Assembly: GCA_023151275.1 (NCBI GenBank)
Contig: JAKLJI010000001.1
Coordinates: 1,813-65,812, forward strand
Origin: Bacteroidia bacterium
GTDB taxonomy: Bacteria; Bacteroidota; Bacteroidia; UKL13-3
Direction of reading: 5' to 3'
Length of the DNA: 64,000 nucleotides
Within the stretch, counting starts at the first letter, position 1, and each line of letters opens with the position of its first letter. The notes under the pieces are model-generated. The model made no database searches. It was given only the letters and a program-made list of their open reading frames with translations, and had not been told where the DNA came from. This document shows, in pieces, positions 1 through 64,000 of this stretch. The translations under genes and the position numbers were made by a program.

Positions 1-1178
1 GGATTCGAGAAAAAGTTCGGGAAAAACGGTGGGTTATTACACTTGTTACAACTGCTGCTATCTCCACTCCGGTAGAACCACCAATACCATTGATTTGGAC
101 CTTTATCTGTTAAATCTACAAACGGGGCATACTCCGCAAAACCTATCTTACGACGTGCTGTGAAAAAGTTCGTTACTGTGGGTGTGCCAGGAGTATCTAC
201 GTAAATATACCTTATCGTGCTATCACGCAATGAATCTCTTCTAAATGCATTTACTGCCAACAAACGAACCGGCCAAAAACCTGTGCGGTTAAACGTGTAA
301 TTAAAACTCTGGCTATACTTCGCTGTATCAATATAAGTCTGGCTCGTAAACCCTACATTCTGACGACTATAACCCGGATTCAATACTACCTCATCCGGTA
401 AATCCCAAAAAGAACGTCCTGCATTGGTACTTGTACTCACCAACTTCTGGGGACTGCCCAAGTAAACTGTATCCATACCAGGTACTATGGTCGGTGTGGC
501 TACGCTTGGATAAAATCCCGCTATCGGAGGTAGCATTTGGTTGCCGCCGCCTGCCGCAATAGCGAAAATACGCATATTAGGCCTGTTGGAACTAGCGCTC
601 GTGTTTGATAAAGGAGCAGCACCACAACCGGTGCCACCATCCATAAATGTACCATAAACCGAAGCAAATGCTGTGGTAGTGGCATTTACAGTACCGTTTC
701 CAGACCAAGATGAGTTATCAAAACAAACCTCAACAACAATATTTTCAATATTGTTATATGCAAAATTAGTTGCAAACGTGTAGGTATTCCAACCAGTAAT
801 TGGTGTAGTTGATGTGGTTGTGTAACAGGTAACAAAACTAGGGGTTAAGTATCCCGTAATTGTTGTGGCTGTTGTGTGAGCCATTTTAATGGTAAAGCCA
901 CCCAGTGCCTGGGTAGGAACGGCAGTTACATCAAACCCCAGAGAGGTAAAATTGGCAGGACCTGTTAAACCAGCTGCAACCAATTCAGATTTTAAAATAA
1001 GGTACTGAACACGACCGTCCTCGTACAAGGTTCCATAAGGCGTTTGCCCAGTAGTTCCTTGGGCAACAGTGCCCGTACCAATGGTCAACAATTGAGCTTT
1101 ACTGCTTAGCGAAATCAGAAGAAGCGCAACTGCCAACACAAAGGTTTTAAACAATCCTTTGGTAAACATTTTTTTCAT
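1..1178 (-). CDS. Large exported protein, probable T9SS cargo (3' end cut by window edge)
   Basis: An open frame runs from the ATG at 1178 to the left edge, so only the N-terminal 392 residues or so are seen. It starts with a signal peptide (MKKMFTKGLFK, a long hydrophobic run, then SSKAQ with likely cleavage at A-Q). The rest is rich in Thr, Ser, Gly and aromatics, as in secreted beta-sandwich proteins of Bacteroidota. Around residues 225-330 there is a PKD-like stretch (VYLGSPQKLVSTST, FNYTFNRTGFWPVRLLAVN). This composition fits a surface or secreted T9SS substrate, but the C-terminal sorting domain, if any, lies outside. The start is supported by the signal peptide and by a good promoter just upstream. 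I do not recognise a specific function. Confidence 0.75.
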   Translation of the reverse strand, partial: MKKMFTKGLFKTFVLAVALLLISLSSKAQLLTIGTGTVAQGTTGQTPYGTLYEDGRVQYLILKSELVAAGLTGPANFTSLGFDVTAVPTQALGGFTIKMAHTTATTITGYLTPSFVTCYTTTSTTPITGWNTYTFATNFAYNNIENIVVEVCFDNSSWSGNGTVNATTTAFASVYGTFMDGGTGCGAAPLSNTSASSNRPNMRIFAIAAGGGNQMLPPIAGFYPSVATPTIVPGMDTVYLGSPQKLVSTSTNAGRSFWDLPDEVVLNPGYSRQNVGFTSQTYIDTAKYSQSFNYTFNRTGFWPVRLLAVNAFRRDSLRDSTIRYIYVDTPGTPTVTNFFTARRKIGFAEYAPFVDLTDKGPNQWYWWFYRSGDSSSCNKCNNPPFFPNFFSN

Positions 1179-1200
1179 AAGTAATCTATATAGCTTATTA

Positions 1201-1230
1201 CAAATCTAAGATTTTCGGGCAATTAACAAA
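1201..1230 (-). promoter_or_regulatory. Bacteroidetes-type promoter for the exported protein gene
   Basis: On the minus strand a TTTG (1227-1230) is followed after 18 bases by TAGATTTG (1201-1208). This matches the known Bacteroidetes consensus of TTTG or TTG, about 19 bases, then TAnnTTTG. Transcription would begin near 1195, leaving a leader of roughly 17 bases before the ATG at 1178. Confidence 0.55.
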
Positions 1231-1300
1231 TTCAAATAGGGGCTAAAGACTTAATTTTTATGCTAAAATTGAAGCAACTCTTAAAATTATCTTTAGAAGT

Positions 1301-2377
1301 TTACTTTTTCACTTTGAGAAAGCTACTATCAGACAAAGAGTGCAGAAATGCTAACAAATCAGCCTTTTCCATTGGGTTTAAAGCCAATCCACCATCCTTT
1401 ATATGTTTTTCGATATTGGGATCTAGCGTTGGGCTAGGCTGAATGCCAGAACTGTAAAACTCAATTACCTCCTCAAGAGTCTTAAAGCGACCATCGTGCA
1501 TGTAAGGGGCGGTAAACAAAAGATTCCTCAAGCTAGGTGTTTTAAATTTATACAAATCGGCGGGGTTACCAGTTATTCTATACAAACCTGAATCTGCACC
1601 AAACTTATCGAGGCCAATATTATGAAAACTAAAATTTGTAAAAAAAGGTGAACTTAAACTACCATGACAATGAAAGCAATCACCTTTTTCACTTACAAAG
1701 AGCTGCATACCTCTGAATTCAGAAGGCGTACGTTGACGTTCTCTTCTTTCTGCTTGATCATAAGGAGAATTTGAAGAAATAAGTGACCGCTCAAACTGAG
1801 CTATTGCTTTTACAACACGAGAAACCGTAATGGTATCGGAACCAAATGCTTTTCTAAATAAACCAGGATATTGGAAATGATTTTGCAAACGCTGAACCAT
1901 GACTTTCAGGTCGTTTGCCATTTCAATCGGATTGGTAATTGGCCCCACGGCCTGTTGTTCCAAATCGGCTTTTCCTCCATCCCAAAACCACCTGTGACTG
2001 GTAAGATTATAGGTTTCATTCCAACCCAAATTGAACAAAGCCGGAGTATTCCGGTTTCCACGCTGACCGAAAGCCCCTTCACTAAACTGATTCCCAAAAT
2101 CTGAGTAGGCAAATTCGGGTTTATGACAAGTTGCACAACTCTGCGTATTGTTGGCGCTCAAAATTGGGTCATTGAACAATTTTTCGCCCAGCGCAACCCC
2201 CTCAACGGTGAGCGGATTATCGGATGGAATCGAAAACATCTTCCACCCAAAACCTGATGGGAGTTGGACTTGAAAAGGTGTTGGTGAACCGGATGAATCC
2301 TGGGGCTCATTAGTATTTTTCCTACATGAGAAAAAAAGTAAAACGGCGATGAAATACAGGTAATTGAATTTCCGCAT
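1301..2377 (-). CDS. Di-heme cytochrome c peroxidase (MauG/CcpA/MbnH superfamily), lipoprotein
   Basis: This 358-residue protein has two CxxCH haem-binding motifs, CATCH (81-85) and CFHCH (234-238), as expected for bacterial di-heme cytochrome c peroxidases and MauG-like enzymes. The conserved RWFWDGG (about 129-135) and PYMHDGRF segments are present; the Met in the latter is the usual axial ligand in classical peroxidases. The N-terminus is a lipoprotein signal with FFSC (Cys 18), so it is probably anchored in the periplasm. It lies 7 bases downstream of an MbnP-like gene, and such pairs are known in which the MauG-like partner (MbnH) oxidises a tryptophan of MbnP. It could equally be a plain peroxidase detoxifying peroxide. 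The family is certain; the exact substrate is inferred. Confidence 0.9.
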   Translation of the reverse strand: MRKFNYLYFIAVLLFFSCRKNTNEPQDSSGSPTPFQVQLPSGFGWKMFSIPSDNPLTVEGVALGEKLFNDPILSANNTQSCATCHKPEFAYSDFGNQFSEGAFGQRGNRNTPALFNLGWNETYNLTSHRWFWDGGKADLEQQAVGPITNPIEMANDLKVMVQRLQNHFQYPGLFRKAFGSDTITVSRVVKAIAQFERSLISSNSPYDQAERRERQRTPSEFRGMQLFVSEKGDCFHCHGSLSSPFFTNFSFHNIGLDKFGADSGLYRITGNPADLYKFKTPSLRNLLFTAPYMHDGRFKTLEEVIEFYSSGIQPSPTLDPNIEKHIKDGGLALNPMEKADLLAFLHSLSDSSFLKVKK

Positions 2378-2384
2378 AGGAGAA

Positions 2385-3179
2385 CTATTCTGTTAAAGAC
2401 AAAATTGAAACCATATCGTGCATATTCGAGGAAAGCTTAAAAGCACCAGGGGCAGTGTTCGTATGAATTGCTCTACCATCTTTGGCAAAACTATATTCAA
2501 AGGGATTCATAAACATTTCGGCCATATCAACTTTCAACTTCAACTTGGCCACAGTTGTTTTTACTTTGAAATTTTCCAATGAACAAGTGACTTCGGGCAG
2601 GTTTTCATTCCCACCTAAATCAAGAGAATACGAAACGCCAGATGATGGATTCCTTCCTGAGATTCTGAAAAAAATATACCCCGTATTCCAAGTCCAGAAC
2701 ATTCCCCAAGAAGGATCTAATGCCCCCTCTTGTAGTCCGGAAGTGTTTGCAACACTATCAACACCTAAAGAAACCCGTATGTTCGAGTAATGGCCAGCGG
2801 GCACACCAACCAATCTCAATTTCATACTTGCAGGGTCTTTGTGGGAAATCAGGTGGTAATTTTTAAGATTAATCCACTCACCCGATTTACGCTGCAAAGA
2901 AAAATTGGTAAAATAATACCTCAAATCTTCGATGTTAAACGTATCACCTGCTGGTGTTGAATAAATCTGACTAGTAAGAGTTACCGGCATCAAGCCAAAC
3001 ATATTGGACAGTTCAATTTCCAAAGAACCGGAACTTGGCACCACAAGCCCAGAAAACTGGGTTAATGTATCCAAGGGATTTACTGAAGACTCCTTGCCAG
3101 CATCAGGCTTTTTACATGAGGAAGAAAATAACACAATGATACCCCAAAAGGCGATTATCGAAAGCAACAGATTTTTCAT
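2385..3179 (-). CDS. MbnP-like family lipoprotein (putative copper-binding)
   Basis: The ATG at 3179 gives a 264-residue protein with a lipoprotein signal peptide (hydrophobic run ending FSSSC, Cys 22). An in-frame upstream start 18 codons earlier would place extra residues before the signal, so 3179 is preferred. The core carries features I associate with the MbnP family: an IEDLRYYFTNF block near 83-93, a SLGVDS block near 137-142, and a Trp-rich GMFWTWNTGYIFF block near 159-171, preceded by a GALDP segment. In studied MbnP proteins a tryptophan is oxidised to kynurenine by the partner di-heme enzyme and helps bind copper. The adjacent di-heme gene 7 bases downstream fits that pairing. The family call rests on recalled motifs only. 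Confidence 0.75.
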   Translation of the reverse strand: MKNLLLSIIAFWGIIVLFSSSCKKPDAGKESSVNPLDTLTQFSGLVVPSSGSLEIELSNMFGLMPVTLTSQIYSTPAGDTFNIEDLRYYFTNFSLQRKSGEWINLKNYHLISHKDPASMKLRLVGVPAGHYSNIRVSLGVDSVANTSGLQEGALDPSWGMFWTWNTGYIFFRISGRNPSSGVSYSLDLGGNENLPEVTCSLENFKVKTTVAKLKLKVDMAEMFMNPFEYSFAKDGRAIHTNTAPGAFKLSSNMHDMVSILSLTE

Positions 3180-3281
3180 ATTTCTAAAGTTGAGTATAAA
3201 TATACTAATAAAAGATATTTCAGATTGTAACAAATATCACAAACACATTTGCTTAATTTGTAATTAGTAAAACTTTGAGAA

Positions 3282-3773
3282 ATGCCAAGTTTTGACATTG
3301 TAAACAAACCAGACTTCCAAAAGGTTGACAATGCGGTAAATTCCGCCAAAAAAGATTTAGTAAATCGCTTTGATTTAAAGGATGAGGAGTGCAGCCTTGA
3401 GCTTGAAAAAAAAGCAAAAACGATAAAATTATCCGCGAAACAGGAAATGGCACTTACGAGCATTACGGATATTCTCCTAACTAAATTTTCAAAACAGGGC
3501 CTCGATGTTAGAACATTGGACCTATCGGGAGAACCAGTGCCTTCGGGCAAGCTCATGCATCTTGAAATCAAATTGAAAGATGGAATTGACAAAGAGATTG
3601 CGAAGAAAATTGTCAACTACATAAAAACCCTACCTCAAAAAGTTCAGGCAGCCATCAACGATGATCAATTGCGGGTAACGGGAAAAAAAATAGACGATCT
3701 TCAAGCAGTAATTGCACAAGTGAGAAGTCAAGATTTTGAGCTTCCGCTACAGTTTGAAAACTTCAGAAATTAA
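3282..3773 (+). CDS. yajQ: YajQ-family nucleotide-binding protein
   Basis: The 163-residue product has the family length and opens with the typical MPSFDIVNKPDFQKVDNAVN. The conserved internal blocks DLKDEECSLELEKK and RVTGKKIDDLQAVIA are present. YajQ (UPF0234) proteins are small cytoplasmic alpha/beta proteins; some members bind cyclic di-GMP, others were reported to bind nucleotides or RNA. The gene stands alone on the plus strand between minus-strand genes. An AAACTTTG (3270-3277), one base off the -7 consensus, ends 4 bases before the ATG. Its stop codon directly abuts the stop of the convergent cdaA gene with no base between them. Confidence 0.9.
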   Translation: MPSFDIVNKPDFQKVDNAVNSAKKDLVNRFDLKDEECSLELEKKAKTIKLSAKQEMALTSITDILLTKFSKQGLDVRTLDLSGEPVPSGKLMHLEIKLKDGIDKEIAKKIVNYIKTLPQKVQAAINDDQLRVTGKKIDDLQAVIAQVRSQDFELPLQFENFRN

Positions 3774-4592
3774 CTAGGCCTTCAAGCCAAGCATTTCAGA
3801 ACCAAAATAACGGTTTAATTTGTTCAATAATTCCGCACGGGTAAGACCCTCAACAATTTTCCCTTCCTCGGCAAATGAAATTGTCCCTCGCTCTTCACTT
3901 ATTACAATAACCAAAGCATCAGATTGCTCTGTAATTCCAACGGCAGAAAGGTGTCTGAGACCATACTTATTTTGAATCATTGGATTTTCAGACAAAGGCA
4001 ATACACAATTAGCTGCCTTGAGTCGACCTTTTGCCACAATAACAGCACCATCATGCAGTGGGCTGGTTTTATTGAAAATAGCAACCAATAATCTTCTAGT
4101 AATCTTAGCATCAAGAAGTTCCCCTGATGTGCCTATAAATTTCATTTCTGAAGTTCGTGGAAAGACAATAATTGCACCGGTTTTTGATTCAGCAAGTTCT
4201 TCGCAAGCATCTAAAATATCTTCGAAGGGAGTTTCAAAAGTTTCGGCTATTTTCCATTTCCAAGGGAAAATATTCCACCAGGATTTATTCTCACCCAAAA
4301 AAGAACTATTACCAATTATCAAAAGAAACTTCCTAATCTCCTGCTGAAAAACAATCAATACCGCTAAAATTCCTACCTTAGTAAATTCGCTCAATATCCC
4401 AGCGAGCAAGGGCATCTCAAAGTAAGATACCAGGAGCCAGAACACATAAATGGTTAAAATTCCAATCAGAATATTAAAAGCCAGACTTCCCTTCAACAAC
4501 TTAAAGAGCTGAAATGAAAGTAACACCACCAACAAGATATCAATCAAGTTGATAAGTGAAAACTTAAAGTCTGCCAATTCAAACAGTTCCAT
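3774..4592 (-). CDS. cdaA: Diadenylate cyclase CdaA (c-di-AMP synthase)
   Basis: The 272-residue protein makes cyclic di-AMP from two ATP and belongs to the membrane-bound CdaA class. Three hydrophobic helices cover roughly residues 12-30, 38-56 and 62-82, followed by the DisA_N catalytic domain. The DGA motif (181-183, in SPLHDGAVIV) is intact. The second catalytic motif, usually RHR, reads RHL (213-215, LRHLSAVGI), which I flag as unusual. It lies 47 bases downstream of folP on the same strand, so the two are probably co-transcribed. c-di-AMP usually controls potassium and osmotic balance and cell wall homeostasis. Confidence 0.9.
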   Translation of the reverse strand: MELFELADFKFSLINLIDILLVVLLSFQLFKLLKGSLAFNILIGILTIYVFWLLVSYFEMPLLAGILSEFTKVGILAVLIVFQQEIRKFLLIIGNSSFLGENKSWWNIFPWKWKIAETFETPFEDILDACEELAESKTGAIIVFPRTSEMKFIGTSGELLDAKITRRLLVAIFNKTSPLHDGAVIVAKGRLKAANCVLPLSENPMIQNKYGLRHLSAVGITEQSDALVIVISEERGTISFAEEGKIVEGLTRAELLNKLNRYFGSEMLGLKA

Positions 4593-4639
4593 ACTGAAAT
4601 TGCCGAAGATAGTAAATTTTGGGCACTCGGCTATAATTC

Positions 4640-5509
4640 CTAAGCCAGATAGATTGAAATAGCTTGCTCAGCTTCTTTTACATCATGCACCCTCAAAATT
4701 TTCGCTCCACCCTGGAGAGCCAGTATGTGAGCCGCTGTTGTTGCATTCAAGGCATTTTCTGAATCAACATTGGCAGCAACCTTGATCATTGTCTTCCTTG
4801 AAATTCCAACAAGCAATGGCATGTTGAAAACACGAAAGGAATTCAAATTCCTCAGCAAGGCATAGTTTTGCTCCAATGATTTTCCAAAACCAAAACCAAA
4901 ACCAGGATCAATGATTAGGTTAGAAAGACCTAAGTTATTCAACGCCCTTACTTTTTCAATAAACCAGGAAATAACATCAACAACGGCATTCTGATACTGT
5001 GGGTTATTTTGCATGGTCTCAAAATCACCCGATTTGTGCATGATTACATAAGGAAGTTTACAATCAGCCATAAATAAGGGCAGCTCAGGATCGACCTCCC
5101 CTGCTGATACATCATTTATTAAATGAGCACCTAACTCAACAGCCTTTCTGGCTACAGAACTGTAAAAAGTATCAATAGACAAAAGTGCATTTGGAAATGC
5201 CTGAAGCAATTCCTTTAAAGGCTCATGCATGCGTTTCCATTCTTCATCAGGACCAACCATTTTTGAACCGGGACGAGTGGATTGAGCGCCAATATCCAGA
5301 AACAAGGCTCCTTCCTTCACGTGTTTGGCAGCCAAAGCAAGAGATTGATCTACAGATGCAACACGACTGGATGAATAAAAGCTATCCGGCGTTGTATTAA
5401 TAATACCCATGGTGCATGGTTTATCCAGATAAATCAGCTTACCGCCACAATTAAGTGTAAATTTAGGTCCGGATGCTTGCAAAATAAGGATTGCTTGTAT
5501 TTTTGTCAC
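4640..5509 (-). CDS. folP: Dihydropteroate synthase
   Basis: This enzyme joins p-aminobenzoate to hydroxymethyl-dihydropterin diphosphate in folate synthesis. The family signatures are clear: MGIINTTPDSF, DIGAQSTRPGS, SIDTFYSSVARKAVE, LINDVSAG, IDPGFGFGFGKS, GISRKTMI and LRVHDVKEA. The start is uncertain. GTG at 5509 gives 289 residues; TTG at 5482 would give 280 and begins nearer to the conserved part. Either start sits inside a very short divergent region shared with the DUF1599 gene, which contains two copies of an 11-base repeat. The linkage of folP with cdaA and a divergent DUF1599/DoxX operon is a gene order I have seen in other Bacteroidota (recollection, not checked). Confidence 0.92.
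   Translation of the reverse strand: MTKIQAILILQASGPKFTLNCGGKLIYLDKPCTMGIINTTPDSFYSSSRVASVDQSLALAAKHVKEGALFLDIGAQSTRPGSKMVGPDEEWKRMHEPLKELLQAFPNALLSIDTFYSSVARKAVELGAHLINDVSAGEVDPELPLFMADCKLPYVIMHKSGDFETMQNNPQYQNAVVDVISWFIEKVRALNNLGLSNLIIDPGFGFGFGKSLEQNYALLRNLNSFRVFNMPLLVGISRKTMIKVAANVDSENALNATTAAHILALQGGAKILRVHDVKEAEQAISIYLA
5477..5505 (+). promoter_or_regulatory. Promoter of the DUF1599/DoxX/aroK operon
   Basis: TTGC (5477-5480) is followed 17 bases later by TATTTTTG (5498-5505), an exact TAnnTTTG box. Transcription would start near 5511, before the proposed TTG start at 5530. This supports the 5530 start over TTG codons at 5491 or 5503, which would lie in or before the promoter. Confidence 0.45.
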
Positions 5510-5520
5510 GCAAAATAAGG
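5479..5520. repeat. Two direct 11-base repeats in the folP/DUF1599 divergent region
   Basis: GCAAAATAAGG occurs at 5479-5489 and again at 5510-5520, 31 bases apart start to start, close to three helical turns. The copies bracket the -7 box of the plus-strand promoter and the possible starts of folP. They could form a paired operator, but this is inference. Confidence 0.5.
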
Positions 5521-5529
5521 CGAGACAGC

Positions 5530-6078
5530 TTGAAAAATCAAACCGAGACAGAATTTGATGCAGTTATTGCACAGTGTAGGGAAATATTCCTGAAGAAAAA
5601 CCAAGATTATGGCCAAAGTTGGCGGATCATGCGCATTAGCTCCATCATTGACCAAATTTACATCAAGGCTGTACGCATAAGAACCATAGAAGAAAAAGGA
5701 GCTAATTTGGTTGGAGAATCTGTTGAAGACGAATACAGAGGGATAATTAATTACTGTGTAATGGCGCTTATTCAACTTGAAACCAATGAGGATGAAAGGT
5801 TTGAATGTGACGAAAAGGATTTACTAAACACTTACGATAAGTTTATTGTTGAAACCAGAAGCTTATTGCTGAAGAAAAATCACGACTACGGAGAAATCTG
5901 GAGAAACATGTTGGTTAGTACATTCACCGATATGCTACTGATGCGCATCAACAGAATGCATCAAATTATAGCCAATAAAGGAAAAACAACTGTTAGCGAA
6001 GGCATCGAAAGCAACTTAATGGACATGATTAACTATTCTGTTTTCGCATTAATTCATCTGAATAAAAAAATTCAATAA
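5530..6078 (+). CDS. DUF1599-family protein with two tandem domain copies
   Basis: No ATG exists near the N-terminus. I choose the TTG at 5530 because AAGG (5517-5520) sits 9 bases upstream and because family members begin close to the FDAVIAQCREIF block. That gives 182 residues. The protein is an internal duplication: KKNQDYGQSWRIMR near residues 20-33 recurs as KKNHDYGEIWRNML near 114-127, and each half ends in an INYCVMALIQL or INYSVFALIHL helix. The fold is probably all-alpha. DUF1599 members have been linked by others to nucleotide metabolism or modification, but the biochemical role is not established as far as I know. It is first in an operon with the DoxX-like gene 4 bases downstream. 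Confidence 0.8.
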   Translation: MKNQTETEFDAVIAQCREIFLKKNQDYGQSWRIMRISSIIDQIYIKAVRIRTIEEKGANLVGESVEDEYRGIINYCVMALIQLETNEDERFECDEKDLLNTYDKFIVETRSLLLKKNHDYGEIWRNMLVSTFTDMLLMRINRMHQIIANKGKTTVSEGIESNLMDMINYSVFALIHLNKKIQ

Positions 6079-6082
6079 ACTC

Positions 6083-7204
6083 ATGAAAGCATTAACTCAA
6101 ATAAGTAGAGTTCTAGTTGGTAGCTTATTTATTGTTTCCGGATTAATCAAAGCTAATGACACCTTAGGTTTTAGCTATAAGTTAATTGAATATTTCGAGG
6201 TATTCAAAATGGATTTCTTCACGCCCTGGGCAGTTCAAATGGCCATGGTGATTTGCATATTTGAAATCCTATCGGGTGTTGCATTACTCATTGGAATTTA
6301 CAATAAACTTAACACCTGGCTTTTACTGTTGCTGATTGTATTCTTCACGTTTTTAACCGGCTATAGTGTATTTGATGCCCGCATTAAAGACTGTGGATGT
6401 TTTGGAGATGCAATCAAACTTACACCTGTTCAGAGCTTCCAAAAGGATCTAGTTCTGTTGGTATTTATTTTGATTTTATTCTTTGGGCAAAAACACCTGA
6501 AACCATTGTTCAACAAAGCAATTGGAAACATTTGTCTATTTGTGGCCGTGTTTTTAACAACTGGGTTTACCTTTTACACCTACATGTTTATGCCTGTAAA
6601 AGACTTCTTGCCTTACAAACTTGGAAACAACATTTATGAACTAACTGTGGTTCCAGAGAACGCAGAAAAAGACATTATTGAAATGGTTTTCATTTATGAG
6701 AAAGATGGAAAACAGTTTGAATTTAAAACCGAGGAATTACCTGCCGATTTGGATAAATACACCTATGTTGACAGGAAGGATAAACTAATCAAAGAAGGGT
6801 TTAGGGCTCCAATTCATGACTTTAAACTTTTTGATTTTAATGGTCAGGAGCTCACCGATTCCTTCTTCAGAAGCCCAGGTTACAAGCTACTTTTTGTTCA
6901 AAACAAAGTGAATGAAGGAAGAACTGGAATGGAAACAAAACTGAACGAACTTGCCAAGCATGTATGGAACAGAAAGAACATGAGCATTTGGGCATTAAGT
7001 TCCAGCTCACCCGATGAACTACGCGAATACCAGAAGCAACATTCCTTAATTTACACCTTCAACAATATGGATGCCGTGCCTTTGAAATCAATGGTCCGTT
7101 CAAATCCGGGTATTGTTTTGCTAAAGGACAATGTAGTTGTAAAAAAATGGAGTGCCTATCAACTGCCCTCGCCAGCTGAATTGGACAACTACATAAATCA
7201 ATGA
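6083..7204 (+). CDS. DoxX/MauE-like membrane protein with C-terminal thioredoxin-like domain
   Basis: The 373-residue protein has four or so hydrophobic helices in residues 1-150 (VGSLFIVSGLIKAND is a typical DoxX start) and a conserved KDCGCFGDAIKLT motif near 104-116. A further helix leads into a long extracytoplasmic C-terminal region. That region has a redoxin-like layout (IHDFKLFDFNGQELTDSFF near 240) but no CxxC pair that I can find, so it may be a binding rather than a redox domain. Members of this Bacteroidetes group are called the BT_3928 family. The CGCFG motif resembles that of MauE-like proteins, which help form disulphides or mature periplasmic cofactors. The function here is inferred. 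The stop overlaps the aroK start (ATGA, 7201-7204). Confidence 0.8.
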   Translation: MKALTQISRVLVGSLFIVSGLIKANDTLGFSYKLIEYFEVFKMDFFTPWAVQMAMVICIFEILSGVALLIGIYNKLNTWLLLLLIVFFTFLTGYSVFDARIKDCGCFGDAIKLTPVQSFQKDLVLLVFILILFFGQKHLKPLFNKAIGNICLFVAVFLTTGFTFYTYMFMPVKDFLPYKLGNNIYELTVVPENAEKDIIEMVFIYEKDGKQFEFKTEELPADLDKYTYVDRKDKLIKEGFRAPIHDFKLFDFNGQELTDSFFRSPGYKLLFVQNKVNEGRTGMETKLNELAKHVWNRKNMSIWALSSSSPDELREYQKQHSLIYTFNNMDAVPLKSMVRSNPGIVLLKDNVVVKKWSAYQLPSPAELDNYINQ

Positions 7205-7734
7205 GCATCCGAAAATGGGTTTTCCTTTGGGGAATGCCAGGTTCAGGGAAAAGCACACTCGGTAAAAATGTAGCAGCAAAGCTTAAATTTACCTGGTTAG
7301 ATTTGGATTCTATCATTGAAAACGGAGAAAAAAAAAGTATCTCCGACTTGTTTCAATTGGTTGGTGAGGATGAATTTAGAAGGATTGAAAAAAACTACCT
7401 TCAACAAGGTAGTTTTCCAGACCTCATGATACTCTCTTGCGGAGGTGGAACCCCAGCATTTTTTGACAATGTTGACTACATGAAAAAGCATGGTACATGC
7501 GTTTACCTAAAATGCAGTGCTTCTTTTTTGGCAAGCAGGCTGAAAGAAGATGCCCAAAACAGGCCATTGTTAAAAGATAAACAGGGTTCTGAACTGGTTG
7601 AGAAACTTCAAGAAATTCTGGAAACGCGAAAAGCATTTTACGAATGTGCGGACATCACGCTACAGCTTCCCACCTCAAGACCTGATAGTGAACTAGTTGA
7701 CATCCTCCTTAATTTAAAATGGGATGAAAAATGA
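7201..7734 (+). CDS. aroK: Shikimate kinase
   Basis: The 177-residue product phosphorylates shikimate in aromatic amino acid synthesis. It shows the P-loop GMPGSGKSTLGK (residues 10-21), the DLDSII shikimate-binding Asp block (33-38), the EFRRIEKNYL block, the CGGGTPAF loop and the lid segment RPLL. Length and motif order are normal for AroK. It overlaps the DoxX-like gene by 4 bases, which implies translational coupling, although no functional link between the two is obvious. No other shikimate pathway gene is in the window. Confidence 0.93.
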   Translation: MSIRKWVFLWGMPGSGKSTLGKNVAAKLKFTWLDLDSIIENGEKKSISDLFQLVGEDEFRRIEKNYLQQGSFPDLMILSCGGGTPAFFDNVDYMKKHGTCVYLKCSASFLASRLKEDAQNRPLLKDKQGSELVEKLQEILETRKAFYECADITLQLPTSRPDSELVDILLNLKWDEK

Positions 7735-7806
7735 GTGCATTTTGCTGATTTGTGAAAAAAGTGTGAATCCTTCCAAAAAAAAAATTCGCTTAAAGCCTTA
7801 AGGCAC

Positions 7807-7836
7807 TTGACTTTTCAAGGTGGTTTATTAAGTTTG
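7807..7836 (+). promoter_or_regulatory. Promoter of the HU gene
   Basis: TTGAC (7807-7811), a 17-base spacer, then TAAGTTTG (7829-7836) give a close match to the Bacteroidetes consensus. Transcription would start near 7842, with a leader of about 25 bases before the ATG at 7867. This fits a strongly expressed nucleoid protein gene. Confidence 0.65.
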
Positions 7837-7866
7837 TTACATATTAACCCTTAAACACCATACAAT

Positions 7867-8139
7867 ATGAACAAACAAGACTTAATCGATTCAATGGCGA
7901 AAGCCGCAGGTATCACCAAAGTTCAAGCACAGTCAGCTCTTGATGCATTCATGGGCTCTACTCAAACTGCTTTGAAAAAAGGTGACAAAGTTATTTTGGT
8001 TGGATTCGGAACTTTCTCAGTAACCAAGCGTTCAGCTCGTAAAGGCCGCAACCCACAAACAGGAAAAGAAATTAATATCCCTGCTAAAAAGGTAGTAAAA
8101 TTCAAAGCTGGTGCTGGTCTTCAAGGCAAAATCAAATAA
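7867..8139 (+). CDS. hup: HU-family DNA-binding protein
   Basis: This 90-residue nucleoid protein has the exact length and layout of HU: an N-terminal helical dimerisation region (MNKQDLIDSMAKAAGITK), the GFGTFSV turn, and the DNA-binding arm signature RSARKGRNPQTGKEINIPAK. HU dimers bend and compact DNA. It is a single-gene unit with a clear promoter upstream and a perfect-stem terminator 21 bases after the stop. Whether it is a homodimer or one of several paralogues in the genome cannot be seen here. Confidence 0.96.
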   Translation: MNKQDLIDSMAKAAGITKVQAQSALDAFMGSTQTALKKGDKVILVGFGTFSVTKRSARKGRNPQTGKEINIPAKKVVKFKAGAGLQGKIK

Positions 8140-8160
8140 GCTTAGAAATTTATTTCAATA

Positions 8161-8190
8161 AAAAAACCCGGCTTCAAACCGGGTTTTTTT
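8161..8190 (+). terminator. Bidirectional intrinsic terminator between HU and the phosphoribosyltransferase gene
   Basis: A perfect 11-base stem (8161-8171 with 8179-8189) encloses a 7-base loop and is A-rich on one side and T-rich on the other. It therefore terminates HU on the plus strand and the convergent minus-strand gene ending at 8195. Confidence 0.9.
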
Positions 8191-8194
8191 ATTT

Positions 8195-8692
8195 TTATTC
8201 AATGTGTACCGAAAACTTTGAACGCTTGTATTCAACATGCACATGTTCCTGCAATGTTGTACTTAATGAGGTACCAATAAAGTTGGCGGAGACCGGAAAA
8301 CTCTTGTAAGAGCGGTCAACCAAAACAGCCAGTTGAACCATTGAAACACCAAGACGAAGTAAGGGTTGCATGGCATAAACCAAGGTTCTTCCGGAGTTGA
8401 GCACATCATCAACCAAAATAACCGGCACTCCCGCTTTTATTTTTGGTACAGGATTTATAAGCACCTCTCCCGCAGCTGGATTGGATTTATTCACAGAGAC
8501 TGTAACCCTGCTAATTTTAACTTTAGAAATTTCTTTCAGAAAGCTTTCAAGCAAATCACCAATGGCCTGACCTTGTCCTTCAATGCTGGCCAAAACAAGT
8601 TCAGAAGCTTCAAAATTGCGCTCAAGAATTTGGAAAGCCATTCGCTTGAGCATATTCAAAACCTGGTTGTGATTAAAAATCTGCGTTTTCAT
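8195..8692 (-). CDS. PyrR-like phosphoribosyltransferase
   Basis: The ATG at 8692 gives 165 residues. The type I phosphoribosyltransferase signature VILVDDVLNSGRTLVYAM (about residues 91-108) is the PRPP-binding loop. Overall length and the ENRV-like early part resemble PyrR-type or uracil/hypoxanthine phosphoribosyltransferases used in nucleobase salvage. The acceptor base cannot be decided from sequence. A TTG three codons earlier (8701) is a possible alternative start but would lie inside the -7 promoter box, so the ATG is preferred. The gene is transcribed alone and converges on HU. Confidence 0.82.
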   Translation of the reverse strand: MKTQIFNHNQVLNMLKRMAFQILERNFEASELVLASIEGQGQAIGDLLESFLKEISKVKISRVTVSVNKSNPAAGEVLINPVPKIKAGVPVILVDDVLNSGRTLVYAMQPLLRLGVSMVQLAVLVDRSYKSFPVSANFIGTSLSTTLQEHVHVEYKRSKFSVHIE

Positions 8693-8698
8693 AGGAGC

Positions 8699-8706
8699 CA
8701 AAGTTA
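8699..8706 (-). promoter_or_regulatory. -7 box immediately upstream of the phosphoribosyltransferase gene
   Basis: TAACTTTG on the minus strand is an exact TAnnTTTG match and ends 6 bases before the ATG at 8692, which predicts a leaderless or nearly leaderless transcript. I see no good -33 element. A divergent TATCTTTG lies on the plus strand at 8709-8716, almost back to back. Confidence 0.4.
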
Positions 8707-8745
8707 ATTATCTTTGTGAGTATCTGAACTCAGTGATTAGACATC

Positions 8746-8838
8746 TTTGGGAATTTTTATCCCAAACGGACAAGAAAAAATGTCTAAAAATTTTGATTTT
8801 GAACAATTAAACCTATTTTTGCCCTCCCAAAAGTGGGA
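8746..8838 (+). promoter_or_regulatory. Possible structured leader region of rpmE2
   Basis: Two hairpins precede the L31 gene. One is a perfect 7-base stem (8746-8752 with 8760-8766); the other is a 5-base stem with a 4-base loop (8825-8829 with 8834-8838). Both place TCCCA opposite TGGGA. The first would be transcribed only from the upstream box at 8709-8716. A role in autoregulation by L31 is speculative. Confidence 0.3.
8791..8821 (+). promoter_or_regulatory. Promoter of the ribosomal protein L31 gene
   Basis: TTTTG (8791-8795), 18 bases, then TATTTTTG (8814-8821) match the Bacteroidetes consensus. Transcription would start near 8827, so the leader to the ATG at 8874 is about 47 bases. 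An alternative upstream box at 8709-8716 would give a longer leader. Confidence 0.5.
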
Positions 8839-8873
8839 ACAAACGGGATTAAAAAGATTAAAAAGCAACGAAT

Positions 8874-9122
8874 ATGAAAGAAGGAATCCATCCAAAGAAC
8901 TATAGGAAAGTGGTCTTCAAAGACATGTCGAATGACTACATGTTCCTATGTCACAGTACAGTTGACACCAAGGAAACCGTTAAATGGGAAGACGGAAACG
9001 AATATCCTTTGTTTAAATTGGATATCTCCCACAAATCTCACCCATTCTTCACTGGTCAGACAATGTTTGTTGATACAGCTGGTAGAATTGACAAATTCAA
9101 AAGGCGCTACGCAAAAAAATAA
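8874..9122 (+). CDS. rpmE2: 50S ribosomal protein L31 type B
   Basis: The 82-residue protein begins [20 protein letters not shown] and carries the family blocks [12 protein letters not shown] and [13 protein letters not shown]. It lacks the four-cysteine zinc ribbon of type A L31, so it is the zinc-independent type B form. It sits on the ribosome at the bridge between subunits. The gene is monocistronic, with a promoter and possible leader hairpins upstream and an intrinsic terminator 18 bases downstream. Confidence 0.96.
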
Positions 9123-9140
9123 TTCATTCGCTAATATTGT

Positions 9141-9173
9141 AAAGCCTTCCAGATTGGAAGGCTTTATTTTTTT
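9141..9173 (+). terminator. Intrinsic terminator of rpmE2
   Basis: A 10-base stem (9141-9150 with about 9156-9165) is followed by a run of T with one A. It ends only 7 bases before the start of the GlmU-like gene, so transcription of that gene must come from read-through or a promoter inside the terminator region. Confidence 0.88.
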
Positions 9174-9180
9174 ATAAACT

Positions 9181-10386
9181 ATGAATATCATTCTATTCGA
9201 TCCCCAAGAAATCAGAGGTAACCTTCTGCCCTTTACCTATACACGACCTGTTGCAAAAATTAGGTGTGGAATTTTGAATCTGGATGAAAAATGGGAACGC
9301 CGGTTTCCGAATGCATCAATCTCTTACCTAACTCAAGACTACTTATCAGCCAAATTCAAAACCAGCTCTAGTGCTTGGAATATCCTGATTAATGGAGCCC
9401 TTCTTGCAACAGACGAGCTTGCTAGTTTGGTATCCGGATTGCAAGAAGGTGCTGCAATTAAACACCAAAATAAACTATTGGCGGCACATGTTCAGGAAAA
9501 TGAGCTAGCCCAATTTGACGAAAGGTCCTGGCTTGAAAAGGCCATAGAAACCGACATTCAGAACCTTCAACTGATTGAAAGACCTTACGATATCTTCTCA
9601 AAAAACGGAATTGCCATTGAAGAGGATTTCCAATTGATTACAAAAAACAGAACTTCCTTACCAATACCTGAAGGAAATCAAGTAGTATGTCCGGAGCGGA
9701 TATTTATTGAAGAAGGAGCAAAAGTTAACTTCTCCATTCTGAATGCTTCTTCAGGACCAATTTATATCGGAAAGAACGCAGAGATTATGGAAGGCTGCAA
9801 AGTGCGTGGCCCATTTGCACTTTGTGAAGATGGTGGCTTAAAAATGGATGCGAAAATTTATGGTCCTACAACAGTTGGCCCACATTGTAAAGTTGGAGGA
9901 GAGGTGAACAACGCCGTATTTTTTGCCTATTCAAACAAAGGCCATGATGGATTTGTAGGGAATGCGGTAATTGGGGAATGGGTGAATATGGGAGCTGATA
10001 CCAACAATTCAAACCTCAAAAACACCTATGATGAAGTGAAACTTTGGAACTATCCACGTCAGCGATTTGAAAAAACAGGCTTAACCTTTTGTGGGTTGAT
10101 GATGGCAGACCATGCAAAATGCGGCATTAATACCATGTTCAATACCGGTACGGTGGTAGGTGTAGGAGCAAATATTTTTGGAGCTGGATTTCCTCGGAAT
10201 TATGTACCAGACTTCAGCTGGGGCGGGGCTCAAGGATTTGAAACATTCATTCTTTCCAAATTCTACAAAACAGCTGAAGCCATGTGCAAGCGAAGAAATA
10301 TTGAATTTGACGACACAGATAAAGCAATTTATAAATCCATTTTTGAAGAAACCGCCCAATATCGCAATTGGGAAAACAACAATTAA
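9181..10386 (+). CDS. GlmU-like sugar nucleotidyltransferase/acetyltransferase (alternative Bacteroidetes type)
   Basis: The 401-residue protein matches the Bacteroidetes GlmU-like family, thought to make UDP-N-acetylglucosamine from glucosamine-1-phosphate for wall and lipopolysaccharide. The N-terminal part has the family block LLPFTYTRPVAKIRCGILNL (15-34) rather than the usual G-x-GTRM nucleotidyltransferase loop. From about 165 onward the sequence is a left-handed beta-helix of hexapeptide-like repeats (IYIGKNAEIMEGCKVRGPFA, VGPHCKVGGEVNNAVFFA, GEWVNMGADTNNSNLKNTY), as in the acetyltransferase half of GlmU. The activity is inferred from the family. The next gene, tpiA, starts 11 bases later, so they probably share a transcript. 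Confidence 0.85.
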   Translation: MNIILFDPQEIRGNLLPFTYTRPVAKIRCGILNLDEKWERRFPNASISYLTQDYLSAKFKTSSSAWNILINGALLATDELASLVSGLQEGAAIKHQNKLLAAHVQENELAQFDERSWLEKAIETDIQNLQLIERPYDIFSKNGIAIEEDFQLITKNRTSLPIPEGNQVVCPERIFIEEGAKVNFSILNASSGPIYIGKNAEIMEGCKVRGPFALCEDGGLKMDAKIYGPTTVGPHCKVGGEVNNAVFFAYSNKGHDGFVGNAVIGEWVNMGADTNNSNLKNTYDEVKLWNYPRQRFEKTGLTFCGLMMADHAKCGINTMFNTGTVVGVGANIFGAGFPRNYVPDFSWGGAQGFETFILSKFYKTAEAMCKRRNIEFDDTDKAIYKSIFEETAQYRNWENNN

Positions 10387-10397
10387 TAGAAACACCT

Positions 10398-11162
10398 ATG
10401 AGAAAGAAAATCATTGCAGGAAACTGGAAAATGAACAAAAATTTCGAAGAAGGACTAGCCCTTGTTTCGGAAGCAGCTAACATGATCCATGATGAATACC
10501 AAGGCTCAGCCCAAGTAGTTTTCATTCCACCATTTATTCACCTAAATGCAGTAAGTAAACTCATCTCGGCAGAATCAAATTTGTTTAGCGGTGCACAAAA
10601 TTGCAGCAATCACGCTAGCGGGGCTTATACGGGAGAAATTAGCACAGGAATGATCAAAAGTTGTGGTGCATCTTTCGTAATAATTGGCCATAGCGAACGC
10701 AGACAGTATTTTAATGAAACCAACGATTGGTTAGCTAGAAAGGTTGATGCTGTTTTATCAGAAAATTTAACTCCAATTTACTGCTGTGGCGAGACCTTAG
10801 AGGAGCGTGAAAGCAATGTTCACTTTGATGTACTGAAAAAGCAAATTTCAGAAGGCTTATTTCACTTGTCAGCAGAAGCAATGAAACAAGTTGTAATTGC
10901 CTATGAACCTGTTTGGGCAATTGGCACAGGAAAAACTGCAAGTACGGCTCAGGCACAAGAAGTACATGCATTTATCCGCAGTTTAATTGAGGAAAAATAC
11001 AACAAAGAGGTTGCTGATTCAATCACTATTCAATACGGAGGAAGTGTAAAACCGGAAAATGCCGCAGAACTCTTCTCGGCTCCGGATATTGATGGTGCGC
11101 TGGTTGGCGGAGCTGCTCTGCAAAGCAGAAGTTTTGCAGATATTGTAAAAGCAATGAAGTAG
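10398..11162 (+). CDS. tpiA: Triose-phosphate isomerase
   Basis: This glycolytic enzyme interconverts dihydroxyacetone phosphate and glyceraldehyde 3-phosphate. I chose the ATG at 10398 because the protein then opens MRKKIIAGNWKMN, with the catalytic Lys in the expected place, and has 254 residues. The other catalytic residues are seen in IIGHSERRQYF (His) and IAYEPVWAIGTGKTA (Glu). The phosphate-binding end QYGGSVKPENA and DGALVGGAAL are intact. A start ten codons upstream overlaps the preceding gene and adds non-family residues. An intrinsic terminator follows. Confidence 0.97.
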   Translation: MRKKIIAGNWKMNKNFEEGLALVSEAANMIHDEYQGSAQVVFIPPFIHLNAVSKLISAESNLFSGAQNCSNHASGAYTGEISTGMIKSCGASFVIIGHSERRQYFNETNDWLARKVDAVLSENLTPIYCCGETLEERESNVHFDVLKKQISEGLFHLSAEAMKQVVIAYEPVWAIGTGKTASTAQAQEVHAFIRSLIEEKYNKEVADSITIQYGGSVKPENAAELFSAPDIDGALVGGAALQSRSFADIVKAMK

Positions 11163-11182
11163 TCCAATCAACTGATTGATAG

Positions 11183-11212
11183 AAAAAAGGCCGCAAAATG
11201 TGGCCTTTTTTT
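11183..11212 (+). terminator. Intrinsic terminator of the glmU-like/tpiA unit
   Basis: A stem of A5-GGCC paired with GGCC-T5 encloses a 9-base loop and is followed by further T. It lies 20 bases after the tpiA stop. Confidence 0.88.
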
Positions 11213-11488
11213 ATGCCAAAATCCACAGGTTACCGTTGTATAAAACCCGGAGACAATCGATTAGTTCCCTAAATGCTTGTGAAATTGGTCGTAAACTCAG
11301 TTTCCCTCACTCACCCCAAATAGGCCATCATGCCTTGCTCGTGAAACTGCCAATTTCTTTAGCATTATGAGCCACTTGACGAAGTTTAAATGCATAAACG
11401 GTGTTAAACCAGCTAAAACCAGCAGGATTTATGTGGCAGGTAAAGGCTCCATCGGATTTTTTTTGTAAGATTGAATGTTCATAGCACC
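11213..11488. other. Intergenic stretch with a possible decayed coding fragment on the minus strand
   Basis: No intact gene is seen between the tpiA terminator and the start at 11489. Read on the minus strand from about 11464 down to a TAA at 11211-11213, one frame gives protein-like sequence with only two TGA interruptions (11328-11330 and 11307-11309). Pieces include HINPAGFSWFNTVYAFKLRQ and LSLRPISQAFRELIDCLRVL. This could be the tail of a lost gene, part of an old repeat element, or chance. The plus strand has an unconvincing 64-codon frame (11176-11370) that starts inside the terminator. Confidence 0.25.
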
Positions 11489-14400
11489 ATGAAAAAAAAA
11501 TTAGTTCTTATTCTAACAGCCTGTTTCTGGTTAATTTCATCCGTACATGCACAACGACCAAGTAGTTTTACGGTTAATCCCACTGCTTTTGCGGATGAAT
11601 TTGAGAAATTCCTAAACACCTCTTCCAAAAAAGAAGTGCGTGATTTGGCGGAAGAATTCACCGCAAATTATGCCCAAGGAAAATTCAATCTCGCACAAAA
11701 AAATCAAATTATCCGGTTAAGCAATTTGATGCTGCAATCCAATTGCCAAATTAGTCCTGATTTTGAAAACTATGTGAGCACCTTGAATGCGCTAGCATCA
11801 GGGAATATGCTGGCAAAGTTTGATGGTTGGCACAAATTGCTGGCCTCTTCCTTGCAACAATCGCGAGAGAATTATCAGAAATTTGTCCAGGTATCTAAAA
11901 ATATTTTCTCAGATAAAATACTGGTTCAAATTGGTGGAAATACCTGGTACTCTAACACAACTGATGTGGACTTACTTACTGTACCTGAACCTCATTTCAG
12001 CTTTAAAAAACTTGATTTGGTTTGCCAAACCCCGGGAGACACCTTCGAACTCTATGGAACCTCAGGTAAATTCTATCCGGCAAAAAACAATTGGGTTGGA
12101 AAAGGCGGTCGCGTTGATTGGACTCGAGTTGGCCTAGATTCAACCCGAGTGTATGCAACCCTTTCCAACTATCGGATTGAATTGAATGATGGAAACCTGG
12201 TTGCTGATTCGGCAACCTTCTACAACAAAGACTTACAAGCCAAGCCTATGCTTGGAAGAGTAATCGACAAACCATTGGGAAAATCACAGGGTGATAAATC
12301 CATTTATCCGCAATTTGAAGGGTATTTTAATGAATTTACAGGTGTTACTTATGGAAAAGCTAAATTCAAGGGTGGGTTTGGAATGCGAGGAGCTATGGTA
12401 ATTGGAAAAGGAAACAGCGAGCGCAAAGCTGAACTTTGGTTCACCTTTAAGAACAAGCCATTCCTAAGAATTCAATCCCCTGAATACTTCGTAAGGGAAA
12501 ACAAGATATCGGTTGAGAAAGCGGAAATAACTATTTTTCTTGATAAGGATTCAATTTACCATCCGCAGCTAAGCTTTACCTATCTAATCAACCAAGATAA
12601 AATTTCACTTTACCGGGATAATAAAATGGGCATTTCATCTGCTCCATTTATTGATTATTTCCATAACCTGGAATTCTATGTTGATGAAGTTAAGTGGGAC
12701 CTTAACAGTCCGAAAATGGAATTTGATAATATTTCCGGAGATGCTCCTGCCCTATTTGAATCTATAAACTATTTCAGAGATGTTAACTACGAACGAATTG
12801 GTGGCGTGCTGAGCTACAATCCGCTTCAACGTATCAAACAATACTGTGAAGAAAATAAAACCAATAGCTTTCATATTGAATCCTATGCGGCAAAATTCAA
12901 AAGCAATGTGAGTGAAATCAAGATTCAAATGATTGGTTTAAACGACAAAGGTTTTGTGAATTACGACCCGGGTAAAAACATGGTTTATGTGAAGCGCAAA
13001 TTGATTGATTATGTAAACGCACACAATGGAAAAACCGACTATGATGCTATTTCCTTCCGCTCAACTATTAGCGCAGTACCAAATGCCCACTTAAGCTTAA
13101 TCAACAATGATTTGGTAGTACAAGGTGTACCCAAATTTTATTTCAGCGATTCTCAAAACGTTTATATCCTCCCCAGAGATCAGGTAATTACCATTAAGAA
13201 AAACAGGAATATGGATTTCAGTGGGAAACTCCGGGCGGGTATGGCAGATTTTTATGGTAACAATTTTGGCTTTGATTACAATACTTTCAAAATCCGTCTG
13301 AACAATATCGACTCACTCAAGTTCTTGTATCCGGACGACTCACTGGGTGCCTATATGCACGTAAAAAGTGTTATTCAAAACATTTATGGAACGCTGGAAA
13401 TTGATTATCCCTACAACAAATCCGGACGAAGGCATATCCCGAAATACCCTATCTTTACCTCCGAGGTTGGCTCAAAGGTATTCTATGACTATCCAACTAC
13501 ACAGAGCGGAGTGTACGATAGAAATAAATTTTACTTTGAGGTTGATCCATTTACCATTGACAGTTTAAGTAACCTGAATCTACTTACAATGGCATTGGCC
13601 GGAACTTTTGTTTCGGGAGGAATTCTTCCGGAAATGCGTCAAGAAATTTCAATGCAACCCGACAAATCCTTAGGATTCTATATCCCGATGGATTCAACCA
13701 AAAAATTCACCTTGTATGGAGGAAAAGGACATGCCATACAAGACTTAAGGCTTAGCAATGACGGACTAATTGGCTCAGGAACCTTGAGCTATTTGGCTTC
13801 AAAAACGTACTCAAACCGATTCATTTATCTATTGGATTCCATGAATTCAAATTCTTATTTGTTTGAAAACGACAGAACCTCTTTGTTTCCTACCATTATT
13901 AAATCACCAAACGTATATAACCACTGGATTCCCTACCAGGATACCATGTTTATTACGAACAAAGGTGAGCCGATGAAAATTGCTTATGATGGGGCTAAAC
14001 TATATGGAACCATCATTTTAACACCTAAAGCCATGAATGCCAAAGGCAGAATGGATATTGAGGGAGGGGAACTTATCGCAAATCTTTTTGAGTTAAGACC
14101 GGTGGAAGTATTGTCTGACGATGCAGTATTTAGGCAACGAAACCCGAAAGACACAACACAGGTGGCATTCAGCACCGGTAAGGTAAAAGCTTATGTAAAT
14201 TTGGATCAAAAATTTGCTGATTTTACCTTCAAAAATTATCCCGGAATCAACAACGATTTTATCTTAAACAACTACGCCGGATCCTTTGAAAAACTGCGTT
14301 GGAACATGATTCCGAAAACATTGGAATTCAATGGTCCAACAAATGCAGACAGAGCCGATGCTGCAAGCTATCTCTTATCAAAACGCCCATCACAGGATTC

Positions 14401-15874
14401 ACTCCGCTTTGCAAGTGGAAGTGTTCTGTTAACGCTTGGGGATTATGTAATGCGATGCAGTAAGATTCCGAATATTCTCATTGCTGATTCAAAATTAATT
14501 CCAGATAGTGGCAAAGCTATAATTCGTGAAAATGCAGAAATGGACATGCTAATCAACGCAAAAATTGTGGCTGATACGCTTAGCAAATTCCATAAAATAG
14601 ACAAAGTAACCATTAAGGTAAATGGCCGAACCGACTTCAATGGAGCAGGCACATACTCGTATTTGGATAGAAATAAGAAAGAACAAAAATTCTATCTGGA
14701 TCAAATTTATTGTGTCGAGAAAAAGTTCCTGGAAGGAAAAACGCTGATACCCGATTCAATTAACTTTATGGTTGGACCAAAATTGGGATTCCGTGGAAAT
14801 ACGATTTTGCACTCTTACAATAAAAACCTGGAATACAATGGATTTTTCAAGGCAACTCATCAATTGCCCTTGCCAAAAACAGATTGGGTAAGATCCTCTG
14901 CCATTATCAACCAGGATTCGATTTTTATTCCATTAAATCCGCCATTAACCAATCTAAACAGGCAAACATTGAACAATGGATTTTACATCTCAAACGATTC
15001 ACCACACGTATATTCAGCGCTATTCTCGAGAAAAAGGAATACCAGTGATTTGGAATTGTTGAAATGTGAGGGAGTATTTACGTACAATGAAAAGTTTGAT
15101 GAATTTAGAATTGGTTCGTTGGAAAAAATATATGGCATTGGCAAGCGTGGCAATTTTATGGCCATGAGTGAGCAAAAGAAAATTCTTTATGGGGAAGGAA
15201 AATTCAATTTTGCGCTTGAAACCAAAGGATTTTCGATAAATACTGGCGGCTATGGTTCACTGAATTTGGGAGATACAACCTACAGCATGCGAGTAAGTAT
15301 GGCAATTAATGCTCTTCTTCCTGCACAAGCTCTGAAATTAATGGTTGATTCATTAACCGATCAAACCTCAGGAGACCCCACAAATTACTTTGAGGCCCGG
15401 GTGTTGAAAGCTGCAATTCCCAACATGGTTGAGGAAAAAACCTTTTCAAAACTTGGCGATAATATGGAGGATGAATTGGGAGGAAAATTGCTTGAAGAAC
15501 TTCAAAAAACCTTTTTTATCACCGATATCCAATTGAGTTGGGAGCCCAGCAAGCGCGCCTTTACCAATCATTCGGGAGAAATTGGACTGAAAAGTATTGA
15601 CAAATACCCCATTGAACGACGAATAAAAGGTAAGCTGGAAATTGTGAGAAAACGTGGAGGCGATGAAATTACCCTTTACATTCAACCTGAAAAGGGAAGC
15701 TGGTATTTCTTCCGCTATCAACGGGGCATCATGGCTGTAATTAGCTCCGACCAGTTGTTTAATGAAGCGATAAAAGTTAATATTGATAAAATTTCGAAGG
15801 AGTTTGAGGACTATAAAATTCGACAGGCCAATATCTCCGATAGAAATAAATTTGTTAGAGCACTTAAGAAATGA
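11489..15874 (+). CDS. Very large exported protein of unknown function, coupled to plsY
   Basis: The ATG at 11489 begins a signal peptide (MKKKLVLILTACFWLISSVHA, cut before QRPSSF); an upstream TTG at 11471 adds only six residues. The mature protein of about 1440 residues has no membrane helix that I can see and no CxxC or classical catalytic motif. After an alpha-helical N-terminal part (to about 140), the sequence is dominated by alternating polar/hydrophobic strands rich in Asn, Asp, Tyr and Phe. Recurring blocks resemble LptA/LptD or TamB-type beta-groove proteins (for example LRLSNDGLIGSGTLSYLASK and DSATFYNKDLQAKPMLGRVI). I do not recognise a named family. Its stop overlaps the plsY start (ATGA), so the two are translationally coupled, which hints at an envelope lipid role by inference only. 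Confidence 0.85.
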   Translation: MKKKLVLILTACFWLISSVHAQRPSSFTVNPTAFADEFEKFLNTSSKKEVRDLAEEFTANYAQGKFNLAQKNQIIRLSNLMLQSNCQISPDFENYVSTLNALASGNMLAKFDGWHKLLASSLQQSRENYQKFVQVSKNIFSDKILVQIGGNTWYSNTTDVDLLTVPEPHFSFKKLDLVCQTPGDTFELYGTSGKFYPAKNNWVGKGGRVDWTRVGLDSTRVYATLSNYRIELNDGNLVADSATFYNKDLQAKPMLGRVIDKPLGKSQGDKSIYPQFEGYFNEFTGVTYGKAKFKGGFGMRGAMVIGKGNSERKAELWFTFKNKPFLRIQSPEYFVRENKISVEKAEITIFLDKDSIYHPQLSFTYLINQDKISLYRDNKMGISSAPFIDYFHNLEFYVDEVKWDLNSPKMEFDNISGDAPALFESINYFRDVNYERIGGVLSYNPLQRIKQYCEENKTNSFHIESYAAKFKSNVSEIKIQMIGLNDKGFVNYDPGKNMVYVKRKLIDYVNAHNGKTDYDAISFRSTISAVPNAHLSLINNDLVVQGVPKFYFSDSQNVYILPRDQVITIKKNRNMDFSGKLRAGMADFYGNNFGFDYNTFKIRLNNIDSLKFLYPDDSLGAYMHVKSVIQNIYGTLEIDYPYNKSGRRHIPKYPIFTSEVGSKVFYDYPTTQSGVYDRNKFYFEVDPFTIDSLSNLNLLTMALAGTFVSGGILPEMRQEISMQPDKSLGFYIPMDSTKKFTLYGGKGHAIQDLRLSNDGLIGSGTLSYLASKTYSNRFIYLLDSMNSNSYLFENDRTSLFPTIIKSPNVYNHWIPYQDTMFITNKGEPMKIAYDGAKLYGTIILTPKAMNAKGRMDIEGGELIANLFELRPVEVLSDDAVFRQRNPKDTTQVAFSTGKVKAYVNLDQKFADFTFKNYPGINNDFILNNYAGSFEKLRWNMIPKTLEFNGPTNADRADAASYLLSKRPSQDSLRFASGSVLLTLGDYVMRCSKIPNILIADSKLIPDSGKAIIRENAEMDMLINAKIVADTLSKFHKIDKVTIKVNGRTDFNGAGTYSYLDRNKKEQKFYLDQIYCVEKKFLEGKTLIPDSINFMVGPKLGFRGNTILHSYNKNLEYNGFFKATHQLPLPKTDWVRSSAIINQDSIFIPLNPPLTNLNRQTLNNGFYISNDSPHVYSALFSRKRNTSDLELLKCEGVFTYNEKFDEFRIGSLEKIYGIGKRGNFMAMSEQKKILYGEGKFNFALETKGFSINTGGYGSLNLGDTTYSMRVSMAINALLPAQALKLMVDSLTDQTSGDPTNYFEARVLKAAIPNMVEEKTFSKLGDNMEDELGGKLLEELQKTFFITDIQLSWEPSKRAFTNHSGEIGLKSIDKYPIERRIKGKLEIVRKRGGDEITLYIQPEKGSWYFFRYQRGIMAVISSDQLFNEAIKVNIDKISKEFEDYKIRQANISDRNKFVRALKK

Positions 15875-16539
15875 ACGACCTAATTTTTTTATTGATTGCC
15901 TTACCAACAGCCTACCTACTCGGATCTATCCCTTCAGCAGTTTGGATAGGAAGAAGCTTTTACGGAATTGACGTAAGGGAACATGGAAGTGGAAATGCCG
16001 GTGCAACGAATACTCTTCGTGTTTTAGGCAAAAAAGCAGGCTTTCTTGTTTTATTTATTGATTGCATAAAAGGATTGGCTGCGGCCAGTTTGCCACTGTT
16101 CAACAACAACCTTACACCAGGCTCTGAAATGTTTCATATCCATCAAATGGCATGTGGTATGGCAGCCGTTTTGGGGCATGTTTTCCCGGTATTTGCCGGA
16201 TTTAAAGGAGGAAAAGGTATTGCAACACTTTTGGGCGTAGTAATTGGAATTAGCTGGCCAGTTAGCTTAATGTGTGCGTTGACTTTTGTTGTAATTGTTT
16301 GGGTAACCCGATACATATCCGTTGGCTCCATGTTAGCATGCTCACTCAGCCCTTTGTATGTAAGAATTTACCACGGTTACGAACCCGCATTTATTTACTT
16401 TTGCATTGCAATAGCGATTATGGTTATTTATACCCATAGAAGCAATTTGAAACGACTAAAGGAAGGAAATGAAAATAGATTCTCCTTTAATCAGGGACAA
16501 AAGAAGGAAAAAAATGAACTTGTATCAGAAAACAGTTAA
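15871..16539 (+). CDS. plsY: Glycerol-3-phosphate acyltransferase PlsY
   Basis: PlsY is the integral membrane enzyme that moves an acyl group from acyl-phosphate to glycerol-3-phosphate, the first step of phospholipid synthesis. The 222-residue product shows the family motifs YLLGSIPSAVWIG, REHGSGNAGATNTLRVLG and FKGGKGIATLLG, with five or so membrane helices. The C-terminal 20 residues are highly charged ([14 protein letters not shown]). It overlaps the upstream 1461-residue gene by 4 bases and the clpS start by 26 bases, so these genes form a tight operon. Confidence 0.94.
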   Translation: MNDLIFLLIALPTAYLLGSIPSAVWIGRSFYGIDVREHGSGNAGATNTLRVLGKKAGFLVLFIDCIKGLAAASLPLFNNNLTPGSEMFHIHQMACGMAAVLGHVFPVFAGFKGGKGIATLLGVVIGISWPVSLMCALTFVVIVWVTRYISVGSMLACSLSPLYVRIYHGYEPAFIYFCIAIAIMVIYTHRSNLKRLKEGNENRFSFNQGQKKEKNELVSENS

Positions 16540-16825
16540 TTCATTTGTATCAGAATCCGGGACTCAGCTAGACGAAGAAGTTGAACTTCTGGAGGACGTC
16601 ACCCAAGAAAATAAGGTAGTTCTTTACAACGATGATGTAAATACCTTTGATTGGGTTATTGAATGCTTAATTGAAATATGTGAACACGATGAAATCCAGG
16701 CTGAGCAATGCGCACTTTTGGTTCATTTTAAAGGGAAAGCAGTTGTAAAAACAGGCAGCCTTGAAAACATGCAAGCTATTTGCCAGGCCTTATGCGATCG
16801 TGATTTATCGGCAACGATTGAATAA
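16514..16825 (+). CDS. clpS: ATP-dependent Clp protease adaptor ClpS
   Basis: ClpS delivers N-degron substrates to the Clp protease. The conserved core [20 protein letters not shown] and [15 protein letters not shown] is present, including the NDD and VH-x-x-G elements. I chose the ATG at 16514 because AAGGA (16504-16508) lies 5 bases upstream, giving 103 residues, the usual size. An earlier ATG at 16469 would give 118 residues but overlaps plsY by 71 bases. ClpA or ClpC is not nearby. Confidence 0.92.
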
Positions 16826-16833
16826 TCAGAAAT

Positions 16834-17535
16834 ATGCTAAATAAAGTAGTAAAAAATGCAGAAGAAGCCATTCAAGGAATTGAGGATGGTTCTGTTTTGA
16901 TGTTAGGAGGATTTGGGCTTTGCGGGATACCTGAAAATTGCATAACTGCACTTGTAAAATCAGGAAAGAAAAACCTGACTTGCATTTCAAACAATGCAGG
17001 GGTTGATGAATTTGGAATTGGCTTATTGCTTAAAACCAGACAGGTAAAAAAAATGATTTCTTCCTATGTTGGAGAGAATGCAGAATTTGAAAGGCAACTT
17101 TTGAGTGGAGAACTTGAAGTTGAACTCATACCTCAAGGAACCTTGGCTACGAGATGCATGGCAGCCGGTTATGGCATGCCAGCAATTTATACACCGGCTG
17201 GAGTTGGAACTGAAGTGGCTCAAGGAAAAGAAAGCCGAATATTTAATGGAAAAACCTACCTGCTGGAAGAAGCATTTGATGCTGATTTTGCCATTGTAAA
17301 GGCTTGGAAAGGCGACCGTCATGGAAATTTAATTTTCAAGGCTACAGCACGTAATTTCAATCCACTAATGGCCATGGCCGGAAAAATAACCATAGCCGAG
17401 GTTGAAGAACTGGTTGAACCCGGAGAATTAGATCCAGACCAAATCCATACTCCAGGAATTTATGTGAATCGTATATTTCAGGGAGAAACCTATGAAAAGC
17501 GAATTGAGCAGGTAACTACACGAAAAAAAGACTAA
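16834..17535 (+). CDS. scoA: 3-oxoacid CoA-transferase subunit A
   Basis: The 233-residue protein matches the A subunit of family I CoA-transferases, which move CoA between succinate and a 3-oxoacid. Visible signatures are [17 protein letters not shown] near the N-terminus, [16 protein letters not shown], the [17 protein letters not shown] block and [14 protein letters not shown]. The catalytic glutamate lies on the B subunit, which is normally adjacent (scoB), but no scoB follows here; the next 300 bases are non-coding. It starts 8 bases after clpS, so it probably belongs to the same operon. Confidence 0.93.
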
Positions 17536-17836
17536 GCGTTTTGGATGCTACATTTTAGGTAAACTTGCGCAATTTTTGACATCAATAATGGAGCAGAAAA
17601 TTAGATTCTATTCGTGTTTAAATGAGCTAGAAATAGGCCAAATTCCAGATTGATTTACCCATTGTCGTTTCATTAAACCGAACAGAAAAATTGATTTTTT
17701 ATATTAATCCGATGGTTAAAAAAAACTCAAACAATTAAAGAATATTCTAAAAGTGTAATTTTCGAGAATTATTTTAGGGTAAATTATTATTAAATTCAAT
17801 TAAATAAATAAATTGCCCCCACAACAACCAACCATT
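17536..17836. other. AT-rich intergenic region with no gene recognised
   Basis: This 301-base stretch between scoA and the AT-hook-like gene is very AT-rich, especially from 17690 to 17813. I find no open frame worth calling, no tRNA-like element and no clear terminator for the scoA operon. An imperfect -7 box (TAAATTG near 17807-17813) precedes the next gene. Confidence 0.6.
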
Positions 17837-18187
17837 ATGGCAACACTGAATATCACAATCGATGAAAACCAATTACCGGTTTTCGCAGATTACTATCGCA
17901 GCGAGAAGAAAAAACTGGAAGCCCAGTTAGATTACATCAACAAAATTCTTGCTAAAATTGATGGAAAATCAGGCAAAAAAGGCCGCGGAAGACCTAAAAA
18001 AGCTTCAGCCGCAGCAGCCGCTAAAGAAGGTGCAGCAACAGGCAAAAAACGCGGACCAAAGCCAGGTTCAAAACGTGGACCTAAACCAGGTTCAAAAAGA
18101 AAAGCGAAAGCTACAACAGGCGCAAAACGTGGACCAAAACCAAAAGTAAAAACTGAGGTTTCTCCAGACGCTAACACTGAAAATTAA
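17837..18187 (+). CDS. Small basic AT-hook-like DNA-binding protein
   Basis: The ATG at 17837 gives 116 residues. Residues 1-42 form an acidic-then-helical region likely to be coiled coil (FADYYRSEKKKLEAQLDYIN). The remainder is a Lys/Arg/Pro/Ala-rich tail with a classic AT-hook core, KKGRGRPKK (about 47-55), then the repeated unit KRGPKPGS twice and a third KRGPKPK. Such tails bind the minor groove of AT-rich DNA, so this is probably a nucleoid-associated protein or chromatin-like regulator. The AT-rich upstream region could be an autoregulatory target, which is speculation. A terminator follows immediately. Confidence 0.8.
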   Translation: MATLNITIDENQLPVFADYYRSEKKKLEAQLDYINKILAKIDGKSGKKGRGRPKKASAAAAAKEGAATGKKRGPKPGSKRGPKPGSKRKAKATTGAKRGPKPKVKTEVSPDANTEN

Positions 18188-18190
18188 TAG

Positions 18191-18219
18191 AAAGCCGCCC
18201 CATAAAGGCGGCTTTTTTA
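18191..18219 (+). terminator. Bidirectional terminator between the AT-hook gene and the HlyD-type adaptor gene
   Basis: A 9-base stem with AAAGCCGCC on one side and GGCGGCTTT on the other, 6-7 base loop, is followed by T on the plus strand. It overlaps the last codon of the convergent minus-strand gene ending at 18217. Confidence 0.88.
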
Positions 18220-19320
18220 TTTGTCTTGAGTTGAATTTGCTGAATTGGGATCTTTAATTCTGTCATTCGGATTGATGCCGGAAATAAGTTCCAGATTTAT
18301 TCCATCGCTTAATCCTGTTTTCAATTCGCGTTTTTCAAAAACCTGCGGTTTGGTTTCAACCTCAACAAAGGTTTTTCCATTTTCAAATAAAAGGACAGCC
18401 TCAGGAATACAAAATACGCTATCCCTTCTATCGAGAACGATATCCGCATTTGCACTATAACCAGCACGTAAGAATACGCCTTTTGCCAGATCAACCTCTG
18501 CTTTTACCTGGAATTGAATTGCTCCATTTTCCTTCACACCTTTAGGAGCGATAAACTCAAGCCAAGCCTTGAATTTTTCCGAATCAATAGCTCCCACTGT
18601 TAAAATGAGCTCCATCCCGGGCTTAATTTTTCCAACCTCACTTTCATCAACCTTGCCTTCAAAAATCATTTCGCCCATATCTGCCACAGTAGCTATTGTT
18701 GTACCCTCATTGAAGGTATTTGATTCGATAACACTGCTGCCCTCCTTAAGAGGTACGTCAAGAATCATTCCGTCTATTGTGCTTCTTACAATGGTATTTG
18801 TTGATTTACCGGAATATTTACTCACCCCTTCACGAATTAACTGAATATTATTCTCGGCAGCATCCAACTCTTCTTTTGCATTATTTAAAGCCAGCCGGAA
18901 CTGCTGAAAATCTGCTGAGGCCAACATGTTCGCCTCAAATAACTTCTGATTTCGGTCAAAATCAAGCTTTGCATTCTCGAATGCCAAACGTGCTCTGTTT
19001 AGTCTCGACTCTGCATTAGCCAAATTAATCATATTTGGAATAATGCGTATCTGTGCAATTTTGTCTCCTCTTTTTATCTTTTGTCCAGCCACTACAAACA
19101 ATTTTTCAATAATACCTGAGACCTGTGGTTTAATATTGACTTCCTTTCTTGGCACCACAGCGCCGGTAGCCACCGTTTTCTTAATAATATTCATTTTTAC
19201 CGGGCTAATGGTTTTGTAGGTAACCGGTTTTTGAATTGATTTTTGGTACAGGAACCAAATGGTGTAAACAAATAATCCTGCCAAGGCAAAAATCAAGGTT
19301 ATTTTTACTAGTTTTTTCAT
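18217..19320 (-). CDS. HlyD/MacA-type periplasmic adaptor of an ABC exporter
   Basis: The 367-residue protein has one N-terminal membrane helix (about residues 7-26) and the membrane-fusion layout: a lipoyl half (GVVPRKEVNIKPQVSGIIEKL, with ATGA just before), a helical hairpin at about 95-160, the second lipoyl half (VRSTIDGMILDVPLKEGSSV) and a C-terminal beta region. Such proteins bridge an inner-membrane transporter to an outer-membrane channel. It is the last gene of a five-gene operon, 5 bases after the second permease gene. No TolC-type gene is in this operon, so an outer membrane partner would have to come from elsewhere. Confidence 0.88.
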   Translation of the reverse strand: MKKLVKITLIFALAGLFVYTIWFLYQKSIQKPVTYKTISPVKMNIIKKTVATGAVVPRKEVNIKPQVSGIIEKLFVVAGQKIKRGDKIAQIRIIPNMINLANAESRLNRARLAFENAKLDFDRNQKLFEANMLASADFQQFRLALNNAKEELDAAENNIQLIREGVSKYSGKSTNTIVRSTIDGMILDVPLKEGSSVIESNTFNEGTTIATVADMGEMIFEGKVDESEVGKIKPGMELILTVGAIDSEKFKAWLEFIAPKGVKENGAIQFQVKAEVDLAKGVFLRAGYSANADIVLDRRDSVFCIPEAVLLFENGKTFVEVETKPQVFEKRELKTGLSDGINLELISGINPNDRIKDPNSANSTQDK

Positions 19321-19325
19321 ACTTA

Positions 19326-20582
19326 TTATTCCGCTCTTAACGCATCAACAGGACTAATTGTAATAGCCTTTCGGGCTGGAATTATTCCTGCTAATGCTCC
19401 ACAAATAATTAAAATCAATAAGGCCTTTAAAGCAATTCCTATCTCAACACCCGGCTGATAAAACATTCCGGTATCCTGGCCTTCTAACGCTTTATTTACT
19501 CCTTCCATTAGAAAAACCCCTGCAATTAGTCCAAAATAGCCGGCAGATGTTGTTAAAACTATGGCCTCAGCCATAATTTGGGTAATAATTGATGTAGGAC
19601 TTGCGCCAATTGCCCTACGAACACCTATTTCTTTTGTCCGCTCATTCACAATAATCAGCATAATATTACTTACGCCAATTACACCTGCAAGCAATGTTCC
19701 GGTTCCAACCACCCAAACCAAAATTCGTATTCCATTGAATAGGCCTTGAATCTTCCCAAATTCTTTTTCAGTATTCCAACTACCTATGGCATAGGGATCG
19801 TCGGGAGAAATTTTATGCCTCGCGGCAAGAATCTTCTTTACTTTAGATTCAACCAATGAAGCTGAAAAGGCTGGTTTTGCAGTAATACTAAACCAACCGA
19901 TCTTTCCTCCCCAATTGAAAGCTTGCTGAAAGGTGGTAAACGGAATATACACGGTTTGAATCTTTTCTTCCGCCTCCCCTCCTGCGCCCTCAACCGTCGT
20001 AGTTCCAACCACTCTAAACCATGTTCCATTCACTTGGATGTACTTTCCCAAGGGGTCTTCATTCGGTTCAAAAAGAACTTCTTTTACACGGCTTCCAATT
20101 ACACAAACTTTCCTTTTTTCTTGAATATCCAATTGGTTGATGTATCGGCCTGAGTTCATTTTAAACCCTTGCACAAAGCGATTCTCCGGAAAATCTCCGC
20201 GCACGGAAAAAGGACCTGCCTTAATCCCACGCGTGACATTGTTATCCCCTCTAAATCCACCCAGTTGGCAAGAAGGACACAAGTATTCTATTTCGGGAAC
20301 CTGGTCTCTTAAGGCTTGAATATCCTCCACCTGAAAATTAAACGATCTACCTCTAGGCAAACCCATGTAGGAAACAGTAGTGCTCTGCGTCCACATATAA
20401 ACCGCATTGGAGGCATTTTCTGCAAAAGATCTAGTCACCCCTTTTTCCAAGCCGCGACCAGCTCCCAGCATTATCATGAGCATGAAAATTCCCCAGAAGA
20501 CCCCAAAAGCGGTCAATGTGGTCCTGAGCCTATTTCGCTTAAGCGTTTGAACAATTTCGTTTATGCGATCACTTTCAACCAT
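19326..20582 (-). CDS. MacB-type ABC transporter permease (second copy)
   Basis: The 418-residue protein has the FtsX/MacB layout: an N-terminal membrane helix after a cytoplasmic segment (KRNRLRTTLTAFGVFWGIFM), a large periplasmic MacB_PCD region of about 230 residues, then three helices, with the conserved [20 protein letters not shown] cytoplasmic loop. It is a close paralogue of the preceding permease gene, one base away, so the pair probably forms a heterodimer energised by the operon's ATPase. MacB-type exporters act by mechanotransmission on periplasmic substrates such as lipoproteins, peptides or lipids. The substrate is unknown here. Confidence 0.9.
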   Translation of the reverse strand: MVESDRINEIVQTLKRNRLRTTLTAFGVFWGIFMLMIMLGAGRGLEKGVTRSFAENASNAVYMWTQSTTVSYMGLPRGRSFNFQVEDIQALRDQVPEIEYLCPSCQLGGFRGDNNVTRGIKAGPFSVRGDFPENRFVQGFKMNSGRYINQLDIQEKRKVCVIGSRVKEVLFEPNEDPLGKYIQVNGTWFRVVGTTTVEGAGGEAEEKIQTVYIPFTTFQQAFNWGGKIGWFSITAKPAFSASLVESKVKKILAARHKISPDDPYAIGSWNTEKEFGKIQGLFNGIRILVWVVGTGTLLAGVIGVSNIMLIIVNERTKEIGVRRAIGASPTSIITQIMAEAIVLTTSAGYFGLIAGVFLMEGVNKALEGQDTGMFYQPGVEIGIALKALLILIICGALAGIIPARKAITISPVDALRAE

Positions 20583-20583
20583 A

Positions 20584-21822
20584 TTATTCGTCTCTTAAGG
20601 CCTCAATAGGATGAATGGAAGCAGCATTCTTTGCTGGAAAATACCCAGCCAATAAGCCTGCAAGAATCAGAATAGCCATTGCAAGTAAAGCCACACCCAA
20701 ATTAACTTCGGGGTTTCTGAAATAATCAGAATTGGGAACATAGGCAGCGAACAATTCAAGCAAAAAAACACCTGAAATCAATCCGATGTATCCGAAAAAC
20801 GAGGTAATGAAAACGGCTTCAAACAAAATCAAACCAACAATGCTAGCGGGAGTTGCACCCAAGGCTTTTCTAACTCCAATCTCCTTGGTTCTTTCTTTAA
20901 CTACAATCATCATGATATTGCTAACACCCACAATTCCTGCAATTAATGTCCCTAATCCAATAAGCCATACAAAAGCATTAATACCTTGAATGAGGCCCAT
21001 AATTTTCTTGAACTCAGTTAAATTATTCCAAACAAAAACAGCCTTTCTATCATTGGGGTCGAAATGATGCCTTTTGGCCAACAAGACACGCAATTCATCT
21101 GTAAGAGCCTCGCTTTTATCGAGGTTACTTTCATCAAAGGTTAGTACAATTTGATCAATAAAATGAGTGCCAGTAAATGCACGTTGGGTTGTAGAAACGG
21201 GGACATAAGCCCTTCTGTTGTCTTGTTCATTTCCATCATCCGTAAAAACCCCTACTACCTGAAAAAGTATTCCTGAAATGTTCAGTTCTTTACCCAAAGG
21301 TTCTTCTTCTTTGAAGAGTTCATCTGCTACCTTTTTTCCAATAGCAGCCACTTTTCGAGCTTCCCGTATATCTACATCATTGATAAATCTTCCTTTAAGC
21401 ATTTGAACCTTCTCTGCATGCAACATTCCGGGATGAACTCCCTTCATATTGAATGAACCATAGCGGTTACCATAACTAAACAGATTAATATCCCACATGT
21501 GCATGCGGGCACTTGAATGTTCAAGATTTTTGTATTCACGGGTTACATAATCGTAATCTTCGTTTGTAAACCGCAAATCGCGACCGGGTTGGTAGCCCTG
21601 GTATGCAAGTGAGGTTTTCCCGGCGTTCAACCAAATACTATTTACTGCATCACGGCTGAACTGATGTTTTACTCCATTTCCAAGACCATTACCGGCTCCT
21701 AGCAAAACAATAAGCATAAATATTCCCCAAGCCACTGAAAAACCAGTGAGGAAAGTTCTGAGTTTATTGTTACTCAAACTCGCAATAATTTCCTGCCATT
21801 TATCGCTATCGAACATACTCAT
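20584..21822 (-). CDS. MacB-type ABC transporter permease (first copy)
   Basis: The 412-residue protein has the same layout as its downstream paralogue: an N-terminal helix ([20 protein letters not shown]), a periplasmic MacB_PCD domain, and three C-terminal helices with [20 protein letters not shown] between the first two. Shared order and motifs indicate gene duplication. It overlaps the ATPase gene by 4 bases (ATGA-type overlap at 21819-21822), which supports co-translation of a single transporter. Confidence 0.9.
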
Positions 21823-22478
21823 ACAATCAGTCCGTCCTTTAAACGAATTGTTCTCGATGTCATTTGTGCTATATCCTGTTCATGTGTAACAATAACCAGT
21901 GTTATTCCTTGTTTATTGACATCTTTCAACAAGCCCATTACATCGTAACTGGTTTGCGTATCCAAGGCACCGGTTGGCTCATCAGCTAAAATCATCTTGG
22001 GTTTCGAGATTAGCGCTCTGGCTATGGCGACACGTTGTTTTTGACCGCCCGACAACTCATTGGGATGATGGAGTGCCCAGTCTTTCAAACCAACCATTTC
22101 CAGGTGCTCCATGGCTAAACTATTTCGCTTCTTGCGTGGAATATTTTGGTAATAAAGCGGAAGAGCCACATTTTCAAGTGCATTTTTAAAAGCAATCAAA
22201 TTGAAGGACTGAAACACAAAACCAATAAACTGGCTTCTCAATTTTGCAGCCTGGGTTTCGTTTAGGTGTTGAATTAATTTTCCATTCAGATAATAAGCGC
22301 CCTGGTCATACGAATCAAGAATTCCAAGAACATTAAGAAGTGTAGATTTTCCGCTACCGGAAGAACCCATAATTGAAACCATTTCACCTTCTTCAATGGT
22401 TGCAGAAACACCCTTAAGAACGGGCAATGGCTTGCCACCAACATGGTAACTTTTTTGAATATTTTCCAACTTAATCAT
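21819..22478 (-). CDS. ABC transporter ATPase (LolD/MacB type)
   Basis: The 219-residue protein is a complete ATPase domain: Walker [10 protein letters not shown] (about residues 38-46), Q-loop in [10 protein letters not shown], signature [15 protein letters not shown], Walker [13 protein letters not shown] and switch His in VIVTHE. This subfamily partners FtsX/MacB-type permeases, which are the next two genes. It overlaps the upstream S9 peptidase gene by 4 bases, so the peptidase is tied into the same operon. Confidence 0.95.
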
Positions 22479-24415
22479 AAGCCATTTCCCGGTTCAATTC
22501 TACCACCAATATGCTTTGCCAAAAACCACTCCATTGCCGAATAAAACTCAATTTGATTCTCTTCATTTAAAAATCCATGACCCTCATTTTCTTTAACCAA
22601 GTACTTCACAGCAACTCCCCTTTTCTTTAAAGCTTCAACAACCTGGTCGCTTTCATTTTTATTCACGCGAGGGTCATTTAATCCTTGAGCGATAAAAAGA
22701 GGCGCCTTAATTTTATCTACGTGAAAAACAGGTGAGGTTTTATACAATCGCAGGGAGTCTTTCAAGGGGTCTCCAATCATTTGATAATACATTTGTTTGA
22801 AAGGAGTCCAATACGGTGGAATAGTTTTCATAAACGAAAACAGATTTGAAATACCAACATAATCAACGCCACAGGCGTATAAATCAGGAGTAAATGTTAG
22901 GCCGGCAAGTGCTGCATATCCGCCATAACTCGAACCATAAATTGCAATTCGGGTGGAATCTACCTTGCCCGATTTAATCAAGAAACGAACAGCCTCAGTA
23001 ATATCATCCTGCATTTTCAAGCCCCATTGCCCATATCCGGCTTCATGAAATCTTCGGCCAAAACCCGTTGATCCTCTGTAATTCACCTGCAATACTGCAT
23101 ATCCTCTATTTGCAAGAAACTGAACTTCCGGATTAAACCCCCAATAATCTCTCGTCCAAGGTCCGCCATGCGGATTGACAACCAGTGGAAGATTCTTTGC
23201 AGGGATACCTTTTGGTGTGGTAAGGTATCCATGAATCGTAAATCCATCAGAGCTGGTAAAAGAAAAAGGCCTCATTGCGCATAGGTACTTCTCATTCAAC
23301 CAAGGACCTCGCTCTGCAATTTTGGTAAGTTTTTTATTGATTGCATCATAATGGTAGGAAGCCCCCAATGAAATATCGGAAATAGTCCTCACCAAAAACT
23401 TTGTTTCATCAAAATTTGTACTGGTGATTACAACCTCATAATTATCCCCTAAAACCGACTTTAAGTATTTGTAGTGACTCGCCCAGCTAGAATCAAAAAA
23501 CACCTGTTCCGGCTTATCTTTATGGAATGTAACCGAAATTAATTTTCCTGACTTCTCTGAAAAATCTACCTTTTCTACTTCCACTTCTGGATGTTCATAA
23601 AGCGTTTCCATCAAGTGGCCGGAGCCGGCATCCATTTTAATGAGAGCCGCTTTATCACGACCCAGATTACTGATTGCAATTACATGCTGATTGTTTTGCT
23701 CAAATACCAGAGGCTGCACGCGATCTCGAAACGAGGTTCGAAGAATAAGACGAAAAGAATCCTGATTTGAAGCTCGAGACCATATTTCATTGGAAATACC
23801 ATTCGTTCCTATCCCCATTCTAACCATACCCTTGTGATCGCACAGCCATTTTGCAATATGTCCGGGATTTTGCGCCAACAGTTTAAGCTCACCGGTTTGC
23901 ACATTCAGGCTATAGGCATCGAAGAGGTCCTTTCTGCGTTTATTAATGGCCAAAATTATTTCATAAGGATTGCTTTTGAACTCATCAACAACCTGAATTC
24001 GTACACCAGGAAAAGGAGTTAAATAATTCAAGCGACCGGAAACAGGATTTACTGCATACAAATGATAATTTTCATCACCCTGTTGGTCTTTTAAAACAAG
24101 TAAACAACTATCCGATTTCCAGAAGTAGGATGCAATATCCCGGTCGGTAAAAAAGGTAAGTTGAGAAGTATCACCTGAACCGTCATTGGCTACAAAAAGG
24201 TTCATTCGCTGTTTGAAAGGGCTGGTGAATGCAATTTTTTCTCCTGATGGTGAAAGCAAAATGTAGGAGATATCCGGTTTCCTAAAAAAATTTCTAACCG
24301 GAATTATGGGCACAGCATCCGAATTGGAGTTGGAATGCGAGGAACAGGCACCAAGAAGGACCAAGAAACCAAGCAAAGCCCAGCAACGCCACCACAAAAA
24401 TCTAAACCTTGTCAT
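22475..24415 (-). CDS. S9-family serine peptidase (prolyl oligopeptidase type), exported lipoprotein
   Basis: The 646-residue protein has a lipoprotein signal (FLVLLGAC, Cys 24), a central beta-propeller region of WD/TolB-like blades (for example [15 protein letters not shown]) and a C-terminal alpha/beta-hydrolase domain. The catalytic Ser lies in [11 protein letters not shown], the Asp in GLNDPRVN and the His in NEGHGF, as in dipeptidyl peptidase 4 and acylaminoacyl peptidase relatives. The oxyanion region [14 protein letters not shown] is typical. It probably trims peptides in the periplasm. It is first in the operon with the ABC exporter and overlaps its ATPase gene by 4 bases, suggesting that peptide processing and transport are linked. 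Confidence 0.9.
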
Positions 24416-24597
24416 TTCCTAGCAATTACCCAAACGGTAAAACAACTAAGAATTTCAGGTTTATCCAAAAAAGCATTGATAAATGTGACAGATTGAACTA
24501 TCGAGAATTAAGCGGCAGGAATGGAAGTATTTGATAATTCAAAAAGGACTCAAGCCTGTAAAAAAACAAGAAATACCGCCACATTGATTAAGGAAAG

Positions 24598-24627
24598 TTG
24601 AAGATTTAAGGCAAAAAAGTAAGTTTG
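24598..24627 (+). promoter_or_regulatory. Promoter abutting the hutU start
   Basis: TTG (24598-24600), exactly 19 bases, then TAAGTTTG (24620-24627) is one of the best promoter matches in the window. The box ends only 5 bases before the ATG at 24633, so transcription should start at or within a few bases of the start codon. Confidence 0.65.
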
Positions 24628-24632
24628 CCGTC

Positions 24633-26306
24633 ATGAATACCAACAGAGGCGACTTACATGCTCCCAAAGGGACCAATTTATCATGCAAGGGATGGGTACA
24701 AGAAGCAGCACTTCGGATGCTGCACAACAATCTCGACCCGGAAGTAGCTGAGAAACCTGAAGATTTAATTGTTTATGGTGGAATAGGAAAAGCTGCACGA
24801 AACTGGGAAAGCTTTGATTTAATTGTTAAAGCATTGCGCGACTTAAACGAGGATGAAACACTACTTGTTCAATCGGGCAAACCGGTTGGCATACTTCCAA
24901 CACATCCGGATGCCCCTCGGGTAATCATATCCAATAGCATGTTAGTTCCTAAATGGGCAACCTGGGACCATTTCCACGAATTGGATAAAAAGGGACTTAT
25001 TATGTACGGTCAGATGACCGCAGGAAGCTGGATTTATATTGGCTCCCAAGGGATAGTTCAAGGTACTTATGAAACCTTTGCAGAGGCTGCACGTCAGCAT
25101 TTTGGAGGAAGCCTGAAAGGAACGCTGTCTGTGACTGCCGGTTTAGGTGGAATGGGTGGTGCACAACCTCTTGCTGTTACCATGTGCGATGGAGTTTGTT
25201 TGGCAGCAGAAATGGTAGAATGGCGTATTAAAAAGCGCATCGAGACGCGTTACCTTGATGTGATGAGCAGAGATATTGATCAAGCGATAGACATGGCTCT
25301 TAAGGCCAAGAGCGAAGGAAGAAGGCTATCAATTGGGGTATTGTGCAATATTGTTGACCTGTTAGAACGATTAATTGAACGCAACGTAGTTCCTGATTTG
25401 TTAACCGATCAAACATCAGCACATGATCCTCTGAATGGATACTATCCTGAAGGAATTGCAGAAGAAGTTGCGGACCGCATGCGTAAAACAAATCCGGAAA
25501 AATATGTGCGTGCATCACTTGACACGATGGCCCATCACGTAAAATTGATGATAACACTTCAAGAGAAAGGCGCCATTGTATTTGATTACGGTAATAATTT
25601 GCGTGGTCAGGCCCACGATCAACGGGGAGTAAAAAATGCGTTTGCATTCCCGGGCTTTGTCCCTGCATACATTCGTCCATTATTCTGTGAAGGCAAAGGA
25701 CCGTTTCGTTGGGTAGCTTTGAGTGGAGATCCTCAAGATATTTACACAACAGATGCTCTCATGAAAGAACTATTCCCTGAAAACCATTCCCTTCATCGCT
25801 GGCTTGATATGGCACAGGAAAGGATTGCATTCCAGGGATTACCTGCCCGTATTTGCTGGATTGGACAAGGTGACCGTGAGAAAGCAGCACTTGCATTTAA
25901 CGATTTGGTAAAAACAGGTAAGGTAAAAGCACCAATTGTTATTGGCAGGGACCATTTGGATACGGGATCAGTAGCTTCGCCAAACCGTGAAACAGAAGCC
26001 ATGAAAGATGGTTCTGATGCAATTGCTGACTGGCCAATTTTGAATGCACTTATTAATACTGCCGGTGGGGCGAGTTGGGTAAGCGTTCACCATGGCGGAG
26101 GAGTAGGAATGGGTTATTCAATTCATGCAGGAATGGTGATTGTGGCAGATGGAACCGAAGCTGCTGCCAAGCGATTAAAAAGGGTATTGCACAACGACCC
26201 GGCAATGGGAGTAATCAGACATGCAGATGCAGGTTATGATATTGCCATTGATACTGCTCGGAAACACCGATTGGACTTGAAGCAACGCTTAGAAGACAAG
26301 CAATAA
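24633..26306 (+). CDS. hutU: Urocanate hydratase
   Basis: The 557-residue enzyme converts urocanate to imidazolone propionate, the second step of histidine breakdown, using bound NAD. Family blocks are intact: [20 protein letters not shown] at the N-terminus, [26 protein letters not shown] (NAD-binding), the [13 protein letters not shown] block with the active-site Cys, and [15 protein letters not shown] near the end. The start is fixed by family alignment and is only 5 bases after a strong -7 box. The other histidine-use genes (hutH, hutI, hutG or ftcD) are not adjacent, so it is a single-gene unit between a promoter and a terminator. Confidence 0.96.
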
Positions 26307-26315
26307 ATTAGAAAC

Positions 26316-26343
26316 AAAAAAGGTTGCCTAGGCAACCTTTTTT
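26316..26343 (+). terminator. Intrinsic terminator of hutU
   Basis: An almost perfect palindrome with 13-base arms (26316-26328 and 26331-26343) and only TA between them gives an A-run before and a T-run after the stem. It could act in both directions. Confidence 0.88.
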
Positions 26344-26377
26344 GTTATATCAATTTTATCTGAACTATTCGAACCAA

Positions 26378-26500
26378 GGGCCGACTAGCGGCCCCGGCCC
26401 AACCTTTACTCAAGCCATTTTTCAATGGCAAGCTCTTGTGGGATAAACAATTAAGGTTGAACCTAATCCCAATATCGTTGTCGTTAAAGACGAAAAACGA
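26378..26500. other. Hairpin-containing intergenic region between hutU and the LytTR regulator gene
   Basis: Between the two convergent gene ends there is a GC-rich 6-base stem with a 5-base loop (26378-26383 with 26389-26394) and a second imperfect stem (about 26475-26500). Neither is followed by a T-run on the minus strand, so they are not obvious terminators of the regulator gene. No gene is seen. Confidence 0.4.
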
Positions 26501-26578
26501 AAGTACTTATTTTTGATGAATTTCCTATTTTTTTTACAAATCTAAATCCTCACTTCGTCCCAAATTTGAAATGTGGTC

Positions 26579-27358
26579 TTAAATAATGGTTGAAAGGTTC
26601 TCGAGACTTTTCAGAAAAGCTTCCTTTTTTCTTCTTGATACTTCAACCTCTGCACCATCATTCATCACTACAATTCCCCCTTCACCTTTAATATACTTTT
26701 TGATGTATTTCAGGTTAATCAGATTAGAATGATGCACTCGACAGAAATTGTAATTTTGGAGCAGCTCTTCGTATTCCTTCAAAGTTCTACTCACCAAAAT
26801 CGGCTTTTCATTAATAAGGAAGAATCGAGTATAATTTGCATCGGATTCACAGCGGATAATTTGGTCCAAGGAAATAAACAGAATGCCTTCTGAGGTTGGC
26901 AAACTGAGTTTGTAGTTTTGATTTCCTATAGCCTTCAGGTTATTGAGTAAATTTTCAATTTGAGCCTGTCCCTCCTGCTTGTCCCTATTGATGAATTTTG
27001 CATGTGCTTTACGAATTGAATTCCCCAACTCTTCCATGTCGATTGGCTTTAGCAGGTAATCGAGAGCGCTGAATTTTATAGCCTGAATTGCATAATTGTT
27101 GTAAGCTGTTGTAAAGATTACATCAAAGGTTCTATTGGGCACCTCGTTCAGCAAATCGAATCCATTTTTGTAGGGCATTTCAATATCCAGCAAAACCAGG
27201 TCCGGATCATGCCTTGCGATTAGCTCCTTAGCTTCATCTACATTTGCAGCTTCACCAACGAGAAGCACAAGATCCTGGAAGTGACTCAATAAGGATTTAA
27301 GCGCATTTCGGCCTCTTTGCTCATCCTCTACAATAATTGTTTTCAATACATCAGCCAT
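26579..27358 (-). CDS. LytTR-family response regulator
   Basis: The 259-residue protein has an N-terminal receiver domain with the acidic pocket (EDE, 11-13), phosphoacceptor Asp 58 in LVLLDIEMP, the Thr in FTTAYN and Lys in LLKPID. A LytTR DNA-binding domain covers about 150-255 (the ILVSRTLKEYEELL, FCRVHHSNLINLKYIKKY and VSRRKKEAFLKSL blocks). It overlaps the upstream histidine kinase gene by 8 bases, so the pair forms a dedicated two-component system. LytTR regulators bind promoter repeats; the target genes are not evident. Confidence 0.93.
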   Translation of the reverse strand: MADVLKTIIVEDEQRGRNALKSLLSHFQDLVLLVGEAANVDEAKELIARHDPDLVLLDIEMPYKNGFDLLNEVPNRTFDVIFTTAYNNYAIQAIKFSALDYLLKPIDMEELGNSIRKAHAKFINRDKQEGQAQIENLLNNLKAIGNQNYKLSLPTSEGILFISLDQIIRCESDANYTRFFLINEKPILVSRTLKEYEELLQNYNFCRVHHSNLINLKYIKKYIKGEGGIVVMNDGAEVEVSRRKKEAFLKSLENLSTII

Positions 27359-30344
27359 GGTGAATAGGTAATTTAACTATGATTCGTGTTCCACATGCAG
27401 CGCCATCTGAATCTACCAAATCAATTACTTCAATATTAGGACCAAATCCATACAATTTCTTCAAAATTTCAATTCTTTCTGCTGTAATTTTCATAGCCTT
27501 TGATTGGTGGCCTCCTGATTTTTCTTTCCGGATTTTCATAGCAGCTTCCCTTCCTATGCCATTGTCCTCAATAATACAGGTGAGAATATTCTCATCTTCC
27601 ATAGACAAAGAAAGCTTAAGAACACGGTGGGTAGTTTTGTACTGAAGCCCATGCCAAATGGCATTTTCAACAAAAGGTTGAATAACCATAGTTGGAATTT
27701 GATCATCAAGATTGACAGATTTATCCAAGGCCAGGTGGAATTCAAATCCATTATCCATGCGCAAGGACTCCAATTCAATGTATAGTCTTAAAAATTCTAT
27801 TTTCTGGGAGATTGAAATAAAGGTTGATTCTGAATTATCTAGAATCATGCGTACAAGTTTGGCGAATTTACTCAGGTATTTAGCCGCTTCCATCCCTTGG
27901 TGATTCAACACAAAATCCTGGATTGAATTCAGGGAATTAAAGATAAAATGCGGGTTCATCTGAGCCCTCAATGCCTTCAGTTCCAGTTCACCCATCATAC
28001 CCGACACCTTCATTTTTTGTTGTTCATTTCTAAGAACAACTTTAAATCTCCAGTAGAACCCGAATCCAATAAGTAAAAGCGTCATAAACAAAACAAGGCC
28101 TTTAAACAACCAGGTTTGCCACCAAGGCTGAGCAATTACAAAACGAATGGAGGCAATGTTCCGACTGAAGATACCATCTGCATTTGACGCCTTAACCAAA
28201 AACCGATACTCACCAGGTGGTAATTGCGAGAAAGAAGCGAAACGTCGCTCACCTGCATCAATCCATTCCTCCTTTAAACCCTCTATCTTGTAGTAATAGC
28301 GATTATTGCCAACGAAATTGTAGTCGAGTGCAACAAAATCAAAAGAAATATCATTCTCCTTGTAGGTAAGGTAAAGGCTGTCTGCAAGGTCCAATTGTTT
28401 ATTAAAAACTTTGATTTGTTTAATAACCACCGGACAATTGGAGGTATCATCTTTCAACTGCTCTGGAGTGAACCAGGAAAATCCATTCACACCGCCAAAT
28501 ACAAGCTGATTATCGGAGAGTAAACAAGCAACTTTTTCATTGAACTCATTCCCCTGAAGTCCATCATAGCTGTCATAATTTTTGATGGAATAATCCCGTA
28601 GGTCAAGTCTTGATAGGCCTGAATTGGTACTCATCCAAACCTCTCTGCGGTTTGAAGCAAGTAATAACCCATAAACATTGTTATTCGCAAGTCCCTGATT
28701 ATCGGTAATACTCAATACAGAGCCATCCTTTTTCTGCACCAATAATCCTTGACTGATTGTACCAATTAACAAGCTTCCATCCGGCACCATGAGTACTGAA
28801 ACAACATGAATTTTTCGACCATTTCGCGAAACCAGTACCGGTTCAATTTGATCCCCTTGAATGGAATACCGATAAAGTCCACGTGTGGTAGCAATTAGGA
28901 ATGACCCGGAATTAAGCCTGTAAAAGGTTCTTACATTGTTTCCACTTAAACCAGAGTTTGCAATATCAAAGGTTTTAAGTACCTCACGGGATTGCACATC
29001 AACAAGCAAAAGACCTTCACGTGTACCAACCCAAAAGCGTGATTCTGATTCGTGAAGGAGCGCATTGCACTGTCGGGAAATCAACCTGTTTTCTCCAAGC
29101 AAATTTATTCGACTGGCCTTACCTTTATTTACAGTTAAATCAAAAATTCCATCCTGAGTAGAAAGCAGAGCATGTCCTTGCAAATCGGGTCTTGGAGTGA
29201 TTGAGTAAATTCCAATTCCCGGCAAATTGGCTACCTGAGCAAGGCTTCTCCGACCAAAGTCAAAAAGGAGCACACGGCCATCATCTGTTGCTACTAAACC
29301 ATCGTTATTCCAGTTAGAAAGGGCAAAACAATTCAAACCAAAACCAGCTTCCTCGCCACTTAAGGAATTAAATTTAAACCGAAATGGATGATAGCGATTT
29401 AAGCCACCAGTTCGTGTTCCAATCCAAATATTGTTGTTTCTATCTTCAAAAATGCTGAGAATTTTATTGGTAGAAAGAGAAAATTTATTTCCAGATTCAT
29501 GCCTCAAAACCTGAACATCTCCAGTCTTAAAATTTATCGAGCGTAGGCCATCATCAAACCCAATAAGTACTAAGTTAGGAGTGGCATACATGCAGGTATA
29601 ATTTCCGGCATTCCCTAACTGAACTGTGGAACTGGCAATAAATTCGCCCGCCTTCAGGCTTCCGATTATTACCGATTGTTCATCTGTTAAAATGGCAATT
29701 TTATTCTTATCATTTACGCATAATCCGCGTATCAGAAAATCAACATTCAGGACTTCCTTTTCAATTTTTCCTGATTGTTGTTTGATGTACAATAGTTTGT
29801 CGGCAGAAGAAACCAATAGGTAATTCCTGTCATGAACAACAATTCCAGTTATCGGTAAATCTTTTAGGATTGGTTTGAAGCTTCCCGATTTGTAATCCAA
29901 TAAAAACAAGCCATTATCTGCTCCTAACCACGCCCCGAAAGCGGTTAGTTTTAGAAAGCGGGGTGAGTTGATATGAATAGGAATGATATAATTAACTGAT
30001 TTGAATGTTCGAGTATTTACAAGGCTTATTCCCGACTCCGTTAAAACACCCAGCTGATTGGAAAAGGAAGAAAGTTGCTGAATTCTTCCGGGATAAATTG
30101 AAGCCGGATCATTTTCATGGTACCTTAGCACATCAAACGAGTAACCATCAAAGCGGTTCAAACCATCCTCGGTTCCAATCCATAAAAAACCACACGAATC
30201 CTGCTCAATTGAAAAAACAGAATTCTGTGAAAGTCCTAGCTTATCATCAATTTGTTCAAACCGCAGAATTTGCGCTTGTACTTGAAACAACAATGCCTGT
30301 AAACAAATCAGGAAAAGCGACTTAATTCGTGGATTGAAACTCAT
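27351..30344 (-). CDS. Propeller-sensor histidine kinase (Reg_prop/Y_Y_Y, LytS-like kinase)
   Basis: The 997-residue protein has a signal peptide (LFQVQAQ cleavage), many two-component regulator propeller repeats (first FLWIGTEDGLNRFDGYSF, later NIWIGTRTGGLNRY and WMSTNSGLSRLD), a Y_Y_Y domain (IEGLKEEWIDAG and QLPPGEYRFLVKAS), one membrane helix near 753-775, and a short cytoplasmic kinase. The phosphoacceptor His lies in QMNPHFIFNSLNSIQ and the N-box in VENAIWHGLQ. Such sensors usually detect glycans or other extracellular ligands in Bacteroidetes, but the ligand here is unknown. Unlike hybrid one-protein systems, its regulator is a separate overlapping gene. Only 26 bases separate its start from the divergent prmA start. 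Confidence 0.93.
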   Translation of the reverse strand: MSFNPRIKSLFLICLQALLFQVQAQILRFEQIDDKLGLSQNSVFSIEQDSCGFLWIGTEDGLNRFDGYSFDVLRYHENDPASIYPGRIQQLSSFSNQLGVLTESGISLVNTRTFKSVNYIIPIHINSPRFLKLTAFGAWLGADNGLFLLDYKSGSFKPILKDLPITGIVVHDRNYLLVSSADKLLYIKQQSGKIEKEVLNVDFLIRGLCVNDKNKIAILTDEQSVIIGSLKAGEFIASSTVQLGNAGNYTCMYATPNLVLIGFDDGLRSINFKTGDVQVLRHESGNKFSLSTNKILSIFEDRNNNIWIGTRTGGLNRYHPFRFKFNSLSGEEAGFGLNCFALSNWNNDGLVATDDGRVLLFDFGRRSLAQVANLPGIGIYSITPRPDLQGHALLSTQDGIFDLTVNKGKASRINLLGENRLISRQCNALLHESESRFWVGTREGLLLVDVQSREVLKTFDIANSGLSGNNVRTFYRLNSGSFLIATTRGLYRYSIQGDQIEPVLVSRNGRKIHVVSVLMVPDGSLLIGTISQGLLVQKKDGSVLSITDNQGLANNNVYGLLLASNRREVWMSTNSGLSRLDLRDYSIKNYDSYDGLQGNEFNEKVACLLSDNQLVFGGVNGFSWFTPEQLKDDTSNCPVVIKQIKVFNKQLDLADSLYLTYKENDISFDFVALDYNFVGNNRYYYKIEGLKEEWIDAGERRFASFSQLPPGEYRFLVKASNADGIFSRNIASIRFVIAQPWWQTWLFKGLVLFMTLLLIGFGFYWRFKVVLRNEQQKMKVSGMMGELELKALRAQMNPHFIFNSLNSIQDFVLNHQGMEAAKYLSKFAKLVRMILDNSESTFISISQKIEFLRLYIELESLRMDNGFEFHLALDKSVNLDDQIPTMVIQPFVENAIWHGLQYKTTHRVLKLSLSMEDENILTCIIEDNGIGREAAMKIRKEKSGGHQSKAMKITAERIEILKKLYGFGPNIEVIDLVDSDGAACGTRIIVKLPIHHG

Positions 30345-30370
30345 TCAGTGAACTAAAATACAACTCTACA

Positions 30371-31198
30371 ATGAACAATTACTTAGTTTTTACTATAATC
30401 CTTGATGAAGAGCTGCGCGAAATTCTGATAGCCGAACTTGCCGAAATTGGTTTTGAAGGATTTATGGAGCAAGAAAATGGCATAGAAGCCTATTTACCGG
30501 AAGCCGATTTTGACCAAGAGGGCTTTGATTCAATTTTAACCCGCTATGGTATTGCACCAAACCAAGTTACGAAAAAACACCAGGAGCCAGAAAACTGGAA
30601 TGCCAAATGGGAAAGTGATTTTCAACCTGTTACTGTAGAAAACAAGCTCATTGTGAGAGCGCCTTTTCATGAGCCTTCAGGAGATTATGAACTCGAACTT
30701 ATCATTCAACCCAAAACTTCATTTGGTACCGGCCATCACGAAACCACCAGAACCATTTTAGGCCTGATGATTGAAAGCAACTGGAAAGAAAAATCAGTTT
30801 TTGATTTTGGAGCGGGAACTGGAATTCTTGCAATTTTGGCTAAAAAACTCGGAGCCGGTTATGTTTTTGCAAATGATATTGACGACTGGGCGGCTGAGAA
30901 TATCCTCGAAAATTTGGCACTAAACCATTGTGATGAAATTGATTTCAAAAAAGGAGGTTTAGAGGTTTGTCCGGAAAAAAGTTTCGATTGTATTTTGGCC
31001 AATATCAATAAAAATGTGTTAATGGGAAGTTTTGACAAGTTGTCCTCCGTATCACATGCAAAAACCGAATTATTCATTAGCGGATTTTTTGAAACTGATT
31101 TGCCGGATTTATTGATAAATGCTGAAGCCGCAGGATGGAAATTTATCGGCAAACGAGTTGAAAATGGCTGGTGCGCTGCCATTCTTCAAAAAGCATAA
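30371..31198 (+). CDS. prmA: Ribosomal protein L11 methyltransferase
   Basis: The 275-residue protein is a SAM-dependent methyltransferase of the PrmA family, which trimethylates ribosomal protein L11. The SAM-binding motif VFDFGAGTGILAILAKKLGA (about 143-162) and the preceding KTSFGTGHHETT block are typical, as is the catalytic-region LANINKNVL motif. The N-terminal part contains the L11-binding region (IEAYLPEADF). It is first in a plus-strand run with the SRPBCC-like gene 46 bases downstream. Confidence 0.94.
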   Translation: MNNYLVFTIILDEELREILIAELAEIGFEGFMEQENGIEAYLPEADFDQEGFDSILTRYGIAPNQVTKKHQEPENWNAKWESDFQPVTVENKLIVRAPFHEPSGDYELELIIQPKTSFGTGHHETTRTILGLMIESNWKEKSVFDFGAGTGILAILAKKLGAGYVFANDIDDWAAENILENLALNHCDEIDFKKGGLEVCPEKSFDCILANINKNVLMGSFDKLSSVSHAKTELFISGFFETDLPDLLINAEAAGWKFIGKRVENGWCAAILQKA

Positions 31199-31244
31199 AA
31201 AATTGAAAACTGCATTTGTATCTTTCACCCTGAAATTCCAACGT

Positions 31245-32255
31245 ATGAAAATTGTAAAGAAGGTTCTTATTGTTTTAGTTGGCCTGTTCATTATACTAAA
31301 TGGTATTGGCCTTTTATTACCCCGTGAAGTAAAGGTTGAGCGCAGTGTTGTAATAAAATCTGCCCCAACAGTTCCCTTTCATTTAATTAACGAATTAAAG
31401 GCATGGAAAGAATGGAGTCCCTGGCATAAACTCGACACCAATGCCGTTTGGACATTCAGCGAACCCGCTTCCGGGAAAGGAGCATGGTACAGTTGGGCAA
31501 GTGAAAATAAAAACGTTGGTAAAGGAAAATTGACTTTGATGGAAGTTAAGCCGGACGAACTTATTTCTACTAAGCTCGAATTTGACGGTATGGAACCATC
31601 GAAAGCCGAGTTTTTATTTGAAAAAAATGGGGACGAAGTGAAAGTAACCTGGACCATGGAAGCTGATTTAGGAGCATTTCCTCTAGCACGATTTTTCGGA
31701 TTATTTTTTGACAGCATGATTGGCCCGGATTATGAAAAAGGGCTTGCCAGCTTAAAACAACTCTCAGAAAATCAAACAAATCTACCGCGCATTGGAGGAT
31801 TTGAAGCTGAATTCAGAGATTTCCCTGGTCTTGATTACATTGGAATCCGCGAAAAAGTTAGTTCTGAAGTGATTGGTCAAAAAATGGGAGAATGGTATAG
31901 CACTTTAAGTGCAGAACTTAGCAAGCAAGGCGCTAAAATCAATCAGGCCCCGTTCTCAATAAATTACTCAGCAAGCGGAAATGTGTTCGACATTGAAGCA
32001 GCAATGGGATATACCGGAACAATTACTGAAAATGGCCAAATCAAAAAAGGACATCTTGATGCCGGAAAGGTATTGGTTGTAAAGTATTATGGAGACTACA
32101 TGAATACCGGAAGAATTTACCTGCCTGCATTTGAATTTTTAAGCCAGCAAGGTATGAAGGCCACTGGTGCTCCTTTGGAGTTTTATGTTACAGACCCTGG
32201 CATGGAAAAGGATACTAGCAAATGGTTAACAGAAATAATTTTCCGTGCCCAATAA
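31245..32255 (+). CDS. Membrane-anchored SRPBCC/GyrI-like protein
   Basis: The ATG at 31245 gives 336 residues and places one membrane helix at the very N-terminus (VKKVLIVLVGLFIILNGIGLL), so an earlier in-frame ATG at 31119, inside prmA, is rejected. Residues 28-175 resemble the SRPBCC/polyketide-cyclase ligand-binding fold (VERSVVIKSAPTVPFHLINE, then KAWKEWSPWHKL). Residues 190-336 resemble a GyrI-like effector-binding domain (GLDYIGIREKVSSEVIGQKM, FEFLSQQGMKATGAPLEFYV). It is probably a small-molecule binding protein facing the periplasm, but the ligand and role are unknown. Confidence 0.8.
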   Translation: MKIVKKVLIVLVGLFIILNGIGLLLPREVKVERSVVIKSAPTVPFHLINELKAWKEWSPWHKLDTNAVWTFSEPASGKGAWYSWASENKNVGKGKLTLMEVKPDELISTKLEFDGMEPSKAEFLFEKNGDEVKVTWTMEADLGAFPLARFFGLFFDSMIGPDYEKGLASLKQLSENQTNLPRIGGFEAEFRDFPGLDYIGIREKVSSEVIGQKMGEWYSTLSAELSKQGAKINQAPFSINYSASGNVFDIEAAMGYTGTITENGQIKKGHLDAGKVLVVKYYGDYMNTGRIYLPAFEFLSQQGMKATGAPLEFYVTDPGMEKDTSKWLTEIIFRAQ

Positions 32256-32262
32256 ACTAACC

Positions 32263-33552
32263 ATGAAATACCACAAACTCAATCAACAACTCTTTATTCG
32301 CAACAGAGCGCGATTCAAAGAACAGATTAAACCAAATTCAATAGCAATTTTCTATTCCAATGATGAACATCCTTGGAATGGCGATTCGCACCATACCTTC
32401 AAGCAAAACAGTGATTTATTCTGGCTCACGGGCATATCCCAAGAAGACACTATTTTGGTATTGGCACCTGATAACCCGGTTGCAGAAATGCGGGAAGCTT
32501 TGTTCATTAAGCGGACCAATGAAACCATGGTAATATGGAATGGACATAAGCATACCCTTGAAGAAGCTCGTGAAATCAGCGGAATTACTTCCATTTTTTG
32601 GAAAGATGAATTCGAAGCAAAAGTTCATCCTTGCATCAATTATTCATCTCATATTTACCTCAATCTAAACGAAAACGACAGGGCGGTTATTCATACGCCT
32701 TACAAGGATTTACGGGTAGCCAGAGAGATGCGCGACAGGTATCCTTTGCATCATTTTGAAAGGGCTGCGCCTATTCTTCATCGCTTAAGAAGCATTAAAT
32801 CTGACCTCGAGCTTGAACTCATGCGCGTGGCCGTTGACATTTCATCAAAAATGTTCAGAAGGCTATTGGGCTTTGTTAAGCCTGGTGTAATGGAATACGA
32901 AGTTGAGGCGGAAATAATCCATGAATTTATTAGAAACCGTGCAAATGGACATTCCTTTCACCCCATCGTAGCCTCTGGCAAGAACGCATGTATTCTGCAT
33001 TATGTAGATAACAATGGACCTTGCAGAGATGGGGAATTGTTATTGATTGACAGTGGAGCTGATTATGCCAACTATGCCAGCGATATGACAAGAACCATTC
33101 CGGTAAATGGAAGGTTTACACCACGTCAAAAAGCGGTGTACAATGCAGTTCTTCGGGTAATGCGTGGAGCACAGGCTCTTTTAAAACCCGGAGTTTTGTT
33201 GATGGAATACCACAAACAAGTTGGAGAATTGATGGAAAAGGAATTGGTTGACCTCGGATTAATCACCCTTTCGGATATCCAGAAACAAAATCCTTCCTGG
33301 CCGGCCTATAAAAAATATTTCATGCATGGAACAAGTCACTTCTTAGGAATCGACGTGCATGATGTGGGTATGCGTTATGAGCCCATGCAGGCAGGAATGA
33401 CTTTCAGTTGCGAGCCGGGTATTTATATCCAGGAGGAAGGCATTGGCATCCGTATTGAAAATGAAATGTTGATTACCAAGGACGGTTCATTAGACCTCAT
33501 GAGTCATATTCCTGTAGAGGCAGATGAAATTGAGCAATTGATGAACTCCTAA
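32263..33552 (+). CDS. Xaa-Pro aminopeptidase (aminopeptidase P family, M24B)
   Basis: The ATG at 32263 gives 429 residues. An AMP_N domain (residues 1-145, with SNDEHPWNGDSHHTFKQN) precedes the pita-bread metallopeptidase domain. The five metal ligands are visible: two Asp in LLLIDSGADYANYASDMTR, His in HGTSHFLGIDVHDVG, Glu in CEPGIYI and Glu in IRIENEMLI. It removes the N-terminal residue before proline in peptides, probably in the cytoplasm since no signal peptide is seen. It follows the SRPBCC gene by 7 bases, and its stop codon shares an A with the next gene's start. Confidence 0.95.
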   Translation: MKYHKLNQQLFIRNRARFKEQIKPNSIAIFYSNDEHPWNGDSHHTFKQNSDLFWLTGISQEDTILVLAPDNPVAEMREALFIKRTNETMVIWNGHKHTLEEAREISGITSIFWKDEFEAKVHPCINYSSHIYLNLNENDRAVIHTPYKDLRVAREMRDRYPLHHFERAAPILHRLRSIKSDLELELMRVAVDISSKMFRRLLGFVKPGVMEYEVEAEIIHEFIRNRANGHSFHPIVASGKNACILHYVDNNGPCRDGELLLIDSGADYANYASDMTRTIPVNGRFTPRQKAVYNAVLRVMRGAQALLKPGVLLMEYHKQVGELMEKELVDLGLITLSDIQKQNPSWPAYKKYFMHGTSHFLGIDVHDVGMRYEPMQAGMTFSCEPGIYIQEEGIGIRIENEMLITKDGSLDLMSHIPVEADEIEQLMNS

Positions 33553-34202
33553 TGTTTGAGCACGTAAATTGCTTCCTATTCGACATGGATGGGCTTCTGG
33601 TTGATTCAGAACCCTTATGGAAAATTGCGGAGAAAGAAGTTTTTGGCAAGCTAGGACTTAGCCTTGACGATGAGCTGCTAAGGCAGGTAATGGGATTTAG
33701 GCTAAACGAAGTAATTGCGCATTGGTACAGGTATCAACCTTGGGAAAATCCTGATTTTGCAAAGACCGAACGCGAAATAATTGACTGTATGAAGTCATTG
33801 ATACAACACCGGGCAACTGCAATGCCCGGTGTTTATGCGGTATTGGAAGAATTGCAACGCAGGAATGCCAAAATAGCCCTAGCCTCTTCCTCTTCCATAG
33901 AACTTATTGAAACGGTTGTTGAGAAACTGGAATTAGGCCCTTACCTACAGCGGTGTTTTTCGGCTCAAAATGAAACCTATGGAAAACCTCATCCGGCCAT
34001 TTTTATAAATGCTGCAGAAGCTATGCAAGCTAAACCTCACGAATGCCTGGTTTTTGAAGATTCAAAAAACGGAATGATTGCAGCACTGGCCGCAAGAATG
34101 CATTGCATAGTTGTCCCTGAAGAAGCCCATTTTGAAAAGGCTTGGTGGAGTTTAGCCGATGCCCGACTTAGCAATCTTGAAGAGTTCCTTAAGTTGATTT
34201 AA
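33552..34202 (+). CDS. HAD-superfamily sugar phosphatase (HxpB/beta-phosphoglucomutase-like)
   Basis: The 216-residue protein begins with HAD motif I FDMDGLLVDSEPLW (residues 8-21), then motif II LASSSS, a Lys in YGKPHP and motif IV FEDSKNGM. The cap domain between residues 20 and 85 and the overall layout match the hexitol phosphatase (YniC/HxpB) group or beta-phosphoglucomutase-like hydrolases. Likely substrates are sugar or sugar-alcohol phosphates. It starts within the stop codon of the aminopeptidase gene (TAATG), so it is translationally coupled. Confidence 0.88.
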   Translation: MFEHVNCFLFDMDGLLVDSEPLWKIAEKEVFGKLGLSLDDELLRQVMGFRLNEVIAHWYRYQPWENPDFAKTEREIIDCMKSLIQHRATAMPGVYAVLEELQRRNAKIALASSSSIELIETVVEKLELGPYLQRCFSAQNETYGKPHPAIFINAAEAMQAKPHECLVFEDSKNGMIAALAARMHCIVVPEEAHFEKAWWSLADARLSNLEEFLKLI

Positions 34203-34204
34203 CA

Positions 34205-35098
34205 ATGGAAAGTTATTACCTGGAATGCGATTACGATGGAATTGTTCATAATGCCTACTCCTCGTTTACCGAGTTGGAGGATTTTGATATTCGGAATGGA
34301 ACGCATATTTCAAAACAGGTAATGCCTGAAAGTATAAAAGCTGTCATTGAAGAATTTATTCAAGGAAGTCAAAAATACAGGCTGGTAAAAAATCTTCCCG
34401 TCGGAGGAAACATCTTCGATTTAAAACTGATTGACAAAGACCACACTTTTGTTTGCATGATGTCGCAGGTAAGCATTGATGTTTCTGTGAAATCAGAATT
34501 GGAATCGAATAAAAATACTTTTCGTGTTTTGGTTGATGCCACATTCGATATTATCTGGTCGTTTGATTTAGATTATAAACTTACAGCTGCCAATAAAGCC
34601 TTTTTTGAATTGCGTCGAAAAGCAAACAATAGTCAAATCCGAATTGGTGATAATATTTTCAAAGACGTTTCCGAAATCACCCGACAAAAGTGGTTACCCC
34701 TGTATAAAAAAATTCTTGATGAGGGGCTGCCCTATAAATTTGAGGAAAAACGCTGGTTTGGAGATGAGGAAAGCTACGTACTCATATCACTTAATCCCAT
34801 AAAAGATGAGAATGGTAAAGTACAAGGCTGTATGGGAATTACGCATGATATCACGGCACTAAAAAAGCAAAAAGAGCTTTTGAAAATTCACAACGACTCT
34901 CTTCAAAAAATAACCAACAGACTTGAAACTGACATTTACGAACCGATTGAGGTATTGAATCAGCTTATTTCTTTAGAAACCGATTCTGAAAACCTGACTC
35001 AACACCAATTGGAGAATTTTAGACGGGTTAAAGAAATTACAGCAGACCTCCATAAAAAGATTGAGGAGCTCAAAAATGAACTCCTCAAACCTCTTTAA
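34205..35098 (+). CDS. PAS-domain protein without a kinase domain
   Basis: The 297-residue cytoplasmic protein has a degenerate PAS-like N-terminal region (1-95), a clear PAS/PAC domain at about 100-225 (FRVLVDATFDIIWSFDLDYK, then VQGCMGITHDITALKKQ), and a C-terminal helical stretch (228-297) like the dimerisation helices of a histidine kinase. The expected phosphoacceptor His is absent (DIYEPIEVLNQLISLETD stands at that position) and no ATPase domain follows. It may be a sensor or scaffold that acts through dimerisation with another protein. It follows the HAD gene by 2 bases and its stop abuts the convergent OmpA-like gene. Confidence 0.82.
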   Translation: MESYYLECDYDGIVHNAYSSFTELEDFDIRNGTHISKQVMPESIKAVIEEFIQGSQKYRLVKNLPVGGNIFDLKLIDKDHTFVCMMSQVSIDVSVKSELESNKNTFRVLVDATFDIIWSFDLDYKLTAANKAFFELRRKANNSQIRIGDNIFKDVSEITRQKWLPLYKKILDEGLPYKFEEKRWFGDEESYVLISLNPIKDENGKVQGCMGITHDITALKKQKELLKIHNDSLQKITNRLETDIYEPIEVLNQLISLETDSENLTQHQLENFRRVKEITADLHKKIEELKNELLKPL

Positions 35099-36112
35099 TT
35101 ATTTTCTTTTCTCAATCACCTTAAACAACTCATCGAGTTTAGGGCTAAGAATTATTTCAGTTCTCCGGTTTCGGGCCCTTCCTTCTGAAGTTTCATTGCT
35201 TGCCCTGGGTTGAAATTCACTTCTTCCGGCGGCAGTTAATCGGTGTGGTGCAACTTTATGCTCCTTGCTGATGAAGCGAACGATGTTATTAGCCCGAGCT
35301 GTACTTAAATCCCAATTATCTGCAAACTGAGCTGTTTTGATTGGAACATTATCGGTGTGGCCCTCAATTAATATGTCAATTTCCGGATTTTTATTCAAGA
35401 CATCTGCCAGTTTTTTCAAGGCATCAAGGCCTTTTTCTTCTACAACTGCGCTTCCCGATTTGAAAAGCAATTTATCGCTCAACGAAACATATACCTTTCC
35501 GTTCTTCATCTCCACTGTTAAATCTTCAGAATTGAAGCTCAATAGTGCTTTTTTAACAAGGTCGTTCAAGGCATTTGTTAAGGAATCCTGCTTTCGTATA
35601 ATGGACTCCAATTCAGCCAGCTTTCTTTCTCGGGCCTTTAATTGCTCATCACGCAATTTCAGTTGCTCGTCTCTACCTTTCAAAAGTGCATCCCTTGCTT
35701 CAAGCTGTTCAGTTTTTTCGCGCAAAGCAAGATTCAGTTGCTCAGTTTTGCTCAGGCTCGATTTAATTAAATCAGTATATCGGTTATGCATTTCCTGATA
35801 ATCGGCATTTAATTTGGCGTAGTCCGCATTCAAAACCTTGTGCTTACTTACCAAATCTTGGTACAATGAATCCAAGAAACGGTACTTGATTCCGCGTTCG
35901 GTGGTATCCTTGGCGTATTTAATGGTAAGACTGTTTAAGGAATCGCGTTGGCGAGTTGCCAATTCCAATCTACCTGAAAGAAAAAAGTTGTGCGATTTTT
36001 CCTTGAAACCTTTGGGATTATTGATTTTCCCTTTGGGTTCAAGCTCTTGGGCATGAATTGAAGTTGCCCAGAAACCGAGTGCGATCAATAGAAATTGAAT
36101 AGACTTTTGCAT
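35099..36112 (-). CDS. OmpA-family protein with long coiled coil
   Basis: The ATG at 36112 gives 337 residues with a signal peptide (LLIALGFWATSIHA, cut before QE). Residues 55-205 form a heptad-rich coiled coil (LTKTEQ-like repeats such as KTEQLNLALREKTEQLEARD). Residues 215-335 are an OmpA/MotB-type peptidoglycan-binding domain (LLFKSGSAVVEEKG, ILIEGHTDNVPI, STARANNIVRF, RNRRTEIIL). It probably links the outer envelope to peptidoglycan. An upstream in-frame start at 36133 would add residues before the signal and is rejected. Confidence 0.92.
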   Translation of the reverse strand: MQKSIQFLLIALGFWATSIHAQELEPKGKINNPKGFKEKSHNFFLSGRLELATRQRDSLNSLTIKYAKDTTERGIKYRFLDSLYQDLVSKHKVLNADYAKLNADYQEMHNRYTDLIKSSLSKTEQLNLALREKTEQLEARDALLKGRDEQLKLRDEQLKARERKLAELESIIRKQDSLTNALNDLVKKALLSFNSEDLTVEMKNGKVYVSLSDKLLFKSGSAVVEEKGLDALKKLADVLNKNPEIDILIEGHTDNVPIKTAQFADNWDLSTARANNIVRFISKEHKVAPHRLTAAGRSEFQPRASNETSEGRARNRRTEIILSPKLDELFKVIEKRK

Positions 36113-36196
36113 ACTACGAAGTACCAAAATCAAAATCCTTCCCGCAAAAAAGAGCGACTTAAGTTTTCAAGAGCAAAGCTGGGGTTGCCTAAAAAT

Positions 36197-36229
36197 AAAA
36201 ACAGCCCCGGGAACTCCGAGGCTGTTTTT
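36197..36229 (-). terminator. Intrinsic terminator of secDF
   Basis: A 10-base stem (36197-36206 with 36220-36229), with A-rich and T-rich flanks and a partly paired inner loop, lies 18 bases after the secDF stop on the minus strand. Confidence 0.85.
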
Positions 36230-36246
36230 ACGAAATGCTCTTAATA

Positions 36247-39198
36247 TTAGGATTTTTTCTTGCTGAACATCTTTTCGAAGTCGATAACAATTGGTGTTGC
36301 AATTCCAATAGAAGAATAAACACCCCAAATGATACCCACTAACAAGGCGAAGTTAAATCCACGGATTACATCACCACCCCAGATAAAGAGAACAAAAGTT
36401 ACCACAAATACGGTGAATGAGGTAATGAAAGTTCTATTTAAGGTGCTGTTCAGAGCGTTATTGATTACCAATTCTTTATTGGTTTCGTGGTGGTGGGTAC
36501 CCAGGAACTCACGAATACGGTCAAATACAACCACGGTATCGTTAATCGAGAAACCAATAATAGTAAGAACCGCAGCGATGAAGTTCTGATCAACCTCCAT
36601 TGGGAAAGGAAGGATACCATCGAAAATGGAATAGAATCCTAACATCATCAGCACGTCGTGCGCCAAGGCAACTGTAGCACCCAAAGCATATTCCCATTTA
36701 AGGAACCTAGCCCAGATGTAAAGTGCAATACCAATAAGAGCAATGATTGCAGCCCAAAAAGATGCCACTTTGATATCATTCGCAATTGTTGGACCCACTT
36801 TAGCAGAACTTAAGATTTTTGCATTTGGATCAATTTTTGCTAAGCCCTCTCTCAGCTTACCTTCAACAACTTCAGCTGCATTTTCACTTTGGCTATCAAT
36901 CATGTAGGTTGTGGTAACTTTGAATTTACCGCTGGTTCCTACGGTTTTCACTTCAGGAGCAGAGCCAAAAGGAGCGCTCATGGCTTCGCGAATATTTTCA
37001 CCGGTTGTAGGAGTGGTAAACTCAATTACATACGTCCAACCACCTTTGAAATCAACACCAAGTGTAAATCCTTTGGTGAACATGGAAATCAAACCAGCCA
37101 AAATAATTACACCAGAAATGATATAGTATTTGAACCTGTTTTGAACGAAGTTGATATTGATGTTTTTGAATGCATTTTCAGAGAAAGCTCTTGAGAATTT
37201 TACTGCATAACCTCTATCTAACTGCCATTCTGTGATAACACGTGTTAACAATACCGCAGTAAACATAGAAGAAAGGATACCGATAATCAAGGTAATTGCA
37301 AATCCTTGAACCGGACCTGTTCCGAATGCATAAAGAACGATACCTGCAAGTAAGGTTGTTAAGTTAGAGTCAATAATTGAAGATGCAGCATTTTGGTAAC
37401 CATCGGTTAACGCATTTTTCAAACTTCTGGCGGCTTGTAATTCTTCTTTCACACGCTCATTAATTAGAACGTTTGCGTCAACTGCCATACCAATGGTAAG
37501 TACGATACCTGCAATACCTGGAAGAGTAAGCGCAGCACCCAATGAAGCAAGTACACCGATGTTGAAGAAAATATTCAACAATACAGCGATGTTAGTTACA
37601 TAACCACTGTTGTTGTAATAAACAACCATGAAAACCAAAATAGCAATTGTAGCGACTACCATTGACCACAAACCTTGGCTAATGGCTTCAGCACCTAAAG
37701 TAGGACCAACAACCGCTTCTTCAACAATACGAGTTGGAGCTGGCATTCTACCAGACTTGAGGATATTGGCTAAGTCACCAGCTTCTTCAGCAGTAAAGTT
37801 TCCACTGATAGATGAACGGCCATTTGGAATTTCACCATTAACAGTTGGTGATGAGTAAACTACATCATCCAAAACAATGGCAATGCTATGACCAACGCTA
37901 TTTCTGGTAAGATTTTTCCAAATTTTGGCACCTTCAGCATTCATGCTCATGGAAACCTCAATTTGTCCGGTTGGATTGATGTCTTTACGCGCTTCAGTTA
38001 CTTTATCCCCTGTTAAAGAGGCAGTACCATCTCTATCCGTTTTAAGGGCATGAAGCAAAACAGCTTCCTGTTGTTCGCCAATTCCTTTAGCTTCCCAAGC
38101 GAACTTAATATTTGCTGGCAAGGCAATTGCCACCTCACGGCGAGCAAGCATTGCATTAATACGTGCAGTATCTCTAACAGCTGCAATACCGCAAGCTGAG
38201 CCTTTTGCAACAAGCATTCCCTTGTCGTCTGCATTTGGTCTTAAGTAAGCAAAAAGAGGATTTTCTTTAGCAAACTCTTCAAAGCTTTTAGCTTCTTTAG
38301 CAGCAGTATCAGATTTCAATGAATCGGCAGTTGCAGTTTTATTGGCATTACCCAAACTTGCTAATGAACTACTTGACGCAGTGGTATCGGCAGTTGCGGT
38401 TTTAGCAACAGTTTCGGTTGCAACAACTTTCTTCAAAACTTCGTTTGCATCGCTGAGGTATTTATAAGCTTCAGGATTGTCGAAAGTTTGATAGAACTCC
38501 AATTTCGCAGCACCCTGAAGGAGTTTACGAACACGAGCAGGATTATCTACACCCGGAAGTTCAACCAAAATTCTTCCACTACCTTCAAGTTTCTGGATAT
38601 TAGGCTGAGTTACACCGAATTTGTCGATACGAGCGCGAAGGATTTGGAAAGAGCGATCGATGGCTTGGTTAGCTTCTTCGCGGATATAAGCAACAACCTC
38701 TTCGTTTGAAGAAGAAAGTTTAATTCTATCGCGGTTTGAAGGGTTAGCAAAAATTGCAGACAATCTAGCATTTGGAGCTATTTCGGCAAATTTTTCCGAG
38801 AAAAGAGTTACATAATCCTTTTGTGAAGATTTTTGAGCTTCACGTGCTGCTTCTACTGCTTGGTTGAAGGCTGGATCTGAATTGTTATTGGAAAGGCCAC
38901 GTACCAAATCGGCAAGTGAAACTTCCAGTGTAACGTTCATTCCACCTTGAAGGTCAAGACCCAGATTAAGTTCGCGTTCCTTACATTGCAAGTAGGTAAA
39001 CTTTTTCAAACCCAGGAAATTGTACACTGTCAAACGGGAAACTGAATCCAGGTAATTCCGTTCTAACTCAGGATTGCCATTCGCGAATTCTTCCGCATCC
39101 TTCTCAATCTGGTAGGCCTTCCAAGTGAATGACAATTGGAATAAGCTAACCAGCACCAAGGCAATCGCAAAAAACTTTACTGCTCCTTTACTTTTCAT
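36247..39198 (-). CDS. secDF: Protein translocase subunit SecDF (fused)
   Basis: The ATG at 39198 gives 983 residues with SecD and SecF joined in one chain, as is common in Bacteroidota. SecD signatures are LGLDLQGGMNVTLEV near the start and GKVQ-type P1 domain blocks, then IGMAVDANVLINERVKEEL. SecF signatures are LGVDFKGGWTYVIEF and IGFSINDTVVVFDRIREFLG. About twelve membrane helices are visible in two sets. The complex uses the proton gradient to pull exported proteins to the periplasm. A low-complexity Ala/Thr/Ser-rich insert (coded by about 38283-38430) interrupts the first periplasmic domain. A start 16 codons earlier is possible but lies nearer the promoter. Confidence 0.97.
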   Translation of the reverse strand: MKSKGAVKFFAIALVLVSLFQLSFTWKAYQIEKDAEEFANGNPELERNYLDSVSRLTVYNFLGLKKFTYLQCKERELNLGLDLQGGMNVTLEVSLADLVRGLSNNNSDPAFNQAVEAAREAQKSSQKDYVTLFSEKFAEIAPNARLSAIFANPSNRDRIKLSSSNEEVVAYIREEANQAIDRSFQILRARIDKFGVTQPNIQKLEGSGRILVELPGVDNPARVRKLLQGAAKLEFYQTFDNPEAYKYLSDANEVLKKVVATETVAKTATADTTASSSSLASLGNANKTATADSLKSDTAAKEAKSFEEFAKENPLFAYLRPNADDKGMLVAKGSACGIAAVRDTARINAMLARREVAIALPANIKFAWEAKGIGEQQEAVLLHALKTDRDGTASLTGDKVTEARKDINPTGQIEVSMSMNAEGAKIWKNLTRNSVGHSIAIVLDDVVYSSPTVNGEIPNGRSSISGNFTAEEAGDLANILKSGRMPAPTRIVEEAVVGPTLGAEAISQGLWSMVVATIAILVFMVVYYNNSGYVTNIAVLLNIFFNIGVLASLGAALTLPGIAGIVLTIGMAVDANVLINERVKEELQAARSLKNALTDGYQNAASSIIDSNLTTLLAGIVLYAFGTGPVQGFAITLIIGILSSMFTAVLLTRVITEWQLDRGYAVKFSRAFSENAFKNININFVQNRFKYYIISGVIILAGLISMFTKGFTLGVDFKGGWTYVIEFTTPTTGENIREAMSAPFGSAPEVKTVGTSGKFKVTTTYMIDSQSENAAEVVEGKLREGLAKIDPNAKILSSAKVGPTIANDIKVASFWAAIIALIGIALYIWARFLKWEYALGATVALAHDVLMMLGFYSIFDGILPFPMEVDQNFIAAVLTIIGFSINDTVVVFDRIREFLGTHHHETNKELVINNALNSTLNRTFITSFTVFVVTFVLFIWGGDVIRGFNFALLVGIIWGVYSSIGIATPIVIDFEKMFSKKKS

Positions 39199-39243
39199 TG
39201 TTGCTTTATGTTCTGTATATGATATCGTTAAATCAAAGGCTGG

Positions 39244-39278
39244 CAAATATAAGGGAGGACATCAGCAAAAGCAAAAAA
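39244..39278 (-). promoter_or_regulatory. Promoter of secDF
   Basis: On the minus strand TTTTTTGC (39271-39278), 19 bases, then TATATTTG (39244-39251) match the Bacteroidetes consensus. Transcription would start near 39238, leaving about 40 bases before the ATG at 39198. This makes the earlier start at 39246 impossible for this transcript. Confidence 0.6.
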
Positions 39279-39428
39279 GGTTTAAAAACCTGAATTACTG
39301 AAACTTAAGTTTAAAATGGTCACTTTTCTGGATTTCTAAGCGAAGCTATTTACAATCTGTGGGAAAGTGAAAACATGCCATATTGAGGTGCAAGCTAGAT
39401 TCGTTAGTCCTAAAAACGAACAAAAAAA

Positions 39429-40052
39429 ATGGAACAAGAAAGCGGCTTAAGTTTATTTGACCTGATTGTAAAAGGCGGTGTTATTATGATTCCGCTTGGT
39501 ATATTATCTATGATAAGCATCTATGTTATTATTGAACGGTGGATATTTATCAATCAGGCATTGAAGCTGGAGGCCAATTTCATGGCCAACCTGAACGATC
39601 TACTGGGTAAGGGAGACATCAAGGCCGCCAAGGCCTATTGCCAGCGTCAAAACAATCCGATTTCAAGGGTAATTGAAAAAGGGATAAATCGCATAGGCAA
39701 ACCCATTAAAGATATTGAATCGGCAATGGAAAGTGTATCAGGCATTGAGATGGACAAGCTTGAAAAGAATCTTGGATTTCTTGGGATAACGGCTGGTATT
39801 GCACCCATGCTTGGATTTATTGGGACCATTTCGGGTATTATTAAAATCTTTTACAACATTTCGGTTAGTGATAATATTAGCATTGGATTAATTGCCGGAG
39901 GATTGTACGAGAAGATGATTACTTCGGGAACTGGTTTGATTGTAGGATTAATTGCTTATGGAGGATACCACTTGTTGAATACACGAATCGACCGATTCTC
40001 GCATAAACTTCAACAATCTGCCATTGATTTTATTGATATTCTGGAAAGCTGA
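39429..40052 (+). CDS. MotA/TolQ/ExbB-family proton channel protein
   Basis: The 207-residue inner membrane protein has three helices (about 15-35, 115-140 and 155-180) and the family signature LGFLGITAGIAPMLGFIGTISGIIKIF in its second half. It forms a proton channel with the ExbD/TolR-type partner encoded 14 bases downstream, powering TonB-dependent uptake or a Tol-type envelope machine. No TonB or TolA gene is nearby, so which of these roles applies cannot be decided. Confidence 0.93.
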   Translation: MEQESGLSLFDLIVKGGVIMIPLGILSMISIYVIIERWIFINQALKLEANFMANLNDLLGKGDIKAAKAYCQRQNNPISRVIEKGINRIGKPIKDIESAMESVSGIEMDKLEKNLGFLGITAGIAPMLGFIGTISGIIKIFYNISVSDNISIGLIAGGLYEKMITSGTGLIVGLIAYGGYHLLNTRIDRFSHKLQQSAIDFIDILES

Positions 40053-40066
40053 TCGGAGGAAACCCA

Positions 40067-40465
40067 ATGAACTTCAGAAGAAAAAAAAGGTTTGAGGCAG
40101 AGGTTTCAACCCATTCACTGAATGATATTATGTTCTTCCTGCTGTTGTTTTTTCTCATTATTTCAACAGTAGCCAATCCCAGCGTAATAAAAGTTTTGCT
40201 TCCAAAAGCAAACAACAATCAAACACTTAATAAAAAACAGGTTACCCTTACCATTAATAAGAGTAAGGAATATTATTTGAATGATAAGCTAATTGTACCT
40301 GCAGACCTTGAAGGGAAGATTCTGGAAGAAACTGCGGGCGTTCCAGACCCAACCATTGTGCTGCGTATGGATGCTGAGTTAACCATTCAAGACTTGGTTG
40401 ATATTCTGTCAACAGGAACAAAACTGAAAGTTAGAATTGTTATGGCTACGCAAACCGGTAAATAA
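40067..40465 (+). CDS. ExbD/TolR-family protein
   Basis: The 132-residue protein has a short basic cytoplasmic start (MNFRRKKRFEAE), one membrane helix (about 22-42) with the essential Asp near its entry (SLNDIMFFLLLFF), and a periplasmic domain. The conserved VTLTINKSKEYYLNDKLI and DLVDILSTGTKLKVRIVMAT blocks are seen. It pairs with the preceding ExbB-like channel protein. A hairpin that also serves udk follows. Confidence 0.92.
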   Translation: MNFRRKKRFEAEVSTHSLNDIMFFLLLFFLIISTVANPSVIKVLLPKANNNQTLNKKQVTLTINKSKEYYLNDKLIVPADLEGKILEETAGVPDPTIVLRMDAELTIQDLVDILSTGTKLKVRIVMATQTGK

Positions 40466-40517
40466 AACCAGTTGCTGCATTAGCTTGTATCAAACCAAAA
40501 GAAAGAAAATGAATCCT

Positions 40518-40559
40518 GAAAACCAGTTCAGCTAGGCCAATTGTACTGAACTGGTTTTC
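40518..40559. terminator. Hairpin shared by exbD and udk, overlapping the udk 3' end
   Basis: A perfect 14-base stem (40518-40531 with 40546-40559) encloses a 14-base loop. The right arm and loop code for the last nine codons and stop of udk. No long T-run follows in either direction (TTTTC on each side), so it may be a weak terminator or an RNA 3' stabiliser. Confidence 0.6.
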
Positions 40560-41182
40560 TCCAGGTGTTTTCGGATATGGTCTGAAAGCACTCCCAAACT
40601 ATGGCCAAAGTGAACGTTATTGTTTACAATTAAATCGGCTTGGGCCATGAAAGGCAATAAAAACTGGCGGTAAGAAGGCATAACATGATGCTTCCATTGG
40701 TAAAGCACAAAATCTTCTTCAATATTACGCTCTGCCACATCTCTAACTAATCTTCGCTTTAGTGCAATTTCTTCATCGGCATTGATGAAAATTTTCAAAT
40801 GAAACTGGTCAAAAATCTCAGGTTCATAGAAAATGAACAAGCCTTCACAAATAATTACCGGAGCAGGATTGAAAGTTAGCATTCTTCCTTTTTGGTTCAC
40901 ATGTTGAAACAGGTATTCCTCCCGGGTAACCACTTCTCCCCTTCCCAGGCGAGCAATGTCTAAGGCAAACTCATGCAAATCAACGCATTCAGGCAAATCA
41001 AAATTGATATGGCCATTCTCATCACGCTGATGGTCGTGGGCGTGTTTGTAATAATTATCTTGAGAAATAATGCATACCTCTTGTTCAGAAAATAGGGAGC
41101 GCAAAGATTTTAGAAAATGGGTTTTTCCGCTTGCGCTGCCACCCGTAATGCCAATCAAATAAGGCTTGCTTTCAAAGCTCAT
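40532..41182 (-). CDS. udk: Uridine kinase
   Basis: The ATG at 41182 gives 216 residues. The P-loop GITGGSASGKTHFLKSL (about residues 10-26), the SQDNYYKHAHDHQRDENGHI block and the EGLFIFYEPEI and RRLVRDVAERN blocks are typical of uridine kinases, which phosphorylate uridine and cytidine in pyrimidine salvage. Phosphoribulokinase relatives look similar, but the length and the YYK block favour uridine kinase. A near-consensus -7 box (GATATTTG, 41187-41194) ends 4 bases before the ATG. The last nine codons lie within a strong hairpin. Confidence 0.9.
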   Translation of the reverse strand: MSFESKPYLIGITGGSASGKTHFLKSLRSLFSEQEVCIISQDNYYKHAHDHQRDENGHINFDLPECVDLHEFALDIARLGRGEVVTREEYLFQHVNQKGRMLTFNPAPVIICEGLFIFYEPEIFDQFHLKIFINADEEIALKRRLVRDVAERNIEEDFVLYQWKHHVMPSYRQFLLPFMAQADLIVNNNVHFGHSLGVLSDHIRKHLEKTSSVQLA

Positions 41183-41348
41183 GGGGCAAATATCCAACCA
41201 AAAACAGAAAAAAAGTATTGCGAGGTAAAGGAATTAGCCCTTGAGGAGCTTACATTTTTTTAACGCCTGATAATCAAACAGATTGAAAAAACTTCAAAAA
41301 CCATGGAAACTTTTGAGCCATTTATAGTTTCCTATACTAAAATACATC

Positions 41349-41356
41349 TAACTTTG
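41349..41356 (+). promoter_or_regulatory. -7 box of the tetR/efflux operon
   Basis: TAACTTTG is an exact TAnnTTTG match, ending 9 bases before the ATG at 41366. A weak -33 candidate (GTTTC, about 41327-41331) is 17 bases upstream. If used, it supports the start at 41366 over the ATG at 41303. Confidence 0.4.
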
Positions 41357-41365
41357 CCGCCGGAA

Positions 41366-41995
41366 ATGACAGAAGAGCAAATAAGAGCGAAAATATTGCA
41401 GGGAGCCAGTGAACTCTTCCTGAAGTATGGATTCAAAAGCATAACCATGGATGATATTGCCCGAGAAGTAGGCATATCGAAAAAAACGCTTTATCAGCAT
41501 TTTGAAGATAAAACAGGTTTGGTAGAATTGGCGGTAGAAGGCTATTTGAATGCAGAAAAAAACTTTTGTTGCACACTAGAGGATGAAGAGCAGAATCCCA
41601 TTGACTTCATGTTAAAAATCTCTGCCTCACTTAGCGATAAAAAGAAACAAATAAATCAAAGCGTTTTATTTGATTTGAAAAAATATTTCAAATCCTCGTG
41701 GGATAAATTAAACAATTTCAGGATAGAGTTTACTTACAACCAAATACTAGCTAATCTCAAAAAAGGCAAAAAGGAAGGTTATTATATTGATAGCATTCAT
41801 GAAGCCAGGATTGCACGCTTTTATATACATCTGGTAGATTATTTGCTGAATCCTGAAGTACAAACTGAAGAAAGTTGGAACCTAAAAGAATTACAATCTG
41901 AAATGCTTCATTACCATTTAAGGGGAATAACTACCGAGAAAGGTAGAAAGTACATGGAAGCACAACTTGAAAAAATGAACAAGAAAAATTTATGA
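41366..41995 (+). CDS. TetR-family transcriptional regulator of the efflux operon
   Basis: I prefer the ATG at 41366, giving 209 residues, because TetR proteins start close to their helix-turn-helix. Here that is MTEEQIRAKILQGASELF, then the recognition part MDDIAREVGISKKTLYQHFEDK. An earlier ATG at 41303 adds 21 residues that look unlike the family and lies upstream of a good -7 box. The C-terminal two thirds are helical and bind a ligand not identifiable from sequence. Its stop overlaps the tolC-like gene's start (ATGA), so it probably controls the efflux operon it leads. Confidence 0.88.
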   Translation: MTEEQIRAKILQGASELFLKYGFKSITMDDIAREVGISKKTLYQHFEDKTGLVELAVEGYLNAEKNFCCTLEDEEQNPIDFMLKISASLSDKKKQINQSVLFDLKKYFKSSWDKLNNFRIEFTYNQILANLKKGKKEGYYIDSIHEARIARFYIHLVDYLLNPEVQTEESWNLKELQSEMLHYHLRGITTEKGRKYMEAQLEKMNKKNL

Positions 41996-43380
41996 AAATA
42001 CATCTTAGAACCATGTTGGCACTTGTCTTCGTAATTAATGCGGGGCTTGCCAACGCGCAAGAAAGCAAATCAAAAAGCTATACACTTAAAGAGGCTGTAG
42101 AGTTTGCAAAGGCAAATAATGCGACTGCCAAAAATGCCAAATTAGATGAGTTACTGGCCAAGAAAAAAGTGAATGAAATTTTGGCTGTTGGATTACCTCA
42201 AATCAATGCCAAAGGAGAGTTCATGCATTACTTTACTATTCCTACTCAGGCTTTACCTGACTTTATCAGTCCGGTAATTTATGCAAACCTGGTAGGTTAT
42301 AATGTTATTCCGCCAACAACGCCGGCACCACAACCCAATGTAATTCCAGCGCAATTTGGTATTAAAAACAACCTAACTGTAAGCGCCTCTGCCTCACAAC
42401 TCATTTTCGACGGCTCATACTTGATGGGCGTAAAAGCATCAACACAGTATGTAAACTTAACAAAGCTAACAACCAAACAAACAGACATTGAGGTTGAGTT
42501 GAACGTTCGCAAAGCTTACTACCAATTGCTTTTGCTTGATGTTAACCTGACCAACTTAGGAAGTACAATTGAGATGTTGGAAAAGACTTCACATGACCTC
42601 AATGAAACTGCAAAGGTTGGTTTGATGGAAAAAACAGATGCAGACCGATTGAAATTACAACTCTCTACCGTAAAGTTAAACAGGGATCGCTTGAAAGATG
42701 CCAGGATGATTGCTTATCAGGCATTGAAATTGCAAATGGGAGCAACTGCGGAAGACAGTATCATACTTGCCGACAATTTAAAAAGTATTCCTATGGGAGA
42801 AACTGCTGCCTTGGATTTGGCATCAGGTGATTACAGCAAAAGAATTGAAGCTAAAATTCTGGAACAACAGAAAAAATTGAATGAAATAGACCGTAACCGC
42901 TGGCAGTTTGCCTATCTACCAACTATTGCGGCCTTTGGTCAGGTACAACGTAACACCTTTGCGCAAGAAACCAGTGATTTGGGCAAAAACTGGTACAAAG
43001 GCGCATTGATGGGAGTAACCATGACATTACCGGTATTTGATGGATTAATGAAATCGTCAAAAATCCAGCAAACCCGCATCAACGAAAAAAAGATTGAGAA
43101 CGGAAGTCGCATGTTAAATCAAGTAATTGAAATTGAAAGGCAATCTGCAAGGACCAAATATTTGCGCTCAAAGGAACAACTTAAGATTCAGGAAGAGAAT
43201 GTAAACCTGGCAAAAGACATCCTAACAAAAACAGAATTAAAATTAAAAGCCGGAATGGGTTCTACCTTGGAACTTACCACAGCACAAAATGATTACATAA
43301 CTGCTCAATCTGCCTACCTAAATTCATTGTATGAAATTTTGGTATCAGAAGCAGAGTTGGCAAAGGCTTACGGAAATTAA
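41992..43380 (+). CDS. TolC-family outer membrane efflux protein
   Basis: The 462-residue protein has a signal peptide (LALVFVINAGLANAQ, cut at A-Q) and two repeats of the OEP type with long helical hairpins (YTLKEAVEFAKANNATAKNA near residue 28; LKLQMGATAEDS; GMGSTLELTTAQNDYITAQ near 420). Such proteins form the outer membrane channel of tripartite exporters. It is followed 11 bases later by the adaptor and then the RND pump genes, so it forms a complete pump with them. Confidence 0.93.
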   Translation: MKIHLRTMLALVFVINAGLANAQESKSKSYTLKEAVEFAKANNATAKNAKLDELLAKKKVNEILAVGLPQINAKGEFMHYFTIPTQALPDFISPVIYANLVGYNVIPPTTPAPQPNVIPAQFGIKNNLTVSASASQLIFDGSYLMGVKASTQYVNLTKLTTKQTDIEVELNVRKAYYQLLLLDVNLTNLGSTIEMLEKTSHDLNETAKVGLMEKTDADRLKLQLSTVKLNRDRLKDARMIAYQALKLQMGATAEDSIILADNLKSIPMGETAALDLASGDYSKRIEAKILEQQKKLNEIDRNRWQFAYLPTIAAFGQVQRNTFAQETSDLGKNWYKGALMGVTMTLPVFDGLMKSSKIQQTRINEKKIENGSRMLNQVIEIERQSARTKYLRSKEQLKIQEENVNLAKDILTKTELKLKAGMGSTLELTTAQNDYITAQSAYLNSLYEILVSEAELAKAYGN

Positions 43381-43391
43381 TAATTAACAAT

Positions 43392-44522
43392 ATGAAAAAT
43401 ATAATCAAAGTAACAGCAGGATCACTTTTCATTTCAGCAATGATAGCCTGCGGAGGCGGTTCAGGAATCGAGATAAAAAAAGCAAAACTCGAAGAATTAA
43501 AAGCGAAACAATCAGAGATTGCTGCTGAGATAAAAGCACTTGAAACTGAAATTGCCACAAGTGGTGATAGCACAAACTCAGGAAATGAAAAGCGGAAAAT
43601 GGTTGCAATTGCACCACTTGAAGCAAGCACATTTGAAAAATACATTGATGTTCAAGGGCGCGTTGATGGGGATGAGAACGTTGTATTGAGTGCAAAAGTT
43701 CCTGCCTCTGTTATTAAAATTCATGTACGTGCGGGCGATCCGGTAAAAAAAGGTCAGACCCTAGCCACTCTAGATGGCGAAATTGTAAAAACCCAGATTA
43801 AAGACTTAGAAACCAACTACAAATTGGTTGCAGAAGTATTTAACAAGCAAAAATCACTGTGGGAAAAAGGAGTAGGAAGTGAAATCCAATTCCTACAGGC
43901 AAAAACCAACAAAGAATCGCTTGAGCAAAAGCTGGCAACTTTAAAAGAAAACCTCGACATGTATGTTATTTCATCACCAATAACAGGAACTGTTGATGAA
44001 GTAAATTTAAAAGAAGGCCAAATGGCAGCGCCAGGAATGCCAGCCATTCGCGTTGTTAACTTTGCTAAGTTAAAAGTAAAAGCAGATTTGGCTGAAACCT
44101 ATGCGCCTGAAGTAAAATCCGGTAATGCTGTAGTCATTCAGTTTCCTGATTTGAACAAAGAATACCGAACCAATCTTCACTATAGCGGAAGGTCTATTGA
44201 TCAACTAAATCGTACTTTCAAAATTGAAGCCGATTTGCCTTCAAGTCCGGAATATATTCCTAACATGATTGCAGTGGTAAAAGTAATTAGCTACAGAAAT
44301 ACCAATGCTTTAGTGGTTCCAATGAGTTTAGTTCAAGAATCTGATGGTGCTAAAATAGTTTATGTGGCTGATAAGGCTAGCAAGAAAGCTGTAAAACGCA
44401 CTGTAACCCTTGGAAAAGTTTACAACGGAAAAGCAGAAATTACTTCAGGACTAAAAGCAGGCGATTTAATTATCACTGCGGGCTATAATGACCTGAATGA
44501 TCAGGAATCGATTGAGTTTTAA
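43392..44522 (+). CDS. RND efflux periplasmic adaptor (AcrA/HlyD type), lipoprotein
   Basis: The 376-residue protein has a lipoprotein signal (FISAMIAC, Cys 18). A short Lys/Glu-rich coiled coil at 25-58 (KKAKLEELKAKQSEIAAEIK) comes before the membrane-fusion layout: a lipoyl half (VVLSAKVPASVIKIHVRAGD), a helical hairpin at 135-185, the second lipoyl half (ISSPITGTVDEVNLKEGQ), a beta-barrel and the membrane-proximal domain (VTLGKVYNGKAEITSGLKAG). The extra N-terminal coiled coil is common in adaptors of Bacteroidota. It links the TolC-like channel and the RND pump encoded on either side. Confidence 0.92.
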   Translation: MKNIIKVTAGSLFISAMIACGGGSGIEIKKAKLEELKAKQSEIAAEIKALETEIATSGDSTNSGNEKRKMVAIAPLEASTFEKYIDVQGRVDGDENVVLSAKVPASVIKIHVRAGDPVKKGQTLATLDGEIVKTQIKDLETNYKLVAEVFNKQKSLWEKGVGSEIQFLQAKTNKESLEQKLATLKENLDMYVISSPITGTVDEVNLKEGQMAAPGMPAIRVVNFAKLKVKADLAETYAPEVKSGNAVVIQFPDLNKEYRTNLHYSGRSIDQLNRTFKIEADLPSSPEYIPNMIAVVKVISYRNTNALVVPMSLVQESDGAKIVYVADKASKKAVKRTVTLGKVYNGKAEITSGLKAGDLIITAGYNDLNDQESIEF

Positions 44523-44544
44523 TTAATCAATTAAGCTTAGCAAA

Positions 44545-47500
44545 ATGCTAGATAAAATAAAAGAATTCAAACCATCCAGCTGGTCTATAGATAATAAAAC
44601 GAGTATCTATATCGTGACCATAATTATTACGCTGGCCGGCATATTCAGTTACAATTCACTACCTAAAGAACAATTTCCGGAGGTAGTATTTCCTCAAATT
44701 CTGGTTACAACCATTTACCCTGGAACATCGCCTAGCGATATGGAAAACCTGGTTACCAAGAACATTGAGAAACAAGTGAAATCTATTGCAGGTGTTAAAA
44801 AAGTAACCAGTACCTCTTTGCAAGACTTTGCAATGGTAAATGTGGAATTTAACACAGATGTGGATGTACCAGTAGCTAAACAGAAAGTTAAGGACGCCGT
44901 TGATAAAGCCAAAAGCGATTTGCCAAACGATTTGCCGGATGATCCATCCGTAATTGATATCGACGTATCGCAAATGCCAATCATGAACGTGCACTTATCG
45001 GGTGATTATAGCCTGGATAAACTGAAGAAATATGCTGAAGATCTTCAGGACAGGATTGAAGGGTTGAAAGAGATTACTCGTGTTGATATTGTTGGTGCAC
45101 TTGACCGTGAAATCAAAATTGACGTTGACATGTACAAAATGCAGTCGGCGGGAGTTAGTTTCAGAGATATTGAAAGTGCAATTGCCTATGAAAACATGAC
45201 CATTTCCGGTGGTCAATTGCGCATGGATGGCATCAAACGTTCCATCAATGTCGTAGGTCAGTTTATTGACCCCAACAAAATTGGAGACATCATTATCCGT
45301 GCAGGTTCAGGTTCTACAGTTTATTTAAAAGATATTGCCTCGGTTAGCGATGCATTCAAAGAACAGGAGAGTTTTGCCCGTCTTGATAACAAAAACGTTA
45401 TCACCTTAAACGTAATCAAAAGAAGTGGAGAAAACCTGATTGACGCCTCCGACAAAATCAGAGAATTAACCAAATCAGCTACAGGAGATTTTCTGCCTGA
45501 AAATCTTACAATTACCATTACAGGCGACCAAAGCGAAAAAACCCGCGTAACACTACACGACCTTATTAATACCATTATTATTGGTTTTGTACTGGTGACC
45601 ATTATCCTGATGTTTTTCATGGGTACAACCAATGCAATCTTCGTAGGTTTATCGGTACCGCTTTCCATGTGCGTTGCATTTATTGTAATGCCAGGTTTAG
45701 GATTTACGCTAAACATGATTGTGTTGTTCTCTTTCCTATTGGCCTTAGGAATTGTGGTGGACGACGCTATTGTGGTAATTGAAAATACTCACCGGATATT
45801 TGAAAACGGAAAAGTTCCAATTAAGAAAGCAGCCAAATTAGCTGCCGGTGAAGTGTTTCTTCCCGTTTTATCAGGAACAGCAACCACACTTGCTCCATTT
45901 GTACCCCTGGCTTTCTGGCAAGGTGTAATTGGAAAGTTCATGTTCTACCTGCCAATTACGCTAATCGTAACCTTAACTGCATCACTTGTTGTAGCTTATA
46001 TCATCAATCCGGTTTTCGCGGTTGACTTCATGAAAACGCATGAAGAAGAAGCAGAAAGTCGTCACAACAAGAAGAAATTCAAAGTTATTACTTCCGTATT
46101 TGTAAGTATTGCCTTGATATTCTACATCGCCCAAAACTGGGGAATGGGCAATTTCACACTGTTCATTTATGGACTATTCTGCTTGAACCGCTTTGTATTG
46201 CACAATTGGATTGAGACCTGGCAATTTAAAACCTGGCCTAAGTTCCAGAATTGGTATAAAAATAGAATTGACTGGTTCTTAACAACAAAAAGGTCAGTAC
46301 TAACCCTCGTAAGTATTCTGGTATTATTCTTTGCGTCGATTGTAATTACAATGATTGCTAAGCCGGGTGTAGTATTCTTTCCAAGCAGTGAACCGAACTT
46401 TGTTTATACGTATATCCGACTACCAATCGGCACTGACCAGGTTTATACAGATTCAATTACACGCATTGTAGAAAAACGAGTAAACGACGTACTTGGTGAT
46501 TCAAATGAAATTGTAGAATCTGTAATATCCAACGTAGCGGTTGGGGCTGGTGACCAAAATAACTTTGAAGCTGCATTTTCGGCACAACCCCATTTAGGAA
46601 AAGTAACAGTTGCTTTTGCTGAATTCTCAAAGCGGAATGGAAAATCAACTACCGAAATTCTAAATCAAATTCGCGAAGCTATAAAAGGAATTCCTGGTGC
46701 TGAAATCGCAGTTGAACAAGAAAGAAACGGTCCTCCAACTGGAAAACCGGTAAATATTGAAATCTCCGGCGACGACTTTAAAGAACTTTCGGAAGCTTCG
46801 CGTTACATCAAACGTCATTTGGATTCACTTTCTATCCCTGGTATTGAGGAATTAAAATCCGACCTTGAACTGAACAAACCAGAAATTGAAGTGGTTGTAG
46901 ACAGGGAAAGAGCGAATCGTGAAGGCATTTCTACCGCTCAAATCGGTATGGAGCTAAGAACCGCAATCTTTGGAAAAGAAATCTCCAAATTCAAAGATGC
47001 AAACGACGAATACCCCATCAACCTGCGCTACAGATTTGAACAACGCAACAATATCAATGAAATCATGAACCTCAAAATCAGCTTTAGAGACATGAATATG
47101 GGTGGCATGATGCGTTCAATTCCATTATCGTCTGTTGCAACAGTAAAGTATGTAAACAATTATGGCGGCATCAAACGGAAAAATCAAAAACGGGTAGTAA
47201 CTCTTTCTTCGAATGTATTAACAGGCTTCACTCCAAACGAAGTTGTGGCTAAAGTAAAAGCTGCTGTTTCCAGAATGCAATTGCCAAGCAATGTTACAGT
47301 TGATATGACCGGTGAACAAGAAGAACAGGCTGAAACAGGTGCATTCCTTGGAAGAGCGATGCTCATTTCTTTGGGTCTGATATTCCTAATCCTGGTAACT
47401 CAGTTTAACTCCATTTCAAAACCAATCATTATCCTGTCGGAAGTAATCTTTAGTATTATTGGTGTTTTACTCGGATTTTCTTTCACGGGAATGGACATTT

Positions 47501-47916
47501 CGGTAGTTATGACCGGGGTTGGAATTGTAGCTTTAGCAGGTATTGTGGTTCGAAATGGAATCCTACTTGTTGAATTTACAGAAATCTTACATATGCACGG
47601 AATGGAGTACAGAGAGGCAATTATTGAAGCAGGAAAGACTCGTATGACGCCTGTAATTTTAACAGCTTCGGCAACCATGCTAGGCCTAATTCCCTTAGCA
47701 GTAGGGCTTAACATCGATTTCGTTACCTTGTTTACCGAGTTCAATCCACATATCTTTTTTGGAGGTGACAGTGTGGCATTTTGGGGTCCTTTGAGCTGGA
47801 CAATGATCTTCGGATTACTTTTTGCAACATTTTTGACTTTGATATTAGTTCCGGTCATGTTATATTTGACCCATCAATTGAAAGAAAAGATTGGTATGAA
47901 TAAAGTAAAGCATTAG
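44545..47916 (+). CDS. RND-family efflux transporter permease
   Basis: The 1123-residue inner membrane pump has two copies of a six-helix half, each with a large periplasmic loop, as in AcrB. The proton-relay Asp pair is present in ALGIVVDDAIVVIEN (helix 4). In helix 10 the AcrB Lys position reads Arg in VRNGILLVEF (codon 47551-47553). About 70 residues of extra hydrophobic sequence are inserted between the halves (around residues 495-560, FVSIALIFYIAQNWG and FTLFIYGLFCLNRF). The substrate class (drugs, bile-like compounds, lipids) cannot be told. It ends the tetR-tolC-adaptor operon and is followed by a terminator. Confidence 0.93.
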   Translation: MLDKIKEFKPSSWSIDNKTSIYIVTIIITLAGIFSYNSLPKEQFPEVVFPQILVTTIYPGTSPSDMENLVTKNIEKQVKSIAGVKKVTSTSLQDFAMVNVEFNTDVDVPVAKQKVKDAVDKAKSDLPNDLPDDPSVIDIDVSQMPIMNVHLSGDYSLDKLKKYAEDLQDRIEGLKEITRVDIVGALDREIKIDVDMYKMQSAGVSFRDIESAIAYENMTISGGQLRMDGIKRSINVVGQFIDPNKIGDIIIRAGSGSTVYLKDIASVSDAFKEQESFARLDNKNVITLNVIKRSGENLIDASDKIRELTKSATGDFLPENLTITITGDQSEKTRVTLHDLINTIIIGFVLVTIILMFFMGTTNAIFVGLSVPLSMCVAFIVMPGLGFTLNMIVLFSFLLALGIVVDDAIVVIENTHRIFENGKVPIKKAAKLAAGEVFLPVLSGTATTLAPFVPLAFWQGVIGKFMFYLPITLIVTLTASLVVAYIINPVFAVDFMKTHEEEAESRHNKKKFKVITSVFVSIALIFYIAQNWGMGNFTLFIYGLFCLNRFVLHNWIETWQFKTWPKFQNWYKNRIDWFLTTKRSVLTLVSILVLFFASIVITMIAKPGVVFFPSSEPNFVYTYIRLPIGTDQVYTDSITRIVEKRVNDVLGDSNEIVESVISNVAVGAGDQNNFEAAFSAQPHLGKVTVAFAEFSKRNGKSTTEILNQIREAIKGIPGAEIAVEQERNGPPTGKPVNIEISGDDFKELSEASRYIKRHLDSLSIPGIEELKSDLELNKPEIEVVVDRERANREGISTAQIGMELRTAIFGKEISKFKDANDEYPINLRYRFEQRNNINEIMNLKISFRDMNMGGMMRSIPLSSVATVKYVNNYGGIKRKNQKRVVTLSSNVLTGFTPNEVVAKVKAAVSRMQLPSNVTVDMTGEQEEQAETGAFLGRAMLISLGLIFLILVTQFNSISKPIIILSEVIFSIIGVLLGFSFTGMDISVVMTGVGIVALAGIVVRNGILLVEFTEILHMHGMEYREAIIEAGKTRMTPVILTASATMLGLIPLAVGLNIDFVTLFTEFNPHIFFGGDSVAFWGPLSWTMIFGLLFATFLTLILVPVMLYLTHQLKEKIGMNKVKH

Positions 47917-47978
47917 TTCATACAATCTCAAGATAATTGCGCCAGGGGTAGAGGCGCAATTTGTTTCATAGGCTAAAG

Positions 47979-48008
47979 CGGGGTCGGGAAACCGGCCCCG
48001 TTTTTTTT
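47979..48008 (+). terminator. Intrinsic terminator of the RND efflux operon
   Basis: A 9-base GC-rich stem with one mismatch (47979-47987 with 47992-48000), a 4-base GAAA loop and eight T after it lie about 60 bases downstream of the pump gene. Confidence 0.88.
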
Positions 48009-48018
48009 ATACTTGCGT

Positions 48019-48381
48019 ATGACCAAAAAACTTCAAATACTTCACAATCCAAGATGCGGAAAAAGTAGAGGAGCTGTAGAAATTGCACGTGAACAAGGCT
48101 ATCAACCCGAAATAAGAGAATACTTAAAAGCCCCACTAAGTGAAGAAGAATTGCGAAAACTACTTCAGCAACTTCAACTACCTGCAGAAGATTTAATCCG
48201 AAAAAAGGAAAAAGAATTTCAATTACACTTCAGTCAAAAAGCACTTTCTGAAGAAGATTGCATTCAGGCAATCCTCTCCTATCCTATTCTGATGGAAAGA
48301 CCGATTGCAATTCTGGGGAAAAAGGCAATTATCTGTCGCCCCTCAGAAAAGATTCTGGAATTACTGGAAACCAAAAAGTAG
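48019..48381 (+). CDS. ArsC-family thioredoxin-fold protein (arsenate reductase-like)
   Basis: The ATG at 48019 gives 120 residues. The N-terminal NPRCGKSRGAVEIAREQG matches the ArsC/Spx family with a single redox Cys, and LMERPIAILGKKAIICRP is the conserved Arg-Pro region. It may reduce arsenate with glutaredoxin, or act as a YfgD/Spx-like protein of other function; no ars operon is nearby. It starts 10 bases after the T-run of the terminator. A near-match -7 box TATACTTG (48008-48015) is 3 bases before the ATG, again suggesting a leaderless transcript. Confidence 0.82.
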   Translation: MTKKLQILHNPRCGKSRGAVEIAREQGYQPEIREYLKAPLSEEELRKLLQQLQLPAEDLIRKKEKEFQLHFSQKALSEEDCIQAILSYPILMERPIAILGKKAIICRPSEKILELLETKK

Positions 48382-48392
48382 GTTTGAGCGAT

Positions 48393-50477
48393 TTAGATAA
48401 AGCCCTGCCATTTGCGGATAAACCATTCCAAAGCAGCAATAGCAATCAACACAACTAGAATCCAGCTTTGGTTAATTAATTCCTGAACTGAATGTTCTAC
48501 CTGAATAATAGGCTTACTTTTTTCCAAATTTTTCAGGTAGTCAACTAAACGATCCGACTGATTTAGTAAAAATGAAGCGCCACCTGAATTTGCCGAAAGG
48601 GTGCGAAGCATTGCATGATCTGCAAGGGTATTCAACTGCTCCAAGTTTGAAGATTTTACAACAAAACTACCTGATTTCGTATCAGATGAGGCATTTTGGA
48701 AATAAGCTTTCCAGGAATAGACACCCGGAGCAAGCGCACCCGCATCCAATTCATAGGCATCCGAATTTCTGTTAAAAGACAAGGAATAAGGTTTTGATTT
48801 GGCTGATGAAATCTCTAGTAGCAATTCTTTTTGATTATCGGGCTCAAAAGCCTCATTAAACCACCAGGCATCAAACTGTACAGACTCAGACTCATCGTAA
48901 ATACGCTTCCGGGATTTTACACGAAATCGTCCTTTATCCTCTCTACCTGCAAGCAATTGCACAGATTTCATCAGAAGAGCTGAGCTAGCTTGAAAATTTT
49001 GGTTCATTTGGAAATCATAAAGTTTCCAACGCCAAATCCCATCTCCTGCAATAATTCCTCTTCTCAAGTAACCGTTACCTGTAAAGAACCAAAGTGGAAT
49101 TTGTGTTTTTACCTGACCTATTTGCAGGTAAAGAAACACCTCCGTTCCGGAAGCAAACCGGTAATTGCCATAGGGCGCATTCAATGGGGGCAATTTGGAA
49201 TAAAAAGAGGCTTCATTATCATCATGAAAAAGTGAAAATGTTTCATTTTTATGCGGTTTGACCTCATTGGCACCCGGCCGAAATCCCTCAATTGAAAAGC
49301 CCAAATCAAGGTTGTTCAAATAAGGAATTCCCGATTGAGCCCCGAGAATAAACAGTTGAGGGATGTTTCTATCCGAAACTTGTTTTATCAAACCAAGACC
49401 TTCAGCACGAGAACCCGGAATCTGGTGGAAAATATACAAATCAGATTCGGAAGAAGGGTTGAACTGATGTTGGCGTAGGTCTGAAATTTCAAGTTCAAAA
49501 TTTTTATTTGTGCTTAGCAAAGCCTTTAGAGCAGCTATATCCGGATGTGGGTTCAGGTAAACAATTTTAATGCGCTGTTTCGACTTAAGCACCTGAACAG
49601 CAATTGAAGTAGAATTATTAAGAACCGTTTTTTCTCCTGAAACCTTATCCAATCGTACTTCATAGGTATGAAGACCTTCTTTTCCTGCATCCAACTCAAA
49701 AGAGAAGGGCAGGTAATCATTGGATGAACCTGGAATCACATTTTTTGAGGCAATCAGTTTTCCGGCCTCAAATACCCGAATTGTGGTTGATTGACCTTGG
49801 CAATCAAATGCAGAAACGGCACCTTCTAACTTAAAATTATTCCCTTCAAAAACCAGTTCAGAAGACCTTACAAATTGGACTGCCAAATCTTTATAAGGTA
49901 TTGTATCTCCAGCACGAAGGGTATAAACCGGGAAATTCACCAGGTCGGATAAACTCAAAGGGTCTGCTCCCCTGTTTACAATCCCATCCGAAATTAGAAT
50001 CATCCCTGCACTTGGCTGGTCGTTTAGTTCATTGTTTGCTTCCTCAATTACTGTTGAGATTGCAGTTGATTGACCTTTAAAATTCAAGCTATCAGCTCCG
50101 CTTCTCACCTTGGAGTCAAACTGAAAGGAAACCAAATCTACTTGCTCATTCAAAGTTTCCTTTATTTGCTGAATAGCACTCTGAATCTGGACAGCTGTTT
50201 TGGCACTATCAGCACCAGCAATCATACTGGCACTGTTATCAACAAAGACCACCAAGTTGGGCTTTCTTAGCAGCTGCTTAGTTAAGTTAACCAATGGGCC
50301 CAACAACAGGAAAAACAAGAAAAACCAAAGTACGAAACGACCTGCAAGCAATGCAAGTCTGAGTGGTTTGGAAGCAATTTTAAGCGGATTCCCTCTGTAC
50401 AGCCACCACGAAAGTGCTGCAGCGGCAAACAAAGAAGGAAGAATTAACCAATAGGCGTAGGGAAGACTGAAGCTCAT
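48393..50477 (-). CDS. Membrane protein with von Willebrand factor A-like domain
   Basis: The 694-residue protein has two N-terminal membrane helices (about 6-24 and 40-64), then a VWA domain with an intact MIDAS start VVFVDNSASM (76-85) and SAGMILISDG, then a long periplasmic beta-rich region and a final membrane helix (WILVVLIAIAALEWFI). The layout resembles BatA/BatB-like aerotolerance proteins and glutamine-amidotransferase-like membrane proteins of Bacteroidetes, in which the middle region (IVYLNPHPDIAALKALLS) is a Rossmann-like domain. The function is unknown. It begins 4 bases after fabG and is probably in the same operon. Confidence 0.8.
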   Translation of the reverse strand: MSFSLPYAYWLILPSLFAAAALSWWLYRGNPLKIASKPLRLALLAGRFVLWFFLFFLLLGPLVNLTKQLLRKPNLVVFVDNSASMIAGADSAKTAVQIQSAIQQIKETLNEQVDLVSFQFDSKVRSGADSLNFKGQSTAISTVIEEANNELNDQPSAGMILISDGIVNRGADPLSLSDLVNFPVYTLRAGDTIPYKDLAVQFVRSSELVFEGNNFKLEGAVSAFDCQGQSTTIRVFEAGKLIASKNVIPGSSNDYLPFSFELDAGKEGLHTYEVRLDKVSGEKTVLNNSTSIAVQVLKSKQRIKIVYLNPHPDIAALKALLSTNKNFELEISDLRQHQFNPSSESDLYIFHQIPGSRAEGLGLIKQVSDRNIPQLFILGAQSGIPYLNNLDLGFSIEGFRPGANEVKPHKNETFSLFHDDNEASFYSKLPPLNAPYGNYRFASGTEVFLYLQIGQVKTQIPLWFFTGNGYLRRGIIAGDGIWRWKLYDFQMNQNFQASSALLMKSVQLLAGREDKGRFRVKSRKRIYDESESVQFDAWWFNEAFEPDNQKELLLEISSAKSKPYSLSFNRNSDAYELDAGALAPGVYSWKAYFQNASSDTKSGSFVVKSSNLEQLNTLADHAMLRTLSANSGGASFLLNQSDRLVDYLKNLEKSKPIIQVEHSVQELINQSWILVVLIAIAALEWFIRKWQGFI

Positions 50478-50481
50478 AGCC

Positions 50482-51225
50482 TTACATCACCATACCACCA
50501 CATACATTTATGGTTTGACCCGTAATGTAAGCGGAGGCATCCGAAGCGAGAAAAAGAACGCAATTGGCAACATCTGCCGGCGAGCCTCCACGCTTAAGCG
50601 CAACGCCTTTAACCCATTCAGCACGAACTTCAGGGGCAAGGGCCTCTGTCATTTCGGTTTCAATAAAACCGGGCGCAATGGCATTGCAACGGATATTTCT
50701 AGACCCCAACTCTTTGGCTACAGATTTGGTGAAACCAATCATACCTGCTTTAGATGCGGCGTAATTAGCTTGACCAGCATTTCCTGTTATTCCAACTACA
50801 GAAGTAATATTGATGATTGAACCCGCTTTGGCTTTCATCATGGGTCTCATGGCTGCTTTGGTTAATGAAAATGCCGATTTCAGGTTGGTATCCAATACCT
50901 CATCCCATTGTTGTTCTGTCATTCGCATGAGTAGGGTATCACGAGTAATTCCGGCATTGTTTACCAAAACATCCAGTGAACCAAAATCTTTCATCACCTC
51001 ATCCACCAACTTTTCTGCTTCAGCAAAATCTGCGGCATTACTTTGGTAACCTTTAGCCTTAATTCCTGACGCTGAAAGTTGAAGTTGAAACTCATTGGCC
51101 TTTTCAACTGAACTAACAAAAGTGAAAGCAATATTGGCACCTGCGGCAGCAAGAGCTGTTGCAATACCTTTTCCTATCCCGCGACTTGCGCCGGTGATTA
51201 GCACCGTTTTTCCATTCAGATTCAT
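50482..51225 (-). CDS. fabG: 3-oxoacyl-ACP reductase FabG
   Basis: This NADPH-dependent short-chain dehydrogenase reduces 3-oxoacyl-ACP in fatty acid elongation. The ATG at 51225 opens MNLNGKTVLITGASRGIGKG with the TGxxxGIG cofactor motif (residues 9-16). The NAG in LVNNAGITRDTLLMRM, the catalytic Ser in IINITSVVG and the YAASK motif in QANYAASKAGMIGF are intact, as is the IAPGFIETEMT loop. An ATG three codons earlier (51234) is equally possible. A strong promoter sits 22 bases upstream. Other SDR functions cannot be fully excluded. Confidence 0.92.
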   Translation of the reverse strand: MNLNGKTVLITGASRGIGKGIATALAAAGANIAFTFVSSVEKANEFQLQLSASGIKAKGYQSNAADFAEAEKLVDEVMKDFGSLDVLVNNAGITRDTLLMRMTEQQWDEVLDTNLKSAFSLTKAAMRPMMKAKAGSIINITSVVGITGNAGQANYAASKAGMIGFTKSVAKELGSRNIRCNAIAPGFIETEMTEALAPEVRAEWVKGVALKRGGSPADVANCVLFLASDASAYITGQTINVCGGMVM

Positions 51226-51246
51226 GTGATTCATTTTCAATTTGAG

Positions 51247-51277
51247 CAAATATACAGGGCATTCAAGCTTTTACAAA
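51247..51277 (-). promoter_or_regulatory. Promoter of the fabG/VWA operon
   Basis: On the minus strand TTTG (51274-51277), exactly 19 bases, then TATATTTG (51247-51254) form a textbook Bacteroidetes promoter. Transcription would start near 51241. Confidence 0.65.
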
Positions 51278-51392
51278 CTTTCGGAAGGGATGAAACGTTC
51301 CTTAAAAAGTGCAGGTATACCCCAAATCCTACGGGCAAGGAACAAAAGCCTGAAATATTTCCTATCTTGTAAACCTTAAGAATACTGTAAGA

Positions 51393-54300
51393 TTGAAAAC
51401 CTTCCTACACTCTATTCTGCTTGCGTTAGTTTTCATCCTTGGGGTAAATAAACTAAATGCCCAGGGGATAAATACACCTTTTGGACAGAACCGAATTCAA
51501 TACCATCGATTTGATTGGTCTTTTCTTAGAACAGAAAATTTTGATGCCTTTTTCTATTCGGGTGGCCGTGAGCTCGCCAATTATTCTGTGCGTTATGCAG
51601 AGCAGAATCTTGCAGAACTCGAAAAATTGGTTGACCATCGTTTGGCGGCAAGGGTTGAAATTATTTGCTACAATACCTTATCCGATTTAAAGCAAAGCAA
51701 TTTTGGGCTTGAAGAAATGGCTCAAAATACCGGGGGTTTCACCAATGTGGTAAACAACCGCATTTATGTATATTTTAATGGTGACCATGCGCATTTGAAT
51801 GCTCAAATCAAGGATGGCTTAAGTTTGGTTTTGTTGAATGAATTGCTCTATGGTGGTTCATTGCCCGATCGAGTTCAAAACGCAGCTTTGTTAAACTTAC
51901 CTGAATGGTTCCTGAGGGGACTCACCTCCTATCTTTCAAGGCCATGGACGAGTGAAATGGATAACCAATTGAAGGATTATTTTCTGAGTAAGAAGTCGAT
52001 TCGTTTTAACAAATTAAGCCAACGAAGTCCGGTATTTGCTGGACATTCCATGTGGAAGTTTCTTTCCGAGAAATTTGAACCCGGCATGGTGAGTCAATTA
52101 ATTTATTACACCAAACTCACCCGCAATTACGAAAGTGCATTTTTGTATGAAACCAACTTGAATTTTCATGAAATTCAGAAGGAATGGTACACTTATTACA
52201 AAGAACTTTATTCCAAAGAAGAGTCGTCAAGAACCTTACCTGAAAACCAACTAAAGATTAAACGCAGAATTGCCCAATACCTGGAGCCTGTAATGCGGGT
52301 AAGCTCCAAAGGCAATTATGTATCCTTTACAAGCAATAAAAATGGGAAATTCAAGGTTTGGTTGATGGATACAAAAACGGGCAAAATCAAAAAAGTATTC
52401 AAAGGTGGTTTGAAGTACAACCAACTGGAAATTGACCGTTCATTCCCTTTGATTGCCTGGCAAGCAGGAGGGGATAAAATGGCTTATATCTACGAGCACA
52501 AATCGGAAGTGTATTTGTGCATGCTAGACCTCATCAACAAAAAAACTGAGAAAATTCGTTTTCTGAAATTTGATAAAATCACCGGAATAGATTTCAGTGA
52601 CAATGGCAGAACCATTGTTTTATCAGCAATTCGGAAGGGCCAAAGTGATATTTTCACCTATGATATTCCTACACGAAAGGAAAAGCAATTAACCTTCGAT
52701 TTTTGGGACGATATCAACCCAAGATTTTCGGATTATTCAACCAAGATTTTATTCAGTTCAAACCGAAAAAGAGACTCACTTGGAGTGGGCAATCGCACAG
52801 AATTGGATGCAAGCAATAACTATGATGTTTTTCAATACGATTTAGAAACAGGCTCGCCAAAACTTAAGCGATTAAGCAAGACTCCCTATATCAACGAAAC
52901 CCAGGCTCAGCAATACACCAAAGATTATTATGCCTATTTGAGCGATTACAATGGAATTAAGAACCGCTACGCCGCCAGAATTGAAGAAGAGTATGATTTC
53001 ACTGAATTGCTTTTGCAGTATCCCGACTCAATGGAGAAGGAGCCTGACACCCTAATTTACAAAGAAAATGCCCCTTGGAGTGGTGCCGAATTTACCTACA
53101 ACAACCAAGAATTTAGGTTAAGCAACTACAAGCAGATTGATACAATTATTCACTACAAAGACATTGTTTATACCTATCCGCAAACCAATTACCATAGAAA
53201 TATTCTTGCCTTTGACATCGCACGGCAAACCGGCATCTTGTATGAATTGGTGCTTTATCAAGGAAAATACAGCATCCGTTCAACCAAAATCAATCAGGAT
53301 ATTGAAGGAGAATCAAAGCAAATTGAAACCTATCCCAATATGTTTCGGTTAAAAACTGGTGTTACCAATAAACCTTTTGTGTCTGGCAGAGCTGAATTCA
53401 AGGACCAAGCAGAGCCTGAAGGAGATCAGAACCAAAGCAGCACCAGTGAAATTAAAATACCTGTTGATACAACCGCTTATTTTTTTGTGAATGAATTCAC
53501 TCCGGAAGATTATAAACGTCCGGCCTATATACTTGTAAACAAAGGAGGAAACGAAAAAGGCGAAAAGAAAAATGTGCGTGTGGCAGCACCCCGCTTTTAT
53601 GATGTAACCTTCTTTGCAGATAAGGTAATTACCCAAGTTGACAACAGCATTATTAATACCTATTACCAACCTATTAGCCCGGTAGCAGGACAACTATTTA
53701 ACCCGGGTTTGAATGGAATGTTCAAGTTGGGCATGGTTGATTTATTTGAGGATTACAGACTTGTCGGGGGTGTACGTCTGGCATTTGACTTACAGGGTTT
53801 TGATTACTTTGCCAGTTTTGAAACGCTGCGTAAACGCATTGATCACAAACTCATGTTTTACAGACAAACTCGGTCTGGAGGCACGAGTGAGAACTTAAGC
53901 TTTAAAAACTACTCGCACGAAATTCGCTATATTCTTGGAGCTCCAATTAATCCTGCAAATGGATTTAAGCTGCATTTCTTTTTGCGGCAGGACAGGGATA
54001 TAATCCGCTCTACAAATCCATTCACCCTGGAGTTTCCTGATATTGTAAGAAACTGGGCCGGCGCGAAATTGGAATACATTTACGACAATACCATCCCCAA
54101 AGGATTGAACTTGTGGAATGGAAGTCGCATGAAAATCTTTTATGAACATTACAGAAGCCTGAATATTCCGGACTTGCAAATGAATGTATTAGGGATTGAT
54201 GCGCGCCACTATGAGAAAATTCACAGGCAGATTATCTGGGCAAGCAGATTTAGTGCCAACACAAGTTTTGGTCCAGGCAAGGTGGTTTATTATTTAGGAG

Positions 54301-54785
54301 GCGTTGAAAATTGGATTTCGCCACGCTTTAACAATGACATCTCCACAGCCACCGACCAAAACTACATTTTCCAGGCATTGGCTTGTAACATGAGAGGCTT
54401 TGAACAGAACATCAGAAACGGAAATACCTTTGCGGTTATGAGCACTGAAATACGTTTTCCTGTATTTCAATATGCATTCAATCGCACCTTAAGGTCTGAG
54501 TTTTTAAACCATTTTCAACTTGTTCCATTCTTTGATTTGGGCACAGCTTGGGTTGGTTCAAACCCTTATTCAGAAAACAACACCTTCAATCAGAAAACCT
54601 TTGATAAGCCCCCGGTAAAAATTAAGGTTATCAATGTACGCGACCCCTTAGTTGCCGGTGTTGGAGGAGGTTTAAGAACCAAATTACTTGGCTACTTTGT
54701 AAGGTTTGATACTGCTTGGGGAATTCAAGATGCAGAAATCAACAAAGACCCGGTTTATCACTTCTCGCTAGGACTGGATTTTTAG
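51393..54785 (+). CDS. Outer membrane protein: gluzincin-like pseudo-domain, TolB-like propeller and C-terminal barrel
   Basis: The start is TTG at 51393: it opens a signal peptide (LKTFLHSILLALVFILGVNKL, cut near NAQ) and an in-frame TAA lies two codons upstream. The 1130-residue product has three parts. Residues 45-280 look like a peptidase-MA-type region, but the HExxH site reads LLNELLYG (147-154) and the following LPEWFLRGLTSYL has Arg where Glu is expected. Residues 300-520 show TolB-like propeller strands (YVSFTSNKNGKFKVWLMDTK, DIFTYDIPTRKEKQLTF). Residues 730-1130 are aromatic-rich strands ending in Phe (YHFSLGLDF), like BamA-type or surface-antigen barrels. Similar proteins occur in Bacteroidota; the role is unknown. 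Confidence 0.8.
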   Translation: MKTFLHSILLALVFILGVNKLNAQGINTPFGQNRIQYHRFDWSFLRTENFDAFFYSGGRELANYSVRYAEQNLAELEKLVDHRLAARVEIICYNTLSDLKQSNFGLEEMAQNTGGFTNVVNNRIYVYFNGDHAHLNAQIKDGLSLVLLNELLYGGSLPDRVQNAALLNLPEWFLRGLTSYLSRPWTSEMDNQLKDYFLSKKSIRFNKLSQRSPVFAGHSMWKFLSEKFEPGMVSQLIYYTKLTRNYESAFLYETNLNFHEIQKEWYTYYKELYSKEESSRTLPENQLKIKRRIAQYLEPVMRVSSKGNYVSFTSNKNGKFKVWLMDTKTGKIKKVFKGGLKYNQLEIDRSFPLIAWQAGGDKMAYIYEHKSEVYLCMLDLINKKTEKIRFLKFDKITGIDFSDNGRTIVLSAIRKGQSDIFTYDIPTRKEKQLTFDFWDDINPRFSDYSTKILFSSNRKRDSLGVGNRTELDASNNYDVFQYDLETGSPKLKRLSKTPYINETQAQQYTKDYYAYLSDYNGIKNRYAARIEEEYDFTELLLQYPDSMEKEPDTLIYKENAPWSGAEFTYNNQEFRLSNYKQIDTIIHYKDIVYTYPQTNYHRNILAFDIARQTGILYELVLYQGKYSIRSTKINQDIEGESKQIETYPNMFRLKTGVTNKPFVSGRAEFKDQAEPEGDQNQSSTSEIKIPVDTTAYFFVNEFTPEDYKRPAYILVNKGGNEKGEKKNVRVAAPRFYDVTFFADKVITQVDNSIINTYYQPISPVAGQLFNPGLNGMFKLGMVDLFEDYRLVGGVRLAFDLQGFDYFASFETLRKRIDHKLMFYRQTRSGGTSENLSFKNYSHEIRYILGAPINPANGFKLHFFLRQDRDIIRSTNPFTLEFPDIVRNWAGAKLEYIYDNTIPKGLNLWNGSRMKIFYEHYRSLNIPDLQMNVLGIDARHYEKIHRQIIWASRFSANTSFGPGKVVYYLGGVENWISPRFNNDISTATDQNYIFQALACNMRGFEQNIRNGNTFAVMSTEIRFPVFQYAFNRTLRSEFLNHFQLVPFFDLGTAWVGSNPYSENNTFNQKTFDKPPVKIKVINVRDPLVAGVGGGLRTKLLGYFVRFDTAWGIQDAEINKDPVYHFSLGLDF

Positions 54786-56020
54786 GGCTTCGTTTCCAGA
54801 TAATTTTCAAGGATAGCCTCAAAAGTTTCGATTCGCTTCCTCCAAGTATTTAATTGTGCGGTTTGGATTCTACTCTCCATACCGTGCTCAATTCCGGCAT
54901 TTAGCGAAGAATCAACCTGCATCAAAAACTGTTCATGTGAATCTGCTAAGGATGCAGGTCCATCAAATGCAGCAATGTCTTTCGAGAAACGTGTAGAAAC
55001 AACCGGTATACCGGCTGCCAGATACTCGTTAATTTTTAAGGGATAAATTCCCTTTGTGAGTTCATTCTTTTTGTAGGGGATAATAGCCACATGAGAATGC
55101 CGCAAATAAGCCGGCAATTGGTCGATGGGTTTATTCCCGGTGAACTTCAGATTGGGAATTTCCAATAAGCCCTCTTTAGCCAGATCTTCGGAAATAAATG
55201 TACCCACAAACAAAACCAAAGCCTCAGGGAATCGGGCACAAATTTTTCTGACCAATTCATGGTCGAGCCGGAGATCGCTGTAATGACCCGTGTAAATAAT
55301 CACCCTTCTTGAATTGTCTCTCAATTCAACGGGCATTTCGAACTCCTTATTCATGGCATTTTCAAACAAGGAAAAATCAGCCGCATTAGCCATAAGATGA
55401 ACCTTTCTACCTGAAGAAAGCTCGTGTTGTTCGCACAAAGCAGTAGAAGTTGCCACCGCAAGATCACAACATTTCAAGGCAAGTTTTTCAGCCGAAACGC
55501 CATGCCTGGCAATGTAGGGCTCCTGGCTCATTTCGTCCATACTTTGGTAAACATTCGCCAAAGGTTTGGGATTAACGGAAGGCGGCAAAACAGGCAACGT
55601 AACCGGAAGAAACGAGTTAAACCAAACGTAATTTTTGATCTTATAATCGCGAATTAATTTTTGAACAGAAGCCTGAACCAAAAACGAGTTCAGCTTATTC
55701 AAATTTTGAAACAAAGGTCCTTCCGGAAGGAAATTTATAGGTAAATTAACCAGAGGTGTAACGCGCGTATAGGATGATTCCGGGTAAACAAGCGTTTTGT
55801 AAGGAGTTCCCAAGTTGAACAAAGCAGGAAGACGCTCTTTAAAACCGGGTTGTTGCCATTCATCCTTGATGTCCTTTAAGGAAAAGGGTCTATCAATATA
55901 AAATACCCTGTTGGTTTTAGCCCATTCGCGTGCAAGAGCCAGCGAAACCGAGGACAAAGGGAAATCACTTCGGGTTAAACCAAACATCAATACATCGTAT
56001 TCCGGCAATTTATTTCCCAT
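54782..56020 (-). CDS. Glycosyltransferase, GT4-like (second of a paralogous pair)
   Basis: The 412-residue protein has a two-domain GT-B layout. The N-terminal half contains YDVLMFGLTRSDFPLSSVS and VFYIDRPFSLKDIKDEW; the C-terminal half contains VIIYTGHYSDLRLDHELVRK, AYLRHSHVAIIPYKKNEL, the YPLKINEYLAAGIPVVST nucleotide-sugar region and a final helix. It probably transfers a sugar to a cell-surface glycan or lipid. It is a tandem paralogue of the upstream gene, which it overlaps by 11 bases. Its stop overlaps the stop of the convergent propeller-barrel gene by 3-4 bases. Confidence 0.85.
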   Translation of the reverse strand: MGNKLPEYDVLMFGLTRSDFPLSSVSLALAREWAKTNRVFYIDRPFSLKDIKDEWQQPGFKERLPALFNLGTPYKTLVYPESSYTRVTPLVNLPINFLPEGPLFQNLNKLNSFLVQASVQKLIRDYKIKNYVWFNSFLPVTLPVLPPSVNPKPLANVYQSMDEMSQEPYIARHGVSAEKLALKCCDLAVATSTALCEQHELSSGRKVHLMANAADFSLFENAMNKEFEMPVELRDNSRRVIIYTGHYSDLRLDHELVRKICARFPEALVLFVGTFISEDLAKEGLLEIPNLKFTGNKPIDQLPAYLRHSHVAIIPYKKNELTKGIYPLKINEYLAAGIPVVSTRFSKDIAAFDGPASLADSHEQFLMQVDSSLNAGIEHGMESRIQTAQLNTWRKRIETFEAILENYLETKP

Positions 56021-57236
56021 TTGAATTCAATTTTTTTTCGACCAATTGCTGGAGGTGGTCAACCCTACTAATCCATGTATTTTCGGAAGCCCTAATTTTT
56101 CTGAGTTGAACTATATGCTCGTCTTTTTCATGAATGGCATTTCCAACTGCATCAATAAAATCATTCAGCGAACCCGCAATATGAATTACATCGCGATAAG
56201 CCTGCAAATCTTCCGAGAAATTTGTGGTTATAACCGGCTTTCCCATTGCCAAGTACTCATTTAATTTCATAGGAAATAAACTCTTGTTGAGCATATTGCA
56301 CAGATAAGGAATTATGGTAACCCGAGCAGAGCTCACGTACCTTGGAATTGCCTCCCGTCTTCTGTTTCCCATGAGCAGGAGATTATGGATTTGATCGAGC
56401 TTGTATTCCAATACATCCTTCTCATCATAAGTGCCAACTACAACCACAAGGTATTGGGGAAAAGATTCGCATAATTCACGCAAGAGCACATAATCAACCC
56501 GAATTCTGCTTAAGTAACCGGCAAATAGAATAATGGGTGTATTACCTGAATTCTCCAAATCAAAGGGTCTTTGCTCCGGGTTGGTAATTGGGGCTTCAAA
56601 CAAATCTGAATCTACAGCATTGGGTAGGTAACAAAGGCCTGTGTTTCTATCGCTAAACTTTCTGTATAAATTCTTAGAACTAACTGTAACAATGTCTGCA
56701 TGTTTTACCGCATATCCTTCCAATTGTGGTCCATGTTTTTGAAGGTAGCGGGTTAACAAGATATCATGCTGACATTGATAAATATTCAGGAGCGGTTTAT
56801 AGCGATGCGAATGAATAACAGGCAGTAGAATTGGAAAAAAATGGTTGATATAGATGTAATTTTCAATTGAAAATTCTTTCATCATTTGTTTTACACTTCT
56901 CCAAAGCAAGTATTCATTGAGTTTCCTGAGCAGGTTATAAACAATTCCAGGAGGTAGAAAATTAATTGGAAAGTTTAATCCGGGAGTGAGAACGATGAAC
57001 TTTGAAAATCCCGTTTCAACGGTGGTGTATTTGCCCTTACCAAAAAGCAGGGCCTTGATTCGCTTCGTCAGGCCTTTGTTTTTTGAAAAATAAAAGAGGT
57101 CTTTGATTGAATACGGTTTATCGATGTAAAAAACACGATGGGATTTGCTCCACTCTTTTGCCAGTGAAAGTGTAGCTGAGGAACTTTGTTGATCCCAGCG
57201 GTTGAAAGCCAGTAAAACAACGTCATACTTTTCCAT
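56010..57236 (-). CDS. Glycosyltransferase, GT4-like (first of a paralogous pair)
   Basis: The ATG at 57236 gives 408 residues and begins [17 protein letters not shown], which aligns with its paralogue's start. It has the same GT-B plan: [15 protein letters not shown] early, [20 protein letters not shown] and [20 protein letters not shown] with [15 protein letters not shown] later. An earlier frame start at 57287 lies within tdk and adds residues unlike the paralogue. The gene overlaps the tdk stop by 14 bases, so translation may be coupled to thymidine kinase, an odd partner. Confidence 0.85.
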
Positions 57237-57831
57237 TCGCGGTCTTCTCCATTCCAACATTAAAGCAATGTCTGCAACGCGCTTCATAGGTATCCTTCTC
57301 CCCCAACATAATCAGCGAAGCATCTGCTGATTTGCGGAAAGAATGTGTGGCCAAATCACCACAAACCATGCAAATGGCATGCACTTTGGTTACATACTCG
57401 GCAACCGCCATCAAAGCAGGCATAGGCCCAAAAGGCTTGCCCAGATAATCCATATCTAAACCTGCCGCAATTACCCGAATACCCTTTTCGGCAAGTTTTT
57501 CGCATACATACACCAATTCCGAATCAAAAAATTGGGCCTCATCAATTCCAACCACAGTTGCCTGATTGTGCATGAGCAACATATTGAGTGAAGAATTCAC
57601 GGGAGTTGAAGCAATACTATTCTCATTGTGTGAAACCACCTCGGTTTCGTGGTATCGAGTATCAACTGAAGGCTTAAAGATTTCTACATTCTGACCGGCA
57701 ATGCGTGCCCGGTTTAATCTACGTATCAATTCCTCAGTCTTCCCTGAAAACATAGAGCCACAAATAACCTCAATCCAGCCCTTTCGGTGTTGGATACCAT
57801 AGCGAGGTTCAATAAATAATTCTTCAGACAT
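57223..57831 (-). CDS. tdk: Thymidine kinase
   Basis: The 202-residue enzyme phosphorylates thymidine in salvage. The P-loop [17 protein letters not shown] (about residues 23-39), the catalytic-region [11 protein letters not shown] and the lid are typical of type II thymidine kinases. Structural zinc is bound by two Cys pairs, CMVCGD and CRHCF, both intact. The ATG at 57831 is the only sensible start. It is followed with 14 bases overlap by two glycosyltransferase genes, so all three form one operon. Confidence 0.96.
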
Positions 57832-57929
57832 GACTGCTGCAATTCACTAAATTGGCCACCTAATATCTTAAATGTTAATTAATCTTTCTAAGGTTTCATG
57901 AAATTTGTGCGCAGCTAGCAAATCATCTC

Positions 57930-59009
57930 ATGAATTCCATACAATTAATCAGCAAATTAAAATCCAAAGCCGACGACCTGAACATGGCCTTGTTGCAGGT
58001 AACAAGCGGCAATCATAGCCTTCATACTATTGAAAAAGAAGTGCTCAAAAAAAACTGCATTGAATTGTATGAACTGATTCTAAAACTGAAAACAGAGGAA
58101 GAGATTCATGAGGAAAAGCCTGAAATAAAACCACTAATCCATGCAATTTTAGCCGAAAGTGAAGCCCCTAAACCGGTTGAAATTAGTCCACTTCCTGAAG
58201 AAAAAACAGCAACTCCACCTGTCTCAAGCTCAAAACCAATTGAACCGGAGCCAGAACCAATGCCAGTTAAGCTACCTGAATTTAATTTCAGCATGCCAGA
58301 TTTTGAAAAAACCGGCAGCTTCACCAAAGCGATTGAAATTGTAAATCAGGAAGAAATTTCTTTGAATAACCTGGAAGAATCTTTCGAGGAAAAAATTCAG
58401 GACGACGAAATCAGCAAGCCTATTACCTTGTTTGAGATTGACGAAAACGAGAGTAAGGAGCCTGTAATTGAAGAACCAATTGCTCCTGCAGCACCTGTTA
58501 TGCAGGAAGTAATTGAGAAGAAGTCTGAAATAAAACCACCTCTCGAAACTGCTAGTATTGAATCTGTAATTCCAGGCTATCAACCCATTGAAATCAACAT
58601 TGAGAAAGTTGTTGAGAACAAGCGCATTCTTAAAACTGTAATGCCTGATATTGAGCCCGTAAAACCAAGGGGTGGCTTAAACGACTTGTTGGCGGGGAAA
58701 GTAGGTGTTACCCGAAATGATAATCTGGCCTCAACTGTTCAAGCAACTACGAACAACCCCTTCAGTGAATTACCGATTGACAACATCAAATCGGAAATAA
58801 ACTTAAACCGCAAGATTGCTTTTGTTAACGACCTCTTTGCGGAAAATGTGGTTGATTATGCCAAAGCCATCGACCGCATGAACAATGCCAGCAGTTTGCA
58901 GGAAGCGATGTTAGTCTTTGGAGAATACAAAAATCAATACAATTGGAAATCCGACAATGAATTGGTTGTTGACCTCGAGCGATTGATTCGAAGAAGGCAC
59001 AAAGCCTAG
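57930..59009 (+). CDS. Bacteroidetes-type protein of unknown function with acidic proline-rich middle
   Basis: The 359-residue protein has a helical N-terminus (residues 1-50, KSKADDLNMALLQVTSGNHS), a long Glu/Pro/Lys-rich, probably disordered middle (50-235), and a compact helical C-terminal domain (about 285-359) with the pattern INLNRKIAFVNDLFAENVVD, then AMLVFGEYKNQYNWKSDN, then LERLIRRRH. A domain of this type ends many otherwise different Bacteroidota proteins in my recollection, but I know no function. No signal peptide or membrane helix is seen. Its stop overlaps the convergent hydrolase gene's stop within a CTAG. Confidence 0.75.
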   Translation: MNSIQLISKLKSKADDLNMALLQVTSGNHSLHTIEKEVLKKNCIELYELILKLKTEEEIHEEKPEIKPLIHAILAESEAPKPVEISPLPEEKTATPPVSSSKPIEPEPEPMPVKLPEFNFSMPDFEKTGSFTKAIEIVNQEEISLNNLEESFEEKIQDDEISKPITLFEIDENESKEPVIEEPIAPAAPVMQEVIEKKSEIKPPLETASIESVIPGYQPIEINIEKVVENKRILKTVMPDIEPVKPRGGLNDLLAGKVGVTRNDNLASTVQATTNNPFSELPIDNIKSEINLNRKIAFVNDLFAENVVDYAKAIDRMNNASSLQEAMLVFGEYKNQYNWKSDNELVVDLERLIRRRHKA

Positions 59010-59656
59010 TTGCCAAGCAAGAAGGTGTTGACATTTTGAATGATGAGGCTTAAAGCTTCGTCATTCAGTTCATGTTTTCCTTGAAATTCCTGATAGTTGA
59101 AATGCACATTCAACTCATTTAAAGTTCGCTGAACCTGATTTTTGGATATCAGCTGGTCCTTATCGCCTCGCAGAAAGACCAATTTTGGAACTTTCAAAGA
59201 TTCCGGCCACTTGTTATTCCACTCCGAAGGCAAACTGCCAGCAATGCATATCACCAAACCCGGGAAATGATTGCCTGGAATTGTTTCGAGCGCTCTGAGG
59301 AGCGTGGTAACTCCCTGCGAAAATCCTAACCAAACGGAAGGCCTGCCTTTCAGTAACTTCAATTCTGCAACCTGCCGAATGTAATTTCTATAATCTTCTA
59401 TTTCATGCAGACGAAACTTACTTGTCATCCACGAATTACCAGTTTTCCCATAGAGACCTTTAGGATAAAAAACATTCAATGCCTCTGGAAAAATCCATTC
59501 AAACTCAGGGTTTAGTTGAGGAGAAAATGCTTCCCACAAATCATCGGCAGATTGTCCGTAGCCATGAAACCCAAAAATAGTGGCCTTGCACTCGGAATTA
59601 ATTTGTGAACGAAGAATTCGGGCAGTTTTAGAAACTTGAAGAGCAAGCTCTTCCAT
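59006..59656 (-). CDS. Alpha/beta hydrolase (phospholipase/carboxylesterase-like)
   Basis: The 216-residue cytoplasmic protein has the alpha/beta-hydrolase order: IFGFHGYGQSADDLWEAF with the oxyanion region, nucleophile Ser in WLGFSQGVTTLL (about 113-124), acid in FLRGDKDQLI and His in FQGKHELN. It resembles small carboxylesterases/acyl-protein thioesterases. The substrate is unknown. It is last in a three-gene operon, starting 3 bases after the NHL-repeat lipoprotein gene. Confidence 0.85.
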   Translation of the reverse strand: MEELALQVSKTARILRSQINSECKATIFGFHGYGQSADDLWEAFSPQLNPEFEWIFPEALNVFYPKGLYGKTGNSWMTSKFRLHEIEDYRNYIRQVAELKLLKGRPSVWLGFSQGVTTLLRALETIPGNHFPGLVICIAGSLPSEWNNKWPESLKVPKLVFLRGDKDQLISKNQVQRTLNELNVHFNYQEFQGKHELNDEALSLIIQNVNTFLLGN

Positions 59657-59659
59657 AAC

Positions 59660-60919
59660 TTATTGCAAATCGGAATTAAGGCGATACCTGCAAACGCGGT
59701 TGTTGTTTTTATCGCAAACAAAAAGCGTCCGGTTGTAAAAGCAAATTCCAGTTGGGTCGTTGAAGTTGTAAGGCCCTGCAGCTTTTCCATCAGCACCTGA
59801 ACCACCAAATGAAACAATTACTTGTTTCCTGAAATTTGAATTTGCAGGAGGATTCACACCCTCGTACCCAACATTGGTAAATACATAGATGGAATCTGTT
59901 CCACTATCTGACACAAACAAATACCCGTTTTCGGTAGGCGATGCATAAATGTCTTCAGGCTTCTTAAAGCGATTGCTTTCGTACATAAATCGATTCGCTT
60001 TGGAAAGGTCGAAGTTTAGGAAGGAAGCATTTTCACCATATACATAACCCAACTCAGGATCTTCATTAACTGAAATGGAAAGTGCACGAAACTCGAGATT
60101 TCGAGATTGTTCGCCACCTAGCGCCAGGAACAAGTTTCTGGACGTGCTTATGCCGGAAATGCGTTGAGGCGGAGCCGCCAGGGTGGCAATACCGGTAATT
60201 CCAACTGTAGAACGAATGCTTGATTCGTTTGGATTCAAACCCGAACTAAATCCGGTATTTTCTCCATTTGCATCAAAAACAAGAATCCCATTATCCGGAC
60301 GAGCCACTCCAGAAAGGTCGTTTCTTGGACCACTTCTTGCTACATAAAGTGTATTGTCGTGTAAGGTTGCCAATCCTGTAAACTGGACGGCCACATCTTC
60401 AGGGCCACGAAAACTGGTATTCCTGCGGCTGGCGTCGCATTGAAAATGCTTGAGCGTATCTTTAAAAACCGGGTTTCCTGAAGCCAAGCCTTCAAGGTGG
60501 TAAACAGCAGCCAAATGTATTTCCGGAGAGCCAGTTCTGTTAGGGTAATACCTACCTGCAACATAGCTATGCAACCGACGATCTTGCGTAAAATCTGTGG
60601 CACCGGGAATAGTAATTCTAAAATTCAAAACTGCACGCTGGTCAAAAACAAGAACTTCATTGTCGTCAATCGAAGTTTCATCATTTTCAACCACAACATA
60701 AATCAATTCATCGTATCCGTAAAAAACATCCAGTGGTTTATTTACATTGGAAATGAACGGATAAACGGGAACGTATCCAACATTGTTCAAACCAATATTC
60801 GGATCAATACTACCCTGTTGGAAAACCTGGTTAGCGGTATCGTTAGATTTATCACCAATCAAACTGCAAGCAGAAAGAAAGATTGAAGATGCTAAGGCAA
60901 GAATTGACAAACACCTCAT
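59660..60919 (-). CDS. NHL-repeat-like lipoprotein
   Basis: The 419-residue protein has a lipoprotein signal (LALASSIFLSAC, Cys 18). The C-terminal part contains NHL-type propeller blades (FKKPEDIYASPTENGYLFVS, DPTGICFYNRTLFVCDKNNN), and earlier regions repeat the pattern of DNxLYVARSGP. Such propellers bind ligands or proteins on the envelope. It lies between the PorV-like gene (1 base upstream) and the hydrolase gene (3 bases downstream). A role alongside T9SS secretion is possible but unproven. Confidence 0.82.
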   Translation of the reverse strand: MRCLSILALASSIFLSACSLIGDKSNDTANQVFQQGSIDPNIGLNNVGYVPVYPFISNVNKPLDVFYGYDELIYVVVENDETSIDDNEVLVFDQRAVLNFRITIPGATDFTQDRRLHSYVAGRYYPNRTGSPEIHLAAVYHLEGLASGNPVFKDTLKHFQCDASRRNTSFRGPEDVAVQFTGLATLHDNTLYVARSGPRNDLSGVARPDNGILVFDANGENTGFSSGLNPNESSIRSTVGITGIATLAAPPQRISGISTSRNLFLALGGEQSRNLEFRALSISVNEDPELGYVYGENASFLNFDLSKANRFMYESNRFKKPEDIYASPTENGYLFVSDSGTDSIYVFTNVGYEGVNPPANSNFRKQVIVSFGGSGADGKAAGPYNFNDPTGICFYNRTLFVCDKNNNRVCRYRLNSDLQ

Positions 60920-60920
60920 G

Positions 60921-61925
60921 TTAGAACAAATTAAGCATTAAAGATACGCGATACATATTTCCCATTCTTTGTTTGCTAACCATGCTTAAATCAAGGCCGG
61001 CATTTCCAAATTTCCGAGGAAGTCTCATACCCAAACCTAGGGTTGGTAAATTGTACTTTTCATCACTACCAAACTCATATCCTGCACGTCCATACAAGAA
61101 CCGACGAAATGCATATTCTGCCCCCGCACTAAAACTCTCATTGTTATCGGTAGGGTGATTGAGCTGGGCTGATAAAGTTAAGGAGTGGAATTGATTGTGA
61201 ATCGGGTCGAATGCACCACCTAAGCGAAACATTCCTGGAGCTGAAACCTCGCCAAAAGAAGTTTTCACAGTTTCACCATTCAGATTCAACATATTTACTT
61301 CTCCTGATGGAGAAACATTCAACCCAAAATTAGTAAAGGTTACGCCAAAACGAGCATGCTTGATACCGATGTTGTAGGTAAGCCCCAAATCAAACAAAAC
61401 ATTATTAACTGCCACATCACCAATAGCTTCGTGCGCAAATTTGGAGCTGATACCAAAACAAAAATTCTCAGTAAGAATTCTTGAATAGGTAAGACCCAGC
61501 AAGGAATTGTTTAGGTTAACCATTCTTCCTGTGCCATAAGGTTGGAATTCCGTGGTCTCTTCCATAGGTGCATAATTCATCGAAATCACCTGTACACCCA
61601 GATAACTCAAAGAACCCAAGCGATAAGAAACGCCTGCAAAGTTGGCAGAGGAGGCAGCAGTATAACGGGTATTTGAAAATACTGCGGATAGCTTTACCGA
61701 ATCTGCCGCAGCAAGTCCGGAGGGATTCCAAAACATGGCAGCCGCATCAAATGAATTTCCAACAACAGAACCCGCTAATGCAGTTGACCTGGCATCTGGG
61801 GCAATTTTAAGAAACTGCATTCCACTTGCGCCTGTTCTGGAATTTCCAAAAGTTGGCAACAATTGGGCCATACCCATAACTGGTAATACAAATGAAATCG
61901 CAAGGAAATAGAGCTTTTTACCCAT
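60921..61925 (-). CDS. PorV/PorQ-family outer membrane protein
   Basis: The 334-residue protein has a signal peptide (LPVMGMA before QLLPTFG) and the family start FLKIAPDARSTALAGSVVG, followed by DAAAMFWNPSGLAAADSVKL. The rest is beta-barrel strands (FSNTRYTAASSANFAGVSYR), ending in YRVSLMLNLF with the terminal Phe used for outer membrane insertion. PorV and PorQ act in type IX secretion, shuttling or attaching cargo; this member could be either, or a FadL-like paralogue. It leads an operon with the NHL lipoprotein and a hydrolase. Confidence 0.87.
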   Translation of the reverse strand: MGKKLYFLAISFVLPVMGMAQLLPTFGNSRTGASGMQFLKIAPDARSTALAGSVVGNSFDAAAMFWNPSGLAAADSVKLSAVFSNTRYTAASSANFAGVSYRLGSLSYLGVQVISMNYAPMEETTEFQPYGTGRMVNLNNSLLGLTYSRILTENFCFGISSKFAHEAIGDVAVNNVLFDLGLTYNIGIKHARFGVTFTNFGLNVSPSGEVNMLNLNGETVKTSFGEVSAPGMFRLGGAFDPIHNQFHSLTLSAQLNHPTDNNESFSAGAEYAFRRFLYGRAGYEFGSDEKYNLPTLGLGMRLPRKFGNAGLDLSMVSKQRMGNMYRVSLMLNLF

Positions 61926-61982
61926 TAGACGCGCAAATTAGTAAAATCCGGAATCAATTCGCTACTTAACAAAAGCTTAGCA

Positions 61983-63017
61983 CTAGAAAGCTTTCCAACC
62001 TTGAGCCTTCAACTCCAATTTCTGACCACCTTTTGTAATGAGATTCATGCCTTCAGATTTATCAGTAAGGAAGCCAATAACCGTAAAATCAGGATGATTC
62101 TCAATTTTCGGATAATCTTCCTGCTTGATGGTCATAAGTAATTCGTAATCTTCACCTCCGCTTAAAGCAACAACAGAGGGGTCTAGTTCCAATTCGCGCG
62201 CAAAATTATAGGTGGTTGGGTCTACTGGAATTTTATCTTCATAGACACTTATTCCCAATCCGGAAGCTTTGGCCAAATGAAAACATTCCGAAGAAAGACC
62301 ATCACTAATATCCATCATACTTGTAGGAACCACACCCAAATTCTCCAATATCGGAATAATGTCTTTTCTAGCCTCAGGCTTCAACTGCCTTTCAAGGATA
62401 TAATCATAACCCGCTAAATCCGGTTGATGTTGCGGATTATTGAGAAAAACGCGCTTCTCACGTTCAAGCAATTGAAATCCACAATAAGCTGCACCTAAAT
62501 CACCAGTTACAACTAAAAGCTCCAAGGGCTTTGCTCCAGACCTATAAACAATTCGTTCTTTTTCAACCTCCCCAATTGCGGTTACACTTATTACTAATCC
62601 TTGTTTGGAGGCAGATGTGTCACCTCCTACCAAGTCAACACCATACCTATCGCAGGCCATTTTTATACCCGCATATAGTTCTTCAATGGCCTCCAGTGAG
62701 AACTTGCTTGAAACACCAATTGAAACCGTAATTTGTTTTGGGTTTCCATTCATGGCATAAATATCACTCAGATTTACAACTACTGCCTTGTATCCCAAAT
62801 GTTTAAGCGGGAAGTAGCTCATGTCAAAATGAACGCCTTCAAGCAAAAGGTCGGTAGAAATAAGTGTAATCTTTCCATCAGGACCAGGAATTGCAGCTGC
62901 ATCATCCCCTATTCCCTTGATGGTATTCTGAGAGATAGAAAAACCCGAACTTAGGTGCTCAATGAGGCCAAATTCTCCTAAAGAACTTAATTCTGTGCGA
63001 CTTGCATTTTCAAACAT
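61983..63017 (-). CDS. thiL: Thiamine-monophosphate kinase
   Basis: The 344-residue enzyme phosphorylates thiamine monophosphate to the active diphosphate. Conserved blocks are GIGDDAAAIPGPDGK, STDLLLEGVHFDMSYFPLKH, GYKAVVVNLSDIYAMNG, LVGGDTSASKQGLVISVTAIG, VVTGDLGAAYCG, MDISDGLSSE and SGGEDYELL. The ATG at 63017 lies 4 bases after an exact -7 box. No other thiamine gene is in the window. It is 57 bases upstream of the PorV-like gene and may read into it. Confidence 0.95.
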   Translation of the reverse strand: MFENASRTELSSLGEFGLIEHLSSGFSISQNTIKGIGDDAAAIPGPDGKITLISTDLLLEGVHFDMSYFPLKHLGYKAVVVNLSDIYAMNGNPKQITVSIGVSSKFSLEAIEELYAGIKMACDRYGVDLVGGDTSASKQGLVISVTAIGEVEKERIVYRSGAKPLELLVVTGDLGAAYCGFQLLEREKRVFLNNPQHQPDLAGYDYILERQLKPEARKDIIPILENLGVVPTSMMDISDGLSSECFHLAKASGLGISVYEDKIPVDPTTYNFARELELDPSVVALSGGEDYELLMTIKQEDYPKIENHPDFTVIGFLTDKSEGMNLITKGGQKLELKAQGWKAF

Positions 63018-63021
63018 CCTG

Positions 63022-63029
63022 CAAAGATA
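63022..63029 (-). promoter_or_regulatory. -7 box immediately upstream of thiL
   Basis: TATCTTTG on the minus strand is an exact TAnnTTTG match and ends 4 bases before the thiL ATG. No convincing -33 element is seen 17-20 bases upstream. It predicts a leaderless thiL transcript. Confidence 0.4.
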
Positions 63030-63044
63030 GTAAAGCAGCGACTT

Positions 63045-63479
63045 TTAATTGCCTAATCTATCTTCAAGAATTTGAGTCAACAACAAATCCAATTTTTGAA
63101 TTTCACGAGGTAGCTCCTCAGAACCCTTTTTCCATTTCCATTCCTGAACGAGTGTATTGTTTCTTCGTATACGAACAAAAAGGGTTTCTTCTGAAATCTG
63201 GTACAAACCGCTATTGCCAGACTTCAGCTGGCCAACGGTAGAATAAATAAAATCAGCATCCTTTTGGTTAATTCTCCGACCAGCCAAAAACCGGTTTTGA
63301 ACGATATCCTTTTGAAAAAGCTGTCCATTATCAGCAAGAATAAATGCATTTGAGGCTCCAGTTTTTGAATTAAGGTATCCAAACTCGATATGTTCGGAGG
63401 GAATTGAATTTTGCTGATAAACAACCTGCTTACACGAATAAATTGTAAACAGGATAAATAAATAACTCAGGAGGCGCAT
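63045..63479 (-). CDS. Small lipoprotein of unknown function
   Basis: The ATG at 63479 gives 144 residues with a lipoprotein signal (MRLLSYLFILFTIYSC, Cys 16). The mature part is a compact alpha/beta sequence (IEFGYLNSKTGASNAFILAD, LFVRIRRNNTLVQEWKWKKG) with no motif that I know. An earlier TTG at 63488 adds only three residues. It lies 27 bases upstream of thiL and just downstream of a terminator. It is a real gene judging by the signal and codon pattern, but I do not assign a function. Confidence 0.7.
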   Translation of the reverse strand: MRLLSYLFILFTIYSCKQVVYQQNSIPSEHIEFGYLNSKTGASNAFILADNGQLFQKDIVQNRFLAGRRINQKDADFIYSTVGQLKSGNSGLYQISEETLFVRIRRNNTLVQEWKWKKGSEELPREIQKLDLLLTQILEDRLGN

Positions 63480-63505
63480 GCGTGACAAGTTACAAGATTC
63501 ATACC

Positions 63506-63545
63506 AAAAAAATAGCCCCGATGAAATTCACCGGGGCTATTTTTG
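63506..63545 (-). terminator. Intrinsic terminator of the right-edge T9SS cargo gene
   Basis: A strong stem of about 14 base pairs (63506-63520 with 63532-63545), with an A-run on one side and a T-run on the other, lies 11 bases after the minus-strand stop at 63556. Confidence 0.9.
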
Positions 63546-63555
63546 GCAAGTTATT

Positions 63556-64000
63556 TTACTTACGAATCAGGGTAATTGAACCTCTTAAGGTTTTCTCTTC
63601 CTGACCGCGCAGTTTATACTTCAGTGTATAGTAGTAAGTTCCTTCCGGACATTCTGTACCGCTGTTGTTTACTTTACCGTTCCATGGGTTTTGAGGGTTG
63701 GTAGATTCGAATACCAAACCACCCCAACGGTTGTAAATCTTCAGATCGAATACTTCTTCACCTTTGATTTCAATCTTGAATACATCATTCTTACCGTCTT
63801 CATTTGGTGTGAATACGTTAGGAATTTTGAAATCAGTTTGGAATGCATTACCTACCTCCTTACAAGCTGAGTCTACGCAGGCATCAGGGTCAGCAGTAAA
63901 TGCCCAAACGCAAACTGTAAACATACCGGTATCATTTCCAAAGTTAAGTTCACCAAGATTGAAGTTTGGATCACCATTTCCATTAACCTCAACTTCTTTG
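63556..64000 (-). CDS. C-terminal end of a T9SS cargo protein (gliding motility-associated type B sorting domain)
   Basis: The open frame continues past the right edge, so only the last 148 codons are seen; the internal Met at 63924 is not the start. The final 90 residues are the well-known gliding motility-associated C-terminal domain: IPNVFTPNEDGKNDVFKIE, FDLKIYNRWGGLVFES, WNGKVNNSGTECPEGTYYYT and GSITLIRK at the very end. This domain directs export by type IX secretion. Upstream there is a Cys-containing stretch (DPDACVDSACKE) and beta-rich sequence typical of long adhesin-like surface proteins. Confidence 0.93.
   Translation of the reverse strand, partial: KEVEVNGNGDPNFNLGELNFGNDTGMFTVCVWAFTADPDACVDSACKEVGNAFQTDFKIPNVFTPNEDGKNDVFKIEIKGEEVFDLKIYNRWGGLVFESTNPQNPWNGKVNNSGTECPEGTYYYTLKYKLRGQEEKTLRGSITLIRK

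Follow-up and report, generated by a model that had tools for sequence, protein, structure and literature searches.

Background

Little is known about how Bacteroidota deliver lipids to their outer membrane. In eukaryotes, the repeating-beta-groove bridges VPS13 and ATG2 each form a single-chain long groove from repeated beta units (PMC7613979). For E. coli, published work proposes that TamB, YhdP and YdbH operate as single-chain periplasmic lipid carriers or bridges (PMC12977461, PMC11014939), and seven AsmA-like proteins have been described in Flavobacterium johnsoniae (PMC12045153). Here we compare with these systems, and with the Lpt proteins, a giant gene located in the window, i.e., the whole 64,000-nucleotide stretch of Bacteroidia DNA that was analysed.

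Gene and export signal

The giant gene runs for 1461 codons without interruption, and its open reading frame (11489-15874, + strand) is not a chance one, since a query with the single protein recovered orthologues in 55 of 58 relatives, most of them over the full length. The gene and its immediate surroundings are as follows.

11182..11213, + strand: apparent intrinsic terminator 3' of tpiA, AAAAAGGCCGCAAAATGTGGCCTTTTTTTT, between tpiA and the giant gene (sequence)
11489..15874, + strand: gene for the 1461-residue exported protein (open reading frame; orthologues in relatives)
11489..11551, + strand: signal peptide of the cleavable type, residues 1-21 (sequence; AQ cleavage site in most orthologues; conserved lipobox absent)
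15871..16539, + strand: plsY (G3P acyltransferase), with an ATGA overlap with the giant gene (PF02660, E 1.4e-56)

By eye, the N-terminus of the giant protein is a typical cleavable signal (MKKKLVLILTACFWLISSVHA, cleaved before Q). The orthologues carry a hydrophobic segment at their N-termini, followed in most by an AQ cleavage site, and no lipobox cysteine is conserved there. The signal peptide claimed by the sequence-only reading was confirmed in this way, and the 4-base ATGA overlap with plsY that it had described proved exact, with the plsY ATG at 15871 and the TGA stop of the giant gene at 15872-15874. No membrane anchor was found in the giant protein, nor was an inner-membrane helix of the TamB/AsmA type, the signal being cleavable by eye. 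Judging from the spacing, the transcription unit probably starts at the giant gene and also includes plsY, clpS and a CoA-transferase gene, because upstream there lie tpiA, its apparent terminator (AAAAAGGCC..GGCCTTTTTTTT) and then a long intergenic gap.

Predicted structure

AlphaFold2 models were obtained for two overlapping parts of the protein, residues 22-850 (30 orthologues) and 640-1461 (29 orthologues), model numbers being converted to protein numbers by adding 21 and 639, respectively. The pLDDT values were 85.8 and 87.6, and the fold of each module is predicted with good confidence, whereas the arrangement of the modules is not established, because pTM was only 0.64 and 0.61. Whole-model Foldseek alignments (rmsd >25) were not used. 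The following modules were distinguished.

11552..11911, + strand: N-terminal helical domain of six helices, residues 22-141 (AlphaFold2 model)
11921..12346, + strand: LptC/LptA-like beta-jellyroll, about residues 145-286 (VIA-align, LptC 4b54)
12353..12769, + strand: another beta-jellyroll stretch of the LptA/LptC type, about residues 289-427 (VIA-align, LptA 2r1a)
12776..13036, + strand: winged helix of the MarR/IclR type, residues 430-516, apparently an insertion into the jellyroll (structure and profile)
13037..13708, + strand: additional beta region, residues 517-740, which holds the best-conserved block, KKNRNMDFSG..AG (model, alignment)
13712..14533, + strand: LptD-N-like beta-jellyroll, about residues 742-1015, apparently longer than one LptA unit (LptDE chains; internal repeat)
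14888..15208, + strand: stretch whose profile weakly matches the Bacteroidota LptD N-terminal region, about residues 1134-1240 (hhalign)
15323..15871, + strand: C-terminal helices, residues 1279-1340, followed by a beta end domain, residues 1341-1461 (AlphaFold2 model)

Lpt jellyrolls were the best PDB matches of either model, at more than one position along the chain, and ranked above most unrelated entries. By VIA-align, protein residues 151-280 superposed on LptC 4b54 (Z 10.9, rmsd 3.2, 116 residues) and residues 289-427 on LptA 2r1a (Z 10.5, rmsd 3.4, 119 residues); LptC in 6mit and 6mjp gave Z values of about 10 against the first model, and Foldseek matched LptC/LptH chains to about residues 145-286 with a prob of 1.00. 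LptDE chains aligned with the second model at model residues 193-381 (Z 9-10, rmsd 3.2-3.8), 9rps among them (rmsd 3.2, 145 residues, protein 835-1014). A second placement lies some 90 residues earlier (Z 8-9, model 103-272, protein 742-911). Because one LptD template can be placed at these overlapping positions, the model suggests a jellyroll longer than one LptA unit. No TamB or AsmA chains were among the fold matches listed for either model, an absence that does not argue against a beta-taco fold. An outer-membrane barrel at the C-terminus was rejected as a candidate, porin matches reaching only Z 4-5 with rmsd >7.

Taken together, the models give good support to an OstA/LptA-type beta-jellyroll fold in the giant protein. 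The likeness to beta-groove lipid conduits that had been proposed from the letters alone is borne out, with LptC, LptA/LptH and the LptD N-terminal jellyroll as best PDB matches, and the block quoted in its favour (LRLSNDGLIGSGTLSYLASK, about residues 752-771) falls in a part of the chain that superposes on the LptD jellyroll. The accompanying picture of a chain made mainly of alternating strands needs amendment: about 92 strands were counted across both models, but the N-terminus (about 120 residues), residues 430-516, about 1279-1340 and, in the second model, the very C-terminus are helical, and that picture had mentioned neither the N-terminal helical domain nor the winged helix.

The winged helix (model residues 409-495) matched Csa3, MepR-like and YusO structures with Z values of 8-9 (VIA-align), and in the model has the wHTH fold. 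The family profile matched the winged helix of Transcription Factor E (TFE) with an E-value of 0.0061, and some orthologues matched Fe_dep_repress, HTH_Crp_2 or TrmB in Pfam (best 4.2e-4). In the model it seems to be inserted in a jellyroll, because it lies within the span of the alignment with LptD 5iv9 (model 268-556, 159 residues, Z 9.0). A winged helix inside an exported protein is unusual in itself; DNA binding is unlikely in such a location, and the domain may have a docking role.

Sequence comparisons

The giant protein matched no family in Pfam, NCBIfam, PHROGs or the PDB sequences; apart from the winged-helix hits, the searches yielded only matches at chance level. No adhesin or T9SS C-terminal domain was matched in it in Pfam or NCBIfam. 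When the giant protein was searched together with sets of 17 and 30 family members, Pfam LptD_N, OstA_2, LptC and LptD gave nothing over the cut-off among the matches listed, and TamB (PF04357) and AsmA gave no score; POTRA and Bam features were likewise absent from the giant protein and family members. The earlier statement that there is no recognised domain thus stands for the window protein itself, but not for all of its relatives, some of which weakly match the winged-helix models named above.

Comparison of the family profile with itself by hhalign revealed internal repeats, i.e., residues 736-798 against 828-890 (prob 96.8) and 529-607 against 975-1073 (prob 93.7). Among comparisons with Bacteroidota TamB, LptD_2 and OstA_2 proteins, the sole standout was the match of about residues 1134-1240 to the LptD N-terminal region (hhalign prob 36-49, 104 columns), against a prob of at most 1.6 for 24 reversed decoys. 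We regard this profile match as a weak lead, not as proof. TamB and OstA_2 gave no match to the family profile, and a control comparison of LptD_2 with OstA_2 likewise failed, so the negative results are not evidence against kinship. The alternation of hydrophobicity along the strands was 2.08, compared with 1.33 +/- 0.13 in shuffles, of which 0 of 2000 reached the observed value; such alternation fits any beta sandwich.

Distribution

A 17-row profile detected the giant protein in 212 of 247 genomes of the class, representing 114 of 135 genera, nearly always as a single copy. One genome (G351) has two adjacent copies of the gene that are 77% identical. A sample of the phylum, drawn differently from the class sample and restricted by a completeness floor, had it in 14 of 394 genomes, and the single-protein query found it in 11 of 296 genomes across the phylum. 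Loci with the gene include Saprospiraceae and Bacteroidales assemblies (L061-L063), and species-rich families without it are numbered f25, f26, f27 and f32. We read these counts as indicating that the protein occurs in very many, mostly uncultured, Bacteroidia families and is absent from several species-rich ones. The family is old and usually single copy. The gene is dispensable over long times, since species-rich families lack it, as the low count in the phylum sample shows. No description of the family was found in open-licence papers. The protein has probably been overlooked because the families that are rich in species and well sampled do not have it and none of the family libraries searched contains it.

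Genomic neighbourhood

At 66 loci from about 50 families, the upstream gene was prmA in 38 and tpiA in nine, and the downstream gene was plsY in 27, in every case with the same orientation and at most 155 bases away. Our own cross-count of 247 genomes gave 165 with both the giant protein and PlsY, 47 with the giant protein but without PlsY, 13 with PlsY but without the giant protein, and 22 with neither, corresponding to an odds ratio of about 6, uncorrected for kinship. The plsY linkage is real and old, but neither required nor specific, since prmA, which has no lipid role, is at least as conserved upstream and 47 genomes have the giant protein without PlsY. A specific coupling to PlsY was, on the latter count, rejected as a general rule. 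The survey of relatives proposed in the sequence-only reading has thus shown the adjacency to be ancient, but the functional link to PlsY that it had drawn from that adjacency is weakly supported, given the prmA count and the genomes in which either protein occurs alone.

In several genomes without the giant gene, prmA has stayed in place and is followed by clpS or plsY, so the gene has been lost from an old tpiA-prmA-X-plsY arrangement. Among 18 loci of genomes without the gene, no replacement protein matched the family HMM.

Other lipid-transport genes in the same genomes

The genome that contains the window also encodes OstA_2 (C5), two LptF/G genes (C7, C22), LptD_2 (C33) and a separate TamB (C9, open frame 1464), and the giant protein is accordingly neither the only nor the main OstA/LptD protein there. 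LptF/G and OstA_2 were found in every genome tested, with or without the giant protein, except for one reduced 0.5-Mb genome; LptD_2 was found in 45 of 46 genomes and TamB in all 46 tested. Since genomes with and without the giant protein share the same set, the protein is an addition to Lpt or Tam and not a substitute for either. At the 66 loci, lpt genes were not generally adjacent to the giant gene. In two sampled families (G044, G057), an LptF/G-family gene lies within 4 kb of it.

Discussion

We lean towards reading the giant protein as a single-chain lipid carrier or bridge in the periplasm, with a beta-groove of the Lpt jellyroll kind, and regard it as a strong candidate for a lipid conduit new to the bacterial envelope. 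Conservation, the export signal in the sequence and the amphipathic strands are shown, and the Lpt-type fold comes from structure prediction; beyond these, we infer lipid binding, transport, cargo, partners and the continuity of the groove. Following export and signal cleavage, the protein would be periplasmic, as its sequence indicates. From about residue 145 to 1280, the chain would form a long beta-jellyroll or groove, or several of them, predicted with good confidence for each module and equivalent to several LptA units, and the sequence pattern suggests that alternating hydrophobic strand residues line one face. Lipid acyl chains could be held there and passed through the periplasm, with the protein either bridging the inner and outer membranes or carrying lipid from one to the other in soluble form. 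The cargo would more probably be phospholipid or another membrane lipid than LPS, since the genomes also encode LptD, OstA_2 and LptF/G, and the N-terminal helical domain, winged helix and C-terminal helices may be docking modules for partners. More tentatively, the family might constitute a new, class-old envelope system, in which a single-chain groove bridge, separate from Lpt and without recognised sequence kinship to TamB/AsmA, brings phospholipids or other lipids to the outer membrane across much of Bacteroidia, with a winged helix, used outside the cytoplasm, serving to dock or gate it.

It is rather unlikely that the groove holds peptide strands and not lipids, as discussed for TamB, and that the protein serves as a periplasmic scaffold or chaperone for outer-membrane or surface proteins: the winged helix and end domains do look like protein-docking modules, and TamB-type proteins of similar size have been tied to OMP assembly (PMC11341756, PMC11014939), but the sequence has no TamB, POTRA or Bam features and a separate TamB is present in all 46 genomes tested. 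An accessory Lpt part, i.e., an extra LptA/LptC-like bridge carrying LPS or lipid A variants, would agree with LptC, LptA and LptD-N as the closest folds, with the weak profile match to LptD and with the LptF/G-family gene within 4 kb in two sampled families. However, Lpt runs without the giant protein, as LptF/G, OstA_2 and LptD_2 are distributed almost throughout the genomes tested, and lpt genes are not generally adjacent, so that we consider this explanation unlikely. It is very unlikely that the protein is a beta-rich structural component of the envelope, such as a spacer or an adhesin-like protein, that takes no part in transport and resembles Lpt proteins by shared architecture only: a shared fold shows no function and the overall pTM is moderate, but both models match Lpt jellyrolls in particular, at several places and above most unrelated entries, and no adhesin or T9SS C-terminal domain was matched in Pfam or NCBIfam.

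Read as a periplasmic lipid carrier or bridge, the protein would, according to the models, work like an Lpt or AsmA-type groove protein, although its sequence does not place it in either family. VPS13 and ATG2 are analogous in working principle only, being built of other units, and no chorein domain was found in the giant protein. The TamB/AsmA-like beta-taco proteins (TamB, YhdP, YdbH) resemble it in size, in the reading as a long groove and in the idea of a lipid conduit; they have an inner-membrane helix, however, whereas the giant protein has a cleavable signal, scores with no TamB or AsmA domain and coexists with the genome's own TamB. OstA_2 (PF13100) is, like it, a Bacteroidota protein of the OstA/LptA type, but is about 520-900 residues long, recognised by Pfam and near-universal in the genomes tested, including those without the giant protein; the two showed no profile match, by a method that also missed LptD against OstA_2.

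The closest resemblance is to LptA, LptC and the LptD N-terminal jellyroll, in predicted fold (Z 9-11), periplasmic location, alternating hydrophobic strands and the weak profile match to the LptD N-terminus. The Lpt proteins, however, are many small subunits, as opposed to one 1461-residue chain with a helical N-terminal domain and a winged helix, and the giant protein lacks the LptD barrel, is not generally linked to lpt genes and occurs beside a complete Lpt set. The protein thus offers a named gene for study, a giant that is conserved, usually single copy and unannotated, has predicted Lpt-type grooves and is encoded beside complete Lpt and Tam sets, and its clean absence from several families provides a natural comparison.

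The prmA gene often sits elsewhere between tpiA and the giant gene, which encodes the 1461-residue exported protein. At the window locus, prmA is absent from this interval (11163-11488), its place being taken by an apparent terminator and a long gap. Downstream, the clpS reading frame as listed (16469-16825) starts within the 3' end of plsY, giving a 70-base overlap, and the true clpS start likely lies further along. The exported giant protein itself is predicted to contain a winged-helix domain (window positions 12776-13036). Elsewhere in the window, a 694-residue reading frame (48393-50477) had no match in a Pfam search at 1e-4.

Among the relatives, an LptF/G-family gene and glycosyltransferase-like genes lie within approximately 4 kb of the giant gene at loci L129 and L139, which represent two families (genomes G044 and G057). 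PlsY was not found in the genomes checked of another family, f79, in which the giant gene (L150 and L179) is directly followed by a gene for a very long protein (1900-2130 aa). These very long proteins form one family and, as judged by eye, contain repeat and low-complexity stretches. Finally, genome G351 carries the giant gene twice, end to end (locus L145, 5197-14546). Both copies are full-length, and their products (1549 and 1566 aa), which share 77% identity with each other, may work as a pair.
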